In this document: in pieces, positions 1-64,000 of the stretch
Position numbering within the stretch: the stretch's first letter is position 1
How the letters are laid out: every line of letters begins with the position of its first letter
NCBI RefSeq assembly: GCF_002214385.1
Contig: NZ_CP014855.1
Location: 1-64,000 of the forward strand
Source: Thermococcus gorgonarius
GTDB taxonomy: Archaea; Methanobacteriota_B; Thermococci; Thermococcales; Thermococcaceae
Direction of reading: 5' to 3'
DNA length: 64,000 bases
The notes under the pieces: generated by a model
Told to the model about the DNA's origin: nothing
Databases searched by the model: none
Seen by the model: the letters and a program-made list of their open reading frames with translations, nothing else
Made by a program: the position numbers and the translations under genes

Positions 1-1
1 C

Positions 2-913
2 AACAAAAATAAAGGGAAGTGGCTGGAAAAATCCATTAATAGTGTTCTGAATCAGACGTATGATGACTGGGAGTTGATAATTATCGATGATTATTCTACT
101 GACAACAGTAAGGAAATAATTCGACGTTTTATGGAACAGGATGATAGAATAATTGGTATCTTCAATCCAGATAAGCCATTTCCATTAACCCGTAACATTG
201 GTCTCGAGCGTGCGTCGGGTGAGTATGTACTATTCCTTGATAGTGATGATTGGATTAATGAAAAGATGTTAGAGAATGCTGTTAATCATCTTGAGAATGA
301 TGATGTGGATATGTATATTTCAAGTTATAGGGTAATCAGGAGTAATGGTTCCACTAAAGATTTTGTTTATAATCGTGGTGTCTATTCACATTTTGATGTA
401 TTGAAAGGTAAGTTTAGGGGGGGAATAGGTAATTCTGTCTTAAAGAAGAAAATTCTTGATAGGTATAATATTAGGTACCCACCGTATATATACTCTGAGG
501 ATAGTTACTTCTACTTTTTTTATGAATCTGTTATAGACAAGGTTTTTGTTGATGATTATATTGGATTCATTAACAACAGAATGGGCAGTAATGTGGTTAC
601 AAATAAGAAAGTATTAAAAGAGAAGTTTACTCAAACTGAGAATAATTACAAATTGTTGTTTTCACAATTAGAGAAAATTGGTAAAACAGCTGAGATTTCG
701 TTAATTAAAAAATATCAATATCCTATCAGTATATTAATCTATTTGGATTTTGTTGACAGGAAACACAAGTTCCTGTATCTGTTAAAGTATTCCAAGGTAA
801 TTTTTCCTTTCCTGATATTAGGGAGGGCAAACGGGGATGTCCTGTGGTTGTGGAGTATAGTTATTGATAGTATTATTCCTGTAAAATGGTTCATACGGAG
901 GGTTATGAGGTGA
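2..913 (+). CDS. Family 2 glycosyltransferase, N-terminus cut by window edge
   Basis: The reading frame is open from base 2, so the first few dozen residues, including the opening beta strand of the GT-A fold, lie outside the window. What remains shows the GT2 signature: SVLNQTYDDWELIIIDDYSTD near the start, then LFLDSDDW, whose aspartates bind the metal and nucleotide sugar. The family moves a sugar from an activated donor to a growing glycan on the cytoplasmic face of the membrane. Composition is far more AT-rich than the core genes downstream, as is usual for variable surface-polysaccharide or N-glycan islands. The stop overlaps the next glycosyltransferase by four bases (GTGA), indicating one operon. 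Donor and acceptor cannot be read from sequence. Confidence 0.9.
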   Translation, partial: NKNKGKWLEKSINSVLNQTYDDWELIIIDDYSTDNSKEIIRRFMEQDDRIIGIFNPDKPFPLTRNIGLERASGEYVLFLDSDDWINEKMLENAVNHLENDDVDMYISSYRVIRSNGSTKDFVYNRGVYSHFDVLKGKFRGGIGNSVLKKKILDRYNIRYPPYIYSEDSYFYFFYESVIDKVFVDDYIGFINNRMGSNVVTNKKVLKEKFTQTENNYKLLFSQLEKIGKTAEISLIKKYQYPISILIYLDFVDRKHKFLYLLKYSKVIFPFLILGRANGDVLWLWSIVIDSIIPVKWFIRRVMR

Positions 914-1941
914 ATATCTTTGTTCACAGGGTCGGTGTGAAAGGTGGTGCACAACTTGTTATGAAAAAGGTCGTGGAGGTACTCGACAAATTACGTGATG
1001 AGTTTGATCTGTATATAGTATGTTCTCTTGACGGAATTGATGAATGTAAATTATGTGATGAAGTTTTCAACTACAATCAACTATTACCCTCAAGTTTTGG
1101 TGATGTGGTTTCGAATTTGCTTCTCCAGAGGAAATTATCGAGTAAACATTTTGATATTGTAATAACTCACTCACTTCTTCCTCCCAATCTCGTGAATAAT
1201 AGTCAATACACTATAACGTTTGATGGACGAGATTGGTCGGACTTCATAAAAACACGAAATTTAGTTGGGAAACTTGTTGAGTACATCCCTTGGAGAATTC
1301 GTGAAGTTCAATACAAAAACTCCGTGATCTTTTTAATAAACCCAGAAAACAGGGATTACTATTTCAGACTCCACCCTCAAAAAGTTTTCTTTGTCCCTAA
1401 CGGTGTTGATGTTGGACTTGTATCGTCTATCCCCCCCGTTCCGAAGGTTTACGACTTTGGGTTCCTCGGAAGGTTCTCTCCTGAAAAGAATCCTTATTTA
1501 GTAATGGAGGCGTTTAAGAATACGAGATTTTCTGGGATAATGATTGGTGCAAATGATAATTATAAGGTTGGAAATATTTACATAAAGAAGTTTATGAAAA
1601 GAAAAGACGCACTAAGAGAAATTAAAAAAGCAAGAATAGGTATACTTCCCTCTTTACATGAGGGGTTTCCATTAGTTCTATTAGAATTTTTGGTCCTAGG
1701 AATTCCTGTGATTGTGAGTGACTCAGTAAAAACTCCCGTAGATACTTTTGTAATAAAGTTTAAATGCTGTGATAGAGACAGTCTTTTATCCACATTTTTG
1801 CATGTTTATGATAACTATCCCTATTATCAAAAAAAAGCCTTAAAAAATAGAAGAATCATAATTAAGAAATTCAACTGGGAAAAAACATTAGAGTCAAGTT
1901 TAAGAAGAGTTATAGCAGAGGTGAAAATGTCTTCTTATTGA
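910..1941 (+). CDS. GT4-type (family 1) glycosyltransferase
   Basis: This is a GT-B fold transferase of about 343 residues. The N-terminus carries the GT4 acceptor-domain loop VGVKGGAQ. The C-terminal half has FLGRFSPEKNP and the EX7E element EGFPLVLLE at roughly residues 250-258, which contacts the nucleotide sugar. I place the start at GTG 910 rather than an upstream in-frame ATG at 886, because GGAGGG at 897-902 sits seven bases before it and the start then overlaps the previous stop in the usual GTGA manner. It is the second gene of the glycan operon and meets the opposite-strand GT2 gene tail to tail with a seven-base overlap. The sugar transferred is unknown. Confidence 0.88.
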   Translation: MNIFVHRVGVKGGAQLVMKKVVEVLDKLRDEFDLYIVCSLDGIDECKLCDEVFNYNQLLPSSFGDVVSNLLLQRKLSSKHFDIVITHSLLPPNLVNNSQYTITFDGRDWSDFIKTRNLVGKLVEYIPWRIREVQYKNSVIFLINPENRDYYFRLHPQKVFFVPNGVDVGLVSSIPPVPKVYDFGFLGRFSPEKNPYLVMEAFKNTRFSGIMIGANDNYKVGNIYIKKFMKRKDALREIKKARIGILPSLHEGFPLVLLEFLVLGIPVIVSDSVKTPVDTFVIKFKCCDRDSLLSTFLHVYDNYPYYQKKALKNRRIIIKKFNWEKTLESSLRRVIAEVKMSSY

Positions 1942-2768
1942 GACATAATCTTATTGCTTAGGAACTTATAAACATCGTTATACCTATTTAGGAACAACAC
2001 AGAAAACTTCATTAACCAGTAGTCTGAGAGAGATACTCTGCCGATAGTTTTTTCATACCACAGCCATCTGAGAACCAGCAACTTTTTTGCTTCAACTGGT
2101 GTAGCATTCCACCATTTTTTGACAAAGTTTCCAAAGCTACTGAAATATACTCTATGTTTCTCCCGCAGATTTGATGATAGGTAATATTTTGCCAATGGTT
2201 CTGGGATGCATCCGACTGGATATTTTTGGCTGATTCTCAACCAGTAGTCCCAGTCTTCTGCGAATTTTAATGACTCGTCGAAAAAGCCCACCCGTTTAAT
2301 CACGTCTCGTCTTATCATAACAGTCGAAGTTCCAATAAAATTGCCCGTGATCAGCTTTTTATACACCTTTCCGGAAATACACTCCTGTTTTTCCCTTAAG
2401 ATTGTTCCATTAGGTAGAATTTTTAAGTAGTGAGTATACACCAGCCCGATCTTGCTCTCTTTAAATAGTTTAACTTGCTTTTCGAGTTTGCTTTCTATCC
2501 ACTCGTCGTCATCGTCCAAAAATGCTATATATTCCCCTCTTGCGTGTTTCATCCCGATGTTTCTGGCTTCTGATACGTTAGCGTTTGGCTCGTTGAGAAT
2601 AATTATCCGATCATCTTTCAAGGACTTCTGTATAGACTCTTTCTCAGGATTCCCTACTATTATTATCTCCAAATCCTGGAACGTTTGGTTTAACACGGAC
2701 TGGATTGCACGTTTTAATAGGTTCTCTCGCCCTTGGACCGTTGGGATTATCACTGATACAGTTACCAT
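1935..2768 (-). CDS. Family 2 glycosyltransferase
   Basis: The protein of about 277 residues begins VTVSVIIPTVQGRENLL, followed by LNQTFQDLEIIIVGN and FLDDDDEW, the canonical GT2 nucleotide-binding strand and DXD motif. A region with SSFGNFVKKWW and several aromatic residues follows the catalytic core and may form the acceptor site. ATG 2768 is preferred over the upstream GTG 2777 because AAGGTGG lies just ahead of it. It follows the flippase gene by about 45 bases on the same strand, so flippase and transferase probably form one transcript for making and exporting a lipid-linked glycan. Base composition is AT-rich like the neighbouring transferases. Confidence 0.88.
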   Translation of the reverse strand: MVTVSVIIPTVQGRENLLKRAIQSVLNQTFQDLEIIIVGNPEKESIQKSLKDDRIIILNEPNANVSEARNIGMKHARGEYIAFLDDDDEWIESKLEKQVKLFKESKIGLVYTHYLKILPNGTILREKQECISGKVYKKLITGNFIGTSTVMIRRDVIKRVGFFDESLKFAEDWDYWLRISQKYPVGCIPEPLAKYYLSSNLREKHRVYFSSFGNFVKKWWNATPVEAKKLLVLRWLWYEKTIGRVSLSDYWLMKFSVLFLNRYNDVYKFLSNKIMSQ

Positions 2769-2812
2769 ATAATCCACCTTAGTTTGTTTATCCGAGTGTC
2801 TAAGTTTTTACT

Positions 2813-4048
2813 CTATCTGCTCTCGCGGGGGATATAAATATAACTCCTAAGAGTAGCGAACAGTTGGCTCACCACTGTAGCCACTGCTGCCCCGCTGGCC
2901 CCGTAGTGGAGTATGAGAATGTAATTTAATATCACGTTCAGCAGTGCGGTAAACCCCGTAATCTTCGTAAAGGTGAGCTCCCTCCCGGTCGCGTTCATAA
3001 AGCTCCCGAAGAGGGAGTTCAAGAACATAAAAGGCATTGCAAAGGCAAGAATCCTCAGGATGGAAACGCTCGGGAGAAACTCTTCCCCGAAAACAATAAT
3101 TATTCCGAGGCGGGCAAAGATGTAGTAGCCTGCAGTTCCGAGAATGCCAAGTCCCAAGAGTGCCTGGAAGCTTTTCCTAAAGAGGGCATTAAGTGTCTTT
3201 CTGTCTTTTTCCCAAAAACGGGCCATGGAGGGCATTGTTGTAGAGATAACTATGCCTGGGACAAAAAGAGAAACTTCAATAAGGGTATAAGCCGCCCTAT
3301 AAATTCCCGTTTCATAATCTCCTTTCATTAGGCTCAGCATTACCATATCAGTGCGGTAGTAGATAAGAGTGAAAAGTCCAATAAGCCAGAATGGGTATGA
3401 TTTCTTAAGGAGTGAGATCCAAACATCAGGTTTAAACCTAATCTTGATTTTGTCCACGAACTTCGAACCCCAATGTATTCTCAGACCCTCCCTTATAACG
3501 TAACCAAGGAGAAGGGTTACAATGAATGGCGAGAGGGAGCGATAGAAATATAGAGTTGCACCACCAACGAAGAACGCCCAGATTCTTTCAATTGTCCTGG
3601 CTAGGGCCTCGTACTTGGTAACCTCGTGGGCGTACATAATATTCACAAACACATAAGAGATCCAAGTAAGCATAGCTTCTGCTCCCGCCAGTATTATGAG
3701 AATCTTCATCCACCTCGGCTTTGGAAGGGGCAACGTTAACGCGACGATTATGAGGAAATTTAGGAGTGCAAGGACAACTTTGAATCCGAGAACGTCAGGC
3801 AAAAGTTCCTTCGCCCTACTTCTGTTCCTCGCGACTTCGCGCATGAAATAATAACCAACACCAAGGTCTGAGAATATTCCGAGAAGGCCCACGTAATAAA
3901 AGATGAAAGAATACTGTCCAAGTCCCTCTGGCCCGAGCGTTCTGCTAAGAATAACGATTACACCATACGCTAGGAGTTTCGAAATTATCTCTGCCCCAAA
4001 CAGCCAGCCTGCATTCCTTATCAGCTTTAGTTTAAGATTCTCGGCCAT
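2813..4048 (-). CDS. Polysaccharide flippase (Wzx/MOP superfamily)
   Basis: This 411-residue protein is almost wholly hydrophobic, with about twelve predicted membrane helices. It opens with LIRNAGWLFGAEIISKLLAYG and has SRTLGPEGLGQYSF, both typical of the Wzx/RfbX branch of the MOP superfamily. Such proteins flip lipid-linked oligosaccharides from the cytoplasmic to the outer face of the membrane. Its length matches the family, and its position ahead of a GT2 gene and opposite two more transferases supports a role in surface polysaccharide or N-glycan export. GAGG in the leader about ten bases before the ATG may be its ribosome binding site. Its composition is closer to the chromosome than that of the transferases. 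Confidence 0.88.
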   Translation of the reverse strand: MAENLKLKLIRNAGWLFGAEIISKLLAYGVIVILSRTLGPEGLGQYSFIFYYVGLLGIFSDLGVGYYFMREVARNRSRAKELLPDVLGFKVVLALLNFLIIVALTLPLPKPRWMKILIILAGAEAMLTWISYVFVNIMYAHEVTKYEALARTIERIWAFFVGGATLYFYRSLSPFIVTLLLGYVIREGLRIHWGSKFVDKIKIRFKPDVWISLLKKSYPFWLIGLFTLIYYRTDMVMLSLMKGDYETGIYRAAYTLIEVSLFVPGIVISTTMPSMARFWEKDRKTLNALFRKSFQALLGLGILGTAGYYIFARLGIIIVFGEEFLPSVSILRILAFAMPFMFLNSLFGSFMNATGRELTFTKITGFTALLNVILNYILILHYGASGAAVATVVSQLFATLRSYIYIPRESR

Positions 4049-4287
4049 GACAGCCTCAGTAAGAGTGAAAGAATTAAAAACTTAATCCTCCTCTGTATTT
4101 TCGCGTACCCGCCCATGAGGCTTTTCCTGGGTTCGAGTTCATTATCTCGCACTTCTCGTTGATAGTGAGGCGGCATATCGTCGAATTCTGTATTAGAGAA
4201 CCACTCTATGCTCTCTGTGCTGTTTAATCCTCTTTTAACATGCTGCTTTGCCCGATTTTGTAACTCTTTATTTAAGTTGGCTTTTAA
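4027..4287 (-). pseudogene. Possible remnant coding fragment upstream of flippase
   Basis: One minus-strand frame stays open for about 86 codons across this otherwise non-coding stretch and runs into the first bases of the flippase gene in another frame. Its translation looks protein-like: it contains STESIEWFSNTEFDDMPPHY and ends with a basic stretch plus a hydrophobic run (IKFLILSLLLRLSWP). No convincing start codon with a ribosome binding site is present at its beginning; the possible internal starts are ATG or GTG codons in the middle. I read it as a decayed or truncated gene at the border of the glycan island, with a short membrane-anchored protein as the alternative. The rest of 4049-4357 holds the promoter of the next gene. 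Confidence 0.25.
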
Positions 4288-4299
4288 CTATCTTTGATA

Positions 4300-4314
4300 G
4301 AAACCTTTATAAGC
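4300..4314 (+). promoter_or_regulatory. BRE/TATA box of the TasA-like gene
   Basis: GAAACC followed by TTTATAAG fits an archaeal BRE plus TATA element. It is about 45 bases ahead of the chosen ATG at 4358, giving a leader of roughly 20 bases that contains the ribosome binding site GGGGTGG. Confidence 0.6.
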
Positions 4315-4357
4315 TTCAGTCGCGGATTTTCATTGACGACTATTTGGGGTGGTCAAA

Positions 4358-4954
4358 ATGAAACGGGTTATAGTTGTTGGAGTGCTCGGTATCCTGGTGT
4401 TTCTGGCCGGCGTCAAGTTCGGAGTTTCGTACTTCAGCGACGTGGCCAAGTCCGAGGGAAACCAGATCTCCACCGGGGACTTTGACATCGGCATAAGCAG
4501 AGACGGGGAAAGGTTCTACGATGACTACAAGCTCTTCTCTTTCGACGATCTTCAGCCTGGAGAGGAGAGGACTGTTGATTTCTACATCAAAAACCGCGGA
4601 GACTACCCGGTCTCCTCTGTGGGCATGGTCTTCAACGTCACCGACCTTGAGGACGGCAGTCTAAGCAAAGCAGAGGCCCTGGTTGATAAAACCCTCGATG
4701 CTGGCGAGCTCAGTAAATACCTGATAATCAAGGACTTCCGCGTCTCTCAGGATGGCTATGAGGAAGTCCTCAGCGACTACATTGGGAAGAGCCTGAAGGA
4801 GCTCAATATGAGCGAACTCCAGATCTTCTCGGGCTCACTTCCGGAAAATGGAATTCTAAAGGTAACTCTAACTGTTCAACTTTCCCCCTCAGCTGGCAAC
4901 GACTGTCTCACCGACACTTCAAAGATCGGCATTCTGATCACCGCGGAGCAGTAA
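4358..4954 (+). CDS. Exported TasA/camelysin-like protein
   Basis: The protein of 198 residues starts with a basic N-terminus and one hydrophobic helix (VIVVGVLGILVFLAGVKFG), then SYFSDVAKSEGNQISTGDFD. This resembles the SipW-dependent signal region and first strand of the TasA/CalY (camelysin, M73-like) family. The remainder is predicted beta-rich, with DLQPGEERTVDFYIKNRGDYP typical of the family's Ig-like sandwich. In bacteria TasA forms biofilm fibres, and archaeal relatives form bundling pili (AbpA of Pyrobaculum), so a surface fibre role is plausible but inferred. I chose ATG 4358 over GTG 4349 because GGGGTGG ends six bases before it. No dedicated signal peptidase gene is adjacent. Two cysteines are present in total at most, so disulfides are unlikely to dominate. 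Confidence 0.65.
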   Translation: MKRVIVVGVLGILVFLAGVKFGVSYFSDVAKSEGNQISTGDFDIGISRDGERFYDDYKLFSFDDLQPGEERTVDFYIKNRGDYPVSSVGMVFNVTDLEDGSLSKAEALVDKTLDAGELSKYLIIKDFRVSQDGYEEVLSDYIGKSLKELNMSELQIFSGSLPENGILKVTLTVQLSPSAGNDCLTDTSKIGILITAEQ

Positions 4955-4962
4955 TGGGAAGC

Positions 4963-4970
4963 CTCTTAAA
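4963..4970 (+). promoter_or_regulatory. TATA box of first C/D box sRNA
   Basis: TCTTAAAC lies about 25 bases before the predicted 5' end of the first guide RNA near 4992, the expected archaeal TATA-to-start distance. Confidence 0.45.
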
Positions 4971-4991
4971 CTCCCACGGGAAGCAATTAAC

Positions 4992-5047
4992 GCGATGATG
5001 AGTGATGGGCGAACCGACTGGTGAGGAAGGAAAGGTGATCGCTGAGC
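4992..5047 (+). ncRNA. C/D box guide sRNA (first of tandem pair)
   Basis: Box C is ATGATGA at 4995-5001 and box D is CTGA at 5042-5045, exactly 40 bases apart, the same spacing as in the second RNA 90 bases downstream. A degenerate D' (CCGA, 5014-5017) follows a 12-base guide at 5002-5013, and GTGAGGA at 5021-5027 can serve as C'. The 12-base guide pairs, with one G-U and one end mismatch, to UUCGCCCAUUAA, which I recall as the archaeal 23S A-loop; the fifth-base rule would place 2'-O-methylation at the C equivalent to E. coli C2558. The D-box guide is unassigned. The terminal stem is weak and the internal boxes imperfect, hence only moderate confidence. Confidence 0.6.
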
Positions 5048-5050
5048 ATA

Positions 5051-5060
5051 CCTTTTTAAC
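5051..5060 (+). promoter_or_regulatory. TATA box of second C/D box sRNA
   Basis: CCTTTTTAAC is a good archaeal TATA element. Its centre is about 27 bases before 5082, where the terminal stem of the second guide RNA begins, so this RNA appears to have its own promoter rather than being processed from the upstream mRNA. Confidence 0.6.
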
Positions 5061-5081
5061 CCTCTCTTTTTGAATCCTCTT

Positions 5082-5139
5082 GGGATGATGACTTCAGCCT
5101 TGCCTGAGGCTCGTGATGATGGAGTGACGGACTGACCCC
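5082..5139 (+). ncRNA. C/D box guide sRNA (second of tandem pair)
   Basis: All four boxes are canonical: C ATGATGA 5085-5091, D' CTGA 5104-5107, C' GTGATGA 5113-5119, D CTGA 5132-5135. Both guides are exactly 12 bases, the archaeal optimum, and a GGG/CCC terminal stem closes the RNA at 5082-5084 and 5136-5138. The D' guide (5092-5103) is complementary over 11 bases to the 16S segment GCAAGGCUGAA, and the D guide (5120-5131) to CCGUCACUCCA, both recalled from archaeal 16S. Counting five bases from the boxes predicts methylation at the equivalents of E. coli G902 (helix 27) and U1406 (helix 44, decoding site). The RNA would work with L7Ae, Nop5 and fibrillarin, none of which is encoded in this window. 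Confidence 0.9.
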
Positions 5140-5195
5140 TCCACTTATTTTTAGTTTGGCGTTATCTCATCACGCCGCGGCACGGAGGTGGTAAG

Positions 5196-6056
5196 TTGGA
5201 AGCGGTTTACAAGCCTATCTGGCTTTCTATAGTCGGAAACGTTCTGCTCGCCCTGCTCAAGCTAGTCATCGGGTTCCTCTACTCAAGCATAGCCCTCATA
5301 TCGGACGGCGTCCACTCACTGAGCGACGTGATAACGAGCGTCATCGGCTATGTTGGGATAAGGATATCCTCCAAACCCCCTGATCAGAGTCACCCTTTTG
5401 GCCATTCGCGCTTTGAGCCGCTGGTTGCTTTTCTCATCGGGGAAGCGCTCCTCATAGTCGCATACGAGATAGGGCGCGATTCCATCTACAGGCTCATGAG
5501 GGGAGAGGTGGTAGACGTCAACTCTATCATGCTTGGAGTTACCATTCTCTCGATCCTTGCCAAGGAAGCCATGTTCCGCTATTCTCTCCACGTTGGCAGA
5601 AAACTTAACAGCCAGATTTTAATAGCGGATGCCTACCACCACAGGAGCGATTCACTGAGCAGTCTGGCGGTTCTGGTCGGGTTGGGAGCACAGAGGCTTG
5701 GATTCAGATACGGTGACGCTCTAGCCGGCCTCGTGGTGGCGGTCTTCCTCCTGAAGGTCTCCTTTGATATAATCCTCCAGAACATTGGCTACCTGACCGG
5801 CCAGGCTCCATCCTTCGAGGTCTGCGAGGAGATAAAGAAGCGTGCTCTCAGCGTCCCAAACGTCCTTGGCGTTCACGACCTGCGGGCGCACTACGTCGGA
5901 AACAAGCTCCACGTGGAGCTACACATCGAAGTGCCGCCGGAGCTGACTCTGAAAGAGGCCCACGATATCAGCGAGGAGGTGAAGAAACGCGTGGAGGAGA
6001 TTCCAGAGGTGGACAGGGTCTTTGTCCACGTGGACATAAAAGGGGTTACGGAGTGA
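5196..6056 (+). CDS. Cation diffusion facilitator (divalent metal efflux)
   Basis: The 286-residue protein has six predicted membrane helices in the first 200 residues and a soluble C-terminal domain of about 85 residues, the standard CDF plan. Metal-site signatures are visible: ISDGVHSLSDVITS in helix two and ADAYHHRSDSLSS (HxxxD) in helix five. CDF proteins export Zn, Mn, Fe, Co or Cd in exchange for protons; the metal cannot be fixed from these motifs. The C-terminal domain has the ferredoxin-like dimerisation fold (HVELHIEVPPELTLKEAHDI). TTG 5196 follows GGAGGTGG by four bases and is the best start. Its 3' end overlaps the convergent decarboxylase gene by 11 bases. Confidence 0.93.
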   Translation: MEAVYKPIWLSIVGNVLLALLKLVIGFLYSSIALISDGVHSLSDVITSVIGYVGIRISSKPPDQSHPFGHSRFEPLVAFLIGEALLIVAYEIGRDSIYRLMRGEVVDVNSIMLGVTILSILAKEAMFRYSLHVGRKLNSQILIADAYHHRSDSLSSLAVLVGLGAQRLGFRYGDALAGLVVAVFLLKVSFDIILQNIGYLTGQAPSFEVCEEIKKRALSVPNVLGVHDLRAHYVGNKLHVELHIEVPPELTLKEAHDISEEVKKRVEEIPEVDRVFVHVDIKGVTE

Positions 6057-7206
6057 GGCCTGCCACGATCTCCCTCAAATCCTTCAAAAACTCCTCTAGG
6101 TGTTCCCTCCTCACGTGAGGCATCATCACGATCCTAATGTAGCCCCGGTGAGCACTTATTCCCCAGCCGCGCTTCTTCAGCTCTTCTTCAACCTTTTCCA
6201 GGTTTTTGGTTCCGAAGGAGACTATGTTGAGCACCGGCTCACGGATGAGGTAAACTCCAGGTATCTTCTTCAGCTCCTCGGCGAACCATCTGCTCAGCTC
6301 CACCGCCCGTTTAACGACTTCTTTATATCCCTCAAAGCCGAGGTGCTTTATCATCGCCCAGACGGCTAAAGCGTTTGCTCCGGGCCTTGTTCCCGTTATG
6401 GTCGCCTGCCATATCCTCCCACCGGCGAGATAAGGGGCCAGAACGCTTATAGCGTCAATATACTTCTTCTCGCGGAAGATTATTCCGCCGGCTGGAATTG
6501 GAACCATCCCCATCTTGTGGGGGTCTATCGTTATGCTCTTTACGCCTTTGAGCCTGAAGTCGAAGTCGGGGATATCGTAGCCGAGGGCTTTGGCGAAGGG
6601 TATCACGAAGCCGCCAAAAGCCGCATCCACGTGGAGAGGGAGACCGTAGTCTAAAGCCAGGTCGCTCAAGGCTGGAATATCATCGACAACGCCCAAACCG
6701 GTGGTTCCGGCGATGCCGACTATTCCTATTGTATTGTCAGTGATTTTGCTCTCCACGTCCCTCACATCGACGGAATAGTCTTCCTTCAGCTTTGCCCAGA
6801 CGAGCTTAACGCCGAGCATCTCACCTGCCTTGATGAAGGAGAAGTGAGCGCTCTCCGGGAGAACCAGCTCCGGTTCCTCAACGCTGGCCAGATTCCTGAA
6901 GGCCCTTACCGCCAAAATGTTGGCCTCGGTTCCGCCGGAGACTATGTGGCCGTAGCCTTTCTCAAGGCCGAGGAGGTTGGCCAGCATGTTAACTGCTTCT
7001 TTTTCTATTTTCTGGCTCCCCACGTGGAGCCCGGGGTCTCCCAGATTCCTGTCGATGTACTTCATAACAACTTTGACTGCAAAAGGATGAGGATAGGTGC
7101 ACATTGAACCTAGAATCTTGCCCGAATCAAAGGTCAGATCGACTGATGTCTTTTCCTCCAGCTCACGCAGTACTTCCTCCTCGCTCGCTCCTCTTAACGG
7201 GAACAT
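6046..7206 (-). CDS. mfnA: PLP-dependent L-aspartate/L-tyrosine decarboxylase (MfnA family)
   Basis: This group II PLP decarboxylase of 386 residues carries the cofactor lysine in SITIDPHKMGMVP and the PLP-binding LHVDAAFGG. Archaeal MfnA homologues decarboxylate tyrosine for methanofuran in methanogens. In Thermococcus the orthologue acts on aspartate to supply beta-alanine for coenzyme A, so aspartate 1-decarboxylase is the more likely role here. The start is moved to the ATG at 7206, where GGTGGGATC precedes it. The gene is last in a minus-strand operon behind the DUF131 gene and a cation antiporter, with about 34 bases separating it from the antiporter stop. Its tail overlaps the CDF gene on the other strand. 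Confidence 0.9.
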   Translation of the reverse strand: MFPLRGASEEEVLRELEEKTSVDLTFDSGKILGSMCTYPHPFAVKVVMKYIDRNLGDPGLHVGSQKIEKEAVNMLANLLGLEKGYGHIVSGGTEANILAVRAFRNLASVEEPELVLPESAHFSFIKAGEMLGVKLVWAKLKEDYSVDVRDVESKITDNTIGIVGIAGTTGLGVVDDIPALSDLALDYGLPLHVDAAFGGFVIPFAKALGYDIPDFDFRLKGVKSITIDPHKMGMVPIPAGGIIFREKKYIDAISVLAPYLAGGRIWQATITGTRPGANALAVWAMIKHLGFEGYKEVVKRAVELSRWFAEELKKIPGVYLIREPVLNIVSFGTKNLEKVEEELKKRGWGISAHRGYIRIVMMPHVRREHLEEFLKDLREIVAGLTP

Positions 7207-7240
7207 GATCCCACCTTCTTGCGACTGCACTGTTGTTGTT

Positions 7241-8422
7241 TTAAGACTTTGCCTTTAGCCTCTTGACGTATACCCTGAAAAACATCGGAGTTGTAAGGGC
7301 CGTTAGCATGGACACTACTACGACGCTTGCGAAAATTCCCTGATCTATCAATCCAGCGTTGAGGCCGAAGGTAAGAACTGCCAGCTCGAGGCTTCCTCTA
7401 CCTCCCATTCCAATCCCTATCAGGGCCGAATCTTCCCAGCTGAGGCCGAAGATCCTTGCCCCGAGGCCACAGCCGAGGAACTTCCCCAGTACCGCTGCCA
7501 GATAGAGGGCTCCGATGAATAAGGGATCCATATCCTTGAGCGGAGGGTTGAACATAAGTCCGACGTAGATGAAGAACAGAGGTATGAAGAACTCCGTCAG
7601 GACGACTTCCAGATCGCCTATGAGCTCGTTCAGCTTTATCCTTGTCACAACCATCGGATCCTTCCTCTCGCGGAGCCTGCTTATCGTCAGGCCCGCGAGG
7701 TAGGCTCCTATTATCTGGTTCAGACCGGCTTTCTCCGCTATTATCGCCAGAAGGAAGGTGAGTATGAGAGTGAAGGTGAAGAAGACGTTTAGATTTTTGA
7801 TGGCGCTCTTGATCCATTCTGCCCTTTTGAAGACGTATTCCGAGAATAGAAGAACGCCTCCTATGAACACGACTATTTTCAGAGTTAAGATGGCAAAAGA
7901 AGTAACCTCGAGGCTTCCCCGCGAAAGTGCCGTTATTATACCAATCAGGTAGACCGCCATTATGTCGTCTGCGAAGGCAGCCCCCATGAGGATGGAAGAA
8001 ACCTCACGTTTGATCCTTTCCTTGACGATTACTCCACTCGTGACCTCTATGGCAGTGTTACCGAGGGTTATTCCCACGAATATTGCCGCTAGGGTTCCTC
8101 TCCCAAAGGCTGTAACCGTAAGGAATCCCAAAACGAAGGAAAAGGCAACGCCAAGAGCGGCTACAACAGTGGCCTTCTTTGTGTTCTGAGCTATGGCCGA
8201 GAAGTTGCTGGTCAGCCCCGTGTAGAGCATCATCATTATCAGCCCAAACTCTGCCAGAACGTGGAGTTCCTCACTCGGCTCTACGATGCCCAAGAGGAAA
8301 GGGCCGAGGACTATTCCAGTGAGGACGTGGGCTATTATAGGGTGGACTTCGAATTTCTCAAGGCCCCATTCCAGGCTTTTCGCAACGACGAGAAGAAGGG
8401 CCAACGCCATCAGGAAGTCCAC
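7241..8422 (-). CDS. CPA2-family cation:proton antiporter (KefB/NapA-like)
   Basis: The protein of 393 residues has about twelve hydrophobic helices and matches the Na+/H+ exchanger domain: HPIIAHVLTGIVLGPFLLG near the N-terminus, ITLGNTAIEVTSGV and GAAFADDIMAVYLIG in the middle. The adjacent aspartates in AFADD are the ion-binding pair expected of an electrogenic NapA-like exchanger. There is no C-terminal TrkA-N or TrkA-C domain, so regulation by bound nucleotide is not expected. The start is GTG 8422, one base after the DUF131 stop, with AGGAGGGG inside the end of that gene, so translation is probably coupled. Substrate could be Na+ or K+. Confidence 0.9.
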   Translation of the reverse strand: MDFLMALALLLVVAKSLEWGLEKFEVHPIIAHVLTGIVLGPFLLGIVEPSEELHVLAEFGLIMMMLYTGLTSNFSAIAQNTKKATVVAALGVAFSFVLGFLTVTAFGRGTLAAIFVGITLGNTAIEVTSGVIVKERIKREVSSILMGAAFADDIMAVYLIGIITALSRGSLEVTSFAILTLKIVVFIGGVLLFSEYVFKRAEWIKSAIKNLNVFFTFTLILTFLLAIIAEKAGLNQIIGAYLAGLTISRLRERKDPMVVTRIKLNELIGDLEVVLTEFFIPLFFIYVGLMFNPPLKDMDPLFIGALYLAAVLGKFLGCGLGARIFGLSWEDSALIGIGMGGRGSLELAVLTFGLNAGLIDQGIFASVVVVSMLTALTTPMFFRVYVKRLKAKS

Positions 8423-8423
8423 G

Positions 8424-8669
8424 TCATCCCCTCCTGGCCAGCAGGATTCCTATTATCCACAGGGCCATGAGCAGGACTGCTAGTATCATGGCGATCGTTG
8501 CCCCCCTGCTAGTTCCGAACACTATGGGAATTGGCCCTATCATTATAACCCCGCCGCCTTCAACCTCTGCATCTCCACCGAGGGATGACACCAGTGTTCC
8601 TATGAACACCAGGAGAAAGCCCATGAAGATGAGCGCAATCCCGGTCATTATGAGTAGTTCTCCCTTCAT
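8424..8669 (-). CDS. Small membrane protein, DUF131/TIGR00304 family
   Basis: The 81-residue protein has two hydrophobic segments (residues about 6-30 and 56-76) separated by a short acidic and glycine-rich loop (GGDAEVEGGGVIMIGPIPIVFG). The GPIPIVFG segment is the signature of the archaeal DUF131/TIGR00304 family, whose function is unknown. It is the first gene of the operon with the CPA2 antiporter, whose GTG start comes one base after its stop, hinting that it might be an accessory subunit; that is inference. GGAGGAACG precedes the ATG. The gene shares a short promoter region (8670-8748) with the divergent HAD gene: GTTTTAAAAAGG on this strand, AGGTTTTTAAG on the other. Confidence 0.85.
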   Translation of the reverse strand: MKGELLIMTGIALIFMGFLLVFIGTLVSSLGGDAEVEGGGVIMIGPIPIVFGTSRGATIAMILAVLLMALWIIGILLARRG

Positions 8670-8748
8670 CGTTCCTCCTTTGGGGACTTCCTTTTTAAAA
8701 CTTCACGCAGGTTTTTAAGAGTTATATCCAACATCCAGTGGTGATAGC

Positions 8749-9438
8749 TTGCTTGTGATCGTTGACCTCGACGACACCCTGTGCAACACCTGGGAGGCGG
8801 GCAAGAAAACCCTCCTCAAGGTTATTATGTACGCTCTCAGGCGGCGGAAGTTCAGGCTTATCAAGTACTTCCTTTTCAGGGAGTACCGAAAGTTAGAGAA
8901 CTTCGATCGGTACCATACAATGGACGTTAACGACATAATTCGAGAGGTTCTTACACGGATTTATCCAGGTATCCAAAGTGAAGAGGTGGAGGAAATAACA
9001 TCCCTGGTTGAGAAAGAGTTCTTCTCCCGGCTGAGGCTCTACCCCGATGCCCTTCCCTTCCTGCGGGCTCTTCGAAAGATGGGTGCCAGAGTAGTCTTGG
9101 TAACGGACTCCTCTTCGGAGTGGCAGAGGAAGAAGCTCAAGATGCTGGGCATTGAAGGCTTTTTTGACGACGTTATAATCAGCGGGGAGACCGGCTACTC
9201 AAAGCTAACCCCCCACAACTTTAAGCTGGCCGTTTCTAAGTTTGGGGACGATAAGGTGTACGTCGTAGGTGATAGAGACGAAACGGACATGGCGGGTGCG
9301 AAGGCCATAGGTGCCGTTGGCATACTTGTTAGAAGGGGCTACTTCAGGGGAAGACCGTCTAAAAACGCCGACTACGTGGTTCATGACCTTTTTGAGGCCC
9401 TGGAGGTGATAAGAAATGCCAGAGGGGATAAAAACTGA
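8749..9438 (+). CDS. HAD-superfamily hydrolase (phosphatase)
   Basis: The 229-residue protein shows the HAD motifs in order: IVDLDDTLCNT (nucleophile Asp6 and acid/base Asp8), LVTDSSS (motif II), the KLTPHNF lysine (motif III) and VGDRDETDMAGA (motif IV metal acids). An alpha-helical cap is inserted after motif I, as in the phosphoglycolate phosphatase-like branch. It should hydrolyse a phosphomonoester, but the substrate cannot be read. The TTG at 8749 with GGTGAT just before it is taken as start; GTG 8755 is an alternative. The 3' end overlaps the dolichol-kinase-like gene by 23 bases, so the two are translated together and may act in the same lipid-phosphate pathway. Confidence 0.87.
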   Translation: MLVIVDLDDTLCNTWEAGKKTLLKVIMYALRRRKFRLIKYFLFREYRKLENFDRYHTMDVNDIIREVLTRIYPGIQSEEVEEITSLVEKEFFSRLRLYPDALPFLRALRKMGARVVLVTDSSSEWQRKKLKMLGIEGFFDDVIISGETGYSKLTPHNFKLAVSKFGDDKVYVVGDRDETDMAGAKAIGAVGILVRRGYFRGRPSKNADYVVHDLFEALEVIRNARGDKN

Positions 9439-10042
9439 AATCAAGCGGAAGGCCCTTCATTTGACGGGACTCACCGTTCCCGCTTTTTACGTGCTCTTTG
9501 GTAGGGAGTTAACCCTCACCTTTGTGGCCTTTGCCTTTGTCCTGTTTGTGGTTCTTGAGCCCTTTAGAATCATTGAAGAGCTGAGGGACAGGATAAAGGT
9601 TAGGCTTAAGATAATAAGCCCGGAGATGGTCAACGGCGTGGAGGTCATTGAGAAGCACATTAAGGATATAGAGAGGTCTCACGAGAGGAACGGCATAGGG
9701 GCCCACGTATACTTTTCACTGGCTTCCCTTGTTATAGTATACTTCTTTTCTGGAAAGATAGCCATAGCCGCGATAACCGTTGCAACGATAGGTGACGCTC
9801 TAGCAGCTATAGTCGGGAAAAGCTTTGGAAGGCATCGCTTCTCCAACGGAAAGAGCCTGGAAGGAAGCCTGGCTTATTTCATCTCCGGGGTGATTGTAAT
9901 AGCCCCCCTCATGGGGCTGGTTGCTGCGGTGGTAGGCTCTTTAGCTGGTACCATAGTTGAGTTTTATGAGCTACCTCCTGACGACAACTTCTCTAACCAG
10001 CTGGCGATTGCGGTGACACTCTACCTCCTCACTTTCCTCTGA
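9416..10042 (+). CDS. Dolichol/phytol kinase-like membrane protein (SEC59 family)
   Basis: The protein of 208 residues has about six membrane helices and the CTP-dependent polyprenol kinase hallmarks: RKALHLTGL at the N-terminus, GDALAAIVGKSFGRHRF and GKSLEGSLAYF in the second half. Family members phosphorylate dolichol, phytol or geranylgeraniol using CTP. In Thermococcus a dolichol kinase would recharge the lipid carrier used for N-glycosylation, or salvage geranylgeraniol for ether lipids. Which of these applies is not settled by sequence. It overlaps the upstream HAD gene by 23 bases and is followed by the promoter of the GH57 gene. Confidence 0.83.
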   Translation: MPEGIKTEIKRKALHLTGLTVPAFYVLFGRELTLTFVAFAFVLFVVLEPFRIIEELRDRIKVRLKIISPEMVNGVEVIEKHIKDIERSHERNGIGAHVYFSLASLVIVYFFSGKIAIAAITVATIGDALAAIVGKSFGRHRFSNGKSLEGSLAYFISGVIVIAPLMGLVAAVVGSLAGTIVEFYELPPDDNFSNQLAIAVTLYLLTFL

Positions 10043-10072
10043 TACGTGCTCGGCATGGGCAAAAAGGTAAAG

Positions 10073-10080
10073 TATTTATA
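10073..10080 (+). promoter_or_regulatory. TATA box of GH57 gene
   Basis: TATTTATA preceded by GTAAAG (BRE-like) lies 50 bases before the ATG at 10130. The predicted transcript start falls within the TGM operator immediately downstream. Confidence 0.7.
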
Positions 10081-10093
10081 CCAGAAACTTCAG

Positions 10094-10110
10094 TATCACT
10101 TTCAGTGATA
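10094..10110 (+). promoter_or_regulatory. Thermococcales Glycolytic Motif (TGM), perfect copy
   Basis: TATCAC-N5-GTGATA is an exact match to the TGM bound by the TrmB-family regulator Tgr/TrmBL1. It lies downstream of the TATA box, the arrangement known for genes that are repressed without sugar and released when maltodextrins or similar sugars are present. Confidence 0.88.
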
Positions 10111-10129
10111 ACATCTGTGGGTGATCGTA

Positions 10130-12091
10130 ATGGTGAACTTCATCTTCGGGATACACAACCACCAGCCGCTGGGGAATTTCGGGTGGGTGATGGAAAGCGC
10201 TTACGAAAGGTCGTACAGGCCCTTCATGGAGACGCTGGAGAACTATCCCAACATGAAGGTCGCAGCCCACTACTCGGGCCCGCTCTTGGAGTGGATAGCG
10301 GAGAACAGACCAGAGCACATCGACCTTCTCCGCTCGCTCGTTAAGAAGGGCCAGCTCGAGATAGTCGTGGCCGGCTTCTACGAGCCTGTTTTGGCGGCAA
10401 TCCCCAAAGAGGACAGGGTAGAACAGATAAACCTGCTGAAGGATTTCGCGAAGAGGCTCGGCTACGAGGCTAAGGGCGTCTGGCTAACGGAGCGCGTCTG
10501 GCAGCCCGAACTCGTTAAGAGCCTCCGAGCGGCGGGCATAGAGTACGTCATAGTTGACGACTACCACTTTATGAGCGCTGGCCTTGCCAAGGAAGAACTC
10601 TTCTGGCCCTACTACACCGAGGACGGTGGTGAAGTTATAACTGTCTTCCCGATAGACGAGAAGCTCCGCTACCTGATCCCATTCAGGCCCGTCGAGAAAA
10701 CGCTGGAGTACCTCCACAGCCTTGACGACGGGGACGAGAGCAAGGTGGCCGTATTCCACGACGACGGCGAGAAGTTCGGCGTCTGGCCGGGAACCTACGA
10801 GTGGGTCTACGAGAAAGGCTGGCTCAGGGAGTTCTTTGACAGGATTTCCAGCGACGAAAGGATAAACCTCATGCTCTACTCTGAGTACCTCGCGAGGTTC
10901 AAGCCGAGGGGACTTGTCTACCTCCCGATAGCTTCCTACTTCGAGATGAGCGAGTGGTCCCTTCCAGCAAAGCAGGCGAAGCTCTTCGTCGAGTTTGTTG
11001 AGGAACTCAAGAGAGAGAACAAGTTCGAAAAGTACCGCGTCTTTGTCCGCGGCGGCATCTGGAAGAACTTCTTCTTCAAGTACCCGGAGAGCAACTACAT
11101 GCACAAGCGCATGCTGATGGTGAGCAAAGCCGTCAGGGACAACCCTGAGGCGAGGCAGTTTGTACTCAAGGCCCAGTGCAACGACGCCTACTGGCACGGT
11201 GTCTTCGGCGGCGTTTACCTCCCGCACCTTCGCAGGGCAATATGGGAGAACATTATAAGGGCAAACAGCTTTGTTTCCACTGGAAGCTTCGTCAGGGACA
11301 TAGACTTCGACGGCCGTGACGAGGTCTTTCTGGAGAACGAAAACTTCTACGCCGTCTTCAAGCCTGCCTACGGTGGGGCGCTCTTTGAGTTTTCCTCCAA
11401 GAGGAAGGCCGTCAACTACAACGATGTTATAGCAAGGCGCTGGGAACACTACCACGAGGTTCCAGAGGCAGCGACTCCGGAGGAAGATGACGGCGAGGGC
11501 GTTGCCAGCATACACGAGCTCGGAAAGCAGATCCCCGACGAGATAAGGCGTGAATTAGCCTACGACAGCCACCTGAGGGCCATCCTTCAGGACCACTTTA
11601 TAGAACCAGAAACGACCCTCGACGAGTACAGGCTCAACCGCTATCTGGAGCTGGGCAACTTCATTAGTGGAGCCTACGACTTCAGCCTCTTTGAGAACGG
11701 GCTAACCCTTGAGAAGGACGGAACCGTCTCAGGAAAGCCCGCCAGAGTGGAGAAGACCTTCCACCTCACGGATGACGGTTTCGTAGTTGACTACACCGTT
11801 AGGAGCGATGCTAAAGCCATCTTCGGCGTCGAGCTTAACCTGGCCGTCCACAGCGTCATGGAAGATCCGGCTGAATTCGAGGCTGAGAGCTTCGAGGTCG
11901 ACGACCCCTACGGCATCGGAAAGGTGAGGATAGAGCTAGACAAGAAAGCGAGAATCTGGAAGTATCCGATAAAGACTCTGAGCCAGAGCGAGAGTGGATG
12001 GGACTTCATCCAGCAGGGCGTCAGCTACACTGTGCTGTTCCCGGTGGATGGAGAACTGCGCTTCAGGCTGAGGTTCAGGGAGCTGTTGTGA
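10130..12091 (+). CDS. GH57 4-alpha-glucanotransferase
   Basis: The 653-residue cytoplasmic protein matches the well-studied Thermococcus litoralis 4-alpha-glucanotransferase in length and motif order: GIHNHQPLGNFGW near the N-terminus, WLTERVWQPEL with the nucleophile Glu121, and FHDDGEKFGVWP with the acid/base Asp212. The C-terminal 250 residues form the beta-sandwich domain of this GH57 branch. The enzyme transfers alpha-1,4-glucan segments between maltodextrins, producing longer chains and cycloamylose, and is part of maltodextrin metabolism. ATG 10130 is chosen with GGTGAT ahead of it; GTG 10121 is the alternative. A perfect TGM operator sits between TATA box and start. A DUF257 gene converges on its 3' end. 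Confidence 0.95.
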   Translation: MVNFIFGIHNHQPLGNFGWVMESAYERSYRPFMETLENYPNMKVAAHYSGPLLEWIAENRPEHIDLLRSLVKKGQLEIVVAGFYEPVLAAIPKEDRVEQINLLKDFAKRLGYEAKGVWLTERVWQPELVKSLRAAGIEYVIVDDYHFMSAGLAKEELFWPYYTEDGGEVITVFPIDEKLRYLIPFRPVEKTLEYLHSLDDGDESKVAVFHDDGEKFGVWPGTYEWVYEKGWLREFFDRISSDERINLMLYSEYLARFKPRGLVYLPIASYFEMSEWSLPAKQAKLFVEFVEELKRENKFEKYRVFVRGGIWKNFFFKYPESNYMHKRMLMVSKAVRDNPEARQFVLKAQCNDAYWHGVFGGVYLPHLRRAIWENIIRANSFVSTGSFVRDIDFDGRDEVFLENENFYAVFKPAYGGALFEFSSKRKAVNYNDVIARRWEHYHEVPEAATPEEDDGEGVASIHELGKQIPDEIRRELAYDSHLRAILQDHFIEPETTLDEYRLNRYLELGNFISGAYDFSLFENGLTLEKDGTVSGKPARVEKTFHLTDDGFVVDYTVRSDAKAIFGVELNLAVHSVMEDPAEFEAESFEVDDPYGIGKVRIELDKKARIWKYPIKTLSQSESGWDFIQQGVSYTVLFPVDGELRFRLRFRELL

Positions 12092-12111
12092 ACTTCTTTT
12101 TCTGTTTGTTT

Positions 12112-12771
12112 TCAAATTCTAAAGAGAACCCCCTCTAACTCCTTGTTCAGGGATTTTGCGATGTAGAACTCTATCATGTGCCCCTTCTTTTCCGTTCTAA
12201 TAACCGTCGTGGCTATGTCCTCGAGGAGTTTTAGTGAGAGCTCTTTATCGCCCGAGAGCACGTCCCTTTTCAGGAAGTATATCCCGAGCCGGTTGGGGAG
12301 TCCTACGTAACCGGCCAGGTAACTGATTATTGTCTGGGCTCCCCTGATGGTGAGGTCAGAAACTGCAAACAGCTTCTCAAGACCAACGACTACAGCCAGA
12401 ACTTTTCCGCTTGGGTTTTCTATTAGGGGCTGATAAGCCTCCTTGAATTTTCTCACAAGAACTGTTGGCTCTGATATGTTCTCTATGTGGGCTATGATTT
12501 TTCCAAACTTTCTTAAACCGCCTATCTTTATGGCCTCCAGTTCGGACAGTTTTTCCGTTTCAAAGCCCATAAGCTTCATCTTGGAGACCATTGCCGGGTA
12601 AGAGTCGAGCACGTCCACGATGACCGTTCGGAACCCCTTCTTCTCCGCCCAATCGAGAAGCTGGTAGAAGCCAAATGTCATGTCTCCCTCTCCCACCCTC
12701 TCAAAAAGGACGGTCTCTCCCATCTTTATGGATTCCCAAAGCTCTATCATAACTGAGTCCCTCAAACCCAT
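12112..12771 (-). CDS. DUF257 family protein (paralogue 1)
   Basis: The soluble protein of 219 residues belongs to the Thermococcales-specific DUF257 family. Recognisable elements are IKMGETVLFERVGEGD, a VDVLDSYP segment, KLMGFETEKL and IKIGG, then a long C-terminal alpha/beta region. The alternation of beta strands and helices, with a glycine-rich GETVL turn in the expected first-loop position, recalls RecA/KaiC-like or DUF835-like folds without a Walker motif, so ATP binding is not indicated. No function is known. A second copy lies at 22659-23324; both sit beside TGM-controlled glucan genes. GGTGATGCAGA precedes the ATG, and GAGATTTAAAC at about 12834 is a probable TATA box. Confidence 0.85.
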   Translation of the reverse strand: MGLRDSVMIELWESIKMGETVLFERVGEGDMTFGFYQLLDWAEKKGFRTVIVDVLDSYPAMVSKMKLMGFETEKLSELEAIKIGGLRKFGKIIAHIENISEPTVLVRKFKEAYQPLIENPSGKVLAVVVGLEKLFAVSDLTIRGAQTIISYLAGYVGLPNRLGIYFLKRDVLSGDKELSLKLLEDIATTVIRTEKKGHMIEFYIAKSLNKELEGVLFRI

Positions 12772-12893
12772 TCTGCATCACCATGCAGGTGTGTTCCTTC
12801 TGAGAACTACACTATACTATCTTTGTTCGTGATGTTTAAATCTCTTGCGTTTTGATTGTCCTTAAAAATGAGTTTAGAAGGACGATAGTAAAA

Positions 12894-13814
12894 CTAAGGC
12901 TTAATCCTGAAATCAACCGGCTTTTCCAGCCCCCAGAACCTGCAGAAGGAGCAGACCTCGCCGCTTGACGGCATTCCGCAGACTTTGCACTCCCTCAGCT
13001 CTGCCTCCTCCAGCTCGGCTTCGAACAGGTGCTTCTTTCTCAGGTAGCCCTTGACGAAGTTGATCTTCGTCCCCGGCCTCTTCTCCTCCATTTCGTTTAG
13101 AATCGCCTTCCATTCGAGCGTCGTCGCTCCCCTAGCGTGGGGGCACTCGTCTATCTCGTACTCTATGCCGTTGGCTAAAGCGTAGGCAACGACCTCCCTC
13201 TCGGTGACCTCGTAGAGGGGCTTGACCTTCTTCACCAGCTTGCCATTGAAGGCCGAGGGTGTCACCGGCCCCTGCTTCGCCAGGTACTGCGTGTTCCAGT
13301 TCATTATGTTGTTGAAGATGAAGCTCGCCTCGTCGTCAAGGTTGTGGCCGGTGGCAACGACGTCAAAGCCGTTGTCGTAGGCGAACTTGTTGAAGATGTA
13401 GCGCTTGGTCAGGCCGCAGTATGAGCAGGTTGGCCTCCTCGTCCTTACCTCGCCTATTCCCGCTCCCAGAAGCTCCCTCACGCGGACGATGTGGAGGGGA
13501 GCACCTATCATCTCGCACTGCTTTTTGGCGTAGCGCTCGCCCTTCTCGCTGTATTCGCCTATTCCAAGGTTTATGTGGAGGCATTCAATGTTGTAGCCAA
13601 ACTTCTTGAGGACGTAGGCGGTGACGGCTGAGTCCTTTCCGCCCGAGACGACGACCAAAATCCTATCGTCAGGTTTGAGCATCTTGTAGCGCTCTATCGT
13701 CCTCTTAACCTTCCTCTCGAAGTATTCAGTAAAGTGCTCCTCACAGAGGTACATTTTTGGATAATGGAGCTTGATGAAAGCTGGCTTGTCGCAGAACTTG
13801 CACTTTATCGGCAT
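12894..13814 (-). CDS. tRNA 2-thiolation enzyme, TtuA/Ncs6-like
   Basis: The 306-residue protein of the TtuA/TIGR00269 family has an N-terminal zinc ribbon (CKFCDKPA, CEEHF), a PP-loop ATP-pyrophosphatase domain with VVSGGKDSAV, the RPTCSYCGLTKR cysteine pair that holds the iron-sulfur cluster, and a C-terminal ribbon (CKVCG, CSFC). Such enzymes adenylate uridine 54 (TtuA) or uridine 34 (Ncs6) of tRNA and insert sulfur delivered by a ubiquitin-like carrier. Thiolated U54 stabilises tRNA at high temperature. The start is placed at the ATG with GGTGAG before it, not the upstream TTG, because the extra stretch would contain the TATA box. It is transcribed divergently from carS. Choice between U54 and U34 needs phylogeny. 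Confidence 0.88.
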   Translation of the reverse strand: MPIKCKFCDKPAFIKLHYPKMYLCEEHFTEYFERKVKRTIERYKMLKPDDRILVVVSGGKDSAVTAYVLKKFGYNIECLHINLGIGEYSEKGERYAKKQCEMIGAPLHIVRVRELLGAGIGEVRTRRPTCSYCGLTKRYIFNKFAYDNGFDVVATGHNLDDEASFIFNNIMNWNTQYLAKQGPVTPSAFNGKLVKKVKPLYEVTEREVVAYALANGIEYEIDECPHARGATTLEWKAILNEMEEKRPGTKINFVKGYLRKKHLFEAELEEAELRECKVCGMPSSGEVCSFCRFWGLEKPVDFRIKP

Positions 13815-13907
13815 TTTTCTCACCGGGTAGGAGTCCTTCCCACCGGTTAAAAAGACTTCCACCGGAAGCCTTTTTAAAATACCCTCCAACAGCCTCCGGT
13901 GGAATCA

Positions 13908-14423
13908 ATGGGCGCGCTCTCATCGATACTCTGGGCATTTTGGTACATACTCCCGGCTTACTTTGCCAACGCATCCCCCGTAGTGCTCGGCGGGGGGAGG
14001 CCAATAGACGGGGGCAGGAACTGGAGGGACGGAAGGAGGATCCTCGGCGACGGGAAGACGTGGAGGGGCTTCTTCGGCGGCGTTGCGGCTGGAACGCTTG
14101 TCGGTGTAATTCAGTACTTCATAACTCCCGGCTTTTACGGCTCTCTCAAAACCGCCCTCCTGCTGGCATTTCTCCTGTCCTTCGGTGCCCTCGTTGGTGA
14201 CCTCGTGGGGAGCTTCATAAAGCGGCGCTTGAACCTTCCTAGGGGTTATCCCGCCGTTGGCCTCGATCAGCTGGGGTTCCTAATAAGCGCCCTGGCCTTC
14301 GCTTATCCGGTCAAAACGGTCTCCTCCGGCCAGATGCTCGCTCTTCTGATCCTCACGCCCCTGATCCACTGGTCGGCCAACTACTTCGCCTACAAGATGG
14401 GCTGGAAGAGTGTTCCTTGGTGA
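13908..14423 (+). CDS. carS: CDP-archaeol synthase CarS
   Basis: This membrane protein of 171 residues has about five helices and the CarS (DUF46) signature ILGDGKTWRGFFGG, with YPAVGLDQLGF further on. CarS transfers CMP from CTP to 2,3-di-O-geranylgeranylglyceryl phosphate, giving the activated precursor for all archaeal polar head groups. The early PANASPVVLGGGRP-like segment is typical of the family. ATG 13908 is preferred over GTG 13899 because GGTGGA lies five bases ahead of it. The gene is divergent from the tRNA thiolation gene, and CTTTTTAAAATA at 13870-13881 is its likely TATA box. Length is normal for the family. Confidence 0.93.
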   Translation: MGALSSILWAFWYILPAYFANASPVVLGGGRPIDGGRNWRDGRRILGDGKTWRGFFGGVAAGTLVGVIQYFITPGFYGSLKTALLLAFLLSFGALVGDLVGSFIKRRLNLPRGYPAVGLDQLGFLISALAFAYPVKTVSSGQMLALLILTPLIHWSANYFAYKMGWKSVPW

Positions 14424-14440
14424 CACTTTCGCCCACTCAA

Positions 14441-14450
14441 CTTTTTAAAC
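14441..14450 (+). promoter_or_regulatory. TATA box of a leaderless gene
   Basis: CTTTTTAAAC lies 22-31 bases before ATG 14472 and there is no ribosome binding site between them, so the methylthiotransferase mRNA is probably leaderless. Confidence 0.55.
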
Positions 14451-14471
14451 CCCTCCCCTCAGCTGGCATCG

Positions 14472-15743
14472 ATGGTCGGGGTTTACGTTGAGAGCTACGG
14501 CTGTACCAGGAACAAGGCAGACGGCGAGATCATGGAGGCTATACTGGTTAGGGCGGGCTATGATCTTGCTGAAACTCCCGAGAGTGCCGATTACGTTGTA
14601 GTGAACACCTGCGCCGTTAAAGATCCAACTGAACACAAAATGGCACGCAGAATAAAGGAGCTCCTAGACTCAGGGAAGAGAGTTATAGTCACTGGCTGTC
14701 TGGTTCACGTTAATCCCGACGTTATAGACAGGCGCGTTTCGGGTATGCTTGGGGTTAAGAGCATAGATAGAATAGCTGAAGCCATAGAGGTTGCGGAGCG
14801 CGGTGGAAAACTGATAAGCGTTGAGGGCTGGCGTGAGAGGAATCCCGATAAGCTTGAACTCCCCCGCCTCTGGAAGTCCGGTGTTGTTTTTGTGGTTCCA
14901 ATAAGCGAGGGCTGCCTGAACGCCTGCACCTACTGCGCGACGCGCTTCGCGAGGGGTGTTTTGAAGAGCTATAAGCCCGAGCTTGTGGTCAAGTGGGTTA
15001 AGGATGCCCTGGCTAGAGGGTACAAGGAAATACAGCTCTCCAGCGAGGACACAGGCTGCTACGGCTTTGACATCGGAACGAATCTGGCCAGGCTCCTCGA
15101 TGAGATAACGGCCATCGAAGGTGACTTCCGCGTTAGGGTCGGCATGATGAATCCGAACCATGTGATAAAGATACTCGACGAGCTTATTGAGGCCTACCAG
15201 AGTGAGAAGGTCTACAAGTTCCTTCATCTCCCGGTTCAGAGCGGTGACAACGAAATCCTGAGGAGAATGGGCCGGAACTATACTGTTGAGGAGTTTGAAG
15301 AAATAGTTCGTGAGTTCAGAAGAAAGGTTCCAGGTTTGAACCTCAACACGGATATAATAGTCGGCTTTCCCGGTGAGACGGATGAGGCCTTCGAGAATAC
15401 GGTTGAGCTCGTGAAGCGTGTGAGACTGGACAAGATAAACGTCTCCCGCTACTCTCCGAGGCCGGGAACGATAGCGGCGAGATGGAAGCAGTTGCCAGGC
15501 TGGAAGGTTAAGGAGCGTTCCAGAATTCTTCACAGGCTCAGGCTCGGGATAGCCTATGAGATAAACCAGTCTTACCTCGGTAAGAAGGTTGAGGTGCTCG
15601 TTCACGGTTCCGGCGAAAAGGGTGGAATCGAGGGTAGGACCTTCAACTACAAGGAGATAATCCTTGACTCTGGAAGGGCAGGTGAGCTAGTTGAGGCTAA
15701 AGTTACCGGGACAACGGCCACTTACCTTCTTGGAGAGATCTGA
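14472..15743 (+). CDS. tRNA methylthiotransferase, MtaB/CDKAL1-like (t6A to ms2t6A)
   Basis: The 423-residue radical-SAM enzyme has the full methylthiotransferase plan. The N-terminal domain holds three cluster cysteines (Cys11 in YGCTRNK, Cys47 in NTCAV, Cys76 in TGCL). The radical-SAM core has EGCLNACTYCATRFARG (CxxxCxxC), and a TRAM domain of about 60 residues ends the protein. The archaeal branch adds a methylthio group to the N6-threonylcarbamoyladenosine at position 37 of ANN-decoding tRNAs. No ribosome binding site precedes the ATG, fitting a leaderless transcript from the TATA box at 14441. Its location between CarS and ArcS puts it within a loose cluster of tRNA modification genes. 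Confidence 0.92.
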   Translation: MVGVYVESYGCTRNKADGEIMEAILVRAGYDLAETPESADYVVVNTCAVKDPTEHKMARRIKELLDSGKRVIVTGCLVHVNPDVIDRRVSGMLGVKSIDRIAEAIEVAERGGKLISVEGWRERNPDKLELPRLWKSGVVFVVPISEGCLNACTYCATRFARGVLKSYKPELVVKWVKDALARGYKEIQLSSEDTGCYGFDIGTNLARLLDEITAIEGDFRVRVGMMNPNHVIKILDELIEAYQSEKVYKFLHLPVQSGDNEILRRMGRNYTVEEFEEIVREFRRKVPGLNLNTDIIVGFPGETDEAFENTVELVKRVRLDKINVSRYSPRPGTIAARWKQLPGWKVKERSRILHRLRLGIAYEINQSYLGKKVEVLVHGSGEKGGIEGRTFNYKEIILDSGRAGELVEAKVTGTTATYLLGEI

Positions 15744-15859
15744 CGAAGCTTTTCTGTTGGTGACCTTGCGTCTCTGGAATATCGCTAAAATGCTAAGCCC
15801 GGGGACTTTATTTTGGAAGAAAAAGAGTGAGAAAGCTTTTTGGGCGGGGTAGCTTCTGA

Positions 15860-16213
15860 TCACCACTTTTCCTCCGGGATTGCCTCTTTCTTTGCAGGGA
15901 TTATGCAGAGGAACTCCAGAGTTTCTCCCGTGGCTTTGTAACCGTGGGGTTCGTTGGGAGGTACGTAGAGAAAGTCCCCGGCCTTAACGTGGTGCTCTTC
16001 CTTCCCGTTGGTGATTATCCCCTCACCGCGGACGATGAATATCTCGTGCTCCCAGTCGTGCTGGTGTATCGGTATCTCCGAGCCCTTCTTCATGACGAAG
16101 TACCTCATGGCAAAGTTCTTGGCTCCCAGCTTCGGGTAAACCAGCCACCTGATGGTTACCCCTTCAAAGCCGGTATCTTCCTCGGGAACCTCCCTGTAGT
16201 TTCCAACGAGCAT
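15860..16213 (-). CDS. Cupin-domain protein
   Basis: The 117-residue protein is a single small cupin barrel. The two metal-binding motifs are visible: GSEIPIHQHDWEHEIFIV (two His, Glu and a further His) and VPPNEPHGY in the second motif. Such single-domain cupins bind iron, manganese or zinc and act as isomerases, dioxygenases or sugar sensors; the substrate is unknown here. GGTGATACC precedes the ATG, and GGTTTAAATACG at about 16241-16255 is its TATA box in the region shared with the divergent coiled-coil gene. The segment 15744-15859 downstream of the methylthiotransferase holds no gene I can support. Confidence 0.85.
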   Translation of the reverse strand: MLVGNYREVPEEDTGFEGVTIRWLVYPKLGAKNFAMRYFVMKKGSEIPIHQHDWEHEIFIVRGEGIITNGKEEHHVKAGDFLYVPPNEPHGYKATGETLEFLCIIPAKKEAIPEEKW

Positions 16214-16361
16214 GGTATCACCAGTGGAGTATTTGGGTTCTGCGTATTTAAACCAATCGAATCCCGCCTTGAATCCAAAAAGTTTTTATTTGCTTTTGCA
16301 ATCCCTCACCAGAAAGCTGATTTGAGAGAGCTGTTCTAAAAAGAGGAGAGGGGTAAGAGCA

Positions 16362-17267
16362 ATGCCAACGGTCAAAGTGGATCCAGAAGAGATAAAGAGG
16401 ATCAAGAGAGAATTGGAGGCCCTGGAGAAGGAAAGAAATGAAATCCGGGCCAAACTCGACGAGCTTGAAAAAGAACTTCAGAGCTGGATTCAGAAGAGGG
16501 ACGAGAAGAACAAGGAAGTGCAGCAGCTCAGGCAGAAGGCCAGAGAATATAAGGCCAAGAGGGATGAAATCAATGAGCAGATAAAGCAGCTCAAGAAGAA
16601 TCGTGAGGAGATCAACGCAAAGCTCGACCTTCTCTACCAGGAGATACTCGAGTACAGAACAAAGAGGGATGAGTACAACCAGCTCAGAAGACTGAAGATG
16701 CCCGCAGAGAAGATACAGGAGAGAATAGAGAAGCTTGAGTGGGAGCTCCAGACCAACCCGAACATAACCCCTGAGAGGGAGAAGCAGATCGTTGACCAGA
16801 TACAGGTTCTCGCAACTGAGCTTGAGATAATCCAGCAGGCCGACCGCTTTCACAAGAAACTCGTTGAGACGAGGAAGAAAGTGGATCAGCTTAAGAAGGC
16901 GAGGAAGGCGATAAGCCTTGAGATACAGAAGTTGGCGAACCAGAGCCAGCAGTTCCACGAGCTGATGATAAAGAGCTTTAATCAAGCAGATGAGGTTAAG
17001 AAGGAGGCCGATGAGTACCACCAGAAGGTAGTCGAACTGCGCGATAAGGTTCGCGAAGTCAGAAACCAGCTCAGGGAGATCGAGAGGAAGATACGGGAGT
17101 ACGACGAGAAGCACAAGGAGCTAATTGCCTACCGCCTCGTCGCCAAGATGAGGGCCAAGAAGGACAGCAGCTTCGAGAAGGCAGTTGAAGCACTTGAGAA
17201 GTTCAAGCGCGGTGAGAAGCTTACGCTGGACGAGCTCCTGCTCCTCCAGAGGTACAACCTCGTCTGA
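16362..17267 (+). CDS. Coiled-coil protein, COG1340-like
   Basis: The 301-residue protein is nearly all charged heptad repeats (Lys, Glu, Arg, Leu), with only brief interruptions around LKMPAEK and TNPNITPEREK. It has no membrane segment and no recognisable catalytic domain. It fits the archaeal COG1340 group of long coiled-coil proteins, for which structural or scaffolding roles are guessed but not shown. The C-terminal 45 residues (FEKAVEALEKFKRGEKLTLDELLLLQ) look like a small helical hairpin seen at the end of the family. GGAGAGGGG precedes the ATG, and GTTTTTATTTGC about 80 bases upstream is a possible TATA box. The stop is nine bases before arcS, suggesting cotranscription. Confidence 0.8.
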   Translation: MPTVKVDPEEIKRIKRELEALEKERNEIRAKLDELEKELQSWIQKRDEKNKEVQQLRQKAREYKAKRDEINEQIKQLKKNREEINAKLDLLYQEILEYRTKRDEYNQLRRLKMPAEKIQERIEKLEWELQTNPNITPEREKQIVDQIQVLATELEIIQQADRFHKKLVETRKKVDQLKKARKAISLEIQKLANQSQQFHELMIKSFNQADEVKKEADEYHQKVVELRDKVREVRNQLREIERKIREYDEKHKELIAYRLVAKMRAKKDSSFEKAVEALEKFKRGEKLTLDELLLLQRYNLV

Positions 17268-17276
17268 GGTCTCGCC

Positions 17277-18983
17277 ATGGAGATCCTTAAACACGAAGGC
17301 CCGGGAAGGATTGGGTTAGTTCGCATAGGGGATTATTCATTCAGAACGCCTGCCTTGGCAGGGATAGACTTCACTCTCTCCCCCTTCAACTCCTTCTTCC
17401 ACCCTGACGGGCTCGGTGACTATGACTTCAACCTGGCTCCGTCAATACCCCTCGGCTTCTACACGCCCGGGGAGGTCATTGAAAAGGCCATCGGCAGGCT
17501 CTGGAGCGTAAACTACGAGGGCTTCAACGCCTTCTACCTGCCAGCTTTGAGGAGAACCGAGTATTTGGGAGAGTTCTTCAAGATAATCGAGAGGTACGGC
17601 TTTGAGGCGGTTTACCTCGGCAACTCGAAGATTTTAATCAAGGAGTACCGCTACTTCGTTAAAATCCTGCGCGAGCTCCGCGAGAGGTTCCCCAACGTCA
17701 TGATAATAGCCGATTTGGAACCCTTCTTCTATCCTCTGGCCGTTTACCTTGGAGTTGATGCATTCGATACGCGCTCGCTAAAGCTCTACGACTTTGAGGG
17801 CAAAGGCTTCACCCAGTTCAGCCCCTTCCTCTGGGGCAAAGAGCCGAACTCCCTCGACTTCGCGAGGGAAACCATTCTACTCGTTAGAAAAGCCCTCGAA
17901 GAGGGAAAGCTCCGCTACCTTGTTGAGAACTTCTTCCACACCCAGTATCACGCGGGAATCCTCCGCATAGCGGATTTGGAGCACGCAGATTACCTTGAAA
18001 AGTACACGCCGATTCAGAAGGAGACCGTCTACTTCATAAGCGACGCCTCGATAAGGAGGCCGGAAGTAAAGCGCTGGCACTCCCGCGTTATCGAGCGCTT
18101 TGTTCCACCCAAAAACACCGAGCTGGTGCTCCTCTTCCCCTGCTCAGCTAAAAAGCCCTACTCATTCTCCCGCTCCCACACCCTCTACAGGAAAGCTATG
18201 AAAGAGGCCCTCGGCTCTGGAATAAGCAAAGTCCACGAGCTTATACTAACTTCTCCCTTCGGCGTCGTTCCAAGGGAGTGGGAGTGGTTAGCTAAATACG
18301 ACATAGTAGTCACCGGCCACTGGGGCGAGGAGGAGATAAAGCCGGCCGCTGAACTGCTCGCCAAGACCCTCGAAAAGTACCCGAAGGACGTGCCCATCAT
18401 AGCTCACCTCGATGAGGCCTACGTGGAGATAGCCAGGCTCGCCTCGGAGATGACGGGAAGGGAAATAATCTTCACGGAAGTGAAGAACGGCACGACGAGC
18501 AGGGAGAGCCTGGACTCCCTCACCGAGACTCTGAAGGAGTTCCAGCTTGAGGGAACAAAGGAGGACAGAACCTACCGCTACTTCGAGAACATAAGGAAGG
18601 TCTTTGACTTCTACTTTGGAGCTGGTGCAGGAGAGGCAGTTCTTCCAGAAAACGGTCAGGTCAAGGGCTCGAAGATGCTCCGCCTCTTCGTTGACAACCA
18701 GCAGACAGGAACCTTCAGGGAAGGAGTTATAAGCGTCACGCCCTTCGGAATGCAGAGGATTTACGATAAGCTTAGGGCCTACTGGGTGAAGATAGACTTC
18801 GACCTCCGCGGTGACGTTTTTGCCGTCGGTGTGAACGAGGCCGATGAAAGGATAAGGCCCGACGACATAGTCGGCGTTGTGAGGGACGAGAAGGTTGTCG
18901 GCGTAGGAAAGGCCGTCCTCGCTGGAGAGGAGATGGTCAAGGCCAAGAAGGGCGTCGCGGTTAAGGTGAGGAAGAGGGCTTAA
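17277..18983 (+). CDS. arcS: Archaeosine synthase ArcS
   Basis: The 568-residue protein is the ArcS type of TGT paralogue. A TGT-like (beta/alpha)8 domain fills the first 250 residues, the ArcS-specific PCSAKKPYSFSRSH element lies near residues 288-301, and a C-terminal PUA domain (about 495-565, MLRLFVDNQQTGTFREG onward) binds tRNA. ArcS converts preQ0 at position 15 of tRNA toward archaeosine; in Thermococcus it attaches lysine, and a radical-SAM partner, RaSEA, completes the reaction. No RaSEA gene lies next to it in the window. ATG 17277 follows the coiled-coil gene by nine bases with GAGGTC ahead of it. Archaeosine stabilises the tRNA core at high temperature. Confidence 0.93.
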   Translation: MEILKHEGPGRIGLVRIGDYSFRTPALAGIDFTLSPFNSFFHPDGLGDYDFNLAPSIPLGFYTPGEVIEKAIGRLWSVNYEGFNAFYLPALRRTEYLGEFFKIIERYGFEAVYLGNSKILIKEYRYFVKILRELRERFPNVMIIADLEPFFYPLAVYLGVDAFDTRSLKLYDFEGKGFTQFSPFLWGKEPNSLDFARETILLVRKALEEGKLRYLVENFFHTQYHAGILRIADLEHADYLEKYTPIQKETVYFISDASIRRPEVKRWHSRVIERFVPPKNTELVLLFPCSAKKPYSFSRSHTLYRKAMKEALGSGISKVHELILTSPFGVVPREWEWLAKYDIVVTGHWGEEEIKPAAELLAKTLEKYPKDVPIIAHLDEAYVEIARLASEMTGREIIFTEVKNGTTSRESLDSLTETLKEFQLEGTKEDRTYRYFENIRKVFDFYFGAGAGEAVLPENGQVKGSKMLRLFVDNQQTGTFREGVISVTPFGMQRIYDKLRAYWVKIDFDLRGDVFAVGVNEADERIRPDDIVGVVRDEKVVGVGKAVLAGEEMVKAKKGVAVKVRKRA

Positions 18984-19013
18984 AATTTTAAAGACTCTCT
19001 TCCATTCTTCTAC

Positions 19014-19307
19014 ATGCCCAAGCACTTCCGCAAAGGCGTCAAGAGGGAGCACCACTTTCTCAAGAGGCTTGAGAAACCGCTCGAAGAGATAGCCCGGATT
19101 CCAGGGGTCAAGAAGGTCATCCCGGGCAGGATATACGCGAGCGATTCCAGGGGCTTCGAGATAAAGGTGACGAGGGAAACCCAGACCGGCCTAAAGCTCG
19201 TCGCCAAGAGCGATGGGAGCGTTCAGGAGGTCTTTCTGGTCGTTGATAAGGCCGACAGGGGAAGGGTTTGGGAGGAAATTGAGAAGCTTTTTGGATCGGG
19301 TGATTGA
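19014..19307 (+). CDS. DUF2103-family small protein
   Basis: The 97-residue basic protein begins MPKHFRKGVKREHHFLKRLE and contains IPGVKKVIPGRIY and SDSRGFEIKVTRETQTGLKL, the pattern of the archaeal DUF2103 family (often called a predicted metal-binding protein). The mix of one N-terminal helix and a beta sheet with many basic side chains would suit nucleic-acid contact, but function is unknown. TTTTAAAG at about 18985-18992, 22 bases before the ATG, and the absence of a ribosome binding site suggest a leaderless transcript. It lies directly after arcS on the same strand. Confidence 0.8.
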   Translation: MPKHFRKGVKREHHFLKRLEKPLEEIARIPGVKKVIPGRIYASDSRGFEIKVTRETQTGLKLVAKSDGSVQEVFLVVDKADRGRVWEEIEKLFGSGD

Positions 19308-19499
19308 ATTTTGCAAGAAAGCCTGGGCTTTTGCTGGGACTTAGGATTTTTGCTATGCACCCGATGAGTTTGAGGGGAAGAAGCGGGTGGATTGTGAGGG
19401 TAAGAGCATCCTTGTATGTGCTGTTGGAATCCAAAAATTCTTCTGCTAAATAGAAATCCTTTTAAGTCGTATGATCTAAAATTCTATGGTGGTGCCGTA

Positions 19500-19646
19500 A
19501 TGTCCATGCAGAAACTCATCCGGGGACTTGTGCGTGTCCACGCTGGCTTTGCCGTTGTCCGGATACGTTCACTGGGGATAACATGGCCCAAGAAATGGAA
19601 TGTCGACCTTCTGGAAAAGTTTATGAAGAAAACCGGCGAGGATTGA
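19500..19646 (+). CDS. Small basic protein of unknown function (48 residues)
   Basis: A 48-codon frame starts at ATG 19500 behind a strong GGTGGTG ribosome binding site (19488-19494), with CCTTTTAAG at about 19458-19466 as TATA box. The product has a basic amphipathic start (MSMQKLIRGLVRVHAGFAVV) and a KKW-containing tail. No family is recognised. The good translation signals and promoter argue for a real small gene; the short length keeps confidence moderate. The stretch 19308-19499 before it shows nothing else I can support. Confidence 0.5.
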   Translation: MSMQKLIRGLVRVHAGFAVVRIRSLGITWPKKWNVDLLEKFMKKTGED

Positions 19647-19734
19647 GAATTCGATCTTTAGCAGTCTCTATTTTTCGAGCTCCAGAACGATCCAGTGTCT
19701 GTCTCCTTTCAGCTTCATCGAGACCCCGTTAGAC

Positions 19735-20373
19735 TCACTCCAGTTCCCTCTTCCCCTCAAAGAACTCGATTAATTCCTCGTCGCTTATCTCCTCATCTGC
19801 ATCTGTGTAGCCCAGCTCCCTCTTCTGGAGCTCTATCAGTCCCGGCGTGAGCAGAAGCTTTCCGTTCAGCTTCGGCACGGCGTAGTGGAGCGTTATCTCG
19901 CTGAATTCGTCGAGCTTTATCGTTAGGTTCTCCTCGTACTCGATTTCCTCCAGCCTTTTTCCATCCGCTATGAGCTTCGCCACTATTGAGGCGCCATCTA
20001 TCGAGTACTGCGGTTTTCCTATGTGCCTGACTCTAACGCCCTCCATTTTGGAGGTTATGAACTCCTTCGTTCTGCCCCTTGGAACGGTATCGCCGAGGAT
20101 TCCGCCGACGACTATAATTGTGTCATCGTCGATGTCCTCGGGCTTGAGCTCCTCCTCCGCCTGAAGGTCGAGGACGATTATCTTCGAGCGGTCGAAGGGG
20201 AACCTCGTTACGCTCTCAGTTAAAACGCTCCCGAGCTTGGCCAGTTTCTCCCTCTCGTCCTCGCGGACGTTGGTGAAAATAAGCTTCTCCTTCCACCACT
20301 CTGCCACGTGGCTGTACTCAAGCCAGAGCCAGTCGCTTATCTCTTCGAGGTGCTCTATCACGAGGTACGGCAT
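19735..20373 (-). CDS. SPOUT-class methyltransferase, DUF431/Sfm1-like
   Basis: The 212-residue protein matches COG2428/DUF431. This SPOUT-fold group includes yeast Sfm1, which methylates an arginine of ribosomal protein uS3. Family elements are the N-terminal LVIEHLEEISDWLWLEY, DRSKIIVLDLQAEEEL, and the glycine-rich knot region VVGGILGDTVPRGRTKE, where S-adenosylmethionine binds. An arginine methylase role on a ribosomal protein is therefore plausible; older annotations call it an RNA methylase. ATG 20373 is chosen with GGTGAG four bases ahead; the upstream TTG is less likely. The acidic C-terminal tail (ADEEISDEELIEFFEGK) is unusual for an RNA-binding protein. Confidence 0.8.
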   Translation of the reverse strand: MPYLVIEHLEEISDWLWLEYSHVAEWWKEKLIFTNVREDEREKLAKLGSVLTESVTRFPFDRSKIIVLDLQAEEELKPEDIDDDTIIVVGGILGDTVPRGRTKEFITSKMEGVRVRHIGKPQYSIDGASIVAKLIADGKRLEEIEYEENLTIKLDEFSEITLHYAVPKLNGKLLLTPGLIELQKRELGYTDADEEISDEELIEFFEGKRELE

Positions 20374-20412
20374 TCTCTCACCCAAAGTTGTGTGGGAGAG
20401 GAAATTAAAAGC

Positions 20413-22617
20413 CTAACCCCTCCTCTTGAGGAGGGGCAGAAGGGCTATAAGAAGAACCGAGCTCGGGCCGCAGATTCCGCCCTTCTGGCCGGTGGTAGTG
20501 GTGCTTGAACCCGAACTTGAGCTTGGGCTGCTGGAACTGCTGGTCGTATCGGGGGCAGTTGTTGCCGATGTGGTAGTGGTTGTTGGCCTTGGAAGCGGTC
20601 CTGGCTCAAGCACAGCTGTCCAGTTGGCCACCCCGTGGTAAACTTTTCCGGTAGATGTCAGCCTTTCCCACGGGAGGCCGTCTAAGATCTCGACCTCGAA
20701 TGGAACACCTTTGGGTAATGGAACAACCGTGAAGTAGTAGCCAGTTGAGGACTTTATTAGAGGCCTGGGTTCGGCAAGCTCTGGGGTGTTGCCCCTTATC
20801 CACAGGTATCCCTGGAGATTGTCTCCTTTTATGGCCACCAGGACGGGTATAACGTCTTTTCTATAATGGCGGAGTTTCACGTGGTTGCTCTCTCCGTAGT
20901 TGCTCTTTATGTAAACGTCAATCCAGGGGGAGCTTGTTTCCACTTCGGGAACCCTGAAGATTACCAGGTCATCGCTCCAGTTGACGACCTGTGCCTCCTT
21001 TCCACCCACTATTACCTTGCCAGTCTTTCCAAAGGATACCCCTGCCAGCGCCACCAGGTTTCCGGGCTGGGCTGAGTAGGGTGTTATTGAGCCTATTAGT
21101 GGCTTTTTCTGAACGCCTTCCCTGTGGAACACGAGAACGCTGTCTTTGGGAGCGTAAAAGATGGCGTTTCCATCTTTTACAGTCATGTTTATTCCGTTTA
21201 TCACGTCCGTGTAGGTTCCATCTTCCCAGTCAAGCGATAGGCTTAGGTTTTTGTCATCTCCTTTGTTGACCACAACTATGATGCTATGGTTCCCGAAGTC
21301 CCTCCTGAAGACCCACAGGGAGTACTCCGCGTGAACGGTCTTGAAGTCCCCATAGGCGAGGGCATCGTTCTGCTTCCTGAGCTCTGCCAGGGTTCTTATT
21401 ATCCTGGCGGCCTCTGTTGTGTTGTTGAAGACCATCATGGGTCTGTTGTAGGGGTCGCCTTTGCCGTCCTTGCTGACGAGATAGCTCTCGTCGCCGTAGT
21501 AAATGACAGGGATCCCCGGAAGGGTCATAGTTAGTGCCAGGGCCATGTGGAAGCGGTTTTTGTTTGAATTCATGTTGAGAAACCTGACAAGGTCGTGGCT
21601 GTCGAGGAAGTTTACGGCCTTGTTTGGATAGACGAAGGTTGAGTAGTACTCTTCCAGGTCCCTGGCCAGGCTTTCGAAGCTTCCACCGTAGGCGAACGTG
21701 TTTGCTATTTCATCCCTTATCGGAATGCTGAGGAGTGAAGTAACGTTCGAGTACTGGTAGAAGAAGTAGAGGTCGTCGGTTCTGCTTGGATCCCTGTTGT
21801 AGTATTCCCCGTAGATGAAGAGCGGAACGCTGGAGTGAGAGTAGAGGTCGAGGTAGAAGGTTTCTAGCCAGCCCAGATCCATGTGCTTTACGGCGTCAAT
21901 CCTGAAGCCACAGGCGCCTGCCTTGACGAAGAGTTCCGCCCCTTCCTTCAGGTAGCTGTCCACGAATGGGTTGTGCTGGTTGAAATCCGCCAGGTCGTAG
22001 AGGTTGGCATATTTAAGCTGAAACCCAAACCACTCGCTTATACCTCCGTTGTGATGGTAGATGTACTCTCTGCTCCCGGTGTAGGGGTTTATAACGGCCT
22101 TCTCTGCGTCGTGGAGGTAGTCGGTAATTAGAGTTCCATTGTCGTAAAGCTTTCCAAACTCGCCCGCACTGGCCGGATTTGAATGGTTCGGGACGTAGTC
22201 AACTATTATGCACATCCCCCTCTTCTCTGCCTCTTCAACGAGCTTTCTGAACGTCTCCCATGTTCCGAAGTGCTCCTCTATTCTCTTGAAGTCCCTGGGC
22301 CAGTAGCCGTGATAGGGGGCCGAGCCGTAAGCTAGGGTGTTGATGTTGTCGTTGATTGGGGATACCCATACTTCAGTTATACCGAGGCTCTTTATGTAGT
22401 CGAGCTTTTCGATGAGCCCTTCCAGGTCGCCGCCCCAGTACATCCTGTAATTGGAATGGTCTGGATCGTAAAACGGCCCGTTGTTGCTCGTGTTCCCATC
22501 GTAGAACCTGTCGACCATCACCTGGTAGATGACGCTCTTCTCCGGAACGTGAAAGCTCGTCGCTCCCGCCTGGGGGAGCAGGAGCGCTAGGACGAATAGA
22601 ACCCACAGCCTTCTCAA
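20413..22617 (-). CDS. Secreted GH13 cyclodextrin glucanotransferase-type enzyme with CGP-CTERM
   Basis: The 734-residue protein has a signal peptide (residues 1-19), a GH13 (beta/alpha)8 domain, an IPT/TIG-like domain (from about residue 505), a short CBM20-like starch-binding region, a Thr/Ser-rich linker and a C-terminal GICGP-plus-hydrophobic-helix tail, the Thermococcaceae CGP-CTERM anchor. Catalytic residues line up as Asp241 (GFRIDAVKH), Glu271 (IYGEYY) and Asp342 (LDSHD). Tyr203, before NLYDLAD, occupies the central aromatic position that distinguishes cyclodextrin glucanotransferases from plain amylases. The enzyme would act outside the cell on starch. It starts at TTG 22617 behind GGTGATC, which is also half of a TGM operator. 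Confidence 0.9.
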   Translation of the reverse strand: MRRLWVLFVLALLLPQAGATSFHVPEKSVIYQVMVDRFYDGNTSNNGPFYDPDHSNYRMYWGGDLEGLIEKLDYIKSLGITEVWVSPINDNINTLAYGSAPYHGYWPRDFKRIEEHFGTWETFRKLVEEAEKRGMCIIVDYVPNHSNPASAGEFGKLYDNGTLITDYLHDAEKAVINPYTGSREYIYHHNGGISEWFGFQLKYANLYDLADFNQHNPFVDSYLKEGAELFVKAGACGFRIDAVKHMDLGWLETFYLDLYSHSSVPLFIYGEYYNRDPSRTDDLYFFYQYSNVTSLLSIPIRDEIANTFAYGGSFESLARDLEEYYSTFVYPNKAVNFLDSHDLVRFLNMNSNKNRFHMALALTMTLPGIPVIYYGDESYLVSKDGKGDPYNRPMMVFNNTTEAARIIRTLAELRKQNDALAYGDFKTVHAEYSLWVFRRDFGNHSIIVVVNKGDDKNLSLSLDWEDGTYTDVINGINMTVKDGNAIFYAPKDSVLVFHREGVQKKPLIGSITPYSAQPGNLVALAGVSFGKTGKVIVGGKEAQVVNWSDDLVIFRVPEVETSSPWIDVYIKSNYGESNHVKLRHYRKDVIPVLVAIKGDNLQGYLWIRGNTPELAEPRPLIKSSTGYYFTVVPLPKGVPFEVEILDGLPWERLTSTGKVYHGVANWTAVLEPGPLPRPTTTTTSATTAPDTTSSSSSPSSSSGSSTTTTGQKGGICGPSSVLLIALLPLLKRRG

Positions 22618-22621
22618 CTAC

Positions 22622-22638
22622 GATCACCGGGAGTGATA
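22622..22638 (-). promoter_or_regulatory. Thermococcales Glycolytic Motif, one mismatch
   Basis: On the minus strand this reads TATCAC-N5-GTGATC, differing from the TGM consensus only in the last base. It lies between a TATA-like GGTTTTTAG (about 22651-22660) and the TTG start, so a bound Tgr/TrmBL1 would block both transcription and access to the ribosome binding site. Confidence 0.75.
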
Positions 22639-22658
22639 AAACCGAATGACTAAAAACC

Positions 22659-23324
22659 TTAGTCCCTGAGCCAATCAATGATGTCCATAACACCCATCGA
22701 GTACTTCTTCCTCATCAGCTCTGGATTGGCTGCCTTTATGACTTGGAGTGACAGGTTCTCTCCTTCAAGATCCAGCATGGCCAGTGTGGTGGCGATCTCC
22801 TCGAACTCCCTCAAGAAGCCCGGGTTGAGGTGGTCTAGGACGGTTTTGTTAACCAGATAAAGGGCTATCCTTGACTGATCTCCCACGAATGAGGAGAGCG
22901 ATGTTAGTAGGGACAGGGTTTCCCTCTGATTAAGGACATAGGCGAGCTTGTGAATTCCGACTACAGGATTTATGTGGTTGCCAGTTCCCCCTATCGCCAT
23001 GTCCCTTACACGGGAGTAGTGACCGAGGGGAGCTGAATATTTGTCCACCTCCAGTTTTCCAACGACGGTCCCCTCGGTGAACCTGCCACCGCCTATCTTG
23101 ATAACCCTTGCCTCTGGAAGGTCCACGCCCATAAGCCTTAACTTCGTGGCAAACTGGGGGTAAGTGTCTAAGACATCGTCTACAAGGGTATCGAGGCCAC
23201 TCTCTTCTGCGTATTTTACAATGAGGCCGAAGAAGAGTTCCGGATAGGAGCGGGGATCGTACTCTATGAGAACAGTCTCCCCGAACTTCAACTTCTGAAA
23301 GAATTCGAGGAGTGTTCCGTTCAT
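22659..23324 (-). CDS. DUF257 family protein (paralogue 2)
   Basis: The 221-residue protein is a second DUF257 member, sharing with the copy at 12112 the opening LKFGETVLIEYD, the DDVLDTYPQF segment and RLMGVDLPEARVIKIGG. Identity is low beyond these blocks, so the duplication is old. No catalytic motif is evident and the function is unknown. It lies 41 bases upstream of the secreted GH13 gene on the same strand, with that gene's TATA box and TGM partly in the gap. ATG 23324 follows GGTGGG. An AT-rich stretch at about 23352-23366 can serve as TATA box for both this gene and the divergent tldD. Confidence 0.85.
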   Translation of the reverse strand: MNGTLLEFFQKLKFGETVLIEYDPRSYPELFFGLIVKYAEESGLDTLVDDVLDTYPQFATKLRLMGVDLPEARVIKIGGGRFTEGTVVGKLEVDKYSAPLGHYSRVRDMAIGGTGNHINPVVGIHKLAYVLNQRETLSLLTSLSSFVGDQSRIALYLVNKTVLDHLNPGFLREFEEIATTLAMLDLEGENLSLQVIKAANPELMRKKYSMGVMDIIDWLRD

Positions 23325-23411
23325 TTTACCCACCGTAGGATGTCTGTGTACACAACATTTATTAAGGTTTTCTTTTGAGTCTCCTTCGTGGTTTTCTTCC
23401 GGGGTGGTGAG

Positions 23412-24776
23412 ATGGAGGAGAGGCTCTTTCGAACAGCCGAGAGGCTGGCCGAGAGGTACCGCGTTGAGTACTTTGACATAAGAATAAGCCGTGCTGGTCT
23501 AACTTCCATATCTCTTCAGAACGACCGACTTGAAGAGCTCTCGTCCAACGTTGAGATGGGCATAGGGGTCAGGGCGTTTAAAGGTTCGTGGGGGTTTTCA
23601 TCGGCCAACGATCTTTCGAGGGCTGAGGACGTTATAAAGATGGCAATGAAGATAGCCAGTCTTTCAAGTGGAAGCTCCAAAATATACCTTGGCGATCCAG
23701 TAAGGGATGACGTCGAGATGCTCGGGAGGAAAAAGGTTTCGGAAGTTGATCTGGCGGATAAGCTCTCTCTCGTGAGGGAAGCGGGCTCTTTCCTTGAGGG
23801 GGCGGCCATAAAAAACCGAAGCGTGCGCTATGGCGATTTTGTTAATGAGCAGGTTTTCATCAACTCCCTTGGAAGCGAGATTCGGACTGTTGTCTCCCGT
23901 GTGAGGCTGTCAATTTCTGCAACCGCTCACTCGGCCGGGGAGATGCAGCAGTACTGGAAGGTCTTCGGAGGGGTTGGGGGTTTTGAGATAGTTGAAGAGG
24001 TCGATTTAAGCCACTGGGGGCCTTTCGTTGCCAGAAAGGCGGCGGAACTTCTAAAAGCGGCTTCGCCGCCTTCAGGGGAATTTAGGGTTCTCATGGATCC
24101 TGAACTTACGGGAGTTTTCATCCATGAGGCCTTAGGGCATGCAGTGGAGGCCGATTCAGTTAAAAACGGTGAGAGCATCTTGGCCGGAAAGCTTGGGGAA
24201 AAGATAGCCGTTGATGGATTAACGGTCGTTGATAATCCAACTTTGCCCGGAAAGTTCGGCTCTTATCCCTACGATGATGAGGGGATCAAAGCCAGGAGGG
24301 TTGAGATCATAAAGGACGGCGTTCTCAGGGAGTACCTCACCGACAGGGAAACTTCCGCCGTTTTGGGGCTTGAACCCAACGGTCACGGGAGGGCCCAAAG
24401 CTATGCCCATCAGCCTCTCGTCAGGATGAGCAACACCTACGTTGAGCCAGGGGACTGGTCCTTTGATGAGATGGTGGAAGAACTCAGGAACGGGCTCTAC
24501 ATGATAGGTGACAAGGGCGGGGAAGTGGACATAGCCAACGGTACCTTCACCTTTGGAGCCAAGGAGGGCTATCTGGTCGAGAACGGAAAGATAACGAAGC
24601 ATCTCCGCGATGTTTCCCTCTCCGGAGGAATCCTGGACGTTCTCAAAAGTGTTATGGCCATTGGACGCGACGTTAAGGTGGAGTTCCCCGGTTACTGTGG
24701 CAAGGGTCAGTGGGTTCCTGTGGATGATGGCGGGCCTCACGTTCTCACGAAGGCAACCGTTGGGGGGTTGAAGTAG
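23412..24776 (+). CDS. tldD: TldD-type metalloprotease
   Basis: The 454-residue protein is the TldD member of the U62/TldD-TldE pair. The zinc site HEALGHAVEAD (HExxxH) lies near residues 237-242, followed downstream by the cysteine-containing tail (FPGYCGKGQWVPVDDGGP) typical of TldD. In bacteria the heterodimer degrades unfolded peptides and processes peptide antibiotics such as microcin B17; archaeal substrates are unknown. ATG 23412 is chosen since GGGGTGGTGAG immediately precedes it. The stop TAG shares one base with the GTG start of tldE, so the two subunits are translationally coupled. Confidence 0.93.
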   Translation: MEERLFRTAERLAERYRVEYFDIRISRAGLTSISLQNDRLEELSSNVEMGIGVRAFKGSWGFSSANDLSRAEDVIKMAMKIASLSSGSSKIYLGDPVRDDVEMLGRKKVSEVDLADKLSLVREAGSFLEGAAIKNRSVRYGDFVNEQVFINSLGSEIRTVVSRVRLSISATAHSAGEMQQYWKVFGGVGGFEIVEEVDLSHWGPFVARKAAELLKAASPPSGEFRVLMDPELTGVFIHEALGHAVEADSVKNGESILAGKLGEKIAVDGLTVVDNPTLPGKFGSYPYDDEGIKARRVEIIKDGVLREYLTDRETSAVLGLEPNGHGRAQSYAHQPLVRMSNTYVEPGDWSFDEMVEELRNGLYMIGDKGGEVDIANGTFTFGAKEGYLVENGKITKHLRDVSLSGGILDVLKSVMAIGRDVKVEFPGYCGKGQWVPVDDGGPHVLTKATVGGLK

Positions 24777-26086
24777 TGCTTCCCGATTACATTGAAAAGC
24801 TGGTCAGGATCCTGGAACGGGAAGACGTTGAGTGGGAAATCTACTGGGAGAGGGGAAGAAGTGGTTCGTTTAGCATAGAGCGTGAAACCCTGGAGAGGGC
24901 CCAAAGAAAGTTCTTTTCCGGGATAGGACTCAGGATCGGGCTGGAAGGTAAGGTTGGTTTCTCATACGTGTCCGGCCTTAACCACACCAACGACACCCTC
25001 GAAAACCTTGTTAAAAGGGCCATAAAGCTTGCAAAGGTTGGAAACGTTCCGTTCAGTGGATTTCCATCTCCAGAAAAAGTTGAAAAAGTTAGCGACATCT
25101 ACGACCCTAAAATTGAGGAAATTCCCTTTGAAGAAGCTTACGAGCTTGCTGAACACTTTTCTTCTATTATGGCTGAGAAGAAAGCCGAACTTGGCAGCTC
25201 CTACACCTTTTCGGGTTCCCTGAGCATGGGCTTTGTGCACTACGGCGTCCTGAACTCCAATGGGGTTGAACTGATGGAGAAGAGCACGGGCTTCAGCATG
25301 TCCTCCTACGTCGTCAAGAAGGAGTTGAAGAGCGGAAGCGGCTACTACGGGCAGAGCTATCGCAGTCTGAAGGGCTGGGAAGAGAGGTACAGCATCTTGG
25401 AGAAGGCGTTGTCCCTTGCGGAAGATAGCTACAACGCCGAACTGGGAAAATCCTATGGGGGAGAAGTTTTCTTAGAACCGAGTGCTTTCCTCTCGGTTCT
25501 CTCCATCTTCCTTGAAAACCTTAGGGGGGATAACGTCTACCACGGCCGCTCCAGGTTCTCTAAACCCGGAGAGGAAGTTGTCTCGGATATCCTTTCGATT
25601 TTCGATGACTCGACGGTTCCGGGGGGCGTTGGGAGTTACTCCTTTGATGGGGAAGGCAGCCCCGGTCAGAGAACACCTCTGGTTGAGAAAGGCATTTTGA
25701 GGGGCTTCGTTCTCGATTACACCTTCGCTTCCCTGATGGGATACCACAGCACGGGAAACGCTGTTCGGGACTTTAGAACGGCACCTCAAATAGGGTTCAG
25801 CAACGTGGTTGTCGAACCTGGCGACTACAGCGAAGGGGAGTTTGAGGGGGTTATAATTTCAAGGGTCTTTGGTGAACACACCGCCAATCCAGCAAGCGGG
25901 GACTTCTCCCTCACGGTTGAACTGGGCTACCGGGTTGAAGACGGGGAAAAGATACCCATAAAGGGCAACATGTTCGTTGGGAACGTCTTTGAAGTCCTGA
26001 AAAAAGCGGAAGCAGTTGGAAAAAGACGGGAGAGGATCGGCCCGGCCTACGTTCCCGGGCTTGTTACCTCCGGTAAGGTAGTTTAG
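24776..26086 (+). CDS. tldE: TldE/PmbA partner of TldD protease
   Basis: This 436-residue protein has the same overall fold as TldD but lacks the HExxxH zinc site, as expected for the non-catalytic partner TldE (PmbA). Recognisable stretches are FSIERETLERAQRK, GVGSYSFDGEGSPGQRT and NPASGDFSL, the last being the usual TldE C-terminal signature. It forms a closed heterodimer with TldD that hides the active site. GTG 24776 overlaps the tldD stop by one base and has GGGGGG ahead. The 3' end overlaps the convergent UspA gene by four bases. Confidence 0.92.
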   Translation: MLPDYIEKLVRILEREDVEWEIYWERGRSGSFSIERETLERAQRKFFSGIGLRIGLEGKVGFSYVSGLNHTNDTLENLVKRAIKLAKVGNVPFSGFPSPEKVEKVSDIYDPKIEEIPFEEAYELAEHFSSIMAEKKAELGSSYTFSGSLSMGFVHYGVLNSNGVELMEKSTGFSMSSYVVKKELKSGSGYYGQSYRSLKGWEERYSILEKALSLAEDSYNAELGKSYGGEVFLEPSAFLSVLSIFLENLRGDNVYHGRSRFSKPGEEVVSDILSIFDDSTVPGGVGSYSFDGEGSPGQRTPLVEKGILRGFVLDYTFASLMGYHSTGNAVRDFRTAPQIGFSNVVVEPGDYSEGEFEGVIISRVFGEHTANPASGDFSLTVELGYRVEDGEKIPIKGNMFVGNVFEVLKKAEAVGKRRERIGPAYVPGLVTSGKVV

Positions 26087-26532
26087 CGAACTACTATAAC
26101 CGGTGGCTTTATCTTTCCTATGACCTCTTCCAGCAGGGAGCCTATTCTCGTCTTTCCACTCTTTCCGAAGGCTCCCATCACGACTAGACTGTAGTCTCCA
26201 CTGTTGGCCTCTCTCAGTATCTCTTCCTTTGCGTTTCCTTCCCGTATCTTTATGGAGCAGTTTACGCCCTCGTCCCTTGCCACGCTGAGCAATCCAGTGG
26301 TTATCTCGTGGATGCTCTTCTTCATTTCCTTCCACGCAGTCTCCTCAAACTTTTGAAGCTCCTCTATATTGCCCCTCCTCATGCTGAGCTGAACCGCTAT
26401 TGCTCTAGCTTCCCTTCTGTCGAGGACGGAGTAGAGGATTACCTTTGCCTTCTTCCTCTTCGCTATTGAGAAAGCCTGAAGGGCGGCTTTCTGGCTCCAC
26501 TTCGAGCCGTCTATCAAGACCAGTATTCTCAT
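26083..26532 (-). CDS. Universal stress protein (UspA family)
   Basis: The single-domain protein of 149 residues begins MRILVLIDGSKWSQKA and carries the ATP-binding loop GAFGKSGKTRIGSLLEE near the C-terminus, matching the G-2x-G-9x-G-(S/T) pattern. It should therefore bind ATP. It is the last gene of a three-gene minus-strand operon, nine bases after an ArsB/NhaD-type transporter that is itself preceded by a second Usp-like gene. Usp proteins next to transporters often act as nucleotide-sensing regulators, but that is inference here. Its end overlaps tldE by four bases on the opposite strand. Confidence 0.9.
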   Translation of the reverse strand: MRILVLIDGSKWSQKAALQAFSIAKRKKAKVILYSVLDRREARAIAVQLSMRRGNIEELQKFEETAWKEMKKSIHEITTGLLSVARDEGVNCSIKIREGNAKEEILREANSGDYSLVVMGAFGKSGKTRIGSLLEEVIGKIKPPVIVVR

Positions 26533-26541
26533 ACTACCACC

Positions 26542-27828
26542 TCACAGTCCAACGTACCTCAGCCATATTATTCCCATTCCCACGGCGACGGTAATTGTCA
26601 TGATTGTCATTCCCATCTTGAGGAAATCCCCGAAGGTTATTCTTATTCCCTCCCTGTGGGCCATTCCTATGACGACGACGTTGGCACTTGCCCCTATCGC
26701 TGTGCCGTTTCCTCCCAGGCACGCTCCCAGAGAGAGGGCCCACCAAAGGGGATAGACGTTGAGAGTTCCGCTCATAGCTTTTATTATCGGTATCATTGTG
26801 GCGGTAAAGGGTATGTTATCCACAACGGCGCTTGATACTGCCGAGAACCAGGTTATTATTGCTATGGCTTCACCTTCGCTGTGTATGTGTCCCATCATCC
26901 AGTTGGCCACCTGGGCTATTGTCCCTGTCTCCACCAGTGCGCCAACTATGATGAACAGCCCCCCGAAGAAAAAGAGCGTTGTCCATTCGACCTTCTCCAG
27001 TGCTTCCTCCGGTGATGCCCTGCTCCAGAGGAGCAGTACTGAAGCGCCTGTGAGGGCTATCACAGCCGGCTCGACCCCAAGTTTGTCGTGGAAAAAGAAC
27101 CCGAGAACTACCAGTCCTATTATTGTCAGGGACTTTTTGAACAGGCCTCTGTCCCTTATTGCGTCGTCTTCGTTGAGGCTCATTATGCTCAGTTTTATCT
27201 TCTCCGCACGATCCTTGTGGACGTTCATGGCACTTCTGTAGGCTATGTAAATAATCCCTATGGTGATGAAGAGGTCGAGGATAGCTATCGGGGCCATGTT
27301 GACTAGGAAGTCGTTAAAGCTCAACCCCGCGGCAGAGGCTATCATAATGTTCGGGGGGTCTCCAATGAGTGTGGCCGTTCCGCCGATGTTTGATGCGAAG
27401 ATTTCAGCTAGTAAAAACGGCACCGGGTTTATCTCCATCTGCCTGGTTATGTAGAGAAGCATGGGGGTCAGGAGGAGAACGGTGGTAACGTTGTCGAGAA
27501 AAGCACTTACAACTGCTGTAACGACCGCGAAAAGCAGGAGAACTTTCATGGGGCTACCCTTCGAGAGCTTTGCCGTCTTTATTGCTATGTACTCAAAGAG
27601 ACCGCTTTCCCGGGCTATGTTCACGATTACCATCATCCCCGCCAGGAGAAGTATCGTGTCGAGGTCGAGGTACTCGGGGAGTTTTTCCCACGGGACCGTT
27701 TTGGCAATCAGGACTAGAGAGGCTCCCACCATAGCGGCTACCGTTCTGTGGATCTTTTCTGACATTATCGCTGCGTACGCTCCTATGAAGACTATGAGTG
27801 CAAAAAGCTCCTGCCCGCTCACTGTCAT
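26542..27828 (-). CDS. ArsB/NhaD-type anion or sodium transporter (IT superfamily)
   Basis: The 428-residue protein has about eleven membrane helices and the ion-transporter superfamily repeats: FLDNVTTVLLLTPML in the first half and VDNIPFTATMIPIIKA in the second, with IGGTATLIGDPPNIMIA and LGGNGTAIGASANVVVIG as the paired hairpins. This pattern fits the ArsB/P-protein/NhaD group, which exports arsenite or exchanges sodium for protons. No arsA or arsR gene is near, so sodium/proton exchange or organic anion transport is as likely as arsenite efflux. It is framed by two Usp genes, nine bases from each. Confidence 0.87.
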   Translation of the reverse strand: MTVSGQELFALIVFIGAYAAIMSEKIHRTVAAMVGASLVLIAKTVPWEKLPEYLDLDTILLLAGMMVIVNIARESGLFEYIAIKTAKLSKGSPMKVLLLFAVVTAVVSAFLDNVTTVLLLTPMLLYITRQMEINPVPFLLAEIFASNIGGTATLIGDPPNIMIASAAGLSFNDFLVNMAPIAILDLFITIGIIYIAYRSAMNVHKDRAEKIKLSIMSLNEDDAIRDRGLFKKSLTIIGLVVLGFFFHDKLGVEPAVIALTGASVLLLWSRASPEEALEKVEWTTLFFFGGLFIIVGALVETGTIAQVANWMMGHIHSEGEAIAIITWFSAVSSAVVDNIPFTATMIPIIKAMSGTLNVYPLWWALSLGACLGGNGTAIGASANVVVIGMAHREGIRITFGDFLKMGMTIMTITVAVGMGIIWLRYVGL

Positions 27829-27837
27829 GATCTCACC

Positions 27838-28383
27838 TCAGTACACCATTATCGGCTTCTCCACGTGCTGCACTATCTTTATGACGAGCGGACTTATTGG
27901 AGAAGTTTTTGAGGTTTCTGCGCCGTATTTCTTGGAGATAACGAAGAGATCGTACTTGTCTTCCCTATTTATTACTACCTCGCCTTTGTCTCCAAACAGG
28001 AGTCTGGACTTAACTGCGAAGCCAAATTCTTTCAATGAGGCCTCTATTTCTTTCAGCAGCTTTTCACCGTGTTCCCTCTCAACCTCCCTGAACTTCATGG
28101 CTTCTTCTTCGCCTAGGGTCACTGAGATAAGCCTAGCAACGGTTTCATCGACGGTATAGATCATGCAGACCTCCGCATGGGGATAGGCTGATATGGTCTC
28201 GTAAACTTCTTTCCCCGGTTTCTCTGAATACCGATCCAGAACCAAGAGGATGGAGTTTATCTCGGGTATTATCATCTCCTCTTCGGTCAGGAAGAACTCC
28301 TGGTATTTCTCCAGGATGTCCCGATAGCGTCTCTCCGCTATGTTTCTGAACTTCCTGTCTATCAGCTCGCTGAACAGGCCCAT
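27838..28383 (-). CDS. UspA-like protein, divergent
   Basis: The 181-residue protein has an N-terminal helical extension (MGLFSELIDRKFRNIAERRYRDI) and a Usp-like alpha/beta core, with LVLDRYSEKPGKEVYETI and a final FVISKKYGAETSKTSPISPLV. The C-terminal loop deviates from the canonical ATP-binding G-x2-G-x9-G-S pattern, so it may bind AMP or no nucleotide. It is the first gene of the operon with the IT-family transporter and the canonical UspA. No clear ribosome binding site is visible before the ATG. The region 28384-28555 upstream holds only promoter-like AT stretches for this gene and the divergent protease. Confidence 0.8.
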   Translation of the reverse strand: MGLFSELIDRKFRNIAERRYRDILEKYQEFFLTEEEMIIPEINSILLVLDRYSEKPGKEVYETISAYPHAEVCMIYTVDETVARLISVTLGEEEAMKFREVEREHGEKLLKEIEASLKEFGFAVKSRLLFGDKGEVVINREDKYDLFVISKKYGAETSKTSPISPLVIKIVQHVEKPIMVY

Positions 28384-28555
28384 ATTCCATCGCCTCGATG
28401 CACGCTCTGGGACATCGGGTTTTAAGGTTATCGTTCATTTGAAGGCACTTTAATTGGAGGATTTGTGGAGGTCATCGGGAAATACTGAAAAATGACAGTT
28501 GTGATAAGGAAAAACTTTAAGCTCCTCCCCGGATATTGCCTCCGGAGGTGGTTTA

Positions 28556-30499
28556 ATGAACTCAAGAAGGGCTCTGCTTAATTCCGTCCTGTTAACATTT
28601 ATCATTCTTGGAAGTCTCTTCCTGGTGGCGTCTCCAGTGGCCGCTCAGTGTCCCTGTGAAGGCCATACAGTGATCCTGAAGGCCCCGGCTGTTGCAAAAA
28701 CACCCGAGGGTAATTTAGTCGGCGTTGCGACAACCTTTGTCATAACCGTTGCCCCGGGAAGCGGGCACGTTTACCTCGAAACCTGGCCTCTGACCCAGGT
28801 GGATATGCAGGCGAGTGCAAGACTGGCTGCTCAGATAGCGGGCAAAGTTACTGGAAAGAACATGAGCAGATACGACGTCTTCGTCCAGGTGAAAGCTGAC
28901 ACACCGATCATCGGTGGCCCATCTGCCGGCGGTACTATGACAGTGGGCATAATAGCGGCCCTAGAGGGCTGGAACGTGAGAAACGACGTCATGATGACGG
29001 GTATGATAAACCCGGACGGTACAATCGGCCCGGTGGGAGGCATACTCGAGAAGGCATCGGCCGCTGCATCCGTGGGTTCAAAGCTCTTCCTCATCCCCCA
29101 GGGGCAGAGGATTCAGGTGGTTCAGGAGACTCAGAGGAGGAGCATCGGGGGGGTTATTCAGATAACAACAACGAGCAGGAAGGTCGACGTTGTGGAGTAC
29201 GCCAGGGAGCGCTGGGGCCTTGAGGTTAAGGAGGTAGCCGACATCTACGATGCCGTCTACTACTTCACCGGCCACAAACTTCCTAAGCCTGAGGTTCCCC
29301 CGACCGTTGTCATAGACACGTCCTTCCTTAAGGACGATGCCCAGAGGGACCATCAGAACACGACCGATTACTACAATAAAGTCCTGGAAGAGCTCAAGAA
29401 CAGCAACGTTGATTACTCCACCTACACTGCCCTCAAGCAGGCCCTCGACCAGGCGAAGGAAATAATAGACGAGGCCAAGAGGGACATAGATTCCGGCATG
29501 TATTACAGCGCCCTCAGTAAGGACTTTCAGGCGAGAATAATCATAAGACACGTCCAGTGGTACGTGGAAGTTTCCAGGCCCGAGGATGTAGCTTCCCTCC
29601 TCAACCGCGTTCAGAGAGAGCTGAATTCCACGGAAGCGTTCGTTTCCGGCCTGACTATACGAGGTTATACAATGCTTCAGGCAGTTGCGGCCGCCGAGGA
29701 AAGGGTTGAGGAGGCCAAGACCAGCCTTCAGAACGCCTGGAGGTATTACTACAACTCCGACTACTGGGATTCGATCGGCGAGGCTGCTTACTCTTACGAA
29801 AGAATCCAAACCGCCAGGTTCTGGGCTGAACTGGGGGAGCGCTTTGCCGGCGGCGAGGTCATTGACAGGGAATCCCTGAGGGACACAGCCAGGAACTACA
29901 TCGATGAGTCCAACCTAATAGCCACTTACATAGAGTCAATGTACGGCGATGTCCTCGGTAACGACCTCACGTCCACGATAGAGGAGGCAGAGGGGTACTA
30001 CGATGACGGTAAGTACTCGGCGGCCATATTCACCGCGATGGAAGCCAGAGTCCGCGGGGAGGTGTTCCTGGACACCCTGGCCACTGACAACATGACGGTT
30101 CTCCTGGAGAAACTGCAGAGGATGAAAGAGGCCGCCAGAACGGCCATAGGTCTTGCCCAGATGAAGGGCATTCATCCCCTTATAGCTATAGCCTACTATG
30201 AGTTTGCCGAGAGTTACGAGAAGGGCAACACCACCGAGGATATAACAAACGCGATGATATTCTACCAGTACGCCAGGGAAAGCGCGGGAGTTTTCCTGAT
30301 GAACCTCAACGAAAAAAATGAAATCCCGACTAACCCCCTCGAACCATCGACGGTTTCAACCACTACAGCTTCCAGTTCCCAGTCCAGCCCAGTACCCACA
30401 ACTGGCTCCGCGACCTCAGAGAGTTCGAGGGGTATCTGCGGTCCAGTTGCAGTTGTTGCTTTCTCTCTGCTCCCATTGGTAATTAAAAGACGCAGATAG
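28556..30499 (+). CDS. Secreted Lon-type serine protease (S16 domain, no ATPase) with CGP-CTERM
   Basis: The 647-residue protein has a signal peptide (residues about 8-30), then an S16 Lon protease domain with catalytic Ser123 in GGPSAGG and Lys166 in GGILEKASAA, 43 residues apart exactly as in Lon. No AAA+ domain is present. Residues 260-600 are helical with repeated acidic and Tyr-rich stretches, followed by a Ser/Thr linker and the CGP-CTERM tail GICGP plus a hydrophobic helix and basic end. The enzyme must work outside the membrane without ATP, probably on surface or secreted proteins. ATG 28556 follows GGAGGTGG; AACTTTAAG at about 28514-28522 is the TATA box. Confidence 0.9.
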   Translation: MNSRRALLNSVLLTFIILGSLFLVASPVAAQCPCEGHTVILKAPAVAKTPEGNLVGVATTFVITVAPGSGHVYLETWPLTQVDMQASARLAAQIAGKVTGKNMSRYDVFVQVKADTPIIGGPSAGGTMTVGIIAALEGWNVRNDVMMTGMINPDGTIGPVGGILEKASAAASVGSKLFLIPQGQRIQVVQETQRRSIGGVIQITTTSRKVDVVEYARERWGLEVKEVADIYDAVYYFTGHKLPKPEVPPTVVIDTSFLKDDAQRDHQNTTDYYNKVLEELKNSNVDYSTYTALKQALDQAKEIIDEAKRDIDSGMYYSALSKDFQARIIIRHVQWYVEVSRPEDVASLLNRVQRELNSTEAFVSGLTIRGYTMLQAVAAAEERVEEAKTSLQNAWRYYYNSDYWDSIGEAAYSYERIQTARFWAELGERFAGGEVIDRESLRDTARNYIDESNLIATYIESMYGDVLGNDLTSTIEEAEGYYDDGKYSAAIFTAMEARVRGEVFLDTLATDNMTVLLEKLQRMKEAARTAIGLAQMKGIHPLIAIAYYEFAESYEKGNTTEDITNAMIFYQYARESAGVFLMNLNEKNEIPTNPLEPSTVSTTTASSSQSSPVPTTGSATSESSRGICGPVAVVAFSLLPLVIKRRR

Positions 30500-30506
30500 C
30501 TCTGCT

Positions 30507-31094
30507 CTAGATTTCTTCCAGTAGTTTCTTCCTTTTCTCCTCGTATTCTTCCGGGCTTATGACACCCATGTCGTAGAGCTCCTTCAGCTTCTTAAGCTTC
30601 TCAAGCGGGTCTTCCTTCTCTTCCTTCGCGACCGGCTGGGCGGGCTGATAGGCTGGCATAGTTCTCGTTACAAACTCCTTCGGCTTCTTCAGAATCCATG
30701 TCTCGCTTGTCAATCCCTTTTTCACCTCTATGGAAACTGGCTCGACTGCTATGGCATTGAGGGCGTCTTTAATCGCGTTTATTGCCTTCCTTGCCTCCTC
30801 CTTGTTCATCCAGCCGAGCCTGAGCGTTATGTTCTCCTCGCCCTCTATTATGAACTCGGATGACATTACCCCCAGCTTCACCGTTACCTGCTCCAGTTTC
30901 TGATATGGGAGTGCCTTCAGGTCGTACCTCCCGAGAACCTTCTCGTCGAGGTAGATTATCCTTCTGTCAGTTACAAGGAGCCACTTTGGTTTTTCCAGAC
31001 TTATCTTTTTCTTGATTGAAAAAAGAACTCTTTCACCTGGCTCGAGATGCCTGAGAACTGACTTGGGCAGCTTTGGGCTTTCCTCTTTTCCCAT
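30507..31094 (-). CDS. PH-like domain plus SHOCT domain protein
   Basis: The 195-residue protein begins with a bacterial-type PH fold: LEPGERVLFSIKKKI, WLLVTDRRIIYLDE and ITLRLGWMNKEEARKA. It ends with a SHOCT motif (LKKLKELYDMGVISPEEYEE). PH-SHOCT proteins are common in archaea and bacteria, are usually cytoplasmic and have no settled function; SHOCT is thought to mediate oligomerisation. ATG 31094 is chosen over GTG 31103 because AAGGTGGTG lies just ahead. The stop is only eight bases from the convergent end of the secreted protease gene. It is divergent from the BtpA gene with an 86-base shared promoter. Confidence 0.8.
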   Translation of the reverse strand: MGKEESPKLPKSVLRHLEPGERVLFSIKKKISLEKPKWLLVTDRRIIYLDEKVLGRYDLKALPYQKLEQVTVKLGVMSSEFIIEGEENITLRLGWMNKEEARKAINAIKDALNAIAVEPVSIEVKKGLTSETWILKKPKEFVTRTMPAYQPAQPVAKEEKEDPLEKLKKLKELYDMGVISPEEYEEKRKKLLEEI

Positions 31095-31189
31095 TTTCAC
31101 CACCTTATGTGGTTTGGGTTGACCCAGTATATCAGCCTTTCCCCCGCAAACCTCATTAATCTCACTGTCAATGTCATCACGGTGTTGGT

Positions 31190-31966
31190 ATGGACTTCGA
31201 GAAAAAGCCCCTCATCGGAATGGTTCATCTTAAGCCGCTCCCCGGTTCCTACTTCTACGACGGGGATCTCGATGGTATAATTAAAGCCGCACTGAGGGAC
31301 GCAAAAACGATTGAAAAAGCCGGCTTCGACGCGGTTATGGTCGAGAACTTCGGCGACGTTCCCTTCCCAAAGTACGTTGACAAAACGACGGTTGCGGCTT
31401 TCACGGCAGTAGCTAAGGCAATCCGCGATGAAGTTTCCCTTCCACTTGGGATAAACGTCCTTCGCAATGACGGCATCGCCGCCTACTCGATAGCCTACGC
31501 AGTAAAGGCAGACTTCATAAGGGTGAACGTGCTCAGTGGCGTAGCTTACACAGACCAGGGAATCATAGAGGGCATAGCCCACGAGCTTGCAAAGCTGAGA
31601 AAGCTCCTCCCGAGCAAAATCAAGGTCTTTGCCGACGTGCACGTCAAACACGCCGTACACTTCGGGGAGTTCGAGGACTCGCTTAGAGATACTGTTGAGA
31701 GGGGCCTTGCCGATGCCGTTGTCGTCAGCGGAAAAGCGACCGGGAAGCCGGTCGACATTGAGAATCTCGCCTTGGCGAAGAGGATCTCCCCCGTCCCCGT
31801 TCTGGTCGGCTCTGGAACAACCTACGACAATCTTCAGGAGCTGTGGAAGTACGCGGACGGCTTCATCGTCGGGACGTGGATCAAGCGGGATGGAAAGGTT
31901 GAAAATGAAGTTTCTCTGGAAAGGGCAAGGAAACTGGTTGAGCTGGCGAAAAACCTTCGCTCTTGA
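31190..31966 (+). CDS. BtpA-family TIM-barrel protein
   Basis: The 258-residue protein is a BtpA/SgcQ-family (beta/alpha)8 barrel with the family's opening LIGMVHLKPLPGS, GFDAVMVENFGDVPFP, INVLRNDGIAAYSIAYA, FADVHVKHAVHF and the phosphate-binding end VVSGKATGKP and VLVGSGTTYDN. In cyanobacteria BtpA is needed for photosystem I accumulation, a role that cannot apply here. The archaeal enzyme's substrate is unknown; the barrel resembles those handling phosphorylated sugars or nucleosides. The gene stands alone on its strand, divergent from the PH-SHOCT gene. Length is normal for the family. Confidence 0.88.
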   Translation: MDFEKKPLIGMVHLKPLPGSYFYDGDLDGIIKAALRDAKTIEKAGFDAVMVENFGDVPFPKYVDKTTVAAFTAVAKAIRDEVSLPLGINVLRNDGIAAYSIAYAVKADFIRVNVLSGVAYTDQGIIEGIAHELAKLRKLLPSKIKVFADVHVKHAVHFGEFEDSLRDTVERGLADAVVVSGKATGKPVDIENLALAKRISPVPVLVGSGTTYDNLQELWKYADGFIVGTWIKRDGKVENEVSLERARKLVELAKNLRS

Positions 31967-32117
31967 AGGAAATTTGTTTCCTCTTTTCGAATTTCCTTCT
32001 CCGAAAGGCTTATTACCCATAAGTGAGTAACCTGTAAAAAGCAGAGCTCATCCCGCTTTTCTTTTCCGCGAGATGGCCTTGCGTTCCTTAGGTTGTTGAC
32101 TCTGTGGAGGTGAAAAA

Positions 32118-32501
32118 ATGGGATTCATCAAAAAGCTGTTCGTTGGCTTCTTTCTGCTCCTCCTCATAGGAATAGTCGCTGTCTTTGGCATGCAGTACTA
32201 CTACAACACCTTCTACACCAAGGTTCCCGTTGAGGTCAAAACAGAAACGGTGAGCGGGGACGTCTTCTACCTCTCGCACGTCCTTCCAGCGGGCAAGTAC
32301 TACATCAACGCGAGCAGCGAGGGAACTGTGGGAAAGATAGTAATACTCGACGAGAAGGACAACGTTCTGACCGAATCCGAAACTAACAGCATGATTTACG
32401 GCTCAAGCAAGCCTTTCCAGGTCAGGGTTGAGTACAAGGCCCCGCTGAACGTCGATTCCTACAGGGTCAGCGTCGGCATATACAGGCTTGAGAAGAAGTG
32501 A
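32118..32501 (+). CDS. Membrane-anchored protein of unknown function (127 residues)
   Basis: One N-terminal hydrophobic helix (residues about 7-25) follows a basic start (MGFIKKLF), then an extracellular part of about 100 residues with predicted beta strands, including YLSHVLPAGKYYINASSEG, GKIVILDEKDNVL and FQVRVEYKAP. The length and topology suggest a single beta-sandwich displayed on the cell surface. No family is recognised. GGAGGTGAAAAA precedes the ATG, and GGCTTATTACCC at about 32002-32012 may be the TATA box. The next gene, glmM-like, has its own promoter near 32688, so they are probably separate units. Confidence 0.72.
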   Translation: MGFIKKLFVGFFLLLLIGIVAVFGMQYYYNTFYTKVPVEVKTETVSGDVFYLSHVLPAGKYYINASSEGTVGKIVILDEKDNVLTESETNSMIYGSSKPFQVRVEYKAPLNVDSYRVSVGIYRLEKK

Positions 32502-32740
32502 TCTTCTTCCTTTATCTTTCTTCCTAAAGCATGGTTCTCTGAGAGGACTTTTTCGAAAGTTTGTCCCGTTTGCGGGAGAAGAATTTTTGTTAGAGGACTG
32601 TTTAGGTGTCATCTCAACTTCCCCATACCCTGGTCAACTAGTGGGATTTTTGTTTCATAGGCAGGAGGGAGTCCGTTTTCGGGGAAAAGGTTATATCTCC
32701 CTCTCCGGACAACCGAACATAACTTTCACGGGTGGTCATC

Positions 32741-34093
32741 ATGGGAAAGTACTTCGGAACCAGCGGCATCAGGGAGGTCGTAAACGAAAAGCTCACACCT
32801 GAGCTGGCTTTGAGGGTTGGAAAGGCTCTGGGCACTTATCTGGACGGGGGAACGGTCGTCGTCGGAAGGGACACGAGGACGAGCGGTGAGATGCTGAAGA
32901 ACGCTCTGATAAGCGGACTTCTCTCGACAGGAGTAGAGGTTATAGACATTGGTTTGGCTCCGACTCCCTTAACCGGCTTCGCGATAAGGCTTTACGGGGC
33001 CGATGCGGGTGTAACGATAACGGCTTCTCACAATCCCCCGGAATACAACGGCATAAAGGTCTGGCAGCCGAACGGGATGGCCTACACGCCGGAGATGGAG
33101 GCTCAGCTTGAGGCGATAATCGACTCCGGAAACTTCAAAAAAGCTTCTTGGAACAAAATCGGAACCGTTAGAAAGGCAGACCCGAGAAAGGAGTACATCA
33201 AAAGGGCCCTTGAAATGGTTCACCTCGATGGTTCCTACACCGTTGTCCTTGACGCCGGCAACGGGGCCGGTTCAATTCTAAGCCCCTACCTCCAGCGCGA
33301 GCTCGGGAATAAAGTCATCTCGCTCAACTCCCACCCGAGCGGCTTTTTCGTTCGTGAGCTCGAGCCGAACGCAAAGAGCCTATCAGCTTTGGCGAAGACT
33401 GTGAAGGCGATGAACGCTGACGTTGGAATAGCCCACGACGGCGATGCCGACAGGATTGGAGTAGTCGATGATCAGGGCAACTTCGTCGAGTACGAGGTGA
33501 TGCTCTCTCTTATAGCGGGCTACATGCTGAGGAAGTTCGGGAAGGGCAAAATCGTTACTACAGTAGATGCTGGCTTCGCCCTCGACGACTACGTTAAGCC
33601 ACTCGGCGGTGAAGTCATTAGGACGCGCGTCGGCGACGTTGCGGTTGCTGATGAGCTGGCCAGGCACGGCGGTGTCTTCGGCGGCGAGCCGAGCGGAACG
33701 TGGATAATCCCCCAGTGGAACCTCACTCCGGATGGAATCTTCGCCGGCGCCCTTGTTATGGAGATGATTGATAAACTCGGCCCGCTCAGCGAGCTTGCCA
33801 GAGAAGTTCCGCGCTACGTAACTTTGAGGGCAAAAATCCCCTGCCCCAACGAAAAGAAGGCTAAGGCGATGGAAATCATAGCGAGGGAGGCGCTCAAGAC
33901 CTTCGACTACAAGCGGTTGATAGACATCGACGGTGTCAGAATCGAGAACGACGAGTGGTGGATTCTCTTCAGGCCGAGCGGAACGGAGCCGATAATGCGC
34001 ATAACCCTTGAGGCCCATACAGAGGAGAAAGCCAGAGAGCTGATGGAGAGGGCGGAAAGGCTGGTGAGGGAGGCTATTGGATCAATAAAATAA
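32741..34093 (+). CDS. Phosphoglucosamine/phosphomannose mutase (alpha-D-phosphohexomutase)
   Basis: The 450-residue enzyme has all phosphohexomutase elements: catalytic serine Ser96 in [11 protein letters not shown], the metal loop DGDADRIG, the sugar-binding GGEPSG loop and the C-terminal phosphate-binding [10 protein letters not shown]. These enzymes move phosphate between C6 and C1 of glucosamine, mannose or glucose through a 1,6-bisphosphate. In Thermococcales, paralogues act as phosphoglucosamine mutase or phosphomannomutase; which one this is needs phylogeny. The product feeds UDP-GlcNAc or GDP-mannose used by glycosyltransferases such as those at the left end. ATG 32741 has GGTGGTC ahead; GGTTATATC at about 32687-32695 is the likely TATA box. 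Confidence 0.9.
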
Positions 34094-34105
34094 TGGTGAC
34101 AAGTT

Positions 34106-34936
34106 ATGGACGTTTTGGACTTGCTTTCGCTATTCAATGAGAGCAATGCCAAATGGATCCATCTTATTGTAATTGCTATTTTTATTGCAACTAGCGTGGT
34201 TTCTATCTTGAGCCATCTTAAGGATCTTGATATGATTGTGGACTGGCGTAGACGTAATGAGCTATGGTGTGTTTTTAGAGAGTATCCGGGCATTAAGGAT
34301 TTTCTGCGAGATTTATACCGCGAGTTCGATCTGAGAGCAGGTTTTAACAATGAGAACTTAATGAAAATGTATTTTTGGATGCCTTCTGTGTTTTCACTTC
34401 TCCTTGGTGGTTTTGTGTATTATCGTAGCAATCTTAGCACTGAGCAGATTGGGGTATTCCTATTTGGTCTCTGGACTCTAGTCATCGTTTCTAGTCCTAT
34501 GATTTTCTTTATGACATTTAGCCCAACAAAGCTGAAAAATTTGGCTAATTTTATTAACTTCACTGTTGGTTCTATTGTCCCACTGTATCTATCCATTATT
34601 GTTGGATTTGAGGGTAACATGAGTGAAAGTGCCATTTTGCTGGGAGTAGACATAGTTGGAATGCTTTCATTGCTTTTAATCTTGTATCCTCGCTTACAAA
34701 AGCAGGTAATTATTCAGCTCTGGAATAGTGTTGAATTCTTGCCAAAGAAGAAAGTTTATTTGTTGCAGAGATCCCCTTTAATCAAAGTGATAACGCCAGA
34801 TGGACAATTTGAAGGCAAGATTTGGGATATCTTCAACAGTAATTACCTTATCTTAAGAAATGGGCCGAAAGAGATATTAATCCCTTGGTCACGGATATCC
34901 TATCTTGAAATTTTTGGAGAAAAGAAAGTGATGTAA
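34106..34936 (+). CDS. AT-rich membrane protein of unknown function
   Basis: The 276-residue protein has five or so hydrophobic helices (about residues 16-36, 91-105, 115-135, 150-172, 178-197) and a soluble C-terminal part that looks like a small beta barrel (VITPDGQFEGKIWDIFNSNY, then ILIPWSRISYLEIFG), reminiscent of an Sm-like or Lon-substrate-type tail but not assignable. Composition and codon choice are clearly more AT-rich than glmM just upstream (12-base gap, GGTGAC ribosome binding site), suggesting acquisition by transfer. No family is recognised. The following 270 bases contain a decayed gene fragment, so this is probably an islet inserted behind glmM. Confidence 0.6.
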   Translation: MDVLDLLSLFNESNAKWIHLIVIAIFIATSVVSILSHLKDLDMIVDWRRRNELWCVFREYPGIKDFLRDLYREFDLRAGFNNENLMKMYFWMPSVFSLLLGGFVYYRSNLSTEQIGVFLFGLWTLVIVSSPMIFFMTFSPTKLKNLANFINFTVGSIVPLYLSIIVGFEGNMSESAILLGVDIVGMLSLLLILYPRLQKQVIIQLWNSVEFLPKKKVYLLQRSPLIKVITPDGQFEGKIWDIFNSNYLILRNGPKEILIPWSRISYLEIFGEKKVM

Positions 34937-35073
34937 TCACTTCAGCTTCTTCCCTATTATCACGAGGATCGCTATACTGGTTATCAGCATAGTCAAGCGG
35001 GTTTCTTGCTCCTCTCTTCTGGCGTGACGATATGGGTGTAGAGCATCACCGTCGCGTCGGGACTACTACTCAT
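34937..35073 (-). pseudogene. Frameshifted tail of a membrane-anchored protein
   Basis: On the minus strand one frame encodes SSSPDATVMLYTHIVTPEER and stops at 34993. The frame one base over carries on with LTMLITSIAILVIIGKKLK and stops at 34937. Joined by one frameshift these give an extracellular-type segment, one membrane helix and a basic end, the usual C-terminus of an anchored surface protein. The TVMLYTHIV stretch also resembles the end of tyrosine recombinases, which I cannot exclude. No intact start with enough length exists. The remaining 35074-35211 shows an imperfect hairpin around CCACATTCC and GGAACATCTGTGG (about 35123-35149) but no gene. Confidence 0.35.
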
Positions 35074-35211
35074 CCTTTGCTCATGTTTTTGCTTTCCTCC
35101 TAAAGGGGCGCGAGATAACTAATGGCCACATTCCCATAGGAACATCTGTGGGGGACATTTAGAGGAACCGTCATGAGGTGGAGAAAACCCAAAAACAAAG
35201 TGAGTACAACA

Positions 35212-35802
35212 TCATCCGGAACCGCTTTCCAGTCCAAGTGCCTCTTCCAGCCTCTCAATGCTTCCATCTATACCGCCCTTGTCGAACTCCAAATAAGTGG
35301 CCTCCGGGAATCTTGCCATAAGTATCTCGAAGAGTATCCCGGGCAAAGGCTTAAGCTTGAAACCCTGGTCCCTCACAAGCTCCTTCGAGCGCTTGAGCCT
35401 CTCCTCCTTGCTCAGGTAGAAGAACTCCTGCATAGCCCTGTAGGGATAGCTCTCGGGGTCGCTTGAGCTGGTGTGGAAGACGCCGCAGGTTGGAGAGCCC
35501 TTGACGCCTACAAAGACGACTTTTTCGGGCTTCTCATCGGTTAGAACCCTTCCGATGAAATCCGCTATTATCTTTGCCCTCTCGCGCATGCCCAACTTCT
35601 CGTAGACTTCCCTGCTCGCAGGTGCCCTCGGCCAGCCGATCAGCTCGAACTCCGGACAGGGATACGCCAAAACCTGCCACTCACCGTCGAGCTCTCCTAT
35701 CAGCTCCCTCAGCCTTCTCGCGGTTTCATATTCTTTCTCCTTCGGCCCACGGTAGACGTAGAAAGGACTGAGCAGGCAGGGGGCGATGACCAGGAGGTTC
35801 AT
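35212..35802 (-). CDS. TudS/DUF523-like cysteine-motif protein
   Basis: The 196-residue protein has the three-cysteine layout of the DUF523/TudS group: Cys9 in VIAPCLLS, Cys49 in AYPCPEFELIG and Cys106 in GVKGSPTCGVFH. In bacterial TudS these cysteines hold a [4Fe-4S] cluster used to remove sulfur from 2-thiouracil. The match is of motif and spacing only, and the sequence between the motifs is distinct, so a thio-nucleobase desulfurase role is inference. Thiolated tRNA bases made by TtuA-type enzymes would provide a substrate on turnover. GGGGTGATCTC precedes the ATG. It is divergent from the next gene. Confidence 0.6.
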   Translation of the reverse strand: MNLLVIAPCLLSPFYVYRGPKEKEYETARRLRELIGELDGEWQVLAYPCPEFELIGWPRAPASREVYEKLGMRERAKIIADFIGRVLTDEKPEKVVFVGVKGSPTCGVFHTSSSDPESYPYRAMQEFFYLSKEERLKRSKELVRDQGFKLKPLPGILFEILMARFPEATYLEFDKGGIDGSIERLEEALGLESGSG

Positions 35803-35898
35803 GAGATCACCCCTATGCTATCGGAACGCCCCTTTATATCCCTGTCGTTCACCGAAATACTTTTTAGCATAGGAACTCGAGTGTTTTTGGTGGTTGTA

Positions 35899-37278
35899 AT
35901 GAAGAGGACACTGGCAGGTTTAGGGATACTATTCCTCCTGCTCCCCTACGCCTCGGCTCACCTCGTGGTAAAGTCCAGTGGCTATATGCTCTTCCTTCGG
36001 GACTTGGACGGGCATCACTACTTTGGCTACACAGCCCCGTTCTGGATGGGCCTGCGCAGGCCTTCATGGGCCATCTTCCTGAACGTTGGGCCGGACAGGG
36101 AGCTGAAGTGGGCCTACAACTACTCGACTATGGGAGGCATGGCTTTCTACACGGGAATCAAGACTGAAAACGGCTTCTTGCTCCTGGGGGAGGCCGGACC
36201 TTCCGGCTACGCCGTTCCCCTGGCCGTTATGCTCGATGACTCGGGGAACGTGGTGTGGTCCAGGGCCTACAATTTGGGCGAGGAGGCTCAGGGCATGTTC
36301 CTAGATGCGGTTCCCAGCGGAGAAGGTGTTCTGGCAGCGGGGCTGACCCTGGGCCCCGGAGGGGATATTGGAGTAATTCTCATGAACCTGAGCTATTCGG
36401 GGGACGTGACCTCGGCCGTGAGGATTCCCCTTGGGGATGTCCTTGGTCCCTACCAAATCACCCGCTCCAACGGCGGTCTCTTCCTCTCTTGGATTCTCAA
36501 CGCCACGGACTTCGTAACGGCGGAGCTCGATTCCTCCGGTTCTGTCCTTAAGGCCGTCAAGTACTCCCTTCCCAGCTCCCTCGTGGGAGAGACGGATCCC
36601 CTCAACCCCATGAGAAACTTTTTTTACGTTCCATCTTTTGGTGGAGACGGCCCCGTTCTCATCGGTGGGTTGGGGAACGGATCGGTTCCGTGGCTGCTGA
36701 TTGATCACCTGGAAAGCGGGGAGTGCCTAAACGTCACCCTGCCGCTGGAAGGTGTTCTAAGCTCCGTTCATTATTCCCCAGGGGAGGGGTTCTTCGGGGT
36801 CTTTGCCTCGAACATCAGCTACTCCGAACTACCCGGCCCCGATCACAGGATTAGAACCCTGCTGATCAACGCCTCTCTCCTCTTCCTGTTGCAAGGGAAC
36901 GGGGGGGTTAAAGTCTTCATCAAGCCCCTTGGAAACGTCACGAGTGCCTATTTCTCCTTTGAGGGCATCTCTATAGGCATCCTGAACAACGTGAGCAACG
37001 TCACGGTTTTCGATGGAAAGTTCGATCCGGTTGAATTAGGCTTCAGCGAGCTTGAAGTAGTGGTTAAAAAGTGCAGTCTGAGCGTTAAATCCAGAGAAAT
37101 CAGCCTTGACTCCAAAACCGTCAACGTGACCTACATGGCCGTTCCCGTAAACAGGACGCCGATTAGCCTTGAAGTCTCTGTGATAGGGGAAGAAAAGCTC
37201 GAACAATCGCCCCCATGGATCTTTGCCCTTCTGTTTCTGCTTTCGACTCTGACCTTGGTACTATGGGCCAGACGCTGA
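35899..37278 (+). CDS. Exported, membrane-anchored protein, probable beta-propeller
   Basis: The protein of 459 residues has a signal peptide (LAGLGILFLLLPYASA), a long beta-rich body, and a C-terminal hydrophobic helix ending in RR (PWIFALLFLLSTLTLVLWARR), so it is displayed outside and anchored at its C-terminus. Repeats of about 45-50 residues of the type GFLLLGEAG, VMLDDSGNVVWSRAYNLG and AELDSSGSVLKAVKYSL resemble the four-stranded blades of an archaeal PQQ-like or lactonase-type propeller. Function is unknown. ATG 35899 with GGTGGTTGTA ahead is the start, rather than the upstream ATG. The 3' end overlaps the convergent kinase gene by 18 bases. Confidence 0.75.
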   Translation: MKRTLAGLGILFLLLPYASAHLVVKSSGYMLFLRDLDGHHYFGYTAPFWMGLRRPSWAIFLNVGPDRELKWAYNYSTMGGMAFYTGIKTENGFLLLGEAGPSGYAVPLAVMLDDSGNVVWSRAYNLGEEAQGMFLDAVPSGEGVLAAGLTLGPGGDIGVILMNLSYSGDVTSAVRIPLGDVLGPYQITRSNGGLFLSWILNATDFVTAELDSSGSVLKAVKYSLPSSLVGETDPLNPMRNFFYVPSFGGDGPVLIGGLGNGSVPWLLIDHLESGECLNVTLPLEGVLSSVHYSPGEGFFGVFASNISYSELPGPDHRIRTLLINASLLFLLQGNGGVKVFIKPLGNVTSAYFSFEGISIGILNNVSNVTVFDGKFDPVELGFSELEVVVKKCSLSVKSREISLDSKTVNVTYMAVPVNRTPISLEVSVIGEEKLEQSPPWIFALLFLLSTLTLVLWARR

Positions 37279-37842
37279 GAGCTCTCCTATTATTTTTTCC
37301 ACCTTCTTCCTCAGCTCCTCCAGAGTGCCCTCGTTTACAATGATGTAATCCGCGAGGTCCTTCAGCTCGCTCGTGTGGTAGAGCCTTTCCTCGGCGTCGT
37401 CCATCGCCTTGAAGTCCTCAAAGCTCTTGATGGTCTTGTCCTTTTCAGCTCTCCTTCTCATTAGCCTCTCGAACCTTATTTCTGGCCTCGCCTCGACATA
37501 GATTACCTTTCCGCCCAGTCTCTTTATGGTCTCTATTTCCTCCCTCGAGCGGACTCCGTCGATGACGATGTTCTTGCAGTGCCTTTTCTTGTCAACGGCT
37601 AGTTTTATCAGGATATCTCCGCCGTATTTGTCCTTGAGGTACTTTCCGAACTCGATAAGCCTGTCGCGCGTCGGCTCGGCCTTCTCAGGCAGTTCTGGAA
37701 TCCACGAGTAGTCCGAGACGTTGTGGGTCAGCAGGTCTATCAGCGGGTCGCTGCAGGAGACCCTGCAGAAGCCTTTCTCCTCGAAGAACTTTGCGACGGT
37801 TGTTTTTCCGGCGGCAATCTTCCCAACTACTCCAATTATCAT
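37261..37842 (-). CDS. P-loop nucleotide kinase, UPF0200 family
   Basis: The 193-residue protein begins MIIGVVGKIAAGKTTVAKFF, a Walker A motif of the nucleotide-kinase type, followed by VSCSDPLIDLL, IVIDGVRSREEIE and the lid-like RLMRRRAEKDKT. This fits UPF0200, an archaeal family related to dephospho-CoA and adenylate kinases with no proven substrate. Dephospho-CoA kinase in Thermococcus is a different GTP-dependent enzyme, so that label should be avoided. The start overlaps the stop of the upstream 268-residue gene by four bases (ATGA), and it belongs to the pyrB-pyrI transcription unit. Confidence 0.85.
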   Translation of the reverse strand: MIIGVVGKIAAGKTTVAKFFEEKGFCRVSCSDPLIDLLTHNVSDYSWIPELPEKAEPTRDRLIEFGKYLKDKYGGDILIKLAVDKKRHCKNIVIDGVRSREEIETIKRLGGKVIYVEARPEIRFERLMRRRAEKDKTIKSFEDFKAMDDAEERLYHTSELKDLADYIIVNEGTLEELRKKVEKIIGELSASGP

Positions 37843-38645
37843 CTCTTACGCCTCCAGTAGCGCCATATTACGTTTGCCCCGTCCGTTGATTCCATAAGGC
37901 CCTCGTACGTTAGCTCGGCTACAAAGCGGACGAGGGCGTCGTAATCAATCATCGTGGGAAACTCAAAGCCGAAGAGGTATTTCAGTTCAAAGAATCCGAT
38001 GTGAAGGAAGCGGAACGGGTTGAGGAGCGCTATCCCCTCGCTCCACCTCAGCCCGAGGGGAAAGTCCGCGAGAACTAGTTTTGCCCCCCTTTCCTTTGCG
38101 AGCTCTACGAGCTTCCCTTCGTCCGGGAAGAGGAGCTCTCTCGGCTCTCCTTTCACGGGCTCGTATTGGAGCTTTGGAAAGGCGTAACGTATCCCAACAG
38201 CCTCGTAGGGCAAGCCTAGTTTCTCGGCGAAGCCGAGCAAAGCTCTCGCATTAAAGCTCAGGAAAATCAGCGTTTTAACGTCCCCTTTCACCTCTGGCCA
38301 CTTCCTAGGGGGAAAGCGCTTTTCCGCCTCGATTATTGGAAAGAGAAACTCCAGCTCCGTGCCTTTCACGAGCTTCTCTGCCTCTTCCAGCTTCCTCCTC
38401 TTTACCTCAAGGTCGAGGTTTGAATAGACAGTCACCTGCTTGATCCCAAGCCTCTCCCTGAGCTTTCCAATGACCAGGCTGTTGCCGATGAGGACGCTCT
38501 TGTCAGTTCTGTCGTGGGCTATTATGAAGAGCTTGTCGCCCTCTTCATCGTAGCGAACTTCGTCTATCCTGAACGGACTTTCCGGGAGGCCGTGCTCCCT
38601 CCTGATCTGTCTGACGAGTTCTTGGATTTCCTCGACCGTGAACAT
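37839..38645 (-). CDS. Conserved protein of unknown function in the pyrBI operon
   Basis: This soluble protein of 268 residues is not one I recognise. It has an N-terminal helix (FTVEEIQELVRQIRREHG), then a region with GDKLFIIAHDRTDKSVLIG and LGIKQVTVYSNLDLEVKRR that looks like a Rossmann-type alternation. The C-terminal half contains LVLADFPLGLRW, GIALLNPFRFLHIGFFELKYL and IWRYWRRKR. No signal peptide or membrane helix is present. A PP-loop-like fold is conceivable but no SGGxDS motif is seen. It sits 38 bases after pyrI and overlaps the kinase gene that follows, so expression with aspartate transcarbamoylase is expected. Confidence 0.75.
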   Translation of the reverse strand: MFTVEEIQELVRQIRREHGLPESPFRIDEVRYDEEGDKLFIIAHDRTDKSVLIGNSLVIGKLRERLGIKQVTVYSNLDLEVKRRKLEEAEKLVKGTELEFLFPIIEAEKRFPPRKWPEVKGDVKTLIFLSFNARALLGFAEKLGLPYEAVGIRYAFPKLQYEPVKGEPRELLFPDEGKLVELAKERGAKLVLADFPLGLRWSEGIALLNPFRFLHIGFFELKYLFGFEFPTMIDYDALVRFVAELTYEGLMESTDGANVIWRYWRRKR

Positions 38646-38683
38646 AACAGAAAAAAGGTGGAAGAGTCAGTTAAAAGTCTTCC

Positions 38684-39139
38684 TCAGAGGTTGCCGAGTA
38701 TCTCATCCCCTTCTATGGTTCTTTCACAGTAGTGGCAGCGGAGCTTGAGCGGTTCCCTGCTCTCGACCTTGAACTTTGGAACCACGTACTCGTGGTTGCT
38801 GACGCAGTTCGGGTTCGGGCACCTCAGGATGCCAACTATTTCATCCGGAATCTCCACGTTGAACTTCTCGATGATCTTGTAGTCTTTTACGATGTTCACA
38901 GTAGCCATAGGAGCTATGAGTGCTATCTTATTAACCTCCTCCTCGCTCAGATACCTCCCTTCGACCTTCACGATGTCCTTCCTTCCGAGCTTCTTGCTTG
39001 GGACGTTCGAGGCAATGAGGAGAGTCCCACCGTTTGGCTTGGTTAAGCCCAGAATCTCCACGACCTTGAGCCACTTTCCAACTGGGATGTGGTCTATGAC
39101 GGTCCCCTCGGGAATTACCTCAATCTTCAGCTCCGGCAT
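38684..39139 (-). CDS. pyrI: Aspartate carbamoyltransferase regulatory chain PyrI
   Basis: The 151-residue chain has the N-terminal allosteric domain (VIPEGTVIDHIPVGKWLKV) and the C-terminal zinc domain with four cysteines in CPNPNC and CHYC. It binds nucleotides such as CTP and ATP and holds the catalytic trimers together, giving feedback control of pyrimidine synthesis. Its ATG begins immediately after the pyrB stop codon, so the two chains are produced together. Length is standard for the family. Confidence 0.96.
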   Translation of the reverse strand: MPELKIEVIPEGTVIDHIPVGKWLKVVEILGLTKPNGGTLLIASNVPSKKLGRKDIVKVEGRYLSEEEVNKIALIAPMATVNIVKDYKIIEKFNVEIPDEIVGILRCPNPNCVSNHEYVVPKFKVESREPLKLRCHYCERTIEGDEILGNL

Positions 39140-40186
<1,047 letters not shown>

Positions 40187-41089
40187 ATGAGGACTCCAGC
40201 AGTTTATCTGGCAGAGGTAATAATGCCCTATCTGCGGGCGAAGATTGCCGAAGTTCTTTACAAGGGGAACTTCAAGCAGGCTGAAATCGCGGACTATCTC
40301 GGGGTTACTCAGGCGATGGTGAGCAAGTACCTATCTGGTAAATACAAGAAGCCGCCAGATGAGCTCGCCCGTAAGATAGAGGAGATAGCGGAGGAAGTTG
40401 GGAGGTTCATTCTCTATGGGGGTACCAAGGAAGAAGCCATAGTTCTCGTTTCCAGACGATTGGTCGAGCTCTTCCAGAGCGGCTTTCTCTGCAGGTTTTA
40501 CGCCGAGTACGCGGGGATCAGTGAGGAAGCCTGTCACACGATATACTTGACCTCCGGGAAGGGAGAGGTGTTGGAGAAGCTTTCGCTCGCTTTAAGACGT
40601 TTAACCGCCCTTCAGAATTTTGGCGAGCTAATCCCCGAGGTTAGAAGCAACTTTGCTTACTCGGTGCAATCGCCTCTCGGCCCCGAAGATGTGGCGGCTG
40701 TTCCTGGAAGGATAACCCTTGCGAAGGGGAAACCCTACGCGCTGCCTCCGGAGTTCGGAGCAAGCCGGTTTACGGCTGGTATCCTTGTCGAGGTCGGAAA
40801 ATTAAGGCCCGAAGTCAGGTGTGTCCTGAACATTCGCTATGGGGAGGACGTTGAGAGGGCTCTAAAGCTTCTTAGGTTCAAGGTCGCCAGAGTGAGCACT
40901 GAGGGGCTTGAGGAAAGGGAAGCCGTGAAAAAGATAGCCAGCCCCTTCTCGATTGACCTGTACGATGTGGTTATCGATGAAGGTGGCCATGGGGTTGAAC
41001 CCGTGGTTTATATCTTCGGCAGGGATCCTTTTGAAGTCGTTGATAAGATTGAACGCCTCTTGCGGGTTCTTGGGGGTGAAGGGGAATGA
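40187..41089 (+). CDS. thiR: Thiamine-responsive regulator ThiR (HTH plus ThiN domain)
   Basis: The 300-residue protein has a helix-turn-helix near residues 25-50 (FKQAEIADYLGVTQAMVSKYLSG) and a C-terminal ThiN-like domain (about 125-295) with SPLGPEDVAAVPGRI, KPYALPPEFGASRFTAG and DEGGHGVEPVVYIFG. This is the architecture of ThiR, the archaeal repressor that senses thiamine phosphates through a ThiN domain. It likely controls thiamine synthesis or uptake genes elsewhere. ATG 40187 is chosen with GGTGGTGGTT ahead; the longer frame from 40154 has no ribosome binding site. Its stop overlaps the start of the YjbQ gene by four bases, which is informative because YjbQ proteins can make thiamine phosphate. 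Confidence 0.85.
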   Translation: MRTPAVYLAEVIMPYLRAKIAEVLYKGNFKQAEIADYLGVTQAMVSKYLSGKYKKPPDELARKIEEIAEEVGRFILYGGTKEEAIVLVSRRLVELFQSGFLCRFYAEYAGISEEACHTIYLTSGKGEVLEKLSLALRRLTALQNFGELIPEVRSNFAYSVQSPLGPEDVAAVPGRITLAKGKPYALPPEFGASRFTAGILVEVGKLRPEVRCVLNIRYGEDVERALKLLRFKVARVSTEGLEEREAVKKIASPFSIDLYDVVIDEGGHGVEPVVYIFGRDPFEVVDKIERLLRVLGGEGE

Positions 41090-41508
41090 AGGTCTTCACG
41101 AAGGAGCTTCGCTTCTCAACCAGGGGCGAGATTGACTTAGTGGACATAACGGAGGAAGTCGAGAAGGCCGTTGAGGAGAGCGGAATAGAAAACGGGCAGG
41201 TTCTTGTCTTTGTGCCCGGAGCAACGGGTGCGATAGTCACGATAGAACACGAATCTGGACTCCTGGAGGACTTTAAGAGAACCCTGAGGGAGCTTGTTCC
41301 TAAGGGAAGGGGATACCTCCACGACAGGATAGACGACAACGCCCACAGCCACCTTAGGGCCACTCTCCTCGGCGCGAGCGAGTGCTTCCCGGTCGTTGAT
41401 GGCCGTTTGGTGAGGGGCACGTGGCAGCAGATATTCTTCGTTGAGCTTGACGTCAGGCCGAGACACAGAAGGGTTATAGTGCAGGTTGTGGGGGAGTTAG
41501 AAGTTTAA
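41086..41508 (+). CDS. YjbQ/UPF0047 family protein
   Basis: The 140-residue protein has the UPF0047 signature: LVFVPGATGAIVTIEHESGLLEDF, then HDRIDDNAHSHLRATLLGAS and a final QQIFFVELDVRPRHRRV. The conserved histidines and acids cluster at a putative metal site. Bacterial YjbQ has weak thiamine-phosphate synthase activity, and the family is annotated as secondary thiamine-phosphate synthase. The four-base overlap with thiR supports a role in thiamine metabolism here. Its stop codon lies within a 13-bp palindrome that begins the convergent intergenic region. Confidence 0.88.
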   Translation: MKVFTKELRFSTRGEIDLVDITEEVEKAVEESGIENGQVLVFVPGATGAIVTIEHESGLLEDFKRTLRELVPKGRGYLHDRIDDNAHSHLRATLLGASECFPVVDGRLVRGTWQQIFFVELDVRPRHRRVIVQVVGELEV

Positions 41509-41550
41509 CTTCTCAACCCTTTATAAACCTTGAGAAGTGTGAGTTCTCAC
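41500..41550. terminator. Inverted repeats at a convergent gene junction
   Basis: A perfect palindrome GAAGTT-T-AACTTC (41500-41512) overlaps the YjbQ stop. ACTTCTCAA at 41508-41516 pairs with TTGAGAAGT at 41530-41538, and a smaller GTGAG/CTCAC hairpin follows at 41539-41550. The alternatives are mutually exclusive. In a 65-base space between converging genes these may end or stabilise both transcripts. Confidence 0.45.
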
Positions 41551-41573
41551 CTTTCACCTTTTTATAAACTCCT

Positions 41574-41990
41574 TCACAGCGACACCAAAATCGCCCCGAT
41601 GACTATCAGGAGCGCCCCAAGCGCTGTTTTTAGATCCATCTTACTCCCGAGGACGAGCCACGATAGGAATATCGCGAGGGCAACGCTAGTTTTGTCTATT
41701 GCGATAACCGAGGGGACCCTTCCGTTCTTTATGGCCATGAAGTAGAACAGCCACGAGAGCGCCCCGGCAAGCCCGGAGAGGGTTATCAGGAGGAGAGCCC
41801 TGCCGTTGATCTCACCGACCTTAGTGGAGCCGCTGAGGAGGGCAACTCCCACCAGAAAGACCGCCATTATAACTGCCCTCACCGCGGTCGCTAGGGTTGG
41901 ATTGACGTCCTTGAGGCCGAGCTTTCCGAATATCGGGACGAGCGATGCGAAGAAAGCGGCCAGAACTGCGTAGATTATATATTCCCTCAT
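41574..41990 (-). CDS. Single-domain EamA/DMT transporter
   Basis: The 138-residue protein has five membrane helices and matches one EamA domain: AVLAAFFASLVPIFGKLGLKD at the start, SGLAGALSWLFYFMAIKNG and VALAIFLSWLVLGSKM, with ALGALLIVIGAILVSL at the end. Most drug/metabolite transporters have two EamA halves, so this half-size protein should work as a dimer. Substrate is unknown. ATG 41990 has AGGTGA five bases ahead; GTG 41999 is the alternative. A GC-rich structured element fills the short leader (42004-42066), and GCCTTTTAGG at about 42083-42091 on this strand is a plausible TATA box. Confidence 0.83.
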   Translation of the reverse strand: MREYIIYAVLAAFFASLVPIFGKLGLKDVNPTLATAVRAVIMAVFLVGVALLSGSTKVGEINGRALLLITLSGLAGALSWLFYFMAIKNGRVPSVIAIDKTSVALAIFLSWLVLGSKMDLKTALGALLIVIGAILVSL

Positions 41991-42003
41991 TTCAGTCACC
42001 TAA

Positions 42004-42066
42004 AGGGGGTAATAACCCGCCCAAGTTCATCGGCTCCGCCTTCGGCGGCACTCCCCGGGCGGAGGA
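42004..42066. other. GC-rich structured RNA element, strand uncertain
   Basis: Written on the plus strand, GGGGG at 42005-42009 can pair with CTCCCC (42051-42056), CCGCCC (42017-42022) with GGGCGG (42057-42062), and CCGCC-TTC-GGCGG (42036-42048) forms a tight inner hairpin. The two outer pairings interlock as a pseudoknot. On the minus strand it would be the leader of the EamA gene with a promoter at about 42087; on the plus strand an ATTATATA box at about 41972-41979 would start an RNA near 42004. It could be a riboswitch-like leader or a small GC-rich RNA of the kind found by composition screens in Pyrococcus. Confidence 0.5.
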
Positions 42067-42097
42067 GGTTGATAATTTCTTCCTAAAAGGCTTCCGG

Positions 42098-42349
42098 TCA
42101 GATCTCAATAGGTTGGTCAAGTCCTTCGAACCTTTCCTCGGGAGTTTCTTCATACTTGTGGCTGGCCTTAACGATAAGGTAGTATATGATGGCACCTATA
42201 AGGTTGAGGAACAGTGCCACCAGAATCCAGATAATCTTTTCAGCATCGGGCATCTTCTTTTGGTTTGTTATGACATCGTAGGTGACCCAGATCACTGATA
42301 TCAAGTTGAGAAGCCAGATGAGGGGGAACAGAGAGAACACCACAATCAT
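42098..42349 (-). CDS. Small PLDc_N-type membrane protein
   Basis: The 83-residue protein has two hydrophobic helices joined by a charged loop (YDVITNQKKMPDAEKIIW), then IIYYLIV and an acidic C-terminus. The loop and the WILVALFLNLIGAIIYYLI pattern match the PLDc_N domain found at the N-terminus of cardiolipin synthases and as stand-alone small proteins. Without the phospholipase D domain it has no catalytic centre; its role is unknown. GGTGATGGC precedes the ATG, and CTATTATATACC at about 42380-42391 on this strand is a good TATA box. Confidence 0.78.
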   Translation of the reverse strand: MIVVFSLFPLIWLLNLISVIWVTYDVITNQKKMPDAEKIIWILVALFLNLIGAIIYYLIVKASHKYEETPEERFEGLDQPIEI

Positions 42350-42430
42350 GCCATCACCCTTGCTTTGAGTTTAATTCATTGGTATATAATAGGATTTTGA
42401 AAGGAGGGAAAAGAAACAGATGGCAGAAGC

Positions 42431-43777
42431 TCACTTCTTGAGCTTCTCGCAGTTCTTAACCCACTCCTCAAGGACGTCCTTGAGCTTGGGCTGGCCGATT
42501 TCTTCGAGTTCGTACTTGACGCGAACGGCCGGCTTGTTGAGGTTCATGAACCTGCGGAGGTCAACGGGGGTGCCCATGACGACGACGTCGGCATCGGCTC
42601 TGTTGATGGTCTCCTCAAGCTCCTTGATCTGCTTCTTGCCGTAGCCCATGGCCGGCAGAATGACGTCGAGGTGCGGGTACTTCTTGTAGGTCTCGACGAT
42701 TGAGCCGACCGCGTAGGGCCTCGGGTCGATTATCTCCTTTGCACCGAACTTCTTGGCGGCGACGTATCCGGCGCCGTACTTCATGCCGCCGTGTGTGAGC
42801 GTTGGTCCGTCCTCAACGACCAGGACGCGCTTGCCCTTTATCAGCTCGGGCTTGTCAACGAATATTGGCGAAGCCGCTTCGATAACGGTGGCGTTCGGGT
42901 TGATCTTCTCAATGTTCTCACGGACCTTCTGGATGTCGTCCCTGTTGGCGGTGTCAATCTTGTTGATTATGATGACGTCAGCGCTCCTGAAGTTGGTCTC
43001 ACCTGGGTGGTACTTGAGCTCGTGGCCCGGCCTGTGCGGGTCGGTGACGACTATCCAGAGGTCGGGCTCGTAGAACGGGAAGTCGTTGTTTCCGCCGTCC
43101 CAGAGGATTATGTCGGCTTCTTTCTCGGCCTCGCGGAGAATCTTCTCGTAGTCAACGCCGGCGTAGACAACCATTCCCCTCTCGATGTAGGGCTCGTACT
43201 CCTCGCGCTCCTCGATGGTGCACTCGTACTTGTCGAGGTCCTCGAAGGTGGCAAACCTCTGGACGACCTGCTTCCTGAGGTCGCCGTAGGGCATCGGGTG
43301 CCTTATGGCAACGACCTTGTAGCCCATCTCCTGGAGGAGCTGGGCGACCTTTCTTGAGGTCTGGCTCTTTCCACAGCCGGTTCTGACGGCGGTGACCGCT
43401 ACTACCGGCTTGCTGGACTTGAGCATGGTGCTCTTCGGGCCGAGGAGCCAGAAGTCGGCTCCAGCGGAGTGGGCTCTGCTTGCGAGGTGCATGACGTGCT
43501 CGTGTGAGACGTCTGAGTAGGCGAAGACAACGATGTCAATGTCGTGCTCCTTGATTATCTTCTCCATGTCGTCTTCGCTCAATATCGGAATCCCGTTCGG
43601 GTAGAGCTCGCCGGCGAGCTCGGGTGGGTAGAGCCTTCCCTCGATGTCCGGAATCTGGGTAGCAGTGAAGGCAACGACCTCGTATTCTGGATTGTCCCTG
43701 AAGAACACGTTGAAGTTGTGGAAGTCCCTTCCAGCGGCACCCAAGATTAGAACCCTCTTCTTTTTCTTCTCGGCCAT
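42431..43777 (-). CDS. Cyclic 2,3-diphosphoglycerate synthetase homologue (COG2403 GTPase-like)
   Basis: The 448-residue protein has an N-terminal Rossmann-like part (VLILGAAGRDFHNF), then a P-loop in TAVRTGCGKSQTSRK near residues 130-144, and the G-protein-like INKIDTA. A C-terminal region with VEDGPTLTHGGMKYGAGY and the PRPYAVGSIVETY segment completes the family pattern. Relatives include the methanogen enzyme that cyclises 2,3-diphosphoglycerate to a thermoprotective anion. Thermococcales are better known for di-myo-inositol phosphate and mannosylglycerate, so the actual product here is uncertain. CATTTTCGTTCACCTCA upstream gives GAGGTGAACGAAA as ribosome binding site on this strand; GTTATAAGTG at about 43826-43835 is the TATA box. 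Confidence 0.83.
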   Translation of the reverse strand: MAEKKKKRVLILGAAGRDFHNFNVFFRDNPEYEVVAFTATQIPDIEGRLYPPELAGELYPNGIPILSEDDMEKIIKEHDIDIVVFAYSDVSHEHVMHLASRAHSAGADFWLLGPKSTMLKSSKPVVAVTAVRTGCGKSQTSRKVAQLLQEMGYKVVAIRHPMPYGDLRKQVVQRFATFEDLDKYECTIEEREEYEPYIERGMVVYAGVDYEKILREAEKEADIILWDGGNNDFPFYEPDLWIVVTDPHRPGHELKYHPGETNFRSADVIIINKIDTANRDDIQKVRENIEKINPNATVIEAASPIFVDKPELIKGKRVLVVEDGPTLTHGGMKYGAGYVAAKKFGAKEIIDPRPYAVGSIVETYKKYPHLDVILPAMGYGKKQIKELEETINRADADVVVMGTPVDLRRFMNLNKPAVRVKYELEEIGQPKLKDVLEEWVKNCEKLKK

Positions 43778-43966
43778 TTTCGTTCACCTCAAAAACCTTG
43801 TCCGTTGGTGTATTGGTCTTTACACTTATAACGGTTTTCGTTTAACAATGCAAGGTCTTGCTGGGATTTATTCGGCCCAAAAAGGGGTGAACTGAAAAAC
43901 ATTCAGGATGGGCTCGGATAACTGTTCTCCCGATTTACCCCGGCGCGTTGATAACTCTGGATGCCT

Positions 43967-44404
43967 TTATTTCCTAACATCTATAACCTCAGCATTCTGG
44001 TACTCGACGATTTTTCTAGGCTCTATCCGGAGCAGCCTATCGATGGCTCCACCTCCGCCTATAACGTACTCGTTTTCGAGAACCTTGGGATCAACTATTG
44101 TCCTGAGCGGAATACCAACCGGCGGGACTCCGCCGACCTCGTACCCGGTGAGCTCCTTTACCTCTTCCGGCTTCGCGAAGCGGCACTTCCCGAAGAGTCT
44201 CTCCAGCTTTCCCATGTCCACCCTGGACTCGCCGTCCACTATGACGAGCAACGCTTCTTTCTCGCTTATTATCACGAGCGACTTTATTACCTGCTTCGGA
44301 GAGGCTCCTGTCTCTCTCGTGGCCTGTTCAACTGTCTTCACAGGCCGTCCTACCTCGAGAATCTCGGCGCCGAGTTCTTTGGCTATCTCCTCAAGCTTTT
44401 CCAT
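43967..44404 (-). CDS. Aminoacyl-tRNA deacylase, YbaK/ProX family
   Basis: The 145-residue protein is a stand-alone YbaK-fold editing domain, with LGAEILEVGRPVKTVEQA, PKQVIKSLVI with the conserved lysine that helps hydrolysis, VDGESRVDMGKLE and GYEVGGVPPVG. Such proteins deacylate mischarged tRNAs, typically Cys- or Ala-tRNAPro. ATG 44404 is chosen because AGGAGGA lies seven bases ahead, while the nearer ATG 44410 is too close. It is divergent from an AlaX gene with a 70-base gap, so two trans-editing factors share one regulatory region. The 190 bases downstream of this gene's upstream neighbour (43778-43966) hold only promoter sequence. Confidence 0.88.
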   Translation of the reverse strand: MEKLEEIAKELGAEILEVGRPVKTVEQATRETGASPKQVIKSLVIISEKEALLVIVDGESRVDMGKLERLFGKCRFAKPEEVKELTGYEVGGVPPVGIPLRTIVDPKVLENEYVIGGGGAIDRLLRIEPRKIVEYQNAEVIDVRK

Positions 44405-44475
44405 CGTCATTCCTCCTGTCTCTTTAGGGCACAACCGTTAATAGGTTTTCCGCAAATACTGGAAAGGGGATGACA

Positions 44476-44934
44476 ATGTTTTCGATCGAAGTCAGAACTC
44501 ACACGGCCCTTCACGTGCTCAAGGGTGCCCTCGTTAAGGTTCTCGGCGAGGGAGCTAAGTGGACGGCTTCTACCTACGTCAAAGGCAACAGGGGAGTCCT
44601 GACGGTCAAGTTCGACCGGAAGCCCACTTTGGAGGAGATAGCCGAGATAGAGAGGCTTGCCAACGAGAAAATCAAGGAAAACGTCCCGATTCAGGTTCAC
44701 GAGCTTCCACGCGAGGAAGCCGAGAAGCGCTTCGGCGAGGATATGTACGACCTCTTTCCAGTTCCTCCGGAGGTAAAGATCCTCAAAATCGTCGTCATTG
44801 ATGGCTGGAACGTCAACGCCTGTAATAAGGAGCACACAAGAACGACGGGAGAAATCGGGGAGATAAAAATCCGGAAAGTTCGCTTCAGGCGGAGCAAGGG
44901 ACTGCTGGAGGTAAGCTTTGAGGTTCTGGACTAA
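44476..44934 (+). CDS. AlaX-type alanyl-tRNA editing protein
   Basis: The 152-residue protein is a short AlaX. It has the HxxxH zinc motif [13 protein letters not shown] near residues 8-20 and the second pair [13 protein letters not shown] near residue 115, which complete the zinc site of the AlaRS-like editing domain. It hydrolyses Ser- or Gly-tRNAAla in trans. The short form lacks the N-terminal glycine-rich domain and the C-terminal coiled coil. ATG 44476 with GGGG six bases ahead is preferred to ATG 44470. It converges on the LigB-like gene with six bases between stops. Confidence 0.88.
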
Positions 44935-44940
44935 TGCTTA

Positions 44941-45729
44941 TCATCTTCTCACCCATAGCGCTCCGGCCATGCCGAAGTACGTTGGACAGGCGTAGGCGCT
45001 CTCCCTAAGCTCAAATTCTCCAACCTTCATAGCTCCAAGCATCATGAGCATCTGCCAGTAGCTGTCAACTAAAGCCTTGTTCACCAGCTCCTCGGGGATT
45101 TCTGGGAGCTCCTCGAGGCGGTTCTCGTTGATGAGCTTCATAATAAGCCTGTCATACTCCTCGCTCTCCTTCCTGTATCCATAGGGCCCGTTCTCGTCGT
45201 GCGCGTGCCCGTGGTCGGCGCTGATTACCAGGGCAACCCTCTTCTCGCTCCCCTCAAGGACTCTTCCCAGGATTTCTCCGGACCTCACGAGGGGTTCCCT
45301 GTCAATTCCCCTCGACGGCGTCATCAAGACTAAGAGTTTTTTCTCAAGGAACTGGAGCGGGATAAGCTCCCCCCAGCTGAGGGGCCATCTCGAGTATTGG
45401 CCACTCCTGCTGGCGAAGTTCAAATCAACTATCGGAATTCCTGCATCTTTTTCAGCCCTGCAGATTTTCTCGGCCAGTTCCCTGTCAGTCTTCCACTCTC
45501 CCGGAAGTTCTTTTCCCTCGAAGCCGAGCCACGAAATCAGGTTTTCCGCCATAACAACGCCGAGGTGGTCACTCATCCTCACGTTGTGCGGGCTGACGAG
45601 CACGTAGGAGTCAACGCTGGCGAAAGCTTTTCCGATGTCCCTAAGGACTTCCGCCAGCTTTCTCGTCTCATCATCGGGCGGTTCCAAAACCGGGTTGCCG
45701 TGGGGCATCAAACCTATTCCGACGAGCAT
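44941..45729 (-). CDS. Class III extradiol dioxygenase-like (LigB/MEMO fold) protein
   Basis: The 262-residue protein has the LigB-type fold markers: GIGLMPHGNPVLEPP with the first metal histidine, YVLVSPHNVRMSDH with the second, and VALVISADHGHAHDENGPYGY near the C-terminus with further histidines. Classical members open aromatic rings with iron; related MEMO proteins bind copper or iron and are linked to redox control. No aromatic degradation genes are near, so the natural reaction is unknown. The ATG at 45729 follows GAGGTGATGG. Start and the threonine synthase stop lie within a few bases of each other, so the pair is cotranscribed. Confidence 0.8.
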   Translation of the reverse strand: MLVGIGLMPHGNPVLEPPDDETRKLAEVLRDIGKAFASVDSYVLVSPHNVRMSDHLGVVMAENLISWLGFEGKELPGEWKTDRELAEKICRAEKDAGIPIVDLNFASRSGQYSRWPLSWGELIPLQFLEKKLLVLMTPSRGIDREPLVRSGEILGRVLEGSEKRVALVISADHGHAHDENGPYGYRKESEEYDRLIMKLINENRLEELPEIPEELVNKALVDSYWQMLMMLGAMKVGEFELRESAYACPTYFGMAGALWVRR

Positions 45730-45734
45730 TTCCA

Positions 45735-46889
45735 TCACCTCAGGCAGTTTTCAAGCCCTTCGAGGGGGCATTCCACTATTTTGCCACCCTCTACATGAGA
45801 AAGCGTCTTCAGCCCGGAGCCGGTGAGAATGGAGACGACATTTGAACCCTCGGAAATAACGCCGCTCTCGGTGAGCTTCTCCAGCGCGGCCACTCCGGTT
45901 GCACTTGCTGGCTGGACGAAGAGGCCCTCACTGGCCAGCTTTCTCTGGGCCTCGATTATCTCCTCGTCGCTCACGGAAACGCAGAGCCAGCCAAACTCGC
46001 GGAGAAGCTTTAGGACCGCGTTCCCGCTCGGCGGGTAAGGGTTAGCTATGGCCTTGGCTATTGTCTTCGGGTTTTCAAAGCGCTCTATCTTCTCCCTCCC
46101 CTCCTTGAACGCCCTGCATATCGGCGAACAGCCCTCGGCCTGCACCGCAATGAGGGTTGGCAGTTCCTCAATCAGCCCGATTTCCTTCAGTTCGATGAAG
46201 CCCTTCGCTATTCCCCTGAAGAGGCCGCCTGAGCTTGTCGGGATTAGAACGTAGTCCGGGATTAACTCTTCGGCTATCTCGAAGGCTATCCCCTTGTAGC
46301 CCTCGACTCTGAAGGGGTTGTCTGAGTTTATGAAATAAACACCAAGCCGTTCTCCCAGCTTCAGGCTCTCGAAGTAAAGCCTCCCGTAGTCACCTCTAAC
46401 CCTTATCACGTCCCCACCGTAAACTGAAACGGCTCTCAGCTTTTCGTCGCTCGCGTTTTCCGAGACGAGGATTTTTGCATCAAGACCAAAGCGCGAGGCA
46501 TAGGCAGAAACGCTCGCCGCCATGTTGCCGGTCGAGACCGTTCCGACGGCCTTATAGCCCGCTTTGAGAGCGTAGCTCATCGTCAGAAACGTCCCCCTGT
46601 CTTTGAAGCTCCAAGTTGGATTTACAGTCTCGTTCTTGAGGTAGAGCTTTACTCCAAGTTCCTTTCCGATTCTGGACTTAACTAATGGGGTATCACCCTC
46701 TCCGAGCGAAAGCTCCAAGGCAGGTTCAACTGGCCAGAAGTCCCAGAAGCGTTCCCAGACGGTTTTGCCTATGTAAGGTTCTCCCTCAAAGAGTTCGAAC
46801 TCAACGGGCTCACCGCAGGAACAGCGCTGAACGGGCTCATTGTATTCAGCCCCACAGATCGGGCAGATTAACTTCGGTTTCGTTTTCAT
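45735..46889 (-). CDS. thrC: Threonine synthase
   Basis: The 384-residue PLP enzyme has an N-terminal zinc ribbon (CPICGAEYNEPVQRCSCG), a fold type II core with the cofactor lysine in NPTWSFKDRGT, the phosphate-binding loop TGNMAAS and PTSSGGLFRG. It converts O-phosphohomoserine to threonine. The family branch with a zinc ribbon is common in archaea. The gene's start lies 44 bases inside the 3' end of the upstream membrane zincin gene, an unusually long same-strand overlap. No other threonine pathway gene (homoserine kinase, dehydrogenase) lies in the window. Confidence 0.92.
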   Translation of the reverse strand: MKTKPKLICPICGAEYNEPVQRCSCGEPVEFELFEGEPYIGKTVWERFWDFWPVEPALELSLGEGDTPLVKSRIGKELGVKLYLKNETVNPTWSFKDRGTFLTMSYALKAGYKAVGTVSTGNMAASVSAYASRFGLDAKILVSENASDEKLRAVSVYGGDVIRVRGDYGRLYFESLKLGERLGVYFINSDNPFRVEGYKGIAFEIAEELIPDYVLIPTSSGGLFRGIAKGFIELKEIGLIEELPTLIAVQAEGCSPICRAFKEGREKIERFENPKTIAKAIANPYPPSGNAVLKLLREFGWLCVSVSDEEIIEAQRKLASEGLFVQPASATGVAALEKLTESGVISEGSNVVSILTGSGLKTLSHVEGGKIVECPLEGLENCLR

Positions 46890-48015
46890 GGGTTTTAACC
46901 TCCGGCAGGTTTTTCACACTCTTCAAAACTACGGTTTCACCGTTTTGCCTTATTGAAAAGCTGGCGTAGTTGCTGTTTGATGATAACGTCTTGAGAAGAT
47001 CGGCAAATGATCTGGCATGGCTTTCGTCCTCAAAAACGACTTCCCAGATCAGTATCCTGGTGGTGGTTCCGTTTTCGGTTAAGTCCACCAGGATGAGCCA
47101 GTCCCCCGTCCATGCCTTTGCTATCTCCATGGCTGTGTCCCTGGAATAGTTGTGGCTCCAGTAAAGCAGGAAGACGTAATAGGCTCCCATCCTGCTCGAG
47201 TACTTTACGCTGAGGTTTTCTGGAAGCTGTTTTTCGACCTCGTGCTTGATATTTACCGGCGTCCAGTTTTCCAGGTAGAGGTTTGGGAACATGACCTCCT
47301 TGGTGGTGTTTGGCAGGTGGGAGTACATCCCGTTTACTAGCTCCCATCCTCCCTTCCTGTAGAGGTACTCCACAAAGCGATCGCCGAAAACGTAGGGAAA
47401 TATCCCCAGGCCGGTGACTGGGTCCCTCGTGTAGAGGTCCGTTATCTTGTGAATGGGTATGCCGGTTTTGTTGCAGTAGAGGTCAGCCACCAGGTCTGCA
47501 TCTCCCTCTATCGCGGCCTGTATTGCCTTCGTGGTGTCAAGTGTTGGCCCTCCGTAGGGGGCGTCGAACCACTGCTTCTGAAGAACGTGAACCGACTCGT
47601 GGGCGATTACCCTCCTGGCCGTATTAACGTCCCCGAAAAAGTTCTCCCTTATGATGTAGATCTTATCCCCCACCGTTGCGGCTATCCATCCAAGATCCTG
47701 CTCAACTTTCTCATGAACGTAGGGGTAGTCCGGCGGGAGTAGAAGGCTCATCTTGTACACATCTTCCTCTAACCTCATCCTATCTATATCGGGCTTTCCG
47801 GGCTTGAAGAGCTCCCTTGCCTCCATCTTTGTGAGAACTATTATTGTCGGCTGCTCCTTAAACTGCAGGTTCCTGATGTTCTCTACTTCCTTCAGTATCT
47901 TTGAGACCTCTGAAAGGACCGTTTCACTGTCTTGGCTGTTTATCTCCGTTGCGGCCCAGAGGCCTATGGCAATGAGTACCACCAGTCCAACTGCAAGGAT
48001 CTTTTTTGATATCAT
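46846..48015 (-). CDS. Membrane-anchored zincin-type metalloprotease-like protein
   Basis: The 389-residue protein has one N-terminal hydrophobic helix (residues about 6-22) and an extracellular part with VIAHESVHVLQKQW, an HExxH zinc motif, followed 25-30 residues later by AAIEGDADLVADLY. The glutamate of EGDAD is a likely third ligand, giving a gluzincin-like site. The C-terminal 100 residues include a beta-rich domain with ILIWEVVFEDESHARSFADLL. Family is not recognised beyond this. A TATA box (CTTAAATATTTC, about 48035-48045) lies 25 bases before ATG 48015 and no ribosome binding site is seen, so the mRNA is probably leaderless. The end overlaps thrC by 44 bases. Confidence 0.75.
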   Translation of the reverse strand: MISKKILAVGLVVLIAIGLWAATEINSQDSETVLSEVSKILKEVENIRNLQFKEQPTIIVLTKMEARELFKPGKPDIDRMRLEEDVYKMSLLLPPDYPYVHEKVEQDLGWIAATVGDKIYIIRENFFGDVNTARRVIAHESVHVLQKQWFDAPYGGPTLDTTKAIQAAIEGDADLVADLYCNKTGIPIHKITDLYTRDPVTGLGIFPYVFGDRFVEYLYRKGGWELVNGMYSHLPNTTKEVMFPNLYLENWTPVNIKHEVEKQLPENLSVKYSSRMGAYYVFLLYWSHNYSRDTAMEIAKAWTGDWLILVDLTENGTTTRILIWEVVFEDESHARSFADLLKTLSSNSNYASFSIRQNGETVVLKSVKNLPEVKTHENETEVNLPDLWG

Positions 48016-48078
48016 CGAGTTCAATTTGGTGGGGAAATATTTAAGTTCACCTCACCGAAAAAGATGCGGTGAGATGAC

Positions 48079-48714
48079 ATGAGGATAATATGGTACGGTC
48101 ATTCGTGCTTTTGGGTGGAGACCAACGGCGTGAAAATTCTGATAGACCCTTACCCTGAAGTTGAAGACGACGAGATAGGGGACGTCGACTACATACTGAT
48201 AACCCACGAGCACACCGACCACTACGGTAAGGTTGAGCTTCTCTCCAGGCTTAGGGATGCCACGGTTATAGGTCCAAAGACTGTCTATATGATGGCCGTG
48301 GCCGATGGAGTAACAAAGGTGAGGGAAATCCAGGCCGGCGAGACAATAGAGCTTGGAAACGGCGTTAGAGTAACGGCGATATTCATGGAGCACCCCTCAA
48401 GCCAGTATCCCCTTGGCTACCTCATAGAGGGGGACAAAAGGCTTTTCCACACCGGAGACACGTACCCCTTCCCGGCACTCCAGAACCTCCGGGGGAGCGT
48501 GGATATCCTCATGGTTCCGATAAGCGGCCGCTCAACTGCCAATGAGAGGGAAGCTGCCCAGATAGTTGAGGACATAAGGCCGAGGATCGTCATTCCAATG
48601 CACTATGGGGTTTATAGCAGCGCCTCTCCCGAAAAGCTGGTTGAAGAACTGAGGAAGCGCAGGGTCTTTGCCCTTGTCAAAGTCCTCAAACCTGGCGAGG
48701 AGTTCGTGGTCTAG
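48079..48714 (+). CDS. UPF0173 metal-dependent hydrolase (metallo-beta-lactamase fold)
   Basis: The 211-residue protein begins [21 protein letters not shown] and contains THEHTDHYG (HxHxDH), HTGDTYPF and IPMHYGVY, the full metallo-beta-lactamase metal set in the UPF0173 variant. The family's substrates are unknown; relatives hydrolyse phosphodiesters or lactones. GGTGAGATGAC precedes the ATG, and AAATATTTAAG in the 63-base divergent region serves as TATA box here and, on the other strand, for the zincin gene. The radB gene starts nine bases after the stop, suggesting a small operon. Confidence 0.9.
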
Positions 48715-48723
48715 GTGTGATCC

Positions 48724-49386
48724 ATGCTGTCCACCGGAACCAGGGCCCTCGATGAACTCCTTGGGGGAGGCTTTGCTCCGGGAATCCTGACCCAGATTTA
48801 CGGCCCCTATGCTTCCGGAAAAACTACTCTGGCTATCCAAGTTGGCCTTTTGAGCGGGGGGAAGGTTGCTTACGTCGATACCGAGGGTGGTTTTTCTCCG
48901 GAGAGGCTTTCCCAGATAGCCGAGCTCAGGGGCTTTGACCCGGAGGAGGCGCTTTCGCGCTTCGTGCTTTTTTATCCCGGTGATTTCAAGGAGCAGCGGA
49001 GGATTATAGGATCCCTGAAAAAGATCGTCAATGGAGGCTTTTCTTTAGTCGTAGTGGACTCCATAACCGCCCACTACAGGGCAGAAGAGGACTGGCGCTC
49101 CCTGAACGTTGAGTTGAGCAAGCAGCTTCAGGTTCTCCTCTGGATAGCCAGGAAAAACTCGATTCCCGTCTTGGTAATCAATCAGGTTCACTTCGACAGT
49201 AGAACCGAGCGAACGAGGCCGGTTGCGGAGCAAACCCTTGGCTACAGGTGTAAGGACATCCTTCGCCTCGACAGGCTGCCGACTCCCGGGAGAAGGGTTG
49301 CCGTCCTTGAGAGGCACCGGTTCAGGCCTGAAGGGCTGATGGCATACTTTAGAATAACAGAGAAGGGAATAGAGGATGTTATCTGA
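48724..49386 (+). CDS. radB: DNA repair and recombination protein RadB
   Basis: The 220-residue protein is a compact RecA-family ATPase without the N-terminal helix-hairpin-helix domain of RadA: TGTRALDELLGGGFAPG, Walker A GPYASGKTT, VAYVDTEGGFSPERL and Walker B SLVVVDSITAHYR. RadB is a RadA paralogue that assists recombination, interacts with Hjc and DNA polymerase, and has little strand exchange activity itself. It is downstream of the UPF0173 gene by nine bases. Its 3' end overlaps the convergent DUF234 ATPase gene by eight bases. Confidence 0.95.
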   Translation: MLSTGTRALDELLGGGFAPGILTQIYGPYASGKTTLAIQVGLLSGGKVAYVDTEGGFSPERLSQIAELRGFDPEEALSRFVLFYPGDFKEQRRIIGSLKKIVNGGFSLVVVDSITAHYRAEEDWRSLNVELSKQLQVLLWIARKNSIPVLVINQVHFDSRTERTRPVAEQTLGYRCKDILRLDRLPTPGRRVAVLERHRFRPEGLMAYFRITEKGIEDVI

Positions 49387-50773
49387 GGAATAGAACGTCT
49401 TTCAGGTCAAAAACTAGAAAACCCTCCTCTTTGAGCTCCTCTTTCCCCTCAATCCCCCTTGCTATGAGTCCTAAAAGTCTCTTACCCCTCAGAGGGAGGA
49501 GGCTTCCCTTTCTCTCAAGATCCCTGAGTATTTTTCTTGCATCTTTAAGACTCAAATCCTTCCACTTGACCTCAAAGAGCGCCACGTTGTCCCTGTTGTA
49601 GGCGACCACGTCGATTTCTTCCCCCCTGTGCCACCAGCGGCCGACCCTGATGGGCCTGAATCCGAGGTCGATTCTCCGTACAAACTCTCTGGCTATTCTC
49701 TCGTACTCCCTCCCAACGAAGGCGGGAAAGTTCCTCTCGAGGTCACTCCTAACGTTCTCGATGTCCCCTTCCTCAAGGTGCTGGTAGTTGTGGTAAACAA
49801 AGCGGAACCAGAAGTTGAAGAACTCGTCCCTTATTGAGTAGGCGACCTTTCTCGTCTTTCTGGGATCCTCGGTTGCAGGCACTTCCCTCTTCAGGTACTC
49901 GTAGTGGTTCGTCAGCTCGCTTAGGTACTTCCCCACGGTGAGTATCTTCAGCCCGGTTCTGTCGCTTATCTCCTTCGGGGTCACGTGGCCTAAGCTAACA
50001 GCCTCGAGTATCGAGAAGTATGAGCGGTAATACCTCCCAAACTCCAGCTTCAGGACATTGAGACCTTCCTCCCTCAGTGGCGCGAACTCGTCCAGGAACA
50101 GCTTTTCAATGGTCTCAATAACGTCACCTCCGTAATAATGCCTTAGGTAAAGCAAGTAGCGTGGCATTCCGCCGAGAACGGAGTACAGTTCCACAAAATC
50201 CTTGGGGGGCACATTGATAAAGCCCTTGACGAAACCGTAAGCCTCCCAGAAGTCGAACGGCTTCAACTTCATCCACTCGTCCACCCTGCCGAAGAGCGGC
50301 TCCTTACGATCCATGAAGATGCGCTTTATCATGCCAACATAGGAACCTATCGCCAGAAGGGTGACGTTTGAAGAGTCTTTCTTGGTATCCCAGAGCCTCT
50401 GAAGGGGGGAGAAAAAGGACGGTTTGACCGACCTGAAGTTCTGGAACTCGTCGAAGACTATCACCAGCTTTTGCTCCTTGGAGAAGTCAAGCAGGAACTC
50501 CATCAACTCCTCCACAGACGAGAATTTCGGCTTTAAATAAGCCGGAAGGTAACCGGAGAGGGCACGTTTCACCTCTTCCTCAAACTCCTCAAGGAGCAGA
50601 GCCTCGTCTTTCTCACCGACAAAGAAGTAAACGCCCGGCTTACCTTTGAGGAACTGCCTGGCGAGGGCAGTCTTTCCAACCCTTCTGCGCCCATAGATGA
50701 CGGTAAAACTCGAACCAGCTCTAGAGTGAACCTCCTCAAGCTTTTCCAGCTCTCGCTCTCTATCGTAGAACAT
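49379..50773 (-). CDS. Archaeal AAA ATPase with C-terminal DUF234 nuclease-like domain
   Basis: The 464-residue protein starts FYDRERELEKLEEV with Walker A GRRRVGKTALARQF and Walker B LVIVFDEFQNF, the archaeal ATPase family common in multiple copies in Thermococcales. The C-terminal DUF234 domain has GEEIDVVAYNRDNVALFEVKW, a PD-(D/E)xK pattern. These proteins are suspected of mobile-element or defence roles; none has a firm function. A winged-helix stretch (GHVTPKEISDRTGLKILTVGKYLSEL) lies between the two domains. ATG 50773 has GGTGGG ahead. A near-perfect 17-bp palindrome at 50790-50806 overlaps its promoter, suggesting self-regulation. Confidence 0.88.
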   Translation of the reverse strand: MFYDRERELEKLEEVHSRAGSSFTVIYGRRRVGKTALARQFLKGKPGVYFFVGEKDEALLLEEFEEEVKRALSGYLPAYLKPKFSSVEELMEFLLDFSKEQKLVIVFDEFQNFRSVKPSFFSPLQRLWDTKKDSSNVTLLAIGSYVGMIKRIFMDRKEPLFGRVDEWMKLKPFDFWEAYGFVKGFINVPPKDFVELYSVLGGMPRYLLYLRHYYGGDVIETIEKLFLDEFAPLREEGLNVLKLEFGRYYRSYFSILEAVSLGHVTPKEISDRTGLKILTVGKYLSELTNHYEYLKREVPATEDPRKTRKVAYSIRDEFFNFWFRFVYHNYQHLEEGDIENVRSDLERNFPAFVGREYERIAREFVRRIDLGFRPIRVGRWWHRGEEIDVVAYNRDNVALFEVKWKDLSLKDARKILRDLERKGSLLPLRGKRLLGLIARGIEGKEELKEEGFLVFDLKDVLFLR

Positions 50774-50789
50774 ATTACCCACCAGGTAT

Positions 50790-50806
50790 ATTACTGATTC
50801 GGTAAT
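50790..50806. promoter_or_regulatory. 17-bp operator-like palindrome at the DUF234 ATPase promoter
   Basis: ATTACTGATTCGGTAAT is a palindrome with a single mismatched pair around a central base. On the minus strand it lies immediately downstream of and partly inside a TATA-like CTTAAATATTA (50803-50813), 17 bases before the ATPase ATG. The wHTH in that ATPase is a candidate ligand. Confidence 0.55.
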
Positions 50807-50830
50807 ATTTAAGGATTGTGGAAAGGGAAG

Positions 50831-53815
50831 TTAAAACTTCGGCTCTATCGCCTCAAGCTCCTTAACGAGCCCAATAGTCCTCCTCAGGATTTCAACAACT
50901 TTGTAGATGTGCTCGAGCTCATCGAGGCTCAGCTTCCTTCCCTTTCTGCCCTTGAGGTACTTCTCTATGACGCGGTAGCCGCCTATCGTGTACTCCCAGA
51001 CCTCAGGCGGGATTCCGCAGAGCTTTGTCGTCTTGTTTATCGCCACGCAGTCCTTGCCGTCGTACTTGACCTTCTCAACGGTGAGGTCGTCGCCGACCAG
51101 TTTGGGCTCGACCGGGAAGTCAACCTTCATGAGGTGGAGCTTCACGAGCTCCTCCCCGATGTCCCTGTACCTCTTAAAGGTCTCCCCCTCGTAGAGCGGT
51201 ATCCTCGGGAAGTCGAACTTGAGGAACTCCGCGTACCTCTTCCGGTACTTGGGGTCGTGCAGGACGGCATAGGCGTAGTATAGGAAGTCCTCTGGCGTTA
51301 TTTCACCGTAGCGCTTCCTGAGCTCTTCTAGGAACTCAGGTTTTAGGTTGGGCCTTCTGGTTTTGCCGTCGTCGGAGTAGAGGTAGAGGGGGAAGATATA
51401 GGACTTAGAGCCTGTCAGGTGCAACTCGGATATTGTATCAACAACAAAAACTGCATCCCACAAAAGTCTCATCTTTGGAACAATTCTCTCAGTAACAATA
51501 CCAATATTCATGTCAGCTAAAAAGTGCTTCATGACCTTAAAATGAGCTCTTCTTAGAATTTTTGGCTCGTAATACACCCATCTCCAATCAAAGGGTCTGT
51601 AGGCAAGTTTTTTGAAGTTGCTGGGCTTCATGGGGGTTCCTACAATCTTTGCCCTTCTTTCCTCAAACCGCCATCCAGAAGTTGACTCAATGTCATATTT
51701 CTCCCTTAGTTGGGCCGTGGAAACTTTAGGGTTTAAAATATCCCTGATAACTGGCTCCAAATCTTCCTTCGAAAAAGCTACAAGGGCACTATCCTTGCCT
51801 GTTTCAACTCCGGAACTATAAACTTCAAAAATCTCGTCCAGCTTTGGGAACTTGGAGTATTCCCCTTCAAGGCTGAGGTCTTTGGGCACGAAGAAGTAGT
51901 AGGGTTCCTTCGGCTCAAGCTCCTTCCACTCAACTGTTTTCCAGCTCTTGTTTCTCAAAAACTCGTACTTCTCCTCCCTTGTCGTCTTTCCTGCATCGTG
52001 GACGATCGAGTAATAGTAGATCTTGCACTCCTCTGCTTTGTGCTTCCCCTCCCTGAGCTTCACGAAGAGCGCTATGGCAACACCCTGTTTAATCTTAAAG
52101 ACATTATCATCCTGCTCACCTCTATTTGCGTTCCCATGGAGGTTAAGAATGTAGATCTCATCGAAGCTCTCCATCAGGCTCTGCCTCATTCTCCTGTGGA
52201 TAATACCGTCCAAGTAAGAATTATTAGTGATGAAGCCAACTATTCCTTTACCGTTCTGGTCTATCTTCCACTGGGCGAAACGGATAAATCCAATGTAGTA
52301 ATCTTGAATGACCCCCTTGTTCTTCTCCTGTTCCACGCTCAATCCGTGAAGGTACTCTTTCAGGAGTTCTGAACCCCAAGACTCTTCAATTTTCTTGCTC
52401 TCGTAGGGTGGGTTTCCAATGACCACGAATATCTTTGTCTCCTTCTTCACCCTGTCGGCTTCCTCGCTCTCTTTGTCCAGTGCCCTCTCAAAGAGGCCCG
52501 CCTGGCCCCTCTCCCTCATCAGGTCGAGGGCGTTGGTGAGGTAGATTTTGAACCTTTCATCGTCCTTCAGCTTTATTCCCCACTGGTTGAGCACCATCGA
52601 GAGTTTTAGGTGGGCGACTAGGTAAGGAGAAATTAGGATTTCAAAGCCGTAGATGTTGTTAAGAAGCCTCTCCTTGAGGTAGAGCTGGAATAAGGTTCCC
52701 TTGATGTTTCTATGGATTCTGTCGAGGACTCCAGCGAGGAAGGTTCCCGTTCCGGTTGCGGGGTCGAGTATTGTAACGCCATCATCCTGGAGCCTCTTGC
52801 CAAACTTCTCCTTCAGTATCTCATCGACCGAGTTGACTATGAATTCCACAACTGGAATCGGAGTGTAGTAGACTCCCTTCGACTTCCTTAAATTGGGGCT
52901 GTATTCAGCCAGAAACGTCTCGTAGAAGTGAAGGAAGGGATCAAACTCGCCGTTCCCAAAGTGGAAGCGCCTTTTAAGCTCTTCAACGTCCACGTTGTTG
53001 AGTATCGCTATGAGCTCCTCAAGGATCCATTCAAGGTAGTCCGGGAGGTCGGAGGCGATGTACTTGAATATCTCGTGGACGACGCGGAGGGACTTTGGAA
53101 CACCTCTGAATGCAACGTTCTCCCTCGTAAGCTGGCCCTCTATCATGAACCTTGCCATGAAGAGGCCGTAAACAACCGTCTGGGCGTATGCATCCGCGAA
53201 CTCGCTCTTCTTCATGCCGCTCATCAGATGCTCCTTAAAAGCCTGATAGAGGTACTGGAGCTGCTCATCCTCGTTCATATTTTCGAGAACCACATCCTTC
53301 AGGATCATGGCCCTCTTCGCGAGGATATAAGCAAGCTCCTCGGGATCTTTGATTTTTGGAACTGTAAAGCTCAGAAATCTCTGAATGAGCCGGTTGAACT
53401 TATCAACGTTCGACTCAATAAGGTTGAAGTCCTCATCGAGGAGGGAAACCTCCTCAACCTTCTCGCCCCTCTGGTAGAGAATGAAGTCGCGATAATTGGT
53501 CAGAATGAAGTTGTCCAGCCTCTCAGAATAGCGCTTGATCTGACTCTTATCCCTCTTTGGAAGCCTGTGAAGGTCAACGTTGGGAACTTTGGTCTCAATA
53601 TATCCTATTATGCCAGTCTCCGTAGATATCTTAAAGTCAGGGGCACCAAAGGTTTCCCTACTTGGCTCGTGGATTATTCTGACGTTGTACTCCTTCGAGA
53701 ACAGGCTTCTTAGGAACTCTTGAAAAACAATACGGTAAGAATACTCCGTAGTCGCACCCGCTTCATGGACTTTTTTGAGACCCTTAGAATAACCCCTTAA
53801 AACTCCTGGCTTCAT
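50831..53815 (-). CDS. Single-chain restriction-modification enzyme (type IIG-like)
   Basis: The 994-residue protein combines nuclease and N6-adenine methylase. An N-terminal PD-(D/E)xK site is visible as Asp60, Glu74 and Lys76 (APDFK ... GYIETK). The methylase core has SAM-binding motif I ILDPATGTGTFLAG near residue 347 and catalytic NPPYE near 468. The C-terminal 450 residues include a region resembling the specificity domain of type ISP enzymes (MKPSNFKKLAYRPFDWRWVYYEP). Unlike type ISP proteins, no helicase motifs lie between nuclease and methylase, so a type IIG arrangement is the best reading. It needs no separate specificity subunit. The gene has a TATA box in the region shared with vapB, and gene composition is slightly AT-rich in the middle. 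Confidence 0.88.
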   Translation of the reverse strand: MKPGVLRGYSKGLKKVHEAGATTEYSYRIVFQEFLRSLFSKEYNVRIIHEPSRETFGAPDFKISTETGIIGYIETKVPNVDLHRLPKRDKSQIKRYSERLDNFILTNYRDFILYQRGEKVEEVSLLDEDFNLIESNVDKFNRLIQRFLSFTVPKIKDPEELAYILAKRAMILKDVVLENMNEDEQLQYLYQAFKEHLMSGMKKSEFADAYAQTVVYGLFMARFMIEGQLTRENVAFRGVPKSLRVVHEIFKYIASDLPDYLEWILEELIAILNNVDVEELKRRFHFGNGEFDPFLHFYETFLAEYSPNLRKSKGVYYTPIPVVEFIVNSVDEILKEKFGKRLQDDGVTILDPATGTGTFLAGVLDRIHRNIKGTLFQLYLKERLLNNIYGFEILISPYLVAHLKLSMVLNQWGIKLKDDERFKIYLTNALDLMRERGQAGLFERALDKESEEADRVKKETKIFVVIGNPPYESKKIEESWGSELLKEYLHGLSVEQEKNKGVIQDYYIGFIRFAQWKIDQNGKGIVGFITNNSYLDGIIHRRMRQSLMESFDEIYILNLHGNANRGEQDDNVFKIKQGVAIALFVKLREGKHKAEECKIYYYSIVHDAGKTTREEKYEFLRNKSWKTVEWKELEPKEPYYFFVPKDLSLEGEYSKFPKLDEIFEVYSSGVETGKDSALVAFSKEDLEPVIRDILNPKVSTAQLREKYDIESTSGWRFEERRAKIVGTPMKPSNFKKLAYRPFDWRWVYYEPKILRRAHFKVMKHFLADMNIGIVTERIVPKMRLLWDAVFVVDTISELHLTGSKSYIFPLYLYSDDGKTRRPNLKPEFLEELRKRYGEITPEDFLYYAYAVLHDPKYRKRYAEFLKFDFPRIPLYEGETFKRYRDIGEELVKLHLMKVDFPVEPKLVGDDLTVEKVKYDGKDCVAINKTTKLCGIPPEVWEYTIGGYRVIEKYLKGRKGRKLSLDELEHIYKVVEILRRTIGLVKELEAIEPKF

Positions 53816-53908
53816 TTTATCACCAAAGAATAGAGACGCGGGGAAATATTAAAGGGTTTCCACCGCAACGTTTTTACGCTCCAGTATTCTACTATATCTG
53901 GTGAGACT
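53816..53908. promoter_or_regulatory. Divergent promoter region of RM gene and vapBC
   Basis: On the minus strand CTTTAATATTTCC is the RM gene TATA box; it is framed by GCGGGGAAA (53839-53847) and TTTCCACCGC (53859-53868), an imperfect inverted repeat. On the plus strand CGTTTTTACG (53871-53880) serves vapB, followed by CCAGTATT ... ATATCTGG (53882-53902), a second imperfect inverted repeat where VapBC autoregulation could act. Confidence 0.45.
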
Positions 53909-54133
53909 ATGGGAATCACAAAAGTAACTAGGAACTATCAAATTACTATACCAAGCGACATTAGGAAGAAGCTTGGGATTAAGGTGGGAGACGTTCTCGT
54001 CATCGAAATCGAAGACGGGAAGGCCGTGATCAAAAAGAGTGACCTTGAACTCCCCCTCCTGCCCGGAGGAAAGGGGCTGAAGGTCGAGGACATCGAGGAG
54101 GCAATAAGAAGGGGCCAAGGTGAGGAGGAGTGA
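53909..54133 (+). CDS. vapB: VapB-type antitoxin, AbrB/MazE fold
   Basis: The 74-residue protein is an AbrB-type swapped-hairpin DNA-binding domain: VTRNYQITIPSDIRKKLGIKVGD, then VIEIEDGKAVIKKSD. The C-terminal 25 residues (GGKGLKVEDIEEAIRRGQ) form the toxin-binding tail. It should neutralise the PIN toxin encoded directly after it and repress their shared promoter. GGTGAGACT precedes the ATG. The start of vapC overlaps its stop by four bases, GTGA. The gene is divergent from the RM enzyme, a frequent placement for addiction modules in defence islets. Confidence 0.92.
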   Translation: MGITKVTRNYQITIPSDIRKKLGIKVGDVLVIEIEDGKAVIKKSDLELPLLPGGKGLKVEDIEEAIRRGQGEEE

Positions 54134-54516
54134 CGGTAATAGACACCAACGTCTTCATATACTCTATCCTGAGGGATTCAGAGTTCAACGCGGAGGCAAG
54201 AAATCTTCTCGCATCTCTGGAAAAGTGGATCGTACCGAGTATCGTTCTCTACGAGCTCTACTGGTTTTTCAGGGAGGAGGGCTACAGCGGGGAAGACATC
54301 ATGAAGGTGGTCTCCTCAATATTGAACAGTCCGAGGACTAAGGTAATCTGTGATAACGGGAAGTACACAAAACGCGCGCTCGAGCTGACAAAGAACCCAA
54401 GGCACTTCAACGACATGGTGATCCTGGCAACGGCAGAGGACTTCAAAAGGCTGGCGACCTACGATAAAAGGTTAAAAAAAGATGCTGAAAAGCTGGGCAT
54501 CAAAGTTCTTCCCTAA
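54130..54516 (+). CDS. vapC: VapC-type PIN-domain toxin
   Basis: The 128-residue protein is a PIN-domain ribonuclease: [15 protein letters not shown] with the first acidic residue, VLYELYWFF with the conserved glutamate, [14 protein letters not shown] with the third acid, and [11 protein letters not shown] with the last. Such toxins cut tRNA or rRNA when the antitoxin is lost. Start GTG 54130 lies inside the vapB stop and has GAGGAGG ahead. The 3' end overlaps the FAU-1 gene by four bases on the opposite strand. All catalytic acids are present, so the toxin looks functional. Confidence 0.92.
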
Positions 54517-55934
54517 ACCCTCTCATAAACCTCCTGCGTTATCTTGAGCACGGCGCGGTAGAGCTTCTCGCTTATCAGCCCGTCCTCGTAGTGCTCCCTG
54601 AGTTTGTCCTTGTCTATGATTTCCTTCTTTCCATCGGGCCACTTCACGATGTCTATTTCGAGGTCTATGTAACGTGCCCTATCGGGGTAGATCTCGACGG
54701 GCGTGTTGATGTTGTAGTACTCTCCTTTCAGGTTGCCGTTCTTATCGTAGTAGCGGTGGACAAACCACCATTTTCCTGCTTCGATTTCTGTTATGGCGTA
54801 GTCTCCGAACTCTATGGGGAGATCGAGTCCATCGTAGAATTTGCCGGGCTTTAGGTGTCTTTTCAGGGTTATTCTCAGGGGGTTCGTTGAGACTTCGAGT
54901 ATCTCCCCCGGCCCAAGCTTGAACCTCTGGCCATCAGGCTTGTTGTGCTCCAGGAAGAAGAGCCAGCCCTTTTTTGGCCCCTTCTGATCCAGCAAGGCGT
55001 CCCAAAAGCCCTGGTTGACCTTCATCCTTTGACTGGGGATCTTGGCGAGAATTCCCTCTGCTATTTCGACGGCAAAGCTGAACTCCAGGTCATAGGCCTT
55101 CAGCTGGTGGTGGCCGTCTATGGTTGGAACGACCCTGTTCCTTATCTCATCGAGCTTCTTCTTGGCCCCTCCCCCGAACTCGACCTCGTATATGTTCCTC
55201 CCCTCTATTATCTGATCAGGGGCCGAATACCTGTGGGCGTCTTTGAGCCTGTCTGCGAGTTTAGAAAGCCTTATGATCTCGTCTCTGAGTGTGTTCCAGT
55301 CTTTGTAGGCCGCTGCCGTTCTCCAGAGGATTCCCCATTCGCCCATATCGATGCTTAGTCCCAGTATCCTGAGCCTTTCCCTCTCGGAGTTGTCCCTTAT
55401 TTTCCTTGATATCTTAACGTGCCTCTGGCTTCCCGGTGGCTTGGGTATCAAAACGGCGTAGTCCCCGGGAACTGTGAGGGTTAGACTGAGGTGTGGAAGG
55501 AGGTTGTGCTTCTTGACCTGAACGAGAACCTCATCCCCTTCCTGGAGCCGCCTGCCTTCGTCGATGGGTATCGTTCCTATTGCACTTCCTATGTCAACGT
55601 AGATGTACTTCTCGTCCCTTTTCACAACGAGTCCCTTGTAAATTCCGTAGAGCTGGTAAGGGAGACGTCTAAAGACGACGTCTATAAACTCCTCCTCAAA
55701 TACTCTTTTTATCTCCTCAACCGCTTCCCCCGTTAGGATGACTCCGTGGTGGTCCTTTTTGTCGTAGATGTCAACGTTGAACTCGTCGTAGGTTTTCTCG
55801 ATTCCAAGCCTTTCGGCTATTTTCTGGCTCGGCTGGGCTATCTTGAAACCCCTGTCCAGGAAAAGCTTCGTCAGGGCAGTGCTGTATATTCCCCTAACTC
55901 TAACTGAAACTCCTGTGTCTGTAGACACTTTCAC
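54513..55934 (-). CDS. FAU-1-like RNase E/G and DUF402 protein
   Basis: The 473-residue protein matches Pyrococcus FAU-1. The N-terminal half is an RNase E/G-like, S1-containing region ([28 protein letters not shown], then [12 protein letters not shown]). The C-terminal half is the DUF402 domain ([43 protein letters not shown]). FAU-1 binds AU-rich RNA and takes part in 5S rRNA maturation. Likely start is GTG 55934, or the GTG two codons later behind GGGGGTGAAA. The start lies 35 bases inside the 3' end of the upstream helical protein gene, so both are probably on one mRNA. Confidence 0.87.
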
Positions 55935-56652
55935 CCCCCCGTTTCTTCCTTTCCACTACTCCAATGAGAGTGAGTCCCTCCAGGATTTCACCGGCGTTTT
56001 TGACGCCGCTGAGCTTTTCCACGTTTCTTTCCTCAACCCACAGGAGCCCCATTCTGTGCCAGGCTTTTAGGGCATCCTCAACTTTGTGGACATCCGCGGG
56101 ATGGGCGTAGAGCCTGTATGTAAACCTTATGAGACTCTCGAGTTTTTTCTCCAAATCATCTATTTGCTCAAGTTTCCTGATTATACTGGTCGGTGGCTTT
56201 TTCTGGTTTTCGCCCTTGATGTCCATCATTTCAATGAACTCCAGTCCTTCCGCCTCTTTGGTTAGGGTTTGTATGGCCCTGGTTACTGTGTAGTCGTATA
56301 TCCTGTGGAAGTGAGTCAGTCTGTCGAGGAGAATCTTTAGTTTCGGTCTCTCAGAATAGCTGAGGGGCTTTGAGAGGACACCCATGAGCTCTTCCAGCCG
56401 GAACTTCATCTGATGTTCCACCCTCTGTACCTCCATTATAACCCCTTCGACTTCCTCTCCCAGTGGTGCCATCTCCCTGTACACCTCGCTGAGAATTCCC
56501 ATTTTTTCCCCCACTGTCGAATAGAGCCTTTTAACCAGCTCGTACATCGTGTCGGTGTTCCCCTCTTCGTAGAGCCTCGGGAAAGTGGATTCGAACTGTC
56601 TGTGGAGCAACTTCAGTTCCTCTATGAGCTCTTTGACCCTTTCGGCTTTCAT
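55900..56652 (-). CDS. Helical protein of unknown function
   Basis: The 250-residue protein is predicted almost wholly helical, with coiled-coil stretches ([56 protein letters not shown]). It ends with a region that looks like a small winged helix ([22 protein letters not shown]), which may bind DNA or RNA. No family is recognised. ATG 56652 is preferred over the far upstream start; GGGGCAAAGGAA precedes it. The 35-base overlap with the FAU-1 gene suggests coupled expression, and so a possible link to RNA processing, though this is inference. Confidence 0.65.
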
Positions 56653-56784
56653 TTCCTTTGCCCCTGATTGGGTATGGCGTTTCCCTTCATTTACTTTTCC
56701 CCAAGCATTCGGGTTCTTTGATAAACAATCATGTTTTCCCAAAACATTTTTTTAAGCTGAGGGATTAATCACCCCGGTGTTACC

Positions 56785-57711
56785 ATGGTGCTCTACGACC
56801 GCTTCGGAAGGCCAGTGACGAACCTCAGGATCTCGCTCACGCAGGACTGCAACTTCCGCTGCTTCTTCTGCCATAGGGAAGGTCAGAGATTTAACGTTAG
56901 GAATGAGATGACACCAGAGGAGATAGAGAGGCTCGTTAGAATAGCGTCGCGCCTTGGCATTAAGAAGGTCAAGCTGACCGGCGGCGAGCCTACCGTTCGG
57001 AGTGACATTCTGGAGATAGTTAAGCGTATAAAGCCCTACGTGGCCGATTTAAGCATGACAACCAACGGGAGCAGGCTAAAAGAGCTTGCAAAGCCCCTTG
57101 CAAAGGCCGGCCTCGATCGCGTTAACGTTTCCCTCCACAGCCTCCGGAGAGACGTGTATAAACAAATAACGGGCGTTGACATGCTGGAAACTGTTCTTGA
57201 GGGTATCGAGGAGGCGGTAAAATACCTCAGCCCGGTTAAGCTCAACATGACTGTCATGAAGGGCCTGAACGAGGGCGAGATATGGGACATGGTGAACTTC
57301 GCGGCTAAAACTGGAACGATACTCCAGCTCATCGAGCTTGAAGCTCCAAAGGAAATGACCGGGACAGCCTTCTTCCGGAAGTACTTCTACCCCCTCAAGC
57401 CCGTTGAGAGGGAGCTTGAGAAGAGGGCCTTGGAGACGCGCGAGAGGAGGATGCACAGGCGGAAGAAGTACTTCATCCCGACCGACTACGGCATTGCCGA
57501 GGTCGAGGTTGTTAGAGCGATGCACAATACAGTCTTCTGCGCCAACTGCACGCGCTTGAGGGTGACTTCCAACGGCATGTTCAAGACCTGCCTGCTGAGA
57601 AACGACGACCTGATAGATTTCCTGACCGCAATGAGGAATGGGGCAAGCGATGCGGAGATAGCTGAGATTTTCAAGAAAGCCGTTCTCATGCGCGAGCCCT
57701 ACTGGAGGTAA
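56785..57711 (+). CDS. moaA: GTP 3',8-cyclase MoaA (molybdopterin synthesis)
   Basis: The 308-residue radical-SAM enzyme has both clusters of MoaA: Cys22, Cys26 and Cys29 in DCNFRCFFC, and a C-terminal set in [18 protein letters not shown] (CxxCx13C). [12 protein letters not shown] and TTNGSRL are the usual SAM-contact loops. It converts GTP to 3',8-cyclo-7,8-dihydro-GTP, the first step of molybdenum/tungsten cofactor assembly, needed for the tungsten oxidoreductases of Thermococcales. The protein ends PYWR, without the terminal Gly-Gly found in bacterial MoaA. GTGTTACC is close upstream but no strong ribosome binding site is seen; TTTTTTTAAGC at about 56747 may be the TATA box of a leaderless mRNA. 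Confidence 0.93.
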
Positions 57712-57754
57712 AGTTTTTGAGGGATGGCTTCTAACTTCTTCCCGGGGAGGAGGT

Positions 57755-59657
<1,903 letters not shown>

Positions 59658-59661
59658 GAAA

Positions 59662-61164
59662 TCACTTCTTCAAAAAGTCGAAGAGCGTTGCCTGCTTGCC
59701 CTTTTTCTTTTCTTCTTTTTTCCTGCCGACTGCTTCAATTTCCTTCGTTGCCTTTTCAAGTTCCTCCTCGCTTATTTCCTCTTCAGTCTCTTCCTGGACT
59801 TCTTCTGTCGTCTCTTCGGCTTCCTCTATCTCCTCTCCCTCTTCGGTTGTTTCAACCTCTTCGAACTCTTTTCTGATCTCTCTGGCTCTTGCCTCAAGCT
59901 CACCCTCCTTCTTGAGCTTCTTCTCGATGTTCATGCTCTTGGCCCATATCGTCTTGGCCTTCTCTTTGTCACCTACTATGAACTCGACCTCCTTCAAATC
60001 AAGGTCAAGGTAGACAACGAAGTGGGCTGCCATCTCCGAGTTGTTCTCAAAGATGGCTTTGAGGTAGTTGAGGGTCTCCAATGCTTCGAGCTTGGCCATG
60101 TGCATTTCTTTCATAATTTTCTTGACCACGGAATCCCTGAGCGTTCTCTCCTCCTTGCTTTCGGTGAGTATCTTTATCGTCTTCGGCGGGTAGATTTTGA
60201 CGAAACCTTTCTTCTTGACGCCTGCAACGGCAACTCCTGCCGTCATCATGTCCGTTGCATACTTCCAGAGGGAATACGCTCCGGTTCTCTGGGCTCTTCC
60301 AAGGTAGATGTCCGCCCTGCTTAGTGCTTCATATGCCCTTGCTATGTCCTCCGGCCGGTAATAGACGTAGGGGATGTTCTCGTCTATCCACTGGAGAAGT
60401 TCATCTGGAAACATATCAACGCCAAGAACAGCTATCTTAGCTTTTTTAGCGTTATCGGTGGCGAAAACCTGTGCAAGAGCCTGAAAGACGCTCTTTTCTA
60501 CGTCTCGGTAGGCCAGAACTTCCTTCGCGTCCTCAACTCCACCGGTAACTACAGTCTGGAGGTCGTTGATAGCAGCCCTTAGATCGCCGTTGGAGCGTTT
60601 GGCTATTTCGTAAAGTATTTCCTTCGGAACCGTTTTGCCTTCCATCTTGAGGATCCTGATTAGGGCCTTAATGATGTCCCTCTGGGTTAGTCTCTTGTAC
60701 TCGACTATCTGCGCTTTGTCGCGTATCTCCCTTGGAACCTCCCAGTAGTGGTTGGCGGCCATTATTATCGGGTTCTTGGCTTTGTCAATGAGCTTGGCTA
60801 TCTCTTTTGCACCGCTTGGCTCTATGTTGTCCGCTTCGTCGAGAAAGATTAGCTTCCTGTGCTTTCCGAGGATGTCCATCGTGTAAGCTGCCTGAACATA
60901 GCGTTCGATCATCGTGTAAGTTCTCTCGTCGCTCGCGTTGAGCTCTATCACCTCGAAGCCGTACTCGTTGGCTAGGGCATATACTGTGGTTGTCTTCCCG
61001 CTCCCGGGCGGGCCGGCAAGGATCAGGGCTTTCTTCTTTGGAGGATTGCCATGAAGCCAGGCCTCGACCCATGCTCTGACCTGTTCTATTGCCTTCTCCT
61101 GATTGACTATTTCGCTGAGCTTTCTCGGGCGATACTTCTCGACCCAGGGGGCTTCCCTCGGCAT
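59662..61164 (-). CDS. rfcL: Replication factor C large subunit
   Basis: The 500-residue clamp-loader subunit has [20 protein letters not shown], Walker [11 protein letters not shown], Walker [12 protein letters not shown] and [13 protein letters not shown] sensor 2. A long acidic, Glu-rich segment (about 420-480) is followed by the PCNA-binding PIP box [10 protein letters not shown] at the extreme C-terminus. With the small subunit it loads PCNA onto primed DNA. It starts at ATG 61164, six bases after the rfcS stop, so the two are cotranscribed. No intein interrupts the Walker A region. Confidence 0.96.
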
Positions 61165-61169
61165 AGCTA

Positions 61170-62150
61170 TCACTTGCCCATTATGGTGAACTGAGCGAGC
61201 AGGGCCTCAAGCTGTATCATCTCGTTGGCCCCTTCAACGAGGCGGAAGTTGTACTCGCCTATCTTGTCGGCCAAAGCGACCTTTTTATCCTCCGGAATCG
61301 GCAGGTTGAAGACCTCCCTGTGCATCTGGATGAGAACATCCTCCCCGCTGAGGCCCTGTTTGAGGAGTATTTCCCTCAGCTTGTCCCTCGCCTTGAGGAA
61401 GTTGCCTTCCAGGGCCAGCTCCATCATCTCACGGACATCTTCGGGCCTGGCCCTGCTGGCGACGAGGAAGACGTTCTCGTCCGTTATCTTTTTGTCGAGG
61501 GCGGCAGCGGCTTGAAGGACGTTTATGGCCCTTCTCAGGTCTCCCTCAGCGACGTAGAGTATGGCCTGAAGCCCTTCCTCCGTCAGCTCAAGGCCTTCGT
61601 TCTCGGCGATGTACTTTATACGCTCCGCTATGGCCTCGTCGCTGAGCGGTCTGAAGCGGAAGATGGCACACCTTGACTGAATTGGCTCGATGATCTTTGA
61701 GGAGTAGTTGCAGCTGAGGATGAAGCGCACGTTGTTCGAGAACATCTCCATGGTTCTCCTGAGGGCCTGCTGGGCGTCTTGCGTTAGGGCGTCCGCTTCA
61801 TCAAGGAAGATTATCTTGAAGCTCGCCCCGCCTATCGGTTTCGTCCTTGCAAATTCTTTCACCTTCTCGCGGATGACGTTTATGCCGCGCTCATCGCTCG
61901 CGTTAAGTTCCAGGAAGTTGTGACGCCAGTTTTCGCCAAATAACTCCCTCGCGAGGGCCAGAGCGGCAGTTGTTTTCCCCACGCCAGGCGGCCCGGCAAA
62001 GAGCAGATGCGGCATCGAACCGGTTTTAGCGTAGTGCTTGAGCCTCTTGACGATGTGATCCTGACCCACTATGTCATCAAGTCTTTGGGGTCTGTACTTC
62101 TCGACCCACGGCTTCTCAAGTACCTTAACCTCCCTTGGTTCCTCGGGCAT
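61170..62150 (-). CDS. rfcS: Replication factor C small subunit
   Basis: The 326-residue protein has [20 protein letters not shown], Walker [10 protein letters not shown], Walker [11 protein letters not shown], the SRC motif (QSRCAIFRF) with the arginine finger, and [11 protein letters not shown]. Four copies join one large subunit in the archaeal clamp loader. ATG 62150 is taken with GGTGAAAGCC ahead. Several Thermococcales carry an intein in this gene at the Walker A loop; here the reading frame is uninterrupted. It is divergent from the small membrane protein gene, with a 48-base shared promoter. Confidence 0.97.
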
Positions 62151-62198
62151 GGCTTTCACCTAAAGGCTTATTTTCTCGAAATGTTTAAGGCTTTTGCC

Positions 62199-62657
62199 AT
62201 GGACCCGCTTGAACATGCCTCAATTCCAAGTCTGGTTTATCTTGCCCTCTCACCCGAACAATCCTTAGGCTTTATGATGGCCCTAGTCGTTGGAGCGGTC
62301 TTTCCGGACCTCGACGTTCTAACTAAAGAGCACCGCTCATACCTTCACTCACTCCTCCCGTTCCTCCCTGCTTTTGTTGTGGCAGTTCTACTTGGGGGTT
62401 GTCCCCTGGCCTTCACCCTCGGTTGGCTCAGCCACCTCTTTCTCGACTTCTTCACTGGAGTGATTCCCCCGGCTTATCCCCTTTCGAGGAGGGGCTGGGG
62501 GTTGTCAATTACAATCACCGGGCCGAGGAATTTTGGGATTGAGGTGAAGCTAATCGAAAGATACCCCGAGAAGAGGCACGATTACAGGCTGGAAATCGGT
62601 GGAAGTTTCGCGCTCGCCCTTTTAACGCTCCTGACGGCGATAATTAGACTGCACTAA
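62199..62657 (+). CDS. YdjM/DUF457-like membrane protein, predicted metal-dependent hydrolase
   Basis: The 152-residue protein has about four hydrophobic helices and motifs of the membrane-bound metal-dependent hydrolase family: [23 protein letters not shown] and [17 protein letters not shown], whose His and Asp residues would bind metal. The family includes E. coli YdjM; its biochemical role is unproven. ATG 62199 is chosen over a much longer frame that overlaps rfcS on the other strand; a TATA-like AGGCTTATTTTC (62164-62175) 25-35 bases upstream and no ribosome binding site suggest a leaderless mRNA. The next gene has its own promoter. Confidence 0.8.
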
Positions 62658-62712
62658 CATGCCCACTGCAAAACTTTTATACCTCGATGTCCAACTACAA
62701 CCGGTGGTTCTC

Positions 62713-63900
62713 ATGGGGAAGCTCGACTGGATTAGGGAAGAGCTCCAGGAGCTTAAGGAGAAGGGGCTCTACGTGACCATAAGAAAGCTTGAAAGCGCCC
62801 AGGGCCCGTGGGTCGTGGTTGATGGCAAGAAGGTTCTCAACATGTGCTCCAACAACTACCTAGGTTTGGCAGCTCATCCAGAAATCAGGTACGCGGCCAT
62901 AAGGGCAATTCTCGACTACGGTGTCGGTGCAGGAGCTGTTAGGACCATAGCCGGAACGATGGACCTCCACGTTGAGCTCGAGGAGAAGCTCGCCAAGTTC
63001 AAGAAGAGGGAAGCGGCTATACTCTTCCAGAGCGGCTACAACGCCAACCTCGGAGCGATAAGCGCCCTCCTCAAAAAGGGCGAAGACGGTGTCTTCATAA
63101 GCGAAGAGCTGAACCACGCGAGCATAATAGACGGAATGCGCCTCAGCGGCGCGCCGAAGGTTATCTACAAGCACATAGACGTGGAAGACCTTGAGAGGAA
63201 GCTGAAGGAAAACAAGGACAAGAAAAAGAAAATCATCGTAAGCGACGGTGTCTTCTCGATGGATGGTGACCTCGCTCCTCTCCCAGAGATGGCGGAGCTG
63301 GCCGAGCAGTACGATGCCATACTCTACATAGACGATGCACACGGGGAGGGCGTCCTCGGTGACAGCGGAAGAGGTATAGTTGACCACTTCAAGCTCCACG
63401 ACAAGGTTGACTTCGAGATGGGAACTCTGAGCAAGGCCTTCGGTGTCATAGGTGGCTACGTAGCTGGTCCTGAGGAGGCAATCGAGTACCTCCGCCAGAG
63501 GGCGAGGCCGTTCCTCTTCTCAAGCGCTCCGAACCCGCCTGACGTCGCCGCGGCCATAGCGGCAGTTGAGATACTCCAGAGGAGCGACGAGCTTGTTAGA
63601 AAGCTCTGGGACAACACCCACTTCCTTCAGAACGGATTACGCGAGTTAGGCTACGACCTCGGCAACACCAAGCACCCGATTACCCCCGTTATGCTCTACG
63701 ACGAGAAGCTTGCCCAGGAGTTCTCAAGGAGATTATACGACGAGTACAACATCTTCGCCCAGGCGATAGTCTATCCGACCGTCCCGCTCGGAACGGCTAG
63801 AATAAGGCTCGAGCCTTCGGCGGCCCACAGCAAGGAGGACCTCCAGTACGTGATAGATGCCTTCGAAGACCTCGGAAAGAAGACCGGGTTCCTGAAGTGA
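62713..63900 (+). CDS. kbl: 2-amino-3-ketobutyrate CoA ligase / AONS-type PLP enzyme
   Basis: The 395-residue alpha-oxoamine synthase has the PLP-binding lysine in [14 protein letters not shown], the aspartate in [12 protein letters not shown] and [19 protein letters not shown] and [12 protein letters not shown]. Length and motifs match glycine C-acetyltransferase (Kbl), which splits 2-amino-3-ketobutyrate into glycine and acetyl-CoA after threonine dehydrogenase. The biotin enzyme BioF is closely related, and no biotin genes are nearby. ATG 62713 follows GGTGGTTCTC by a few bases; ACTTTTATACC at about 62684-62694 is the TATA box. Confidence 0.88.
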
Positions 63901-64000
63901 CTTTATTCTTCTTTTCTTCTCATAAATCCCAAAATTCTAATCCTCTTGGGAGAGATAAATCCTAAAGGTTAGGTCTAATAGCTCTTTGTGTCTTTTTTGA
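63901..64000 (+). terminator. T-rich 3' flank after kbl
   Basis: The stop codon is followed by CTTTATTCTTCTTTTCTTCTC, a pyrimidine/T-rich run of the kind at which archaeal RNA polymerase terminates. The rest of this 100-base edge is AT-rich without a gene I can support. Confidence 0.45.

Follow-up and report, generated by a model that had tools for sequence, protein, structure and literature searches.

Genetic organization of the sR60 locus

The window analyzed, i.e. the whole stretch of 64,000 nt from Thermococcus gorgonarius (positions 1-64,000 of the forward strand of NZ_CP014855.1; assembly GCF_002214385.1), carries a C/D box sRNA gene identified by cmscan against Rfam as sR60 (RF01309). 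The match spans the entire model (positions 1-55/55) with a score of 64.8 bits (E 1.3e-13), i.e. above the gathering score of 50, and the scan recommended in the initial annotation, which had described a C/D box sRNA with four canonical boxes at 5082-5139, thus bore out that assignment. All four boxes (C, D', C' and D) were read directly in the sequence. When both strands were scanned with a strict box pattern, two C/D box sRNAs were found in the window, sR60 and sR1, and no third. The sR60 locus comprises the following features:

5053-5059, + strand: TATA-like TTTTTAA, candidate sR60 promoter (from its motif)
5081-5137, + strand: C/D box sRNA sR60 (Rfam RF01309), whole RNA (cmscan against Rfam)
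5082-5084, + strand: closing stem, 5' side (GG of GGG; compensatory changes across genera)
5085-5091, + strand: C box AUGAUGA (direct reading)
5092-5103, + strand: D' guide CUUCAGCCUUGC, 12 nt (direct reading)
5104-5107, + strand: D' box CUGA (direct reading)
5108-5112, + strand: D'-C' spacer GGCUC, 5 nt (direct reading)
5113-5119, + strand: C' box GUGAUGA (direct reading)
5120-5131, + strand: D guide UGGAGUGACGGA, 12 nt (direct reading)
5132-5135, + strand: D box CUGA (direct reading)
5136-5138, + strand: closing stem, 3' side (CCC; compensatory changes across genera)
5196-6056, + strand: gene of a CDF-family cation efflux (zinc) transporter, TTG start (PF01545, E 1.7e-48; PF16916, E 2.9e-22)

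RNAs of the C/D box class are recognized by (i) boxes C, D', C' and D in this order, (ii) guides of approximately 12 nt, (iii) a covarying terminal kink-turn stem and (iv) rRNA complementarity of at least about 9 bp across the N+5 position; all these features were found in sR60, whose guides show complementarity of 11 bp each. The closing stem displays full compensatory changes across genera (GG/CC, CC/GG and AA/UU). In the register -2/+1, 97% of the pairs are standard, compared with 69% (-1/+1) and 63% in the adjacent registers, and both inner pairs are G-C in 70, C-G in 15 and A-U in 4 of the copies compared. Following this register, the stem of the T. gorgonarius RNA would consist of GG/CC (two pairs) and a U.C mismatch, and not of three GGG/CCC pairs. 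The GGG and CCC triplets previously described as the closing stem do flank the RNA, but the conserved register retains only two of the three pairs.

In the host genus, 58/59 copies carry a TATA-like motif at a distance of 24-40 nt 5' of the C box, compared with approximately 0.012 expected per 17-nt span, and separate promoters are therefore likely in this genus; in T. gorgonarius, the motif at 5053-5059 may serve as the sR60 promoter. The CDF gene is found downstream of sR60 in 58/89 copies, at a distance of 9-22 nt in the genera g2 and g4, and leader k-turns have been considered as cis elements in Thermococcus kodakarensis (PMC4247193). These observations would be compatible with an L7Ae-binding kink-turn that is placed in the 5' leader of the transporter gene, regulates this gene and does not serve as a guide. 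However, the linkage expected to be constant for such an element was not found in 31/89 copies, in which the RNA was nevertheless retained, and the guide cores are invariant, although a cis-acting k-turn would not need them. We consider this explanation highly improbable.

Guide sequences and their 16S rRNA targets

The 16S (G000:C1:78831-80319) and 23S rRNA genes, each the sole copy in the genome, were used as pairing targets. E. coli numbering was set by two conserved strings, ACACCGCCCGU and AAACUUAAAGG, which we take to end at position 1406 and to start at position 907, respectively. The D guide forms 11 uninterrupted Watson-Crick pairs with positions 1355-1365 of the 16S rRNA (helix 44; -21.9 kcal/mol), and its N+5 position falls on U1358, corresponding to E. 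coli U1406. The D' guide forms 11 uninterrupted Watson-Crick pairs with positions 848-858 (helix 27; -19.4 kcal/mol), with N+5 at G852, corresponding to E. coli G902. In 300 dinucleotide-preserving shuffled 16S+23S sets, the D' score was reached once (1/300), as was the D score (1/300), and both together were never reached (0/300).

The target strings in helix 44 and helix 27 that the initial annotation had given are identical to those of the organism's own 16S rRNA, and its U1406 and G902 equivalents, considered as site positions, were confirmed on this gene. The pairing of 11 bp at each site also exceeds the limit of about 9 bases that it had set for abandoning the proposal. Its claim of two exact 12-base guides was right as to length (12 nt), but exact complementarity extends over only 11 bases of each guide.

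Conservation of sR60 and the alternative target of the D' guide

sR60 was identified in 91/94 genomes of the host family, representing 6/6 genera. Conservation was assessed in 89 parsed copies, in which the D guide is invariant from N+2 to N+11 and the D' guide from N+4 to N+11, a count that is conditional, since guide-core patterns served to select the copies. In two further copies a single base deviates, in the D guide of one (G091) and in the D box of the other (G074). Free variation is seen at N+12 of either guide and in the D'-C' spacer, with 25 genus-spacer combinations among the 89 copies. The target sites are identical in 50/51 16S sequences; the odd sequence (G003, contig C132, L172) is bacterial-like, which points to contamination of that family assembly.

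Pairing of the D' guide with helix 27 is contiguous over 11-12 positions in 61/89 copies, and the match comprises 8-9 bp in nearly all copies of Pyrococcus, g2 and g4. A second candidate target of this guide was found at positions 961-969 of the 16S rRNA (helix 33; N+5 at G962), where the core of the helix 27 site, AGGCUGAA, recurs and 9+2 pairs may form with an energy of -17.8 kcal/mol in T. gorgonarius. In Pyrococcus the two sites are about equal, and in seven copies helix 33 is slightly better (-14.3 to -14.9 vs. -13.0 to -13.6 kcal/mol for helix 27), as would be expected if helix 33 were the real target, at least in this genus. On the other hand, N+3 of the D' guide is U in 81/89 copies, a base that pairs in helix 27 (A850) but not in helix 33 (C960), and this, together with the 11-12 contiguous pairs in most copies, makes us regard helix 33 as quite an unlikely target and retain helix 27.

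Outside the host family, searches for sR60 returned only weak matches (25-29 bits) in the deeper Thermococci, and these were rejected as representing a different sRNA, whose D guide is likewise directed to C1402. This distinct C/D box sRNA (L184-L191, at approximately 1500-1560) has the D guide GAGAUGGGCGGU, with N+5 at the C1402 equivalent; its D' guide had no match in the rRNAs of T. gorgonarius.

The tandem neighbour sR1

The second C/D box sRNA of the window, sR1, is located 33 nt upstream of sR60 on the same strand:

4991-5047, + strand: C/D box sRNA sR1 (Rfam RF01152; cmscan 56 bits, gathering score 45)
5002-5013, + strand: sR1 D' guide GUGAUGGGCGAA (pairing with own 16S)
5028-5041, + strand: sR1 D guide AGGAAAGGUGAUCG (pairing with own 16S)

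The tandem arrangement, with 11-43 nt between the boxes, was observed in 66/89 copies: 51/59 in the host genus, 9/9 in the Pyrococcus-like g3, 5/5 in g5 and 1/1 in g6; none was found among the g2 and g4 copies. In L014 and L020 (G021 and G032, respectively), sR1 is separated from sR60 by an insert of approximately 745 bp, whose longest frame, on the opposite strand, appeared PIN-domain-like (VapC-type) when inspected by eye. Upstream of sR1 in the window, the ORF at 4349-4954 gave a weak match to Peptidase_M73/camelysin (E 9.5e-6).

The sR1 targets were taken from the genomic orthologues and not from the Rfam consensus, whose guides match neither of the orthologues' 16S sites (the C1402 and C1533 equivalents). 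As the consensus guides of RF01152 thus miss the sites targeted by the Thermococcales members of this family, the model may mix paralogues. The D' guide forms 10 bp (9 Watson-Crick and 1 GU) with positions 1352-1361 of the 16S rRNA, placing N+5 at C1354 (E. coli C1402), and the D guide forms 9 Watson-Crick bp with the 3' end of the molecule (1478-1486; anti-Shine-Dalgarno), placing N+5 at C1482 (E. coli C1533). With the D guide read as AGGA-AA-GGUGAUCG, an AA bulge would allow it to anneal to the entire 16S 3' end CGAUCACCUCCU, and it could mask the anti-Shine-Dalgarno sequence.

The target of the sR1 D' guide (1352-1361) shares seven 16S bases with that of the sR60 D guide (1355-1365). Judging from this overlap, the two RNAs would be unable to pair there simultaneously and would have to act on helix 44 in succession.

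Methylation evidence and proposed function

The cryo-EM analysis of the Pyrococcus abyssi 30S subunit (3.2 Å) lists Cm1376, given there as the counterpart of C1402 in E. coli and of Cm1639 in yeast, and this is exactly the position that the N+5 rule predicts for the sR1 D' guide (PMC7005279). A review credits the Cm at the C1402 position in P. abyssi to Pyrococcus sRNA work (PMC11542601). The same list includes hm5C1378, but position 1380 (the U1406 equivalent) is absent from it, and helix 27 has no Gm entry (PMC7005279). Since the D guide of P. abyssi sR60 is the same as that of T. gorgonarius, the missing modification weighs against methylation of U1406 in P. abyssi. In a survey of seven other archaea, predictions were sparse in helix 44, and helix 27 was a hotspot (PMC4644070). 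The circRNA table of T. kodakarensis contains no circular reads for the sR60 locus (PMC9014305), and the article texts searched yielded nothing on sR60 or Um1406 in archaea.

We propose that sR60 is a Thermococcus double-guide C/D box sRNA directing 2'-O-methylation at the equivalents of U1406 in helix 44 and G902 in helix 27 (probability approximately 0.85). The RNA would form a double-guide sRNP together with L7Ae, Nop5 and fibrillarin, the gene for the last of which is present in the genome (E 1.9e-101). In this complex the D guide would hold the 5' strand of helix 44 and direct methylation at the U1406 equivalent, and the D' guide would hold helix 27 and direct methylation at the G902 equivalent. 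One such sRNP could also bridge helix 27 and helix 44 during 30S assembly. The targets are 506 nt apart in the 16S sequence, which makes bridging by a single particle possible and gives some reason to consider a chaperone role.

Such bridging might even be the main function of sR60, with methylation of U1406 absent or minor. U1380 is missing from the P. abyssi list although the nearby Cm1376 and hm5C1378 were modelled (PMC7005279), and long-range double-guide sRNAs, among which the spacing of the sR60 targets would place this RNA, have been described in a review as likely chaperones (PMC7994747). However, 2'-O-methyls can escape a 3.2 Å map, only three being listed in the whole P. abyssi 16S rRNA (PMC7005279), and sR60 retains an intact C' box, D box and N+5 position, all of which are required for catalysis. 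We therefore hold a predominant chaperone function to be possible but rather doubtful, and favour methylation guidance.

A broader proposal includes both neighbours as a conserved gene pair, whose guides would rival each other for binding to the decoding strand in helix 44: sR1 would join C1402 to the anti-Shine-Dalgarno 3' end, sR60 would join U1406 to helix 27, and their ordered exchange might constitute an RNA-guided checkpoint of late 30S assembly, in which the U1406 contact serves as a chaperone rather than for methylation. We put this forward as a speculative and unlikely model.

Comparison with known systems

sR60 of T. gorgonarius is an already known RNA, the Thermococcus orthologue of a curated Rfam family, with the predicted targets following from its sequence. 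It shares with RF01309 a full-length match (1-55/55), identical boxes, the D guide GGAGUGACGGA and the D' core UUCAGCCU, and differs in having two extra spacer bases. The 2-3 bases closest to the D' box also differ from the family, being UGC in T. gorgonarius and AAG or AGG in Pyrococcus, with the result that 11 bp instead of 8 are matched in helix 27. The yeast Gm1126 (snR41) is perhaps the counterpart of the G902 equivalent, as counting from position 1191 would suggest.

The neighbouring sR1 (RF01152) belongs to the same RNA class and has one target in the same strand of helix 44, but it would guide the C1402 and C1533 equivalents, whereas sR60 would guide those of U1406 and G902. Yeast snR70 (18S Cm1639) and plant AtU43 are likewise 2'-O-methylation guides acting on the same decoding strand, at the C1402-equivalent position (PMC7005279, PMC8307265, PMC11542601), and hence are counterparts of sR1 rather than of sR60. 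The literature compared revealed no eukaryotic guide directed to the U1406 equivalent.

Taken alone, sR60 is a catalogued housekeeping guide RNA. The less expected part of the locus is the neighbouring sR1, with a guide overlapping the same 16S target, and the importance of the finding is modest: the adjacent sR1 and sR60 genes encode guides whose targets overlap on the decoding strand of helix 44. The pair allows a direct test of whether archaeal sRNPs occupy a single rRNA site in succession, and sR60, with an intact guide and a modification missing from the list, allows one of whether every intact guide yields methylation.

Follow-up and report, generated by a model that had tools for sequence, protein, structure and literature searches.

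The GC-rich element studied here lies within the first 64,000 nucleotides of contig NZ_CP014855.1 of Thermococcus gorgonarius (this whole stretch is what we call the window). It is probably an autonomous small-RNA gene with its own promoter, the ortholog of P. abyssi sRk11, and its transcript would form a hairpin with a kink-turn, be bound by L7Ae and act in trans. The RNA itself is already known (sRk11, described in one species in 2011); new here are the kink-turn and an H/ACA-like geometry without a guide pocket. The RNA is about 57 nt long, with its first base at 42060, and reads leftward on the minus strand to about 42003. We have numbered it so that RNA position n corresponds to window position 42061-n, and positions 1-56 are its conserved core. 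A sequence-only reading of the same DNA had offered, as one of its options, a small RNA starting near 42004 on the plus strand from a ATTATATA box. The small RNA stands in kind, but not with that start or strand, and the box falls within EamA codons. The features on which the analysis rests are the following:

42003-42060, minus strand: small RNA gene, orthologous to sRk11 of P. abyssi, located by searching 94 family genomes with DNA and with a covariance model
42084-42096, minus strand: BRE/TATA-like promoter, CGGAAGC (42090-42096) plus TTTTA (42084-42088), RNA positions -36 to -24, from 92 aligned loci
42019-42060, minus strand: main hairpin, pairs 1-4/39-42, 5-37, 6-36, 10-29, 12-28 and 13-17/21-25; covariation at 12-28, 15-23 and 17-21, with 5-37 always paired
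42051-42053, minus strand: kink-turn, 5' strand, G8 A9 G10; the same in all 43 distinct sequences, with two bases missing here in the divergent copy of genome G072
42026-42032, minus strand: kink-turn, 3' strand, C29, the three-nucleotide bulge N30 A31 U32, G33 A34 and A35; C29, A31, U32, G33 and A34 in 43 of 43 distinct sequences, A35 in 42 of 43
42007-42018, minus strand: 3' hairpin GGGU-UAUU-ACCC (positions 43-54), which competes with the proposed pseudoknot for the C run; paired in 95.3% of cells, two-sided changes absent
42002-42004, minus strand: U run, probable 3' end; 63 of 92 loci have a T run of at least 3 that begins within RNA positions 55-59
41574-41990, minus strand: EamA half-size transporter (Pfam PF00892, 82.7 bits), beginning 13 nt past the last modelled base of the RNA

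The copy in genome G004, taken to be P. abyssi GE5 (in agreement with the coordinate match to sRk11), occupies 197427-197484 on the minus strand, with 197484 as its first base. Phok et al. (2011, PMC3124441) placed the 5' start of sRk11 at 197484, minus strand, by primer extension, saw an RNA of about 50 nt by Northern blot and noted a TATA box upstream. Since first base and strand coincide with the published ones, the element is sRk11; position, start, strand and TATA are the same for both, and we found no feature that separates them. According to the same study, sRk11 is conserved in all seven thermococcal genomes compared and is similarly expressed across growth phases; the available text classes it among the RNAs with a probable conserved function and names none. 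Sharing its origin in that work are two other conserved small RNAs of Thermococcales, sRk28 (preQ1-like) and sscA (sRk33). We rejected an identity with sRk28, whose P. abyssi locus has other coordinates (527798), and sscA differs likewise (locus 636804; PMC3124441, available text). Our literature search returned no further paper using the name sRk11 for an archaeal RNA (judged from titles), nor any assigning a role to this RNA. To what is known of sRk11, the present analysis adds the kink-turn, covarying pairs, a wider distribution and changing neighbours.

Distribution, promoter and neighbouring genes

A covariance model detected the RNA in 92 of 94 Thermococcaceae genomes, one copy each, and in none of 21 genomes that belong to the same class but to other families. 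The two family genomes without a match, G035 and G053, are 69% and 53% complete, respectively. The window's own copy scores 90.9 bits, against 11 bits for the next match there. With a 161-nt DNA query, strong matches were obtained in 91 of the 94 family genomes (best E of 9.4e-14 or lower, over about the same 56 nt), and there was no strong match in G035, G053 and G072. The alignment set comprises 92 loci from 91 genomes (G091 contributes two), aligned on the first base, with 43 distinct sequences among them. The second copy in G091, a genome of another genus than the window's (locus L092), is partial and lies on a contig containing N (C143), its upstream sequence being identical to that of L032, from genome G047 of the window's genus; judging by this sequence, the contig is probably a Thermococcus-like contaminant. 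No plasmid or viral copies of the RNA were found, the viral contigs having been searched with a sequence pattern.

Across the family genomes, conservation is confined to a block of 56-58 nt with sharp borders. In the 92 loci, positions 1-55 are mostly more than 90% identical (the exceptions are 11, 12, 20, 28, 30 and 38), and most flanking positions only 30-60%. Outside the block, what is conserved is a T-rich box from -28 to -24, the A-rich stretch preceding it, a few positions from -17 to -9 and a pyrimidine at -1: T occupies -27 in 93% of the loci, A occupies -32 in 82% and a pyrimidine occupies -1 in 92%. Sharp borders and the spacing of the T-rich box thus indicate an archaeal promoter layout, with position 1 as the transcription start. 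A textbook TATA box is not universal, the strict TTWWWWA motif being present in only 21 of the 92 loci.

The sequence-only reading had also described the element as filling the leader of the EamA gene, and had suggested a ligand-sensing leader of this transporter. The first description holds in the genome of the window and in eight others, where the start of EamA lies a few bases past the RNA and leaves no space for a second promoter, but it fails in the remaining genomes. Of the 92 loci, 8 have EamA immediately downstream; adding the divergent G072 copy gives 9 of 92 genomes. At E<=1e-15, an EamA match exists in 37 of 94 genomes, in 9 of them beside the RNA and in 28 elsewhere (among these 28 is G035, in which no RNA was found); 56 further genomes have the RNA and no EamA match at this threshold. 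Downstream genes are otherwise diverse and often on the opposite strand. Because the RNA does not stay with EamA (together in 9 of the 37 EamA genomes), a role as an EamA leader is refuted as a general one, and a riboswitch-like element acting in cis on the transporter is a very unlikely reading. An element missing where the transporter gene is kept was also the outcome that the sequence-only reading itself had named as fatal to its proposal. This removes a false lead. In the nine genomes with EamA directly behind, the transporter gene probably relies on read-through from the promoter of the RNA, so that there the RNA would incidentally double as a leader, because of where it lies.

Within the window's genus, a gene of 448 residues with a cobW-type nucleotide-binding domain (present in 87 of 94 genomes) often precedes the RNA, and a PLDc_N protein sometimes lies between the two. 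In other genera the RNA is located elsewhere, often near a putative aminotransferase gene. An RNA that stays almost unchanged in sequence, in a single copy and throughout the family, while its neighbours change, very likely has a role that matters to these organisms. The Thermococcales include a genetic model species, T. kodakarensis.

Hairpin structure and covariation

All three pairings named by the sequence-only reading are present (plus-strand coordinates): GGGGG 42005-42009 with CTCCCC 42051-42056, CCGCCC 42017-42022 with GGGCGG 42057-42062, and CCGCC 42036-42040 with GGCGG 42044-42048. The bases of the first two are nearly invariant across copies, except that the outer two of CCGCCC/GGGCGG sit upstream of the first base of the RNA and are not conserved. 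That the RNA is structured, as had been proposed, is borne out by its presence in 92 of 94 family genomes together with covariation. Compensatory changes across genomes, however, are found for the nested hairpin and not for the pseudoknot that had been drawn from the first two pairings.

The strongest covarying column pair is 12-28, with G-C in 40 loci, A-U in 51 and no other combination in the 91 loci without N; 15-23 and then 17-21 follow (43 distinct sequences). By parsimony, on a 30-genome tree of the 448-residue gene in which several nodes are weakly supported, 12-28 has switched at least four times. The nested structure with pair 5-37 has 98.6% of cells paired among the 43 distinct sequences and beats all 500 shuffles both on paired cells and on covariation score, in controls that ignore kinship; sliding it out of register lowers the paired cells to 26-56%. 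Pair 5-37 is G.U in 31 sequences, A-U in 6 and G-C in 6, with no mismatch, and the alternative 5-38 would give three A.C mismatches. With 5-37 preferred over 5-38, G7.A35 comes to adjoin the G.A pairs of the kink-turn. The same pair sets the strand: the G.U found in 31 of 43 distinct sequences would become A.C on the plus strand, which places the RNA on the minus strand.

As to other folds, RNAalifold picks 10-28 and 11-27 instead, pairs that leave the coupling of 12 and 28 unexplained. At 80 C, the nearest-neighbour model favours a fold in which 13-17 pairs with 40-44; we rejected it, as this pairing is disrupted in the sequences with U15-A23, where C42 remains C. Folding energy is ordinary, with 43, 43, 48 and 21 of 200 dinucleotide shuffles equalling it in the four stretches tried. 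The element is therefore judged real on its conservation and covariation, the folding energy being at chance level for such a GC-rich sequence. The transcript would consist of a stem of about nine stacked pairs with one bulged base, capped by the kink-turn, with a short capped stem above the kink and then a small 3' hairpin.

An H-type pseudoknot, with 1-4/39-42 interlocked with 5-8/52-55, would use part of the same bases. The pairs 5-8/52-55 form in 94.2% of cells, with a two-sided change at 5-55 in one sequence, among bases that hardly vary. Against it, every sequence has G5 and G6 paired within the main stem (5-37 and 6-36), 5-55 is mismatched in 5 of 43 sequences and 6-54 in 4, and the C bases that the pseudoknot would need also close the 3' hairpin. 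As 5-37 pairs constantly, the main stem is favoured over the pseudoknot for G5, and we consider the pseudoknot unlikely.

A short peptide gene, or a mimic for the ribosome, is hardly credible. An AUG is present at 31-33 in every 56-mer, preceded by GGAG in nearly all, and most of the frames start MNLGGLLP or MNSGGLLP. However, frame length varies from 9 to at least 30 codons, two loci (L067 and L081) are frameshifted, the common change at position 38 alters the amino acid, and three bases are a short spacing between GGAG and AUG.

Kink-turn, L7Ae and guide RNAs

The kink-turn is presumably of the Kt-7 type, given its likeness to Kt-7 of the large ribosomal subunit. Its hallmark is present by sequence: G7.A35, G8.A34 and A9.G33, with presumed sheared geometry, are followed by G10-C29 and the bulge N30 A31 U32. 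This corresponds to the definition of the motif as tandem sheared G.A pairs next to a three-nucleotide bulge that follows a C-G pair (PMC4245976, available text). In the helix beyond the bulge, 10-29 and 12-28 are paired in all sequences, and Y11 and A26-G27 are unpaired; these interrupt the helix, so that only one regular pair flanks the bulge. A single divergent copy departs from the hallmark of tandem G.A pairs and three-nucleotide bulge, that of G072 (locus L112, 1989-2042; genome 99% complete), detected by the covariance model at 52.6 bits. Two bases are missing from it at each of 8-9 and 26-27; it retains the promoter, the 3' part and EamA behind it, and is either a copy in decay or a variant that has no kink.

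Given the covarying hairpin and the invariant hallmarks of the kink-turn, L7Ae binding is to be expected, and the sequence predicts that the RNA likely binds this protein at the kink. L7Ae on the kink would then yield a stable ribonucleoprotein acting in trans. Phok et al. assayed L7Ae on sRkB, sRkC and sRk52, and the available text does not mention sRk11 among the kink-turn RNAs (PMC3124441). More tentatively, the RNA may be the core of a lineage-wide L7Ae particle, similar to the upper half of a pseudouridine guide without the guide pocket; such an undescribed housekeeping ribonucleoprotein would possibly act on the modification or translation machinery.

One could argue that the RNA is itself a pseudouridine guide of the H/ACA-like kind, that is, a kink-turn hairpin without a lower stem. 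The approximately nine stacked pairs and the bulge below the G.A pairs do resemble the 10-layer GA stem of H/ACA and H/ACA-like RNAs (PMC4652768, available text). In the available text of the same paper, the H/ACA-like RNAs of Pyrobaculum (sR204 group) and the P. abyssi candidates PabO1 and PabO78 are likewise kink-turn hairpins without a lower stem, and PabO1 and PabO78 share with the present RNA a strong promoter and conservation. As far as that text describes them, the present RNA differs from these H/ACA-like RNAs in having no 5' guide arm, no ANA box and a different 3' part. No Rfam family scored above its cut-off at the element (window, L072, L023, L112 and L085), consistent with the earlier statement that it matches no riboswitch class that could be named. 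The best match at a loose threshold was to PyrR204, an H/ACA-type RNA, and was non-significant (15.8 bits, E 1.9; the cut-off is 71). Rfam models are known for only some of the Hgc RNAs. Elsewhere in the window, Rfam identifies two box C/D RNA genes on the plus strand, sR1 and sR60, at 4991-5047 and 5081-5137, respectively.

Such guides carry an arm on either side of the stem. The present RNA does not: its stem begins at position 1, which leaves no 5' arm. Looking 14-15 nt after the GA stem, we detected no conserved ANA box in positions 43-58, a segment that can itself form a hairpin and beyond which the sequence is not conserved. Exact antisense complementarity to the rRNA operon extends over at most 10 nt, a length reached by 66 of 200 shuffled sequences. 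Lacking a 5' arm and an ANA box, and with an rRNA match at chance level, the RNA is by these tests not a guide of a known kind, and we regard the guide reading as improbable.

Junctions with tnpB and a recurring motif

In four of the 92 loci (L036, L039, L050 and L090), the RNA lacks its 3' tail from about position 53 on, and the end of a tnpB gene, antisense and running toward the RNA, stands in place of that tail. The L090 protein carries the Pfam domains Cas12f1-like_TNB and OrfB_IS605, and this tnpB is of the IS200/IS605 type. Of the 94 genomes, 4 have this exact tnpB-RNA junction; the 18-nt end sequence, searched with zero mismatch, was found nowhere else in the set. Guide RNAs of the tnpB family run out of that end of the gene; if this is so here, the predicted guide is antisense to the conserved RNA. 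It would then be directed at the RNA gene itself, much as though the conserved RNA served as a site for homing.

One motif recurs: TATTATACCCTCCGGGAGGAGGG, or a sequence close to it, lies downstream of the RNA in L009, L013, L015, L016, L018, L020, L037, L047 and L056, and also at the distal end of the tnpB genes in L036, L039, L050 and L090. It is often found just ahead of an ATG, as a palindrome fused to a ribosome-binding site.
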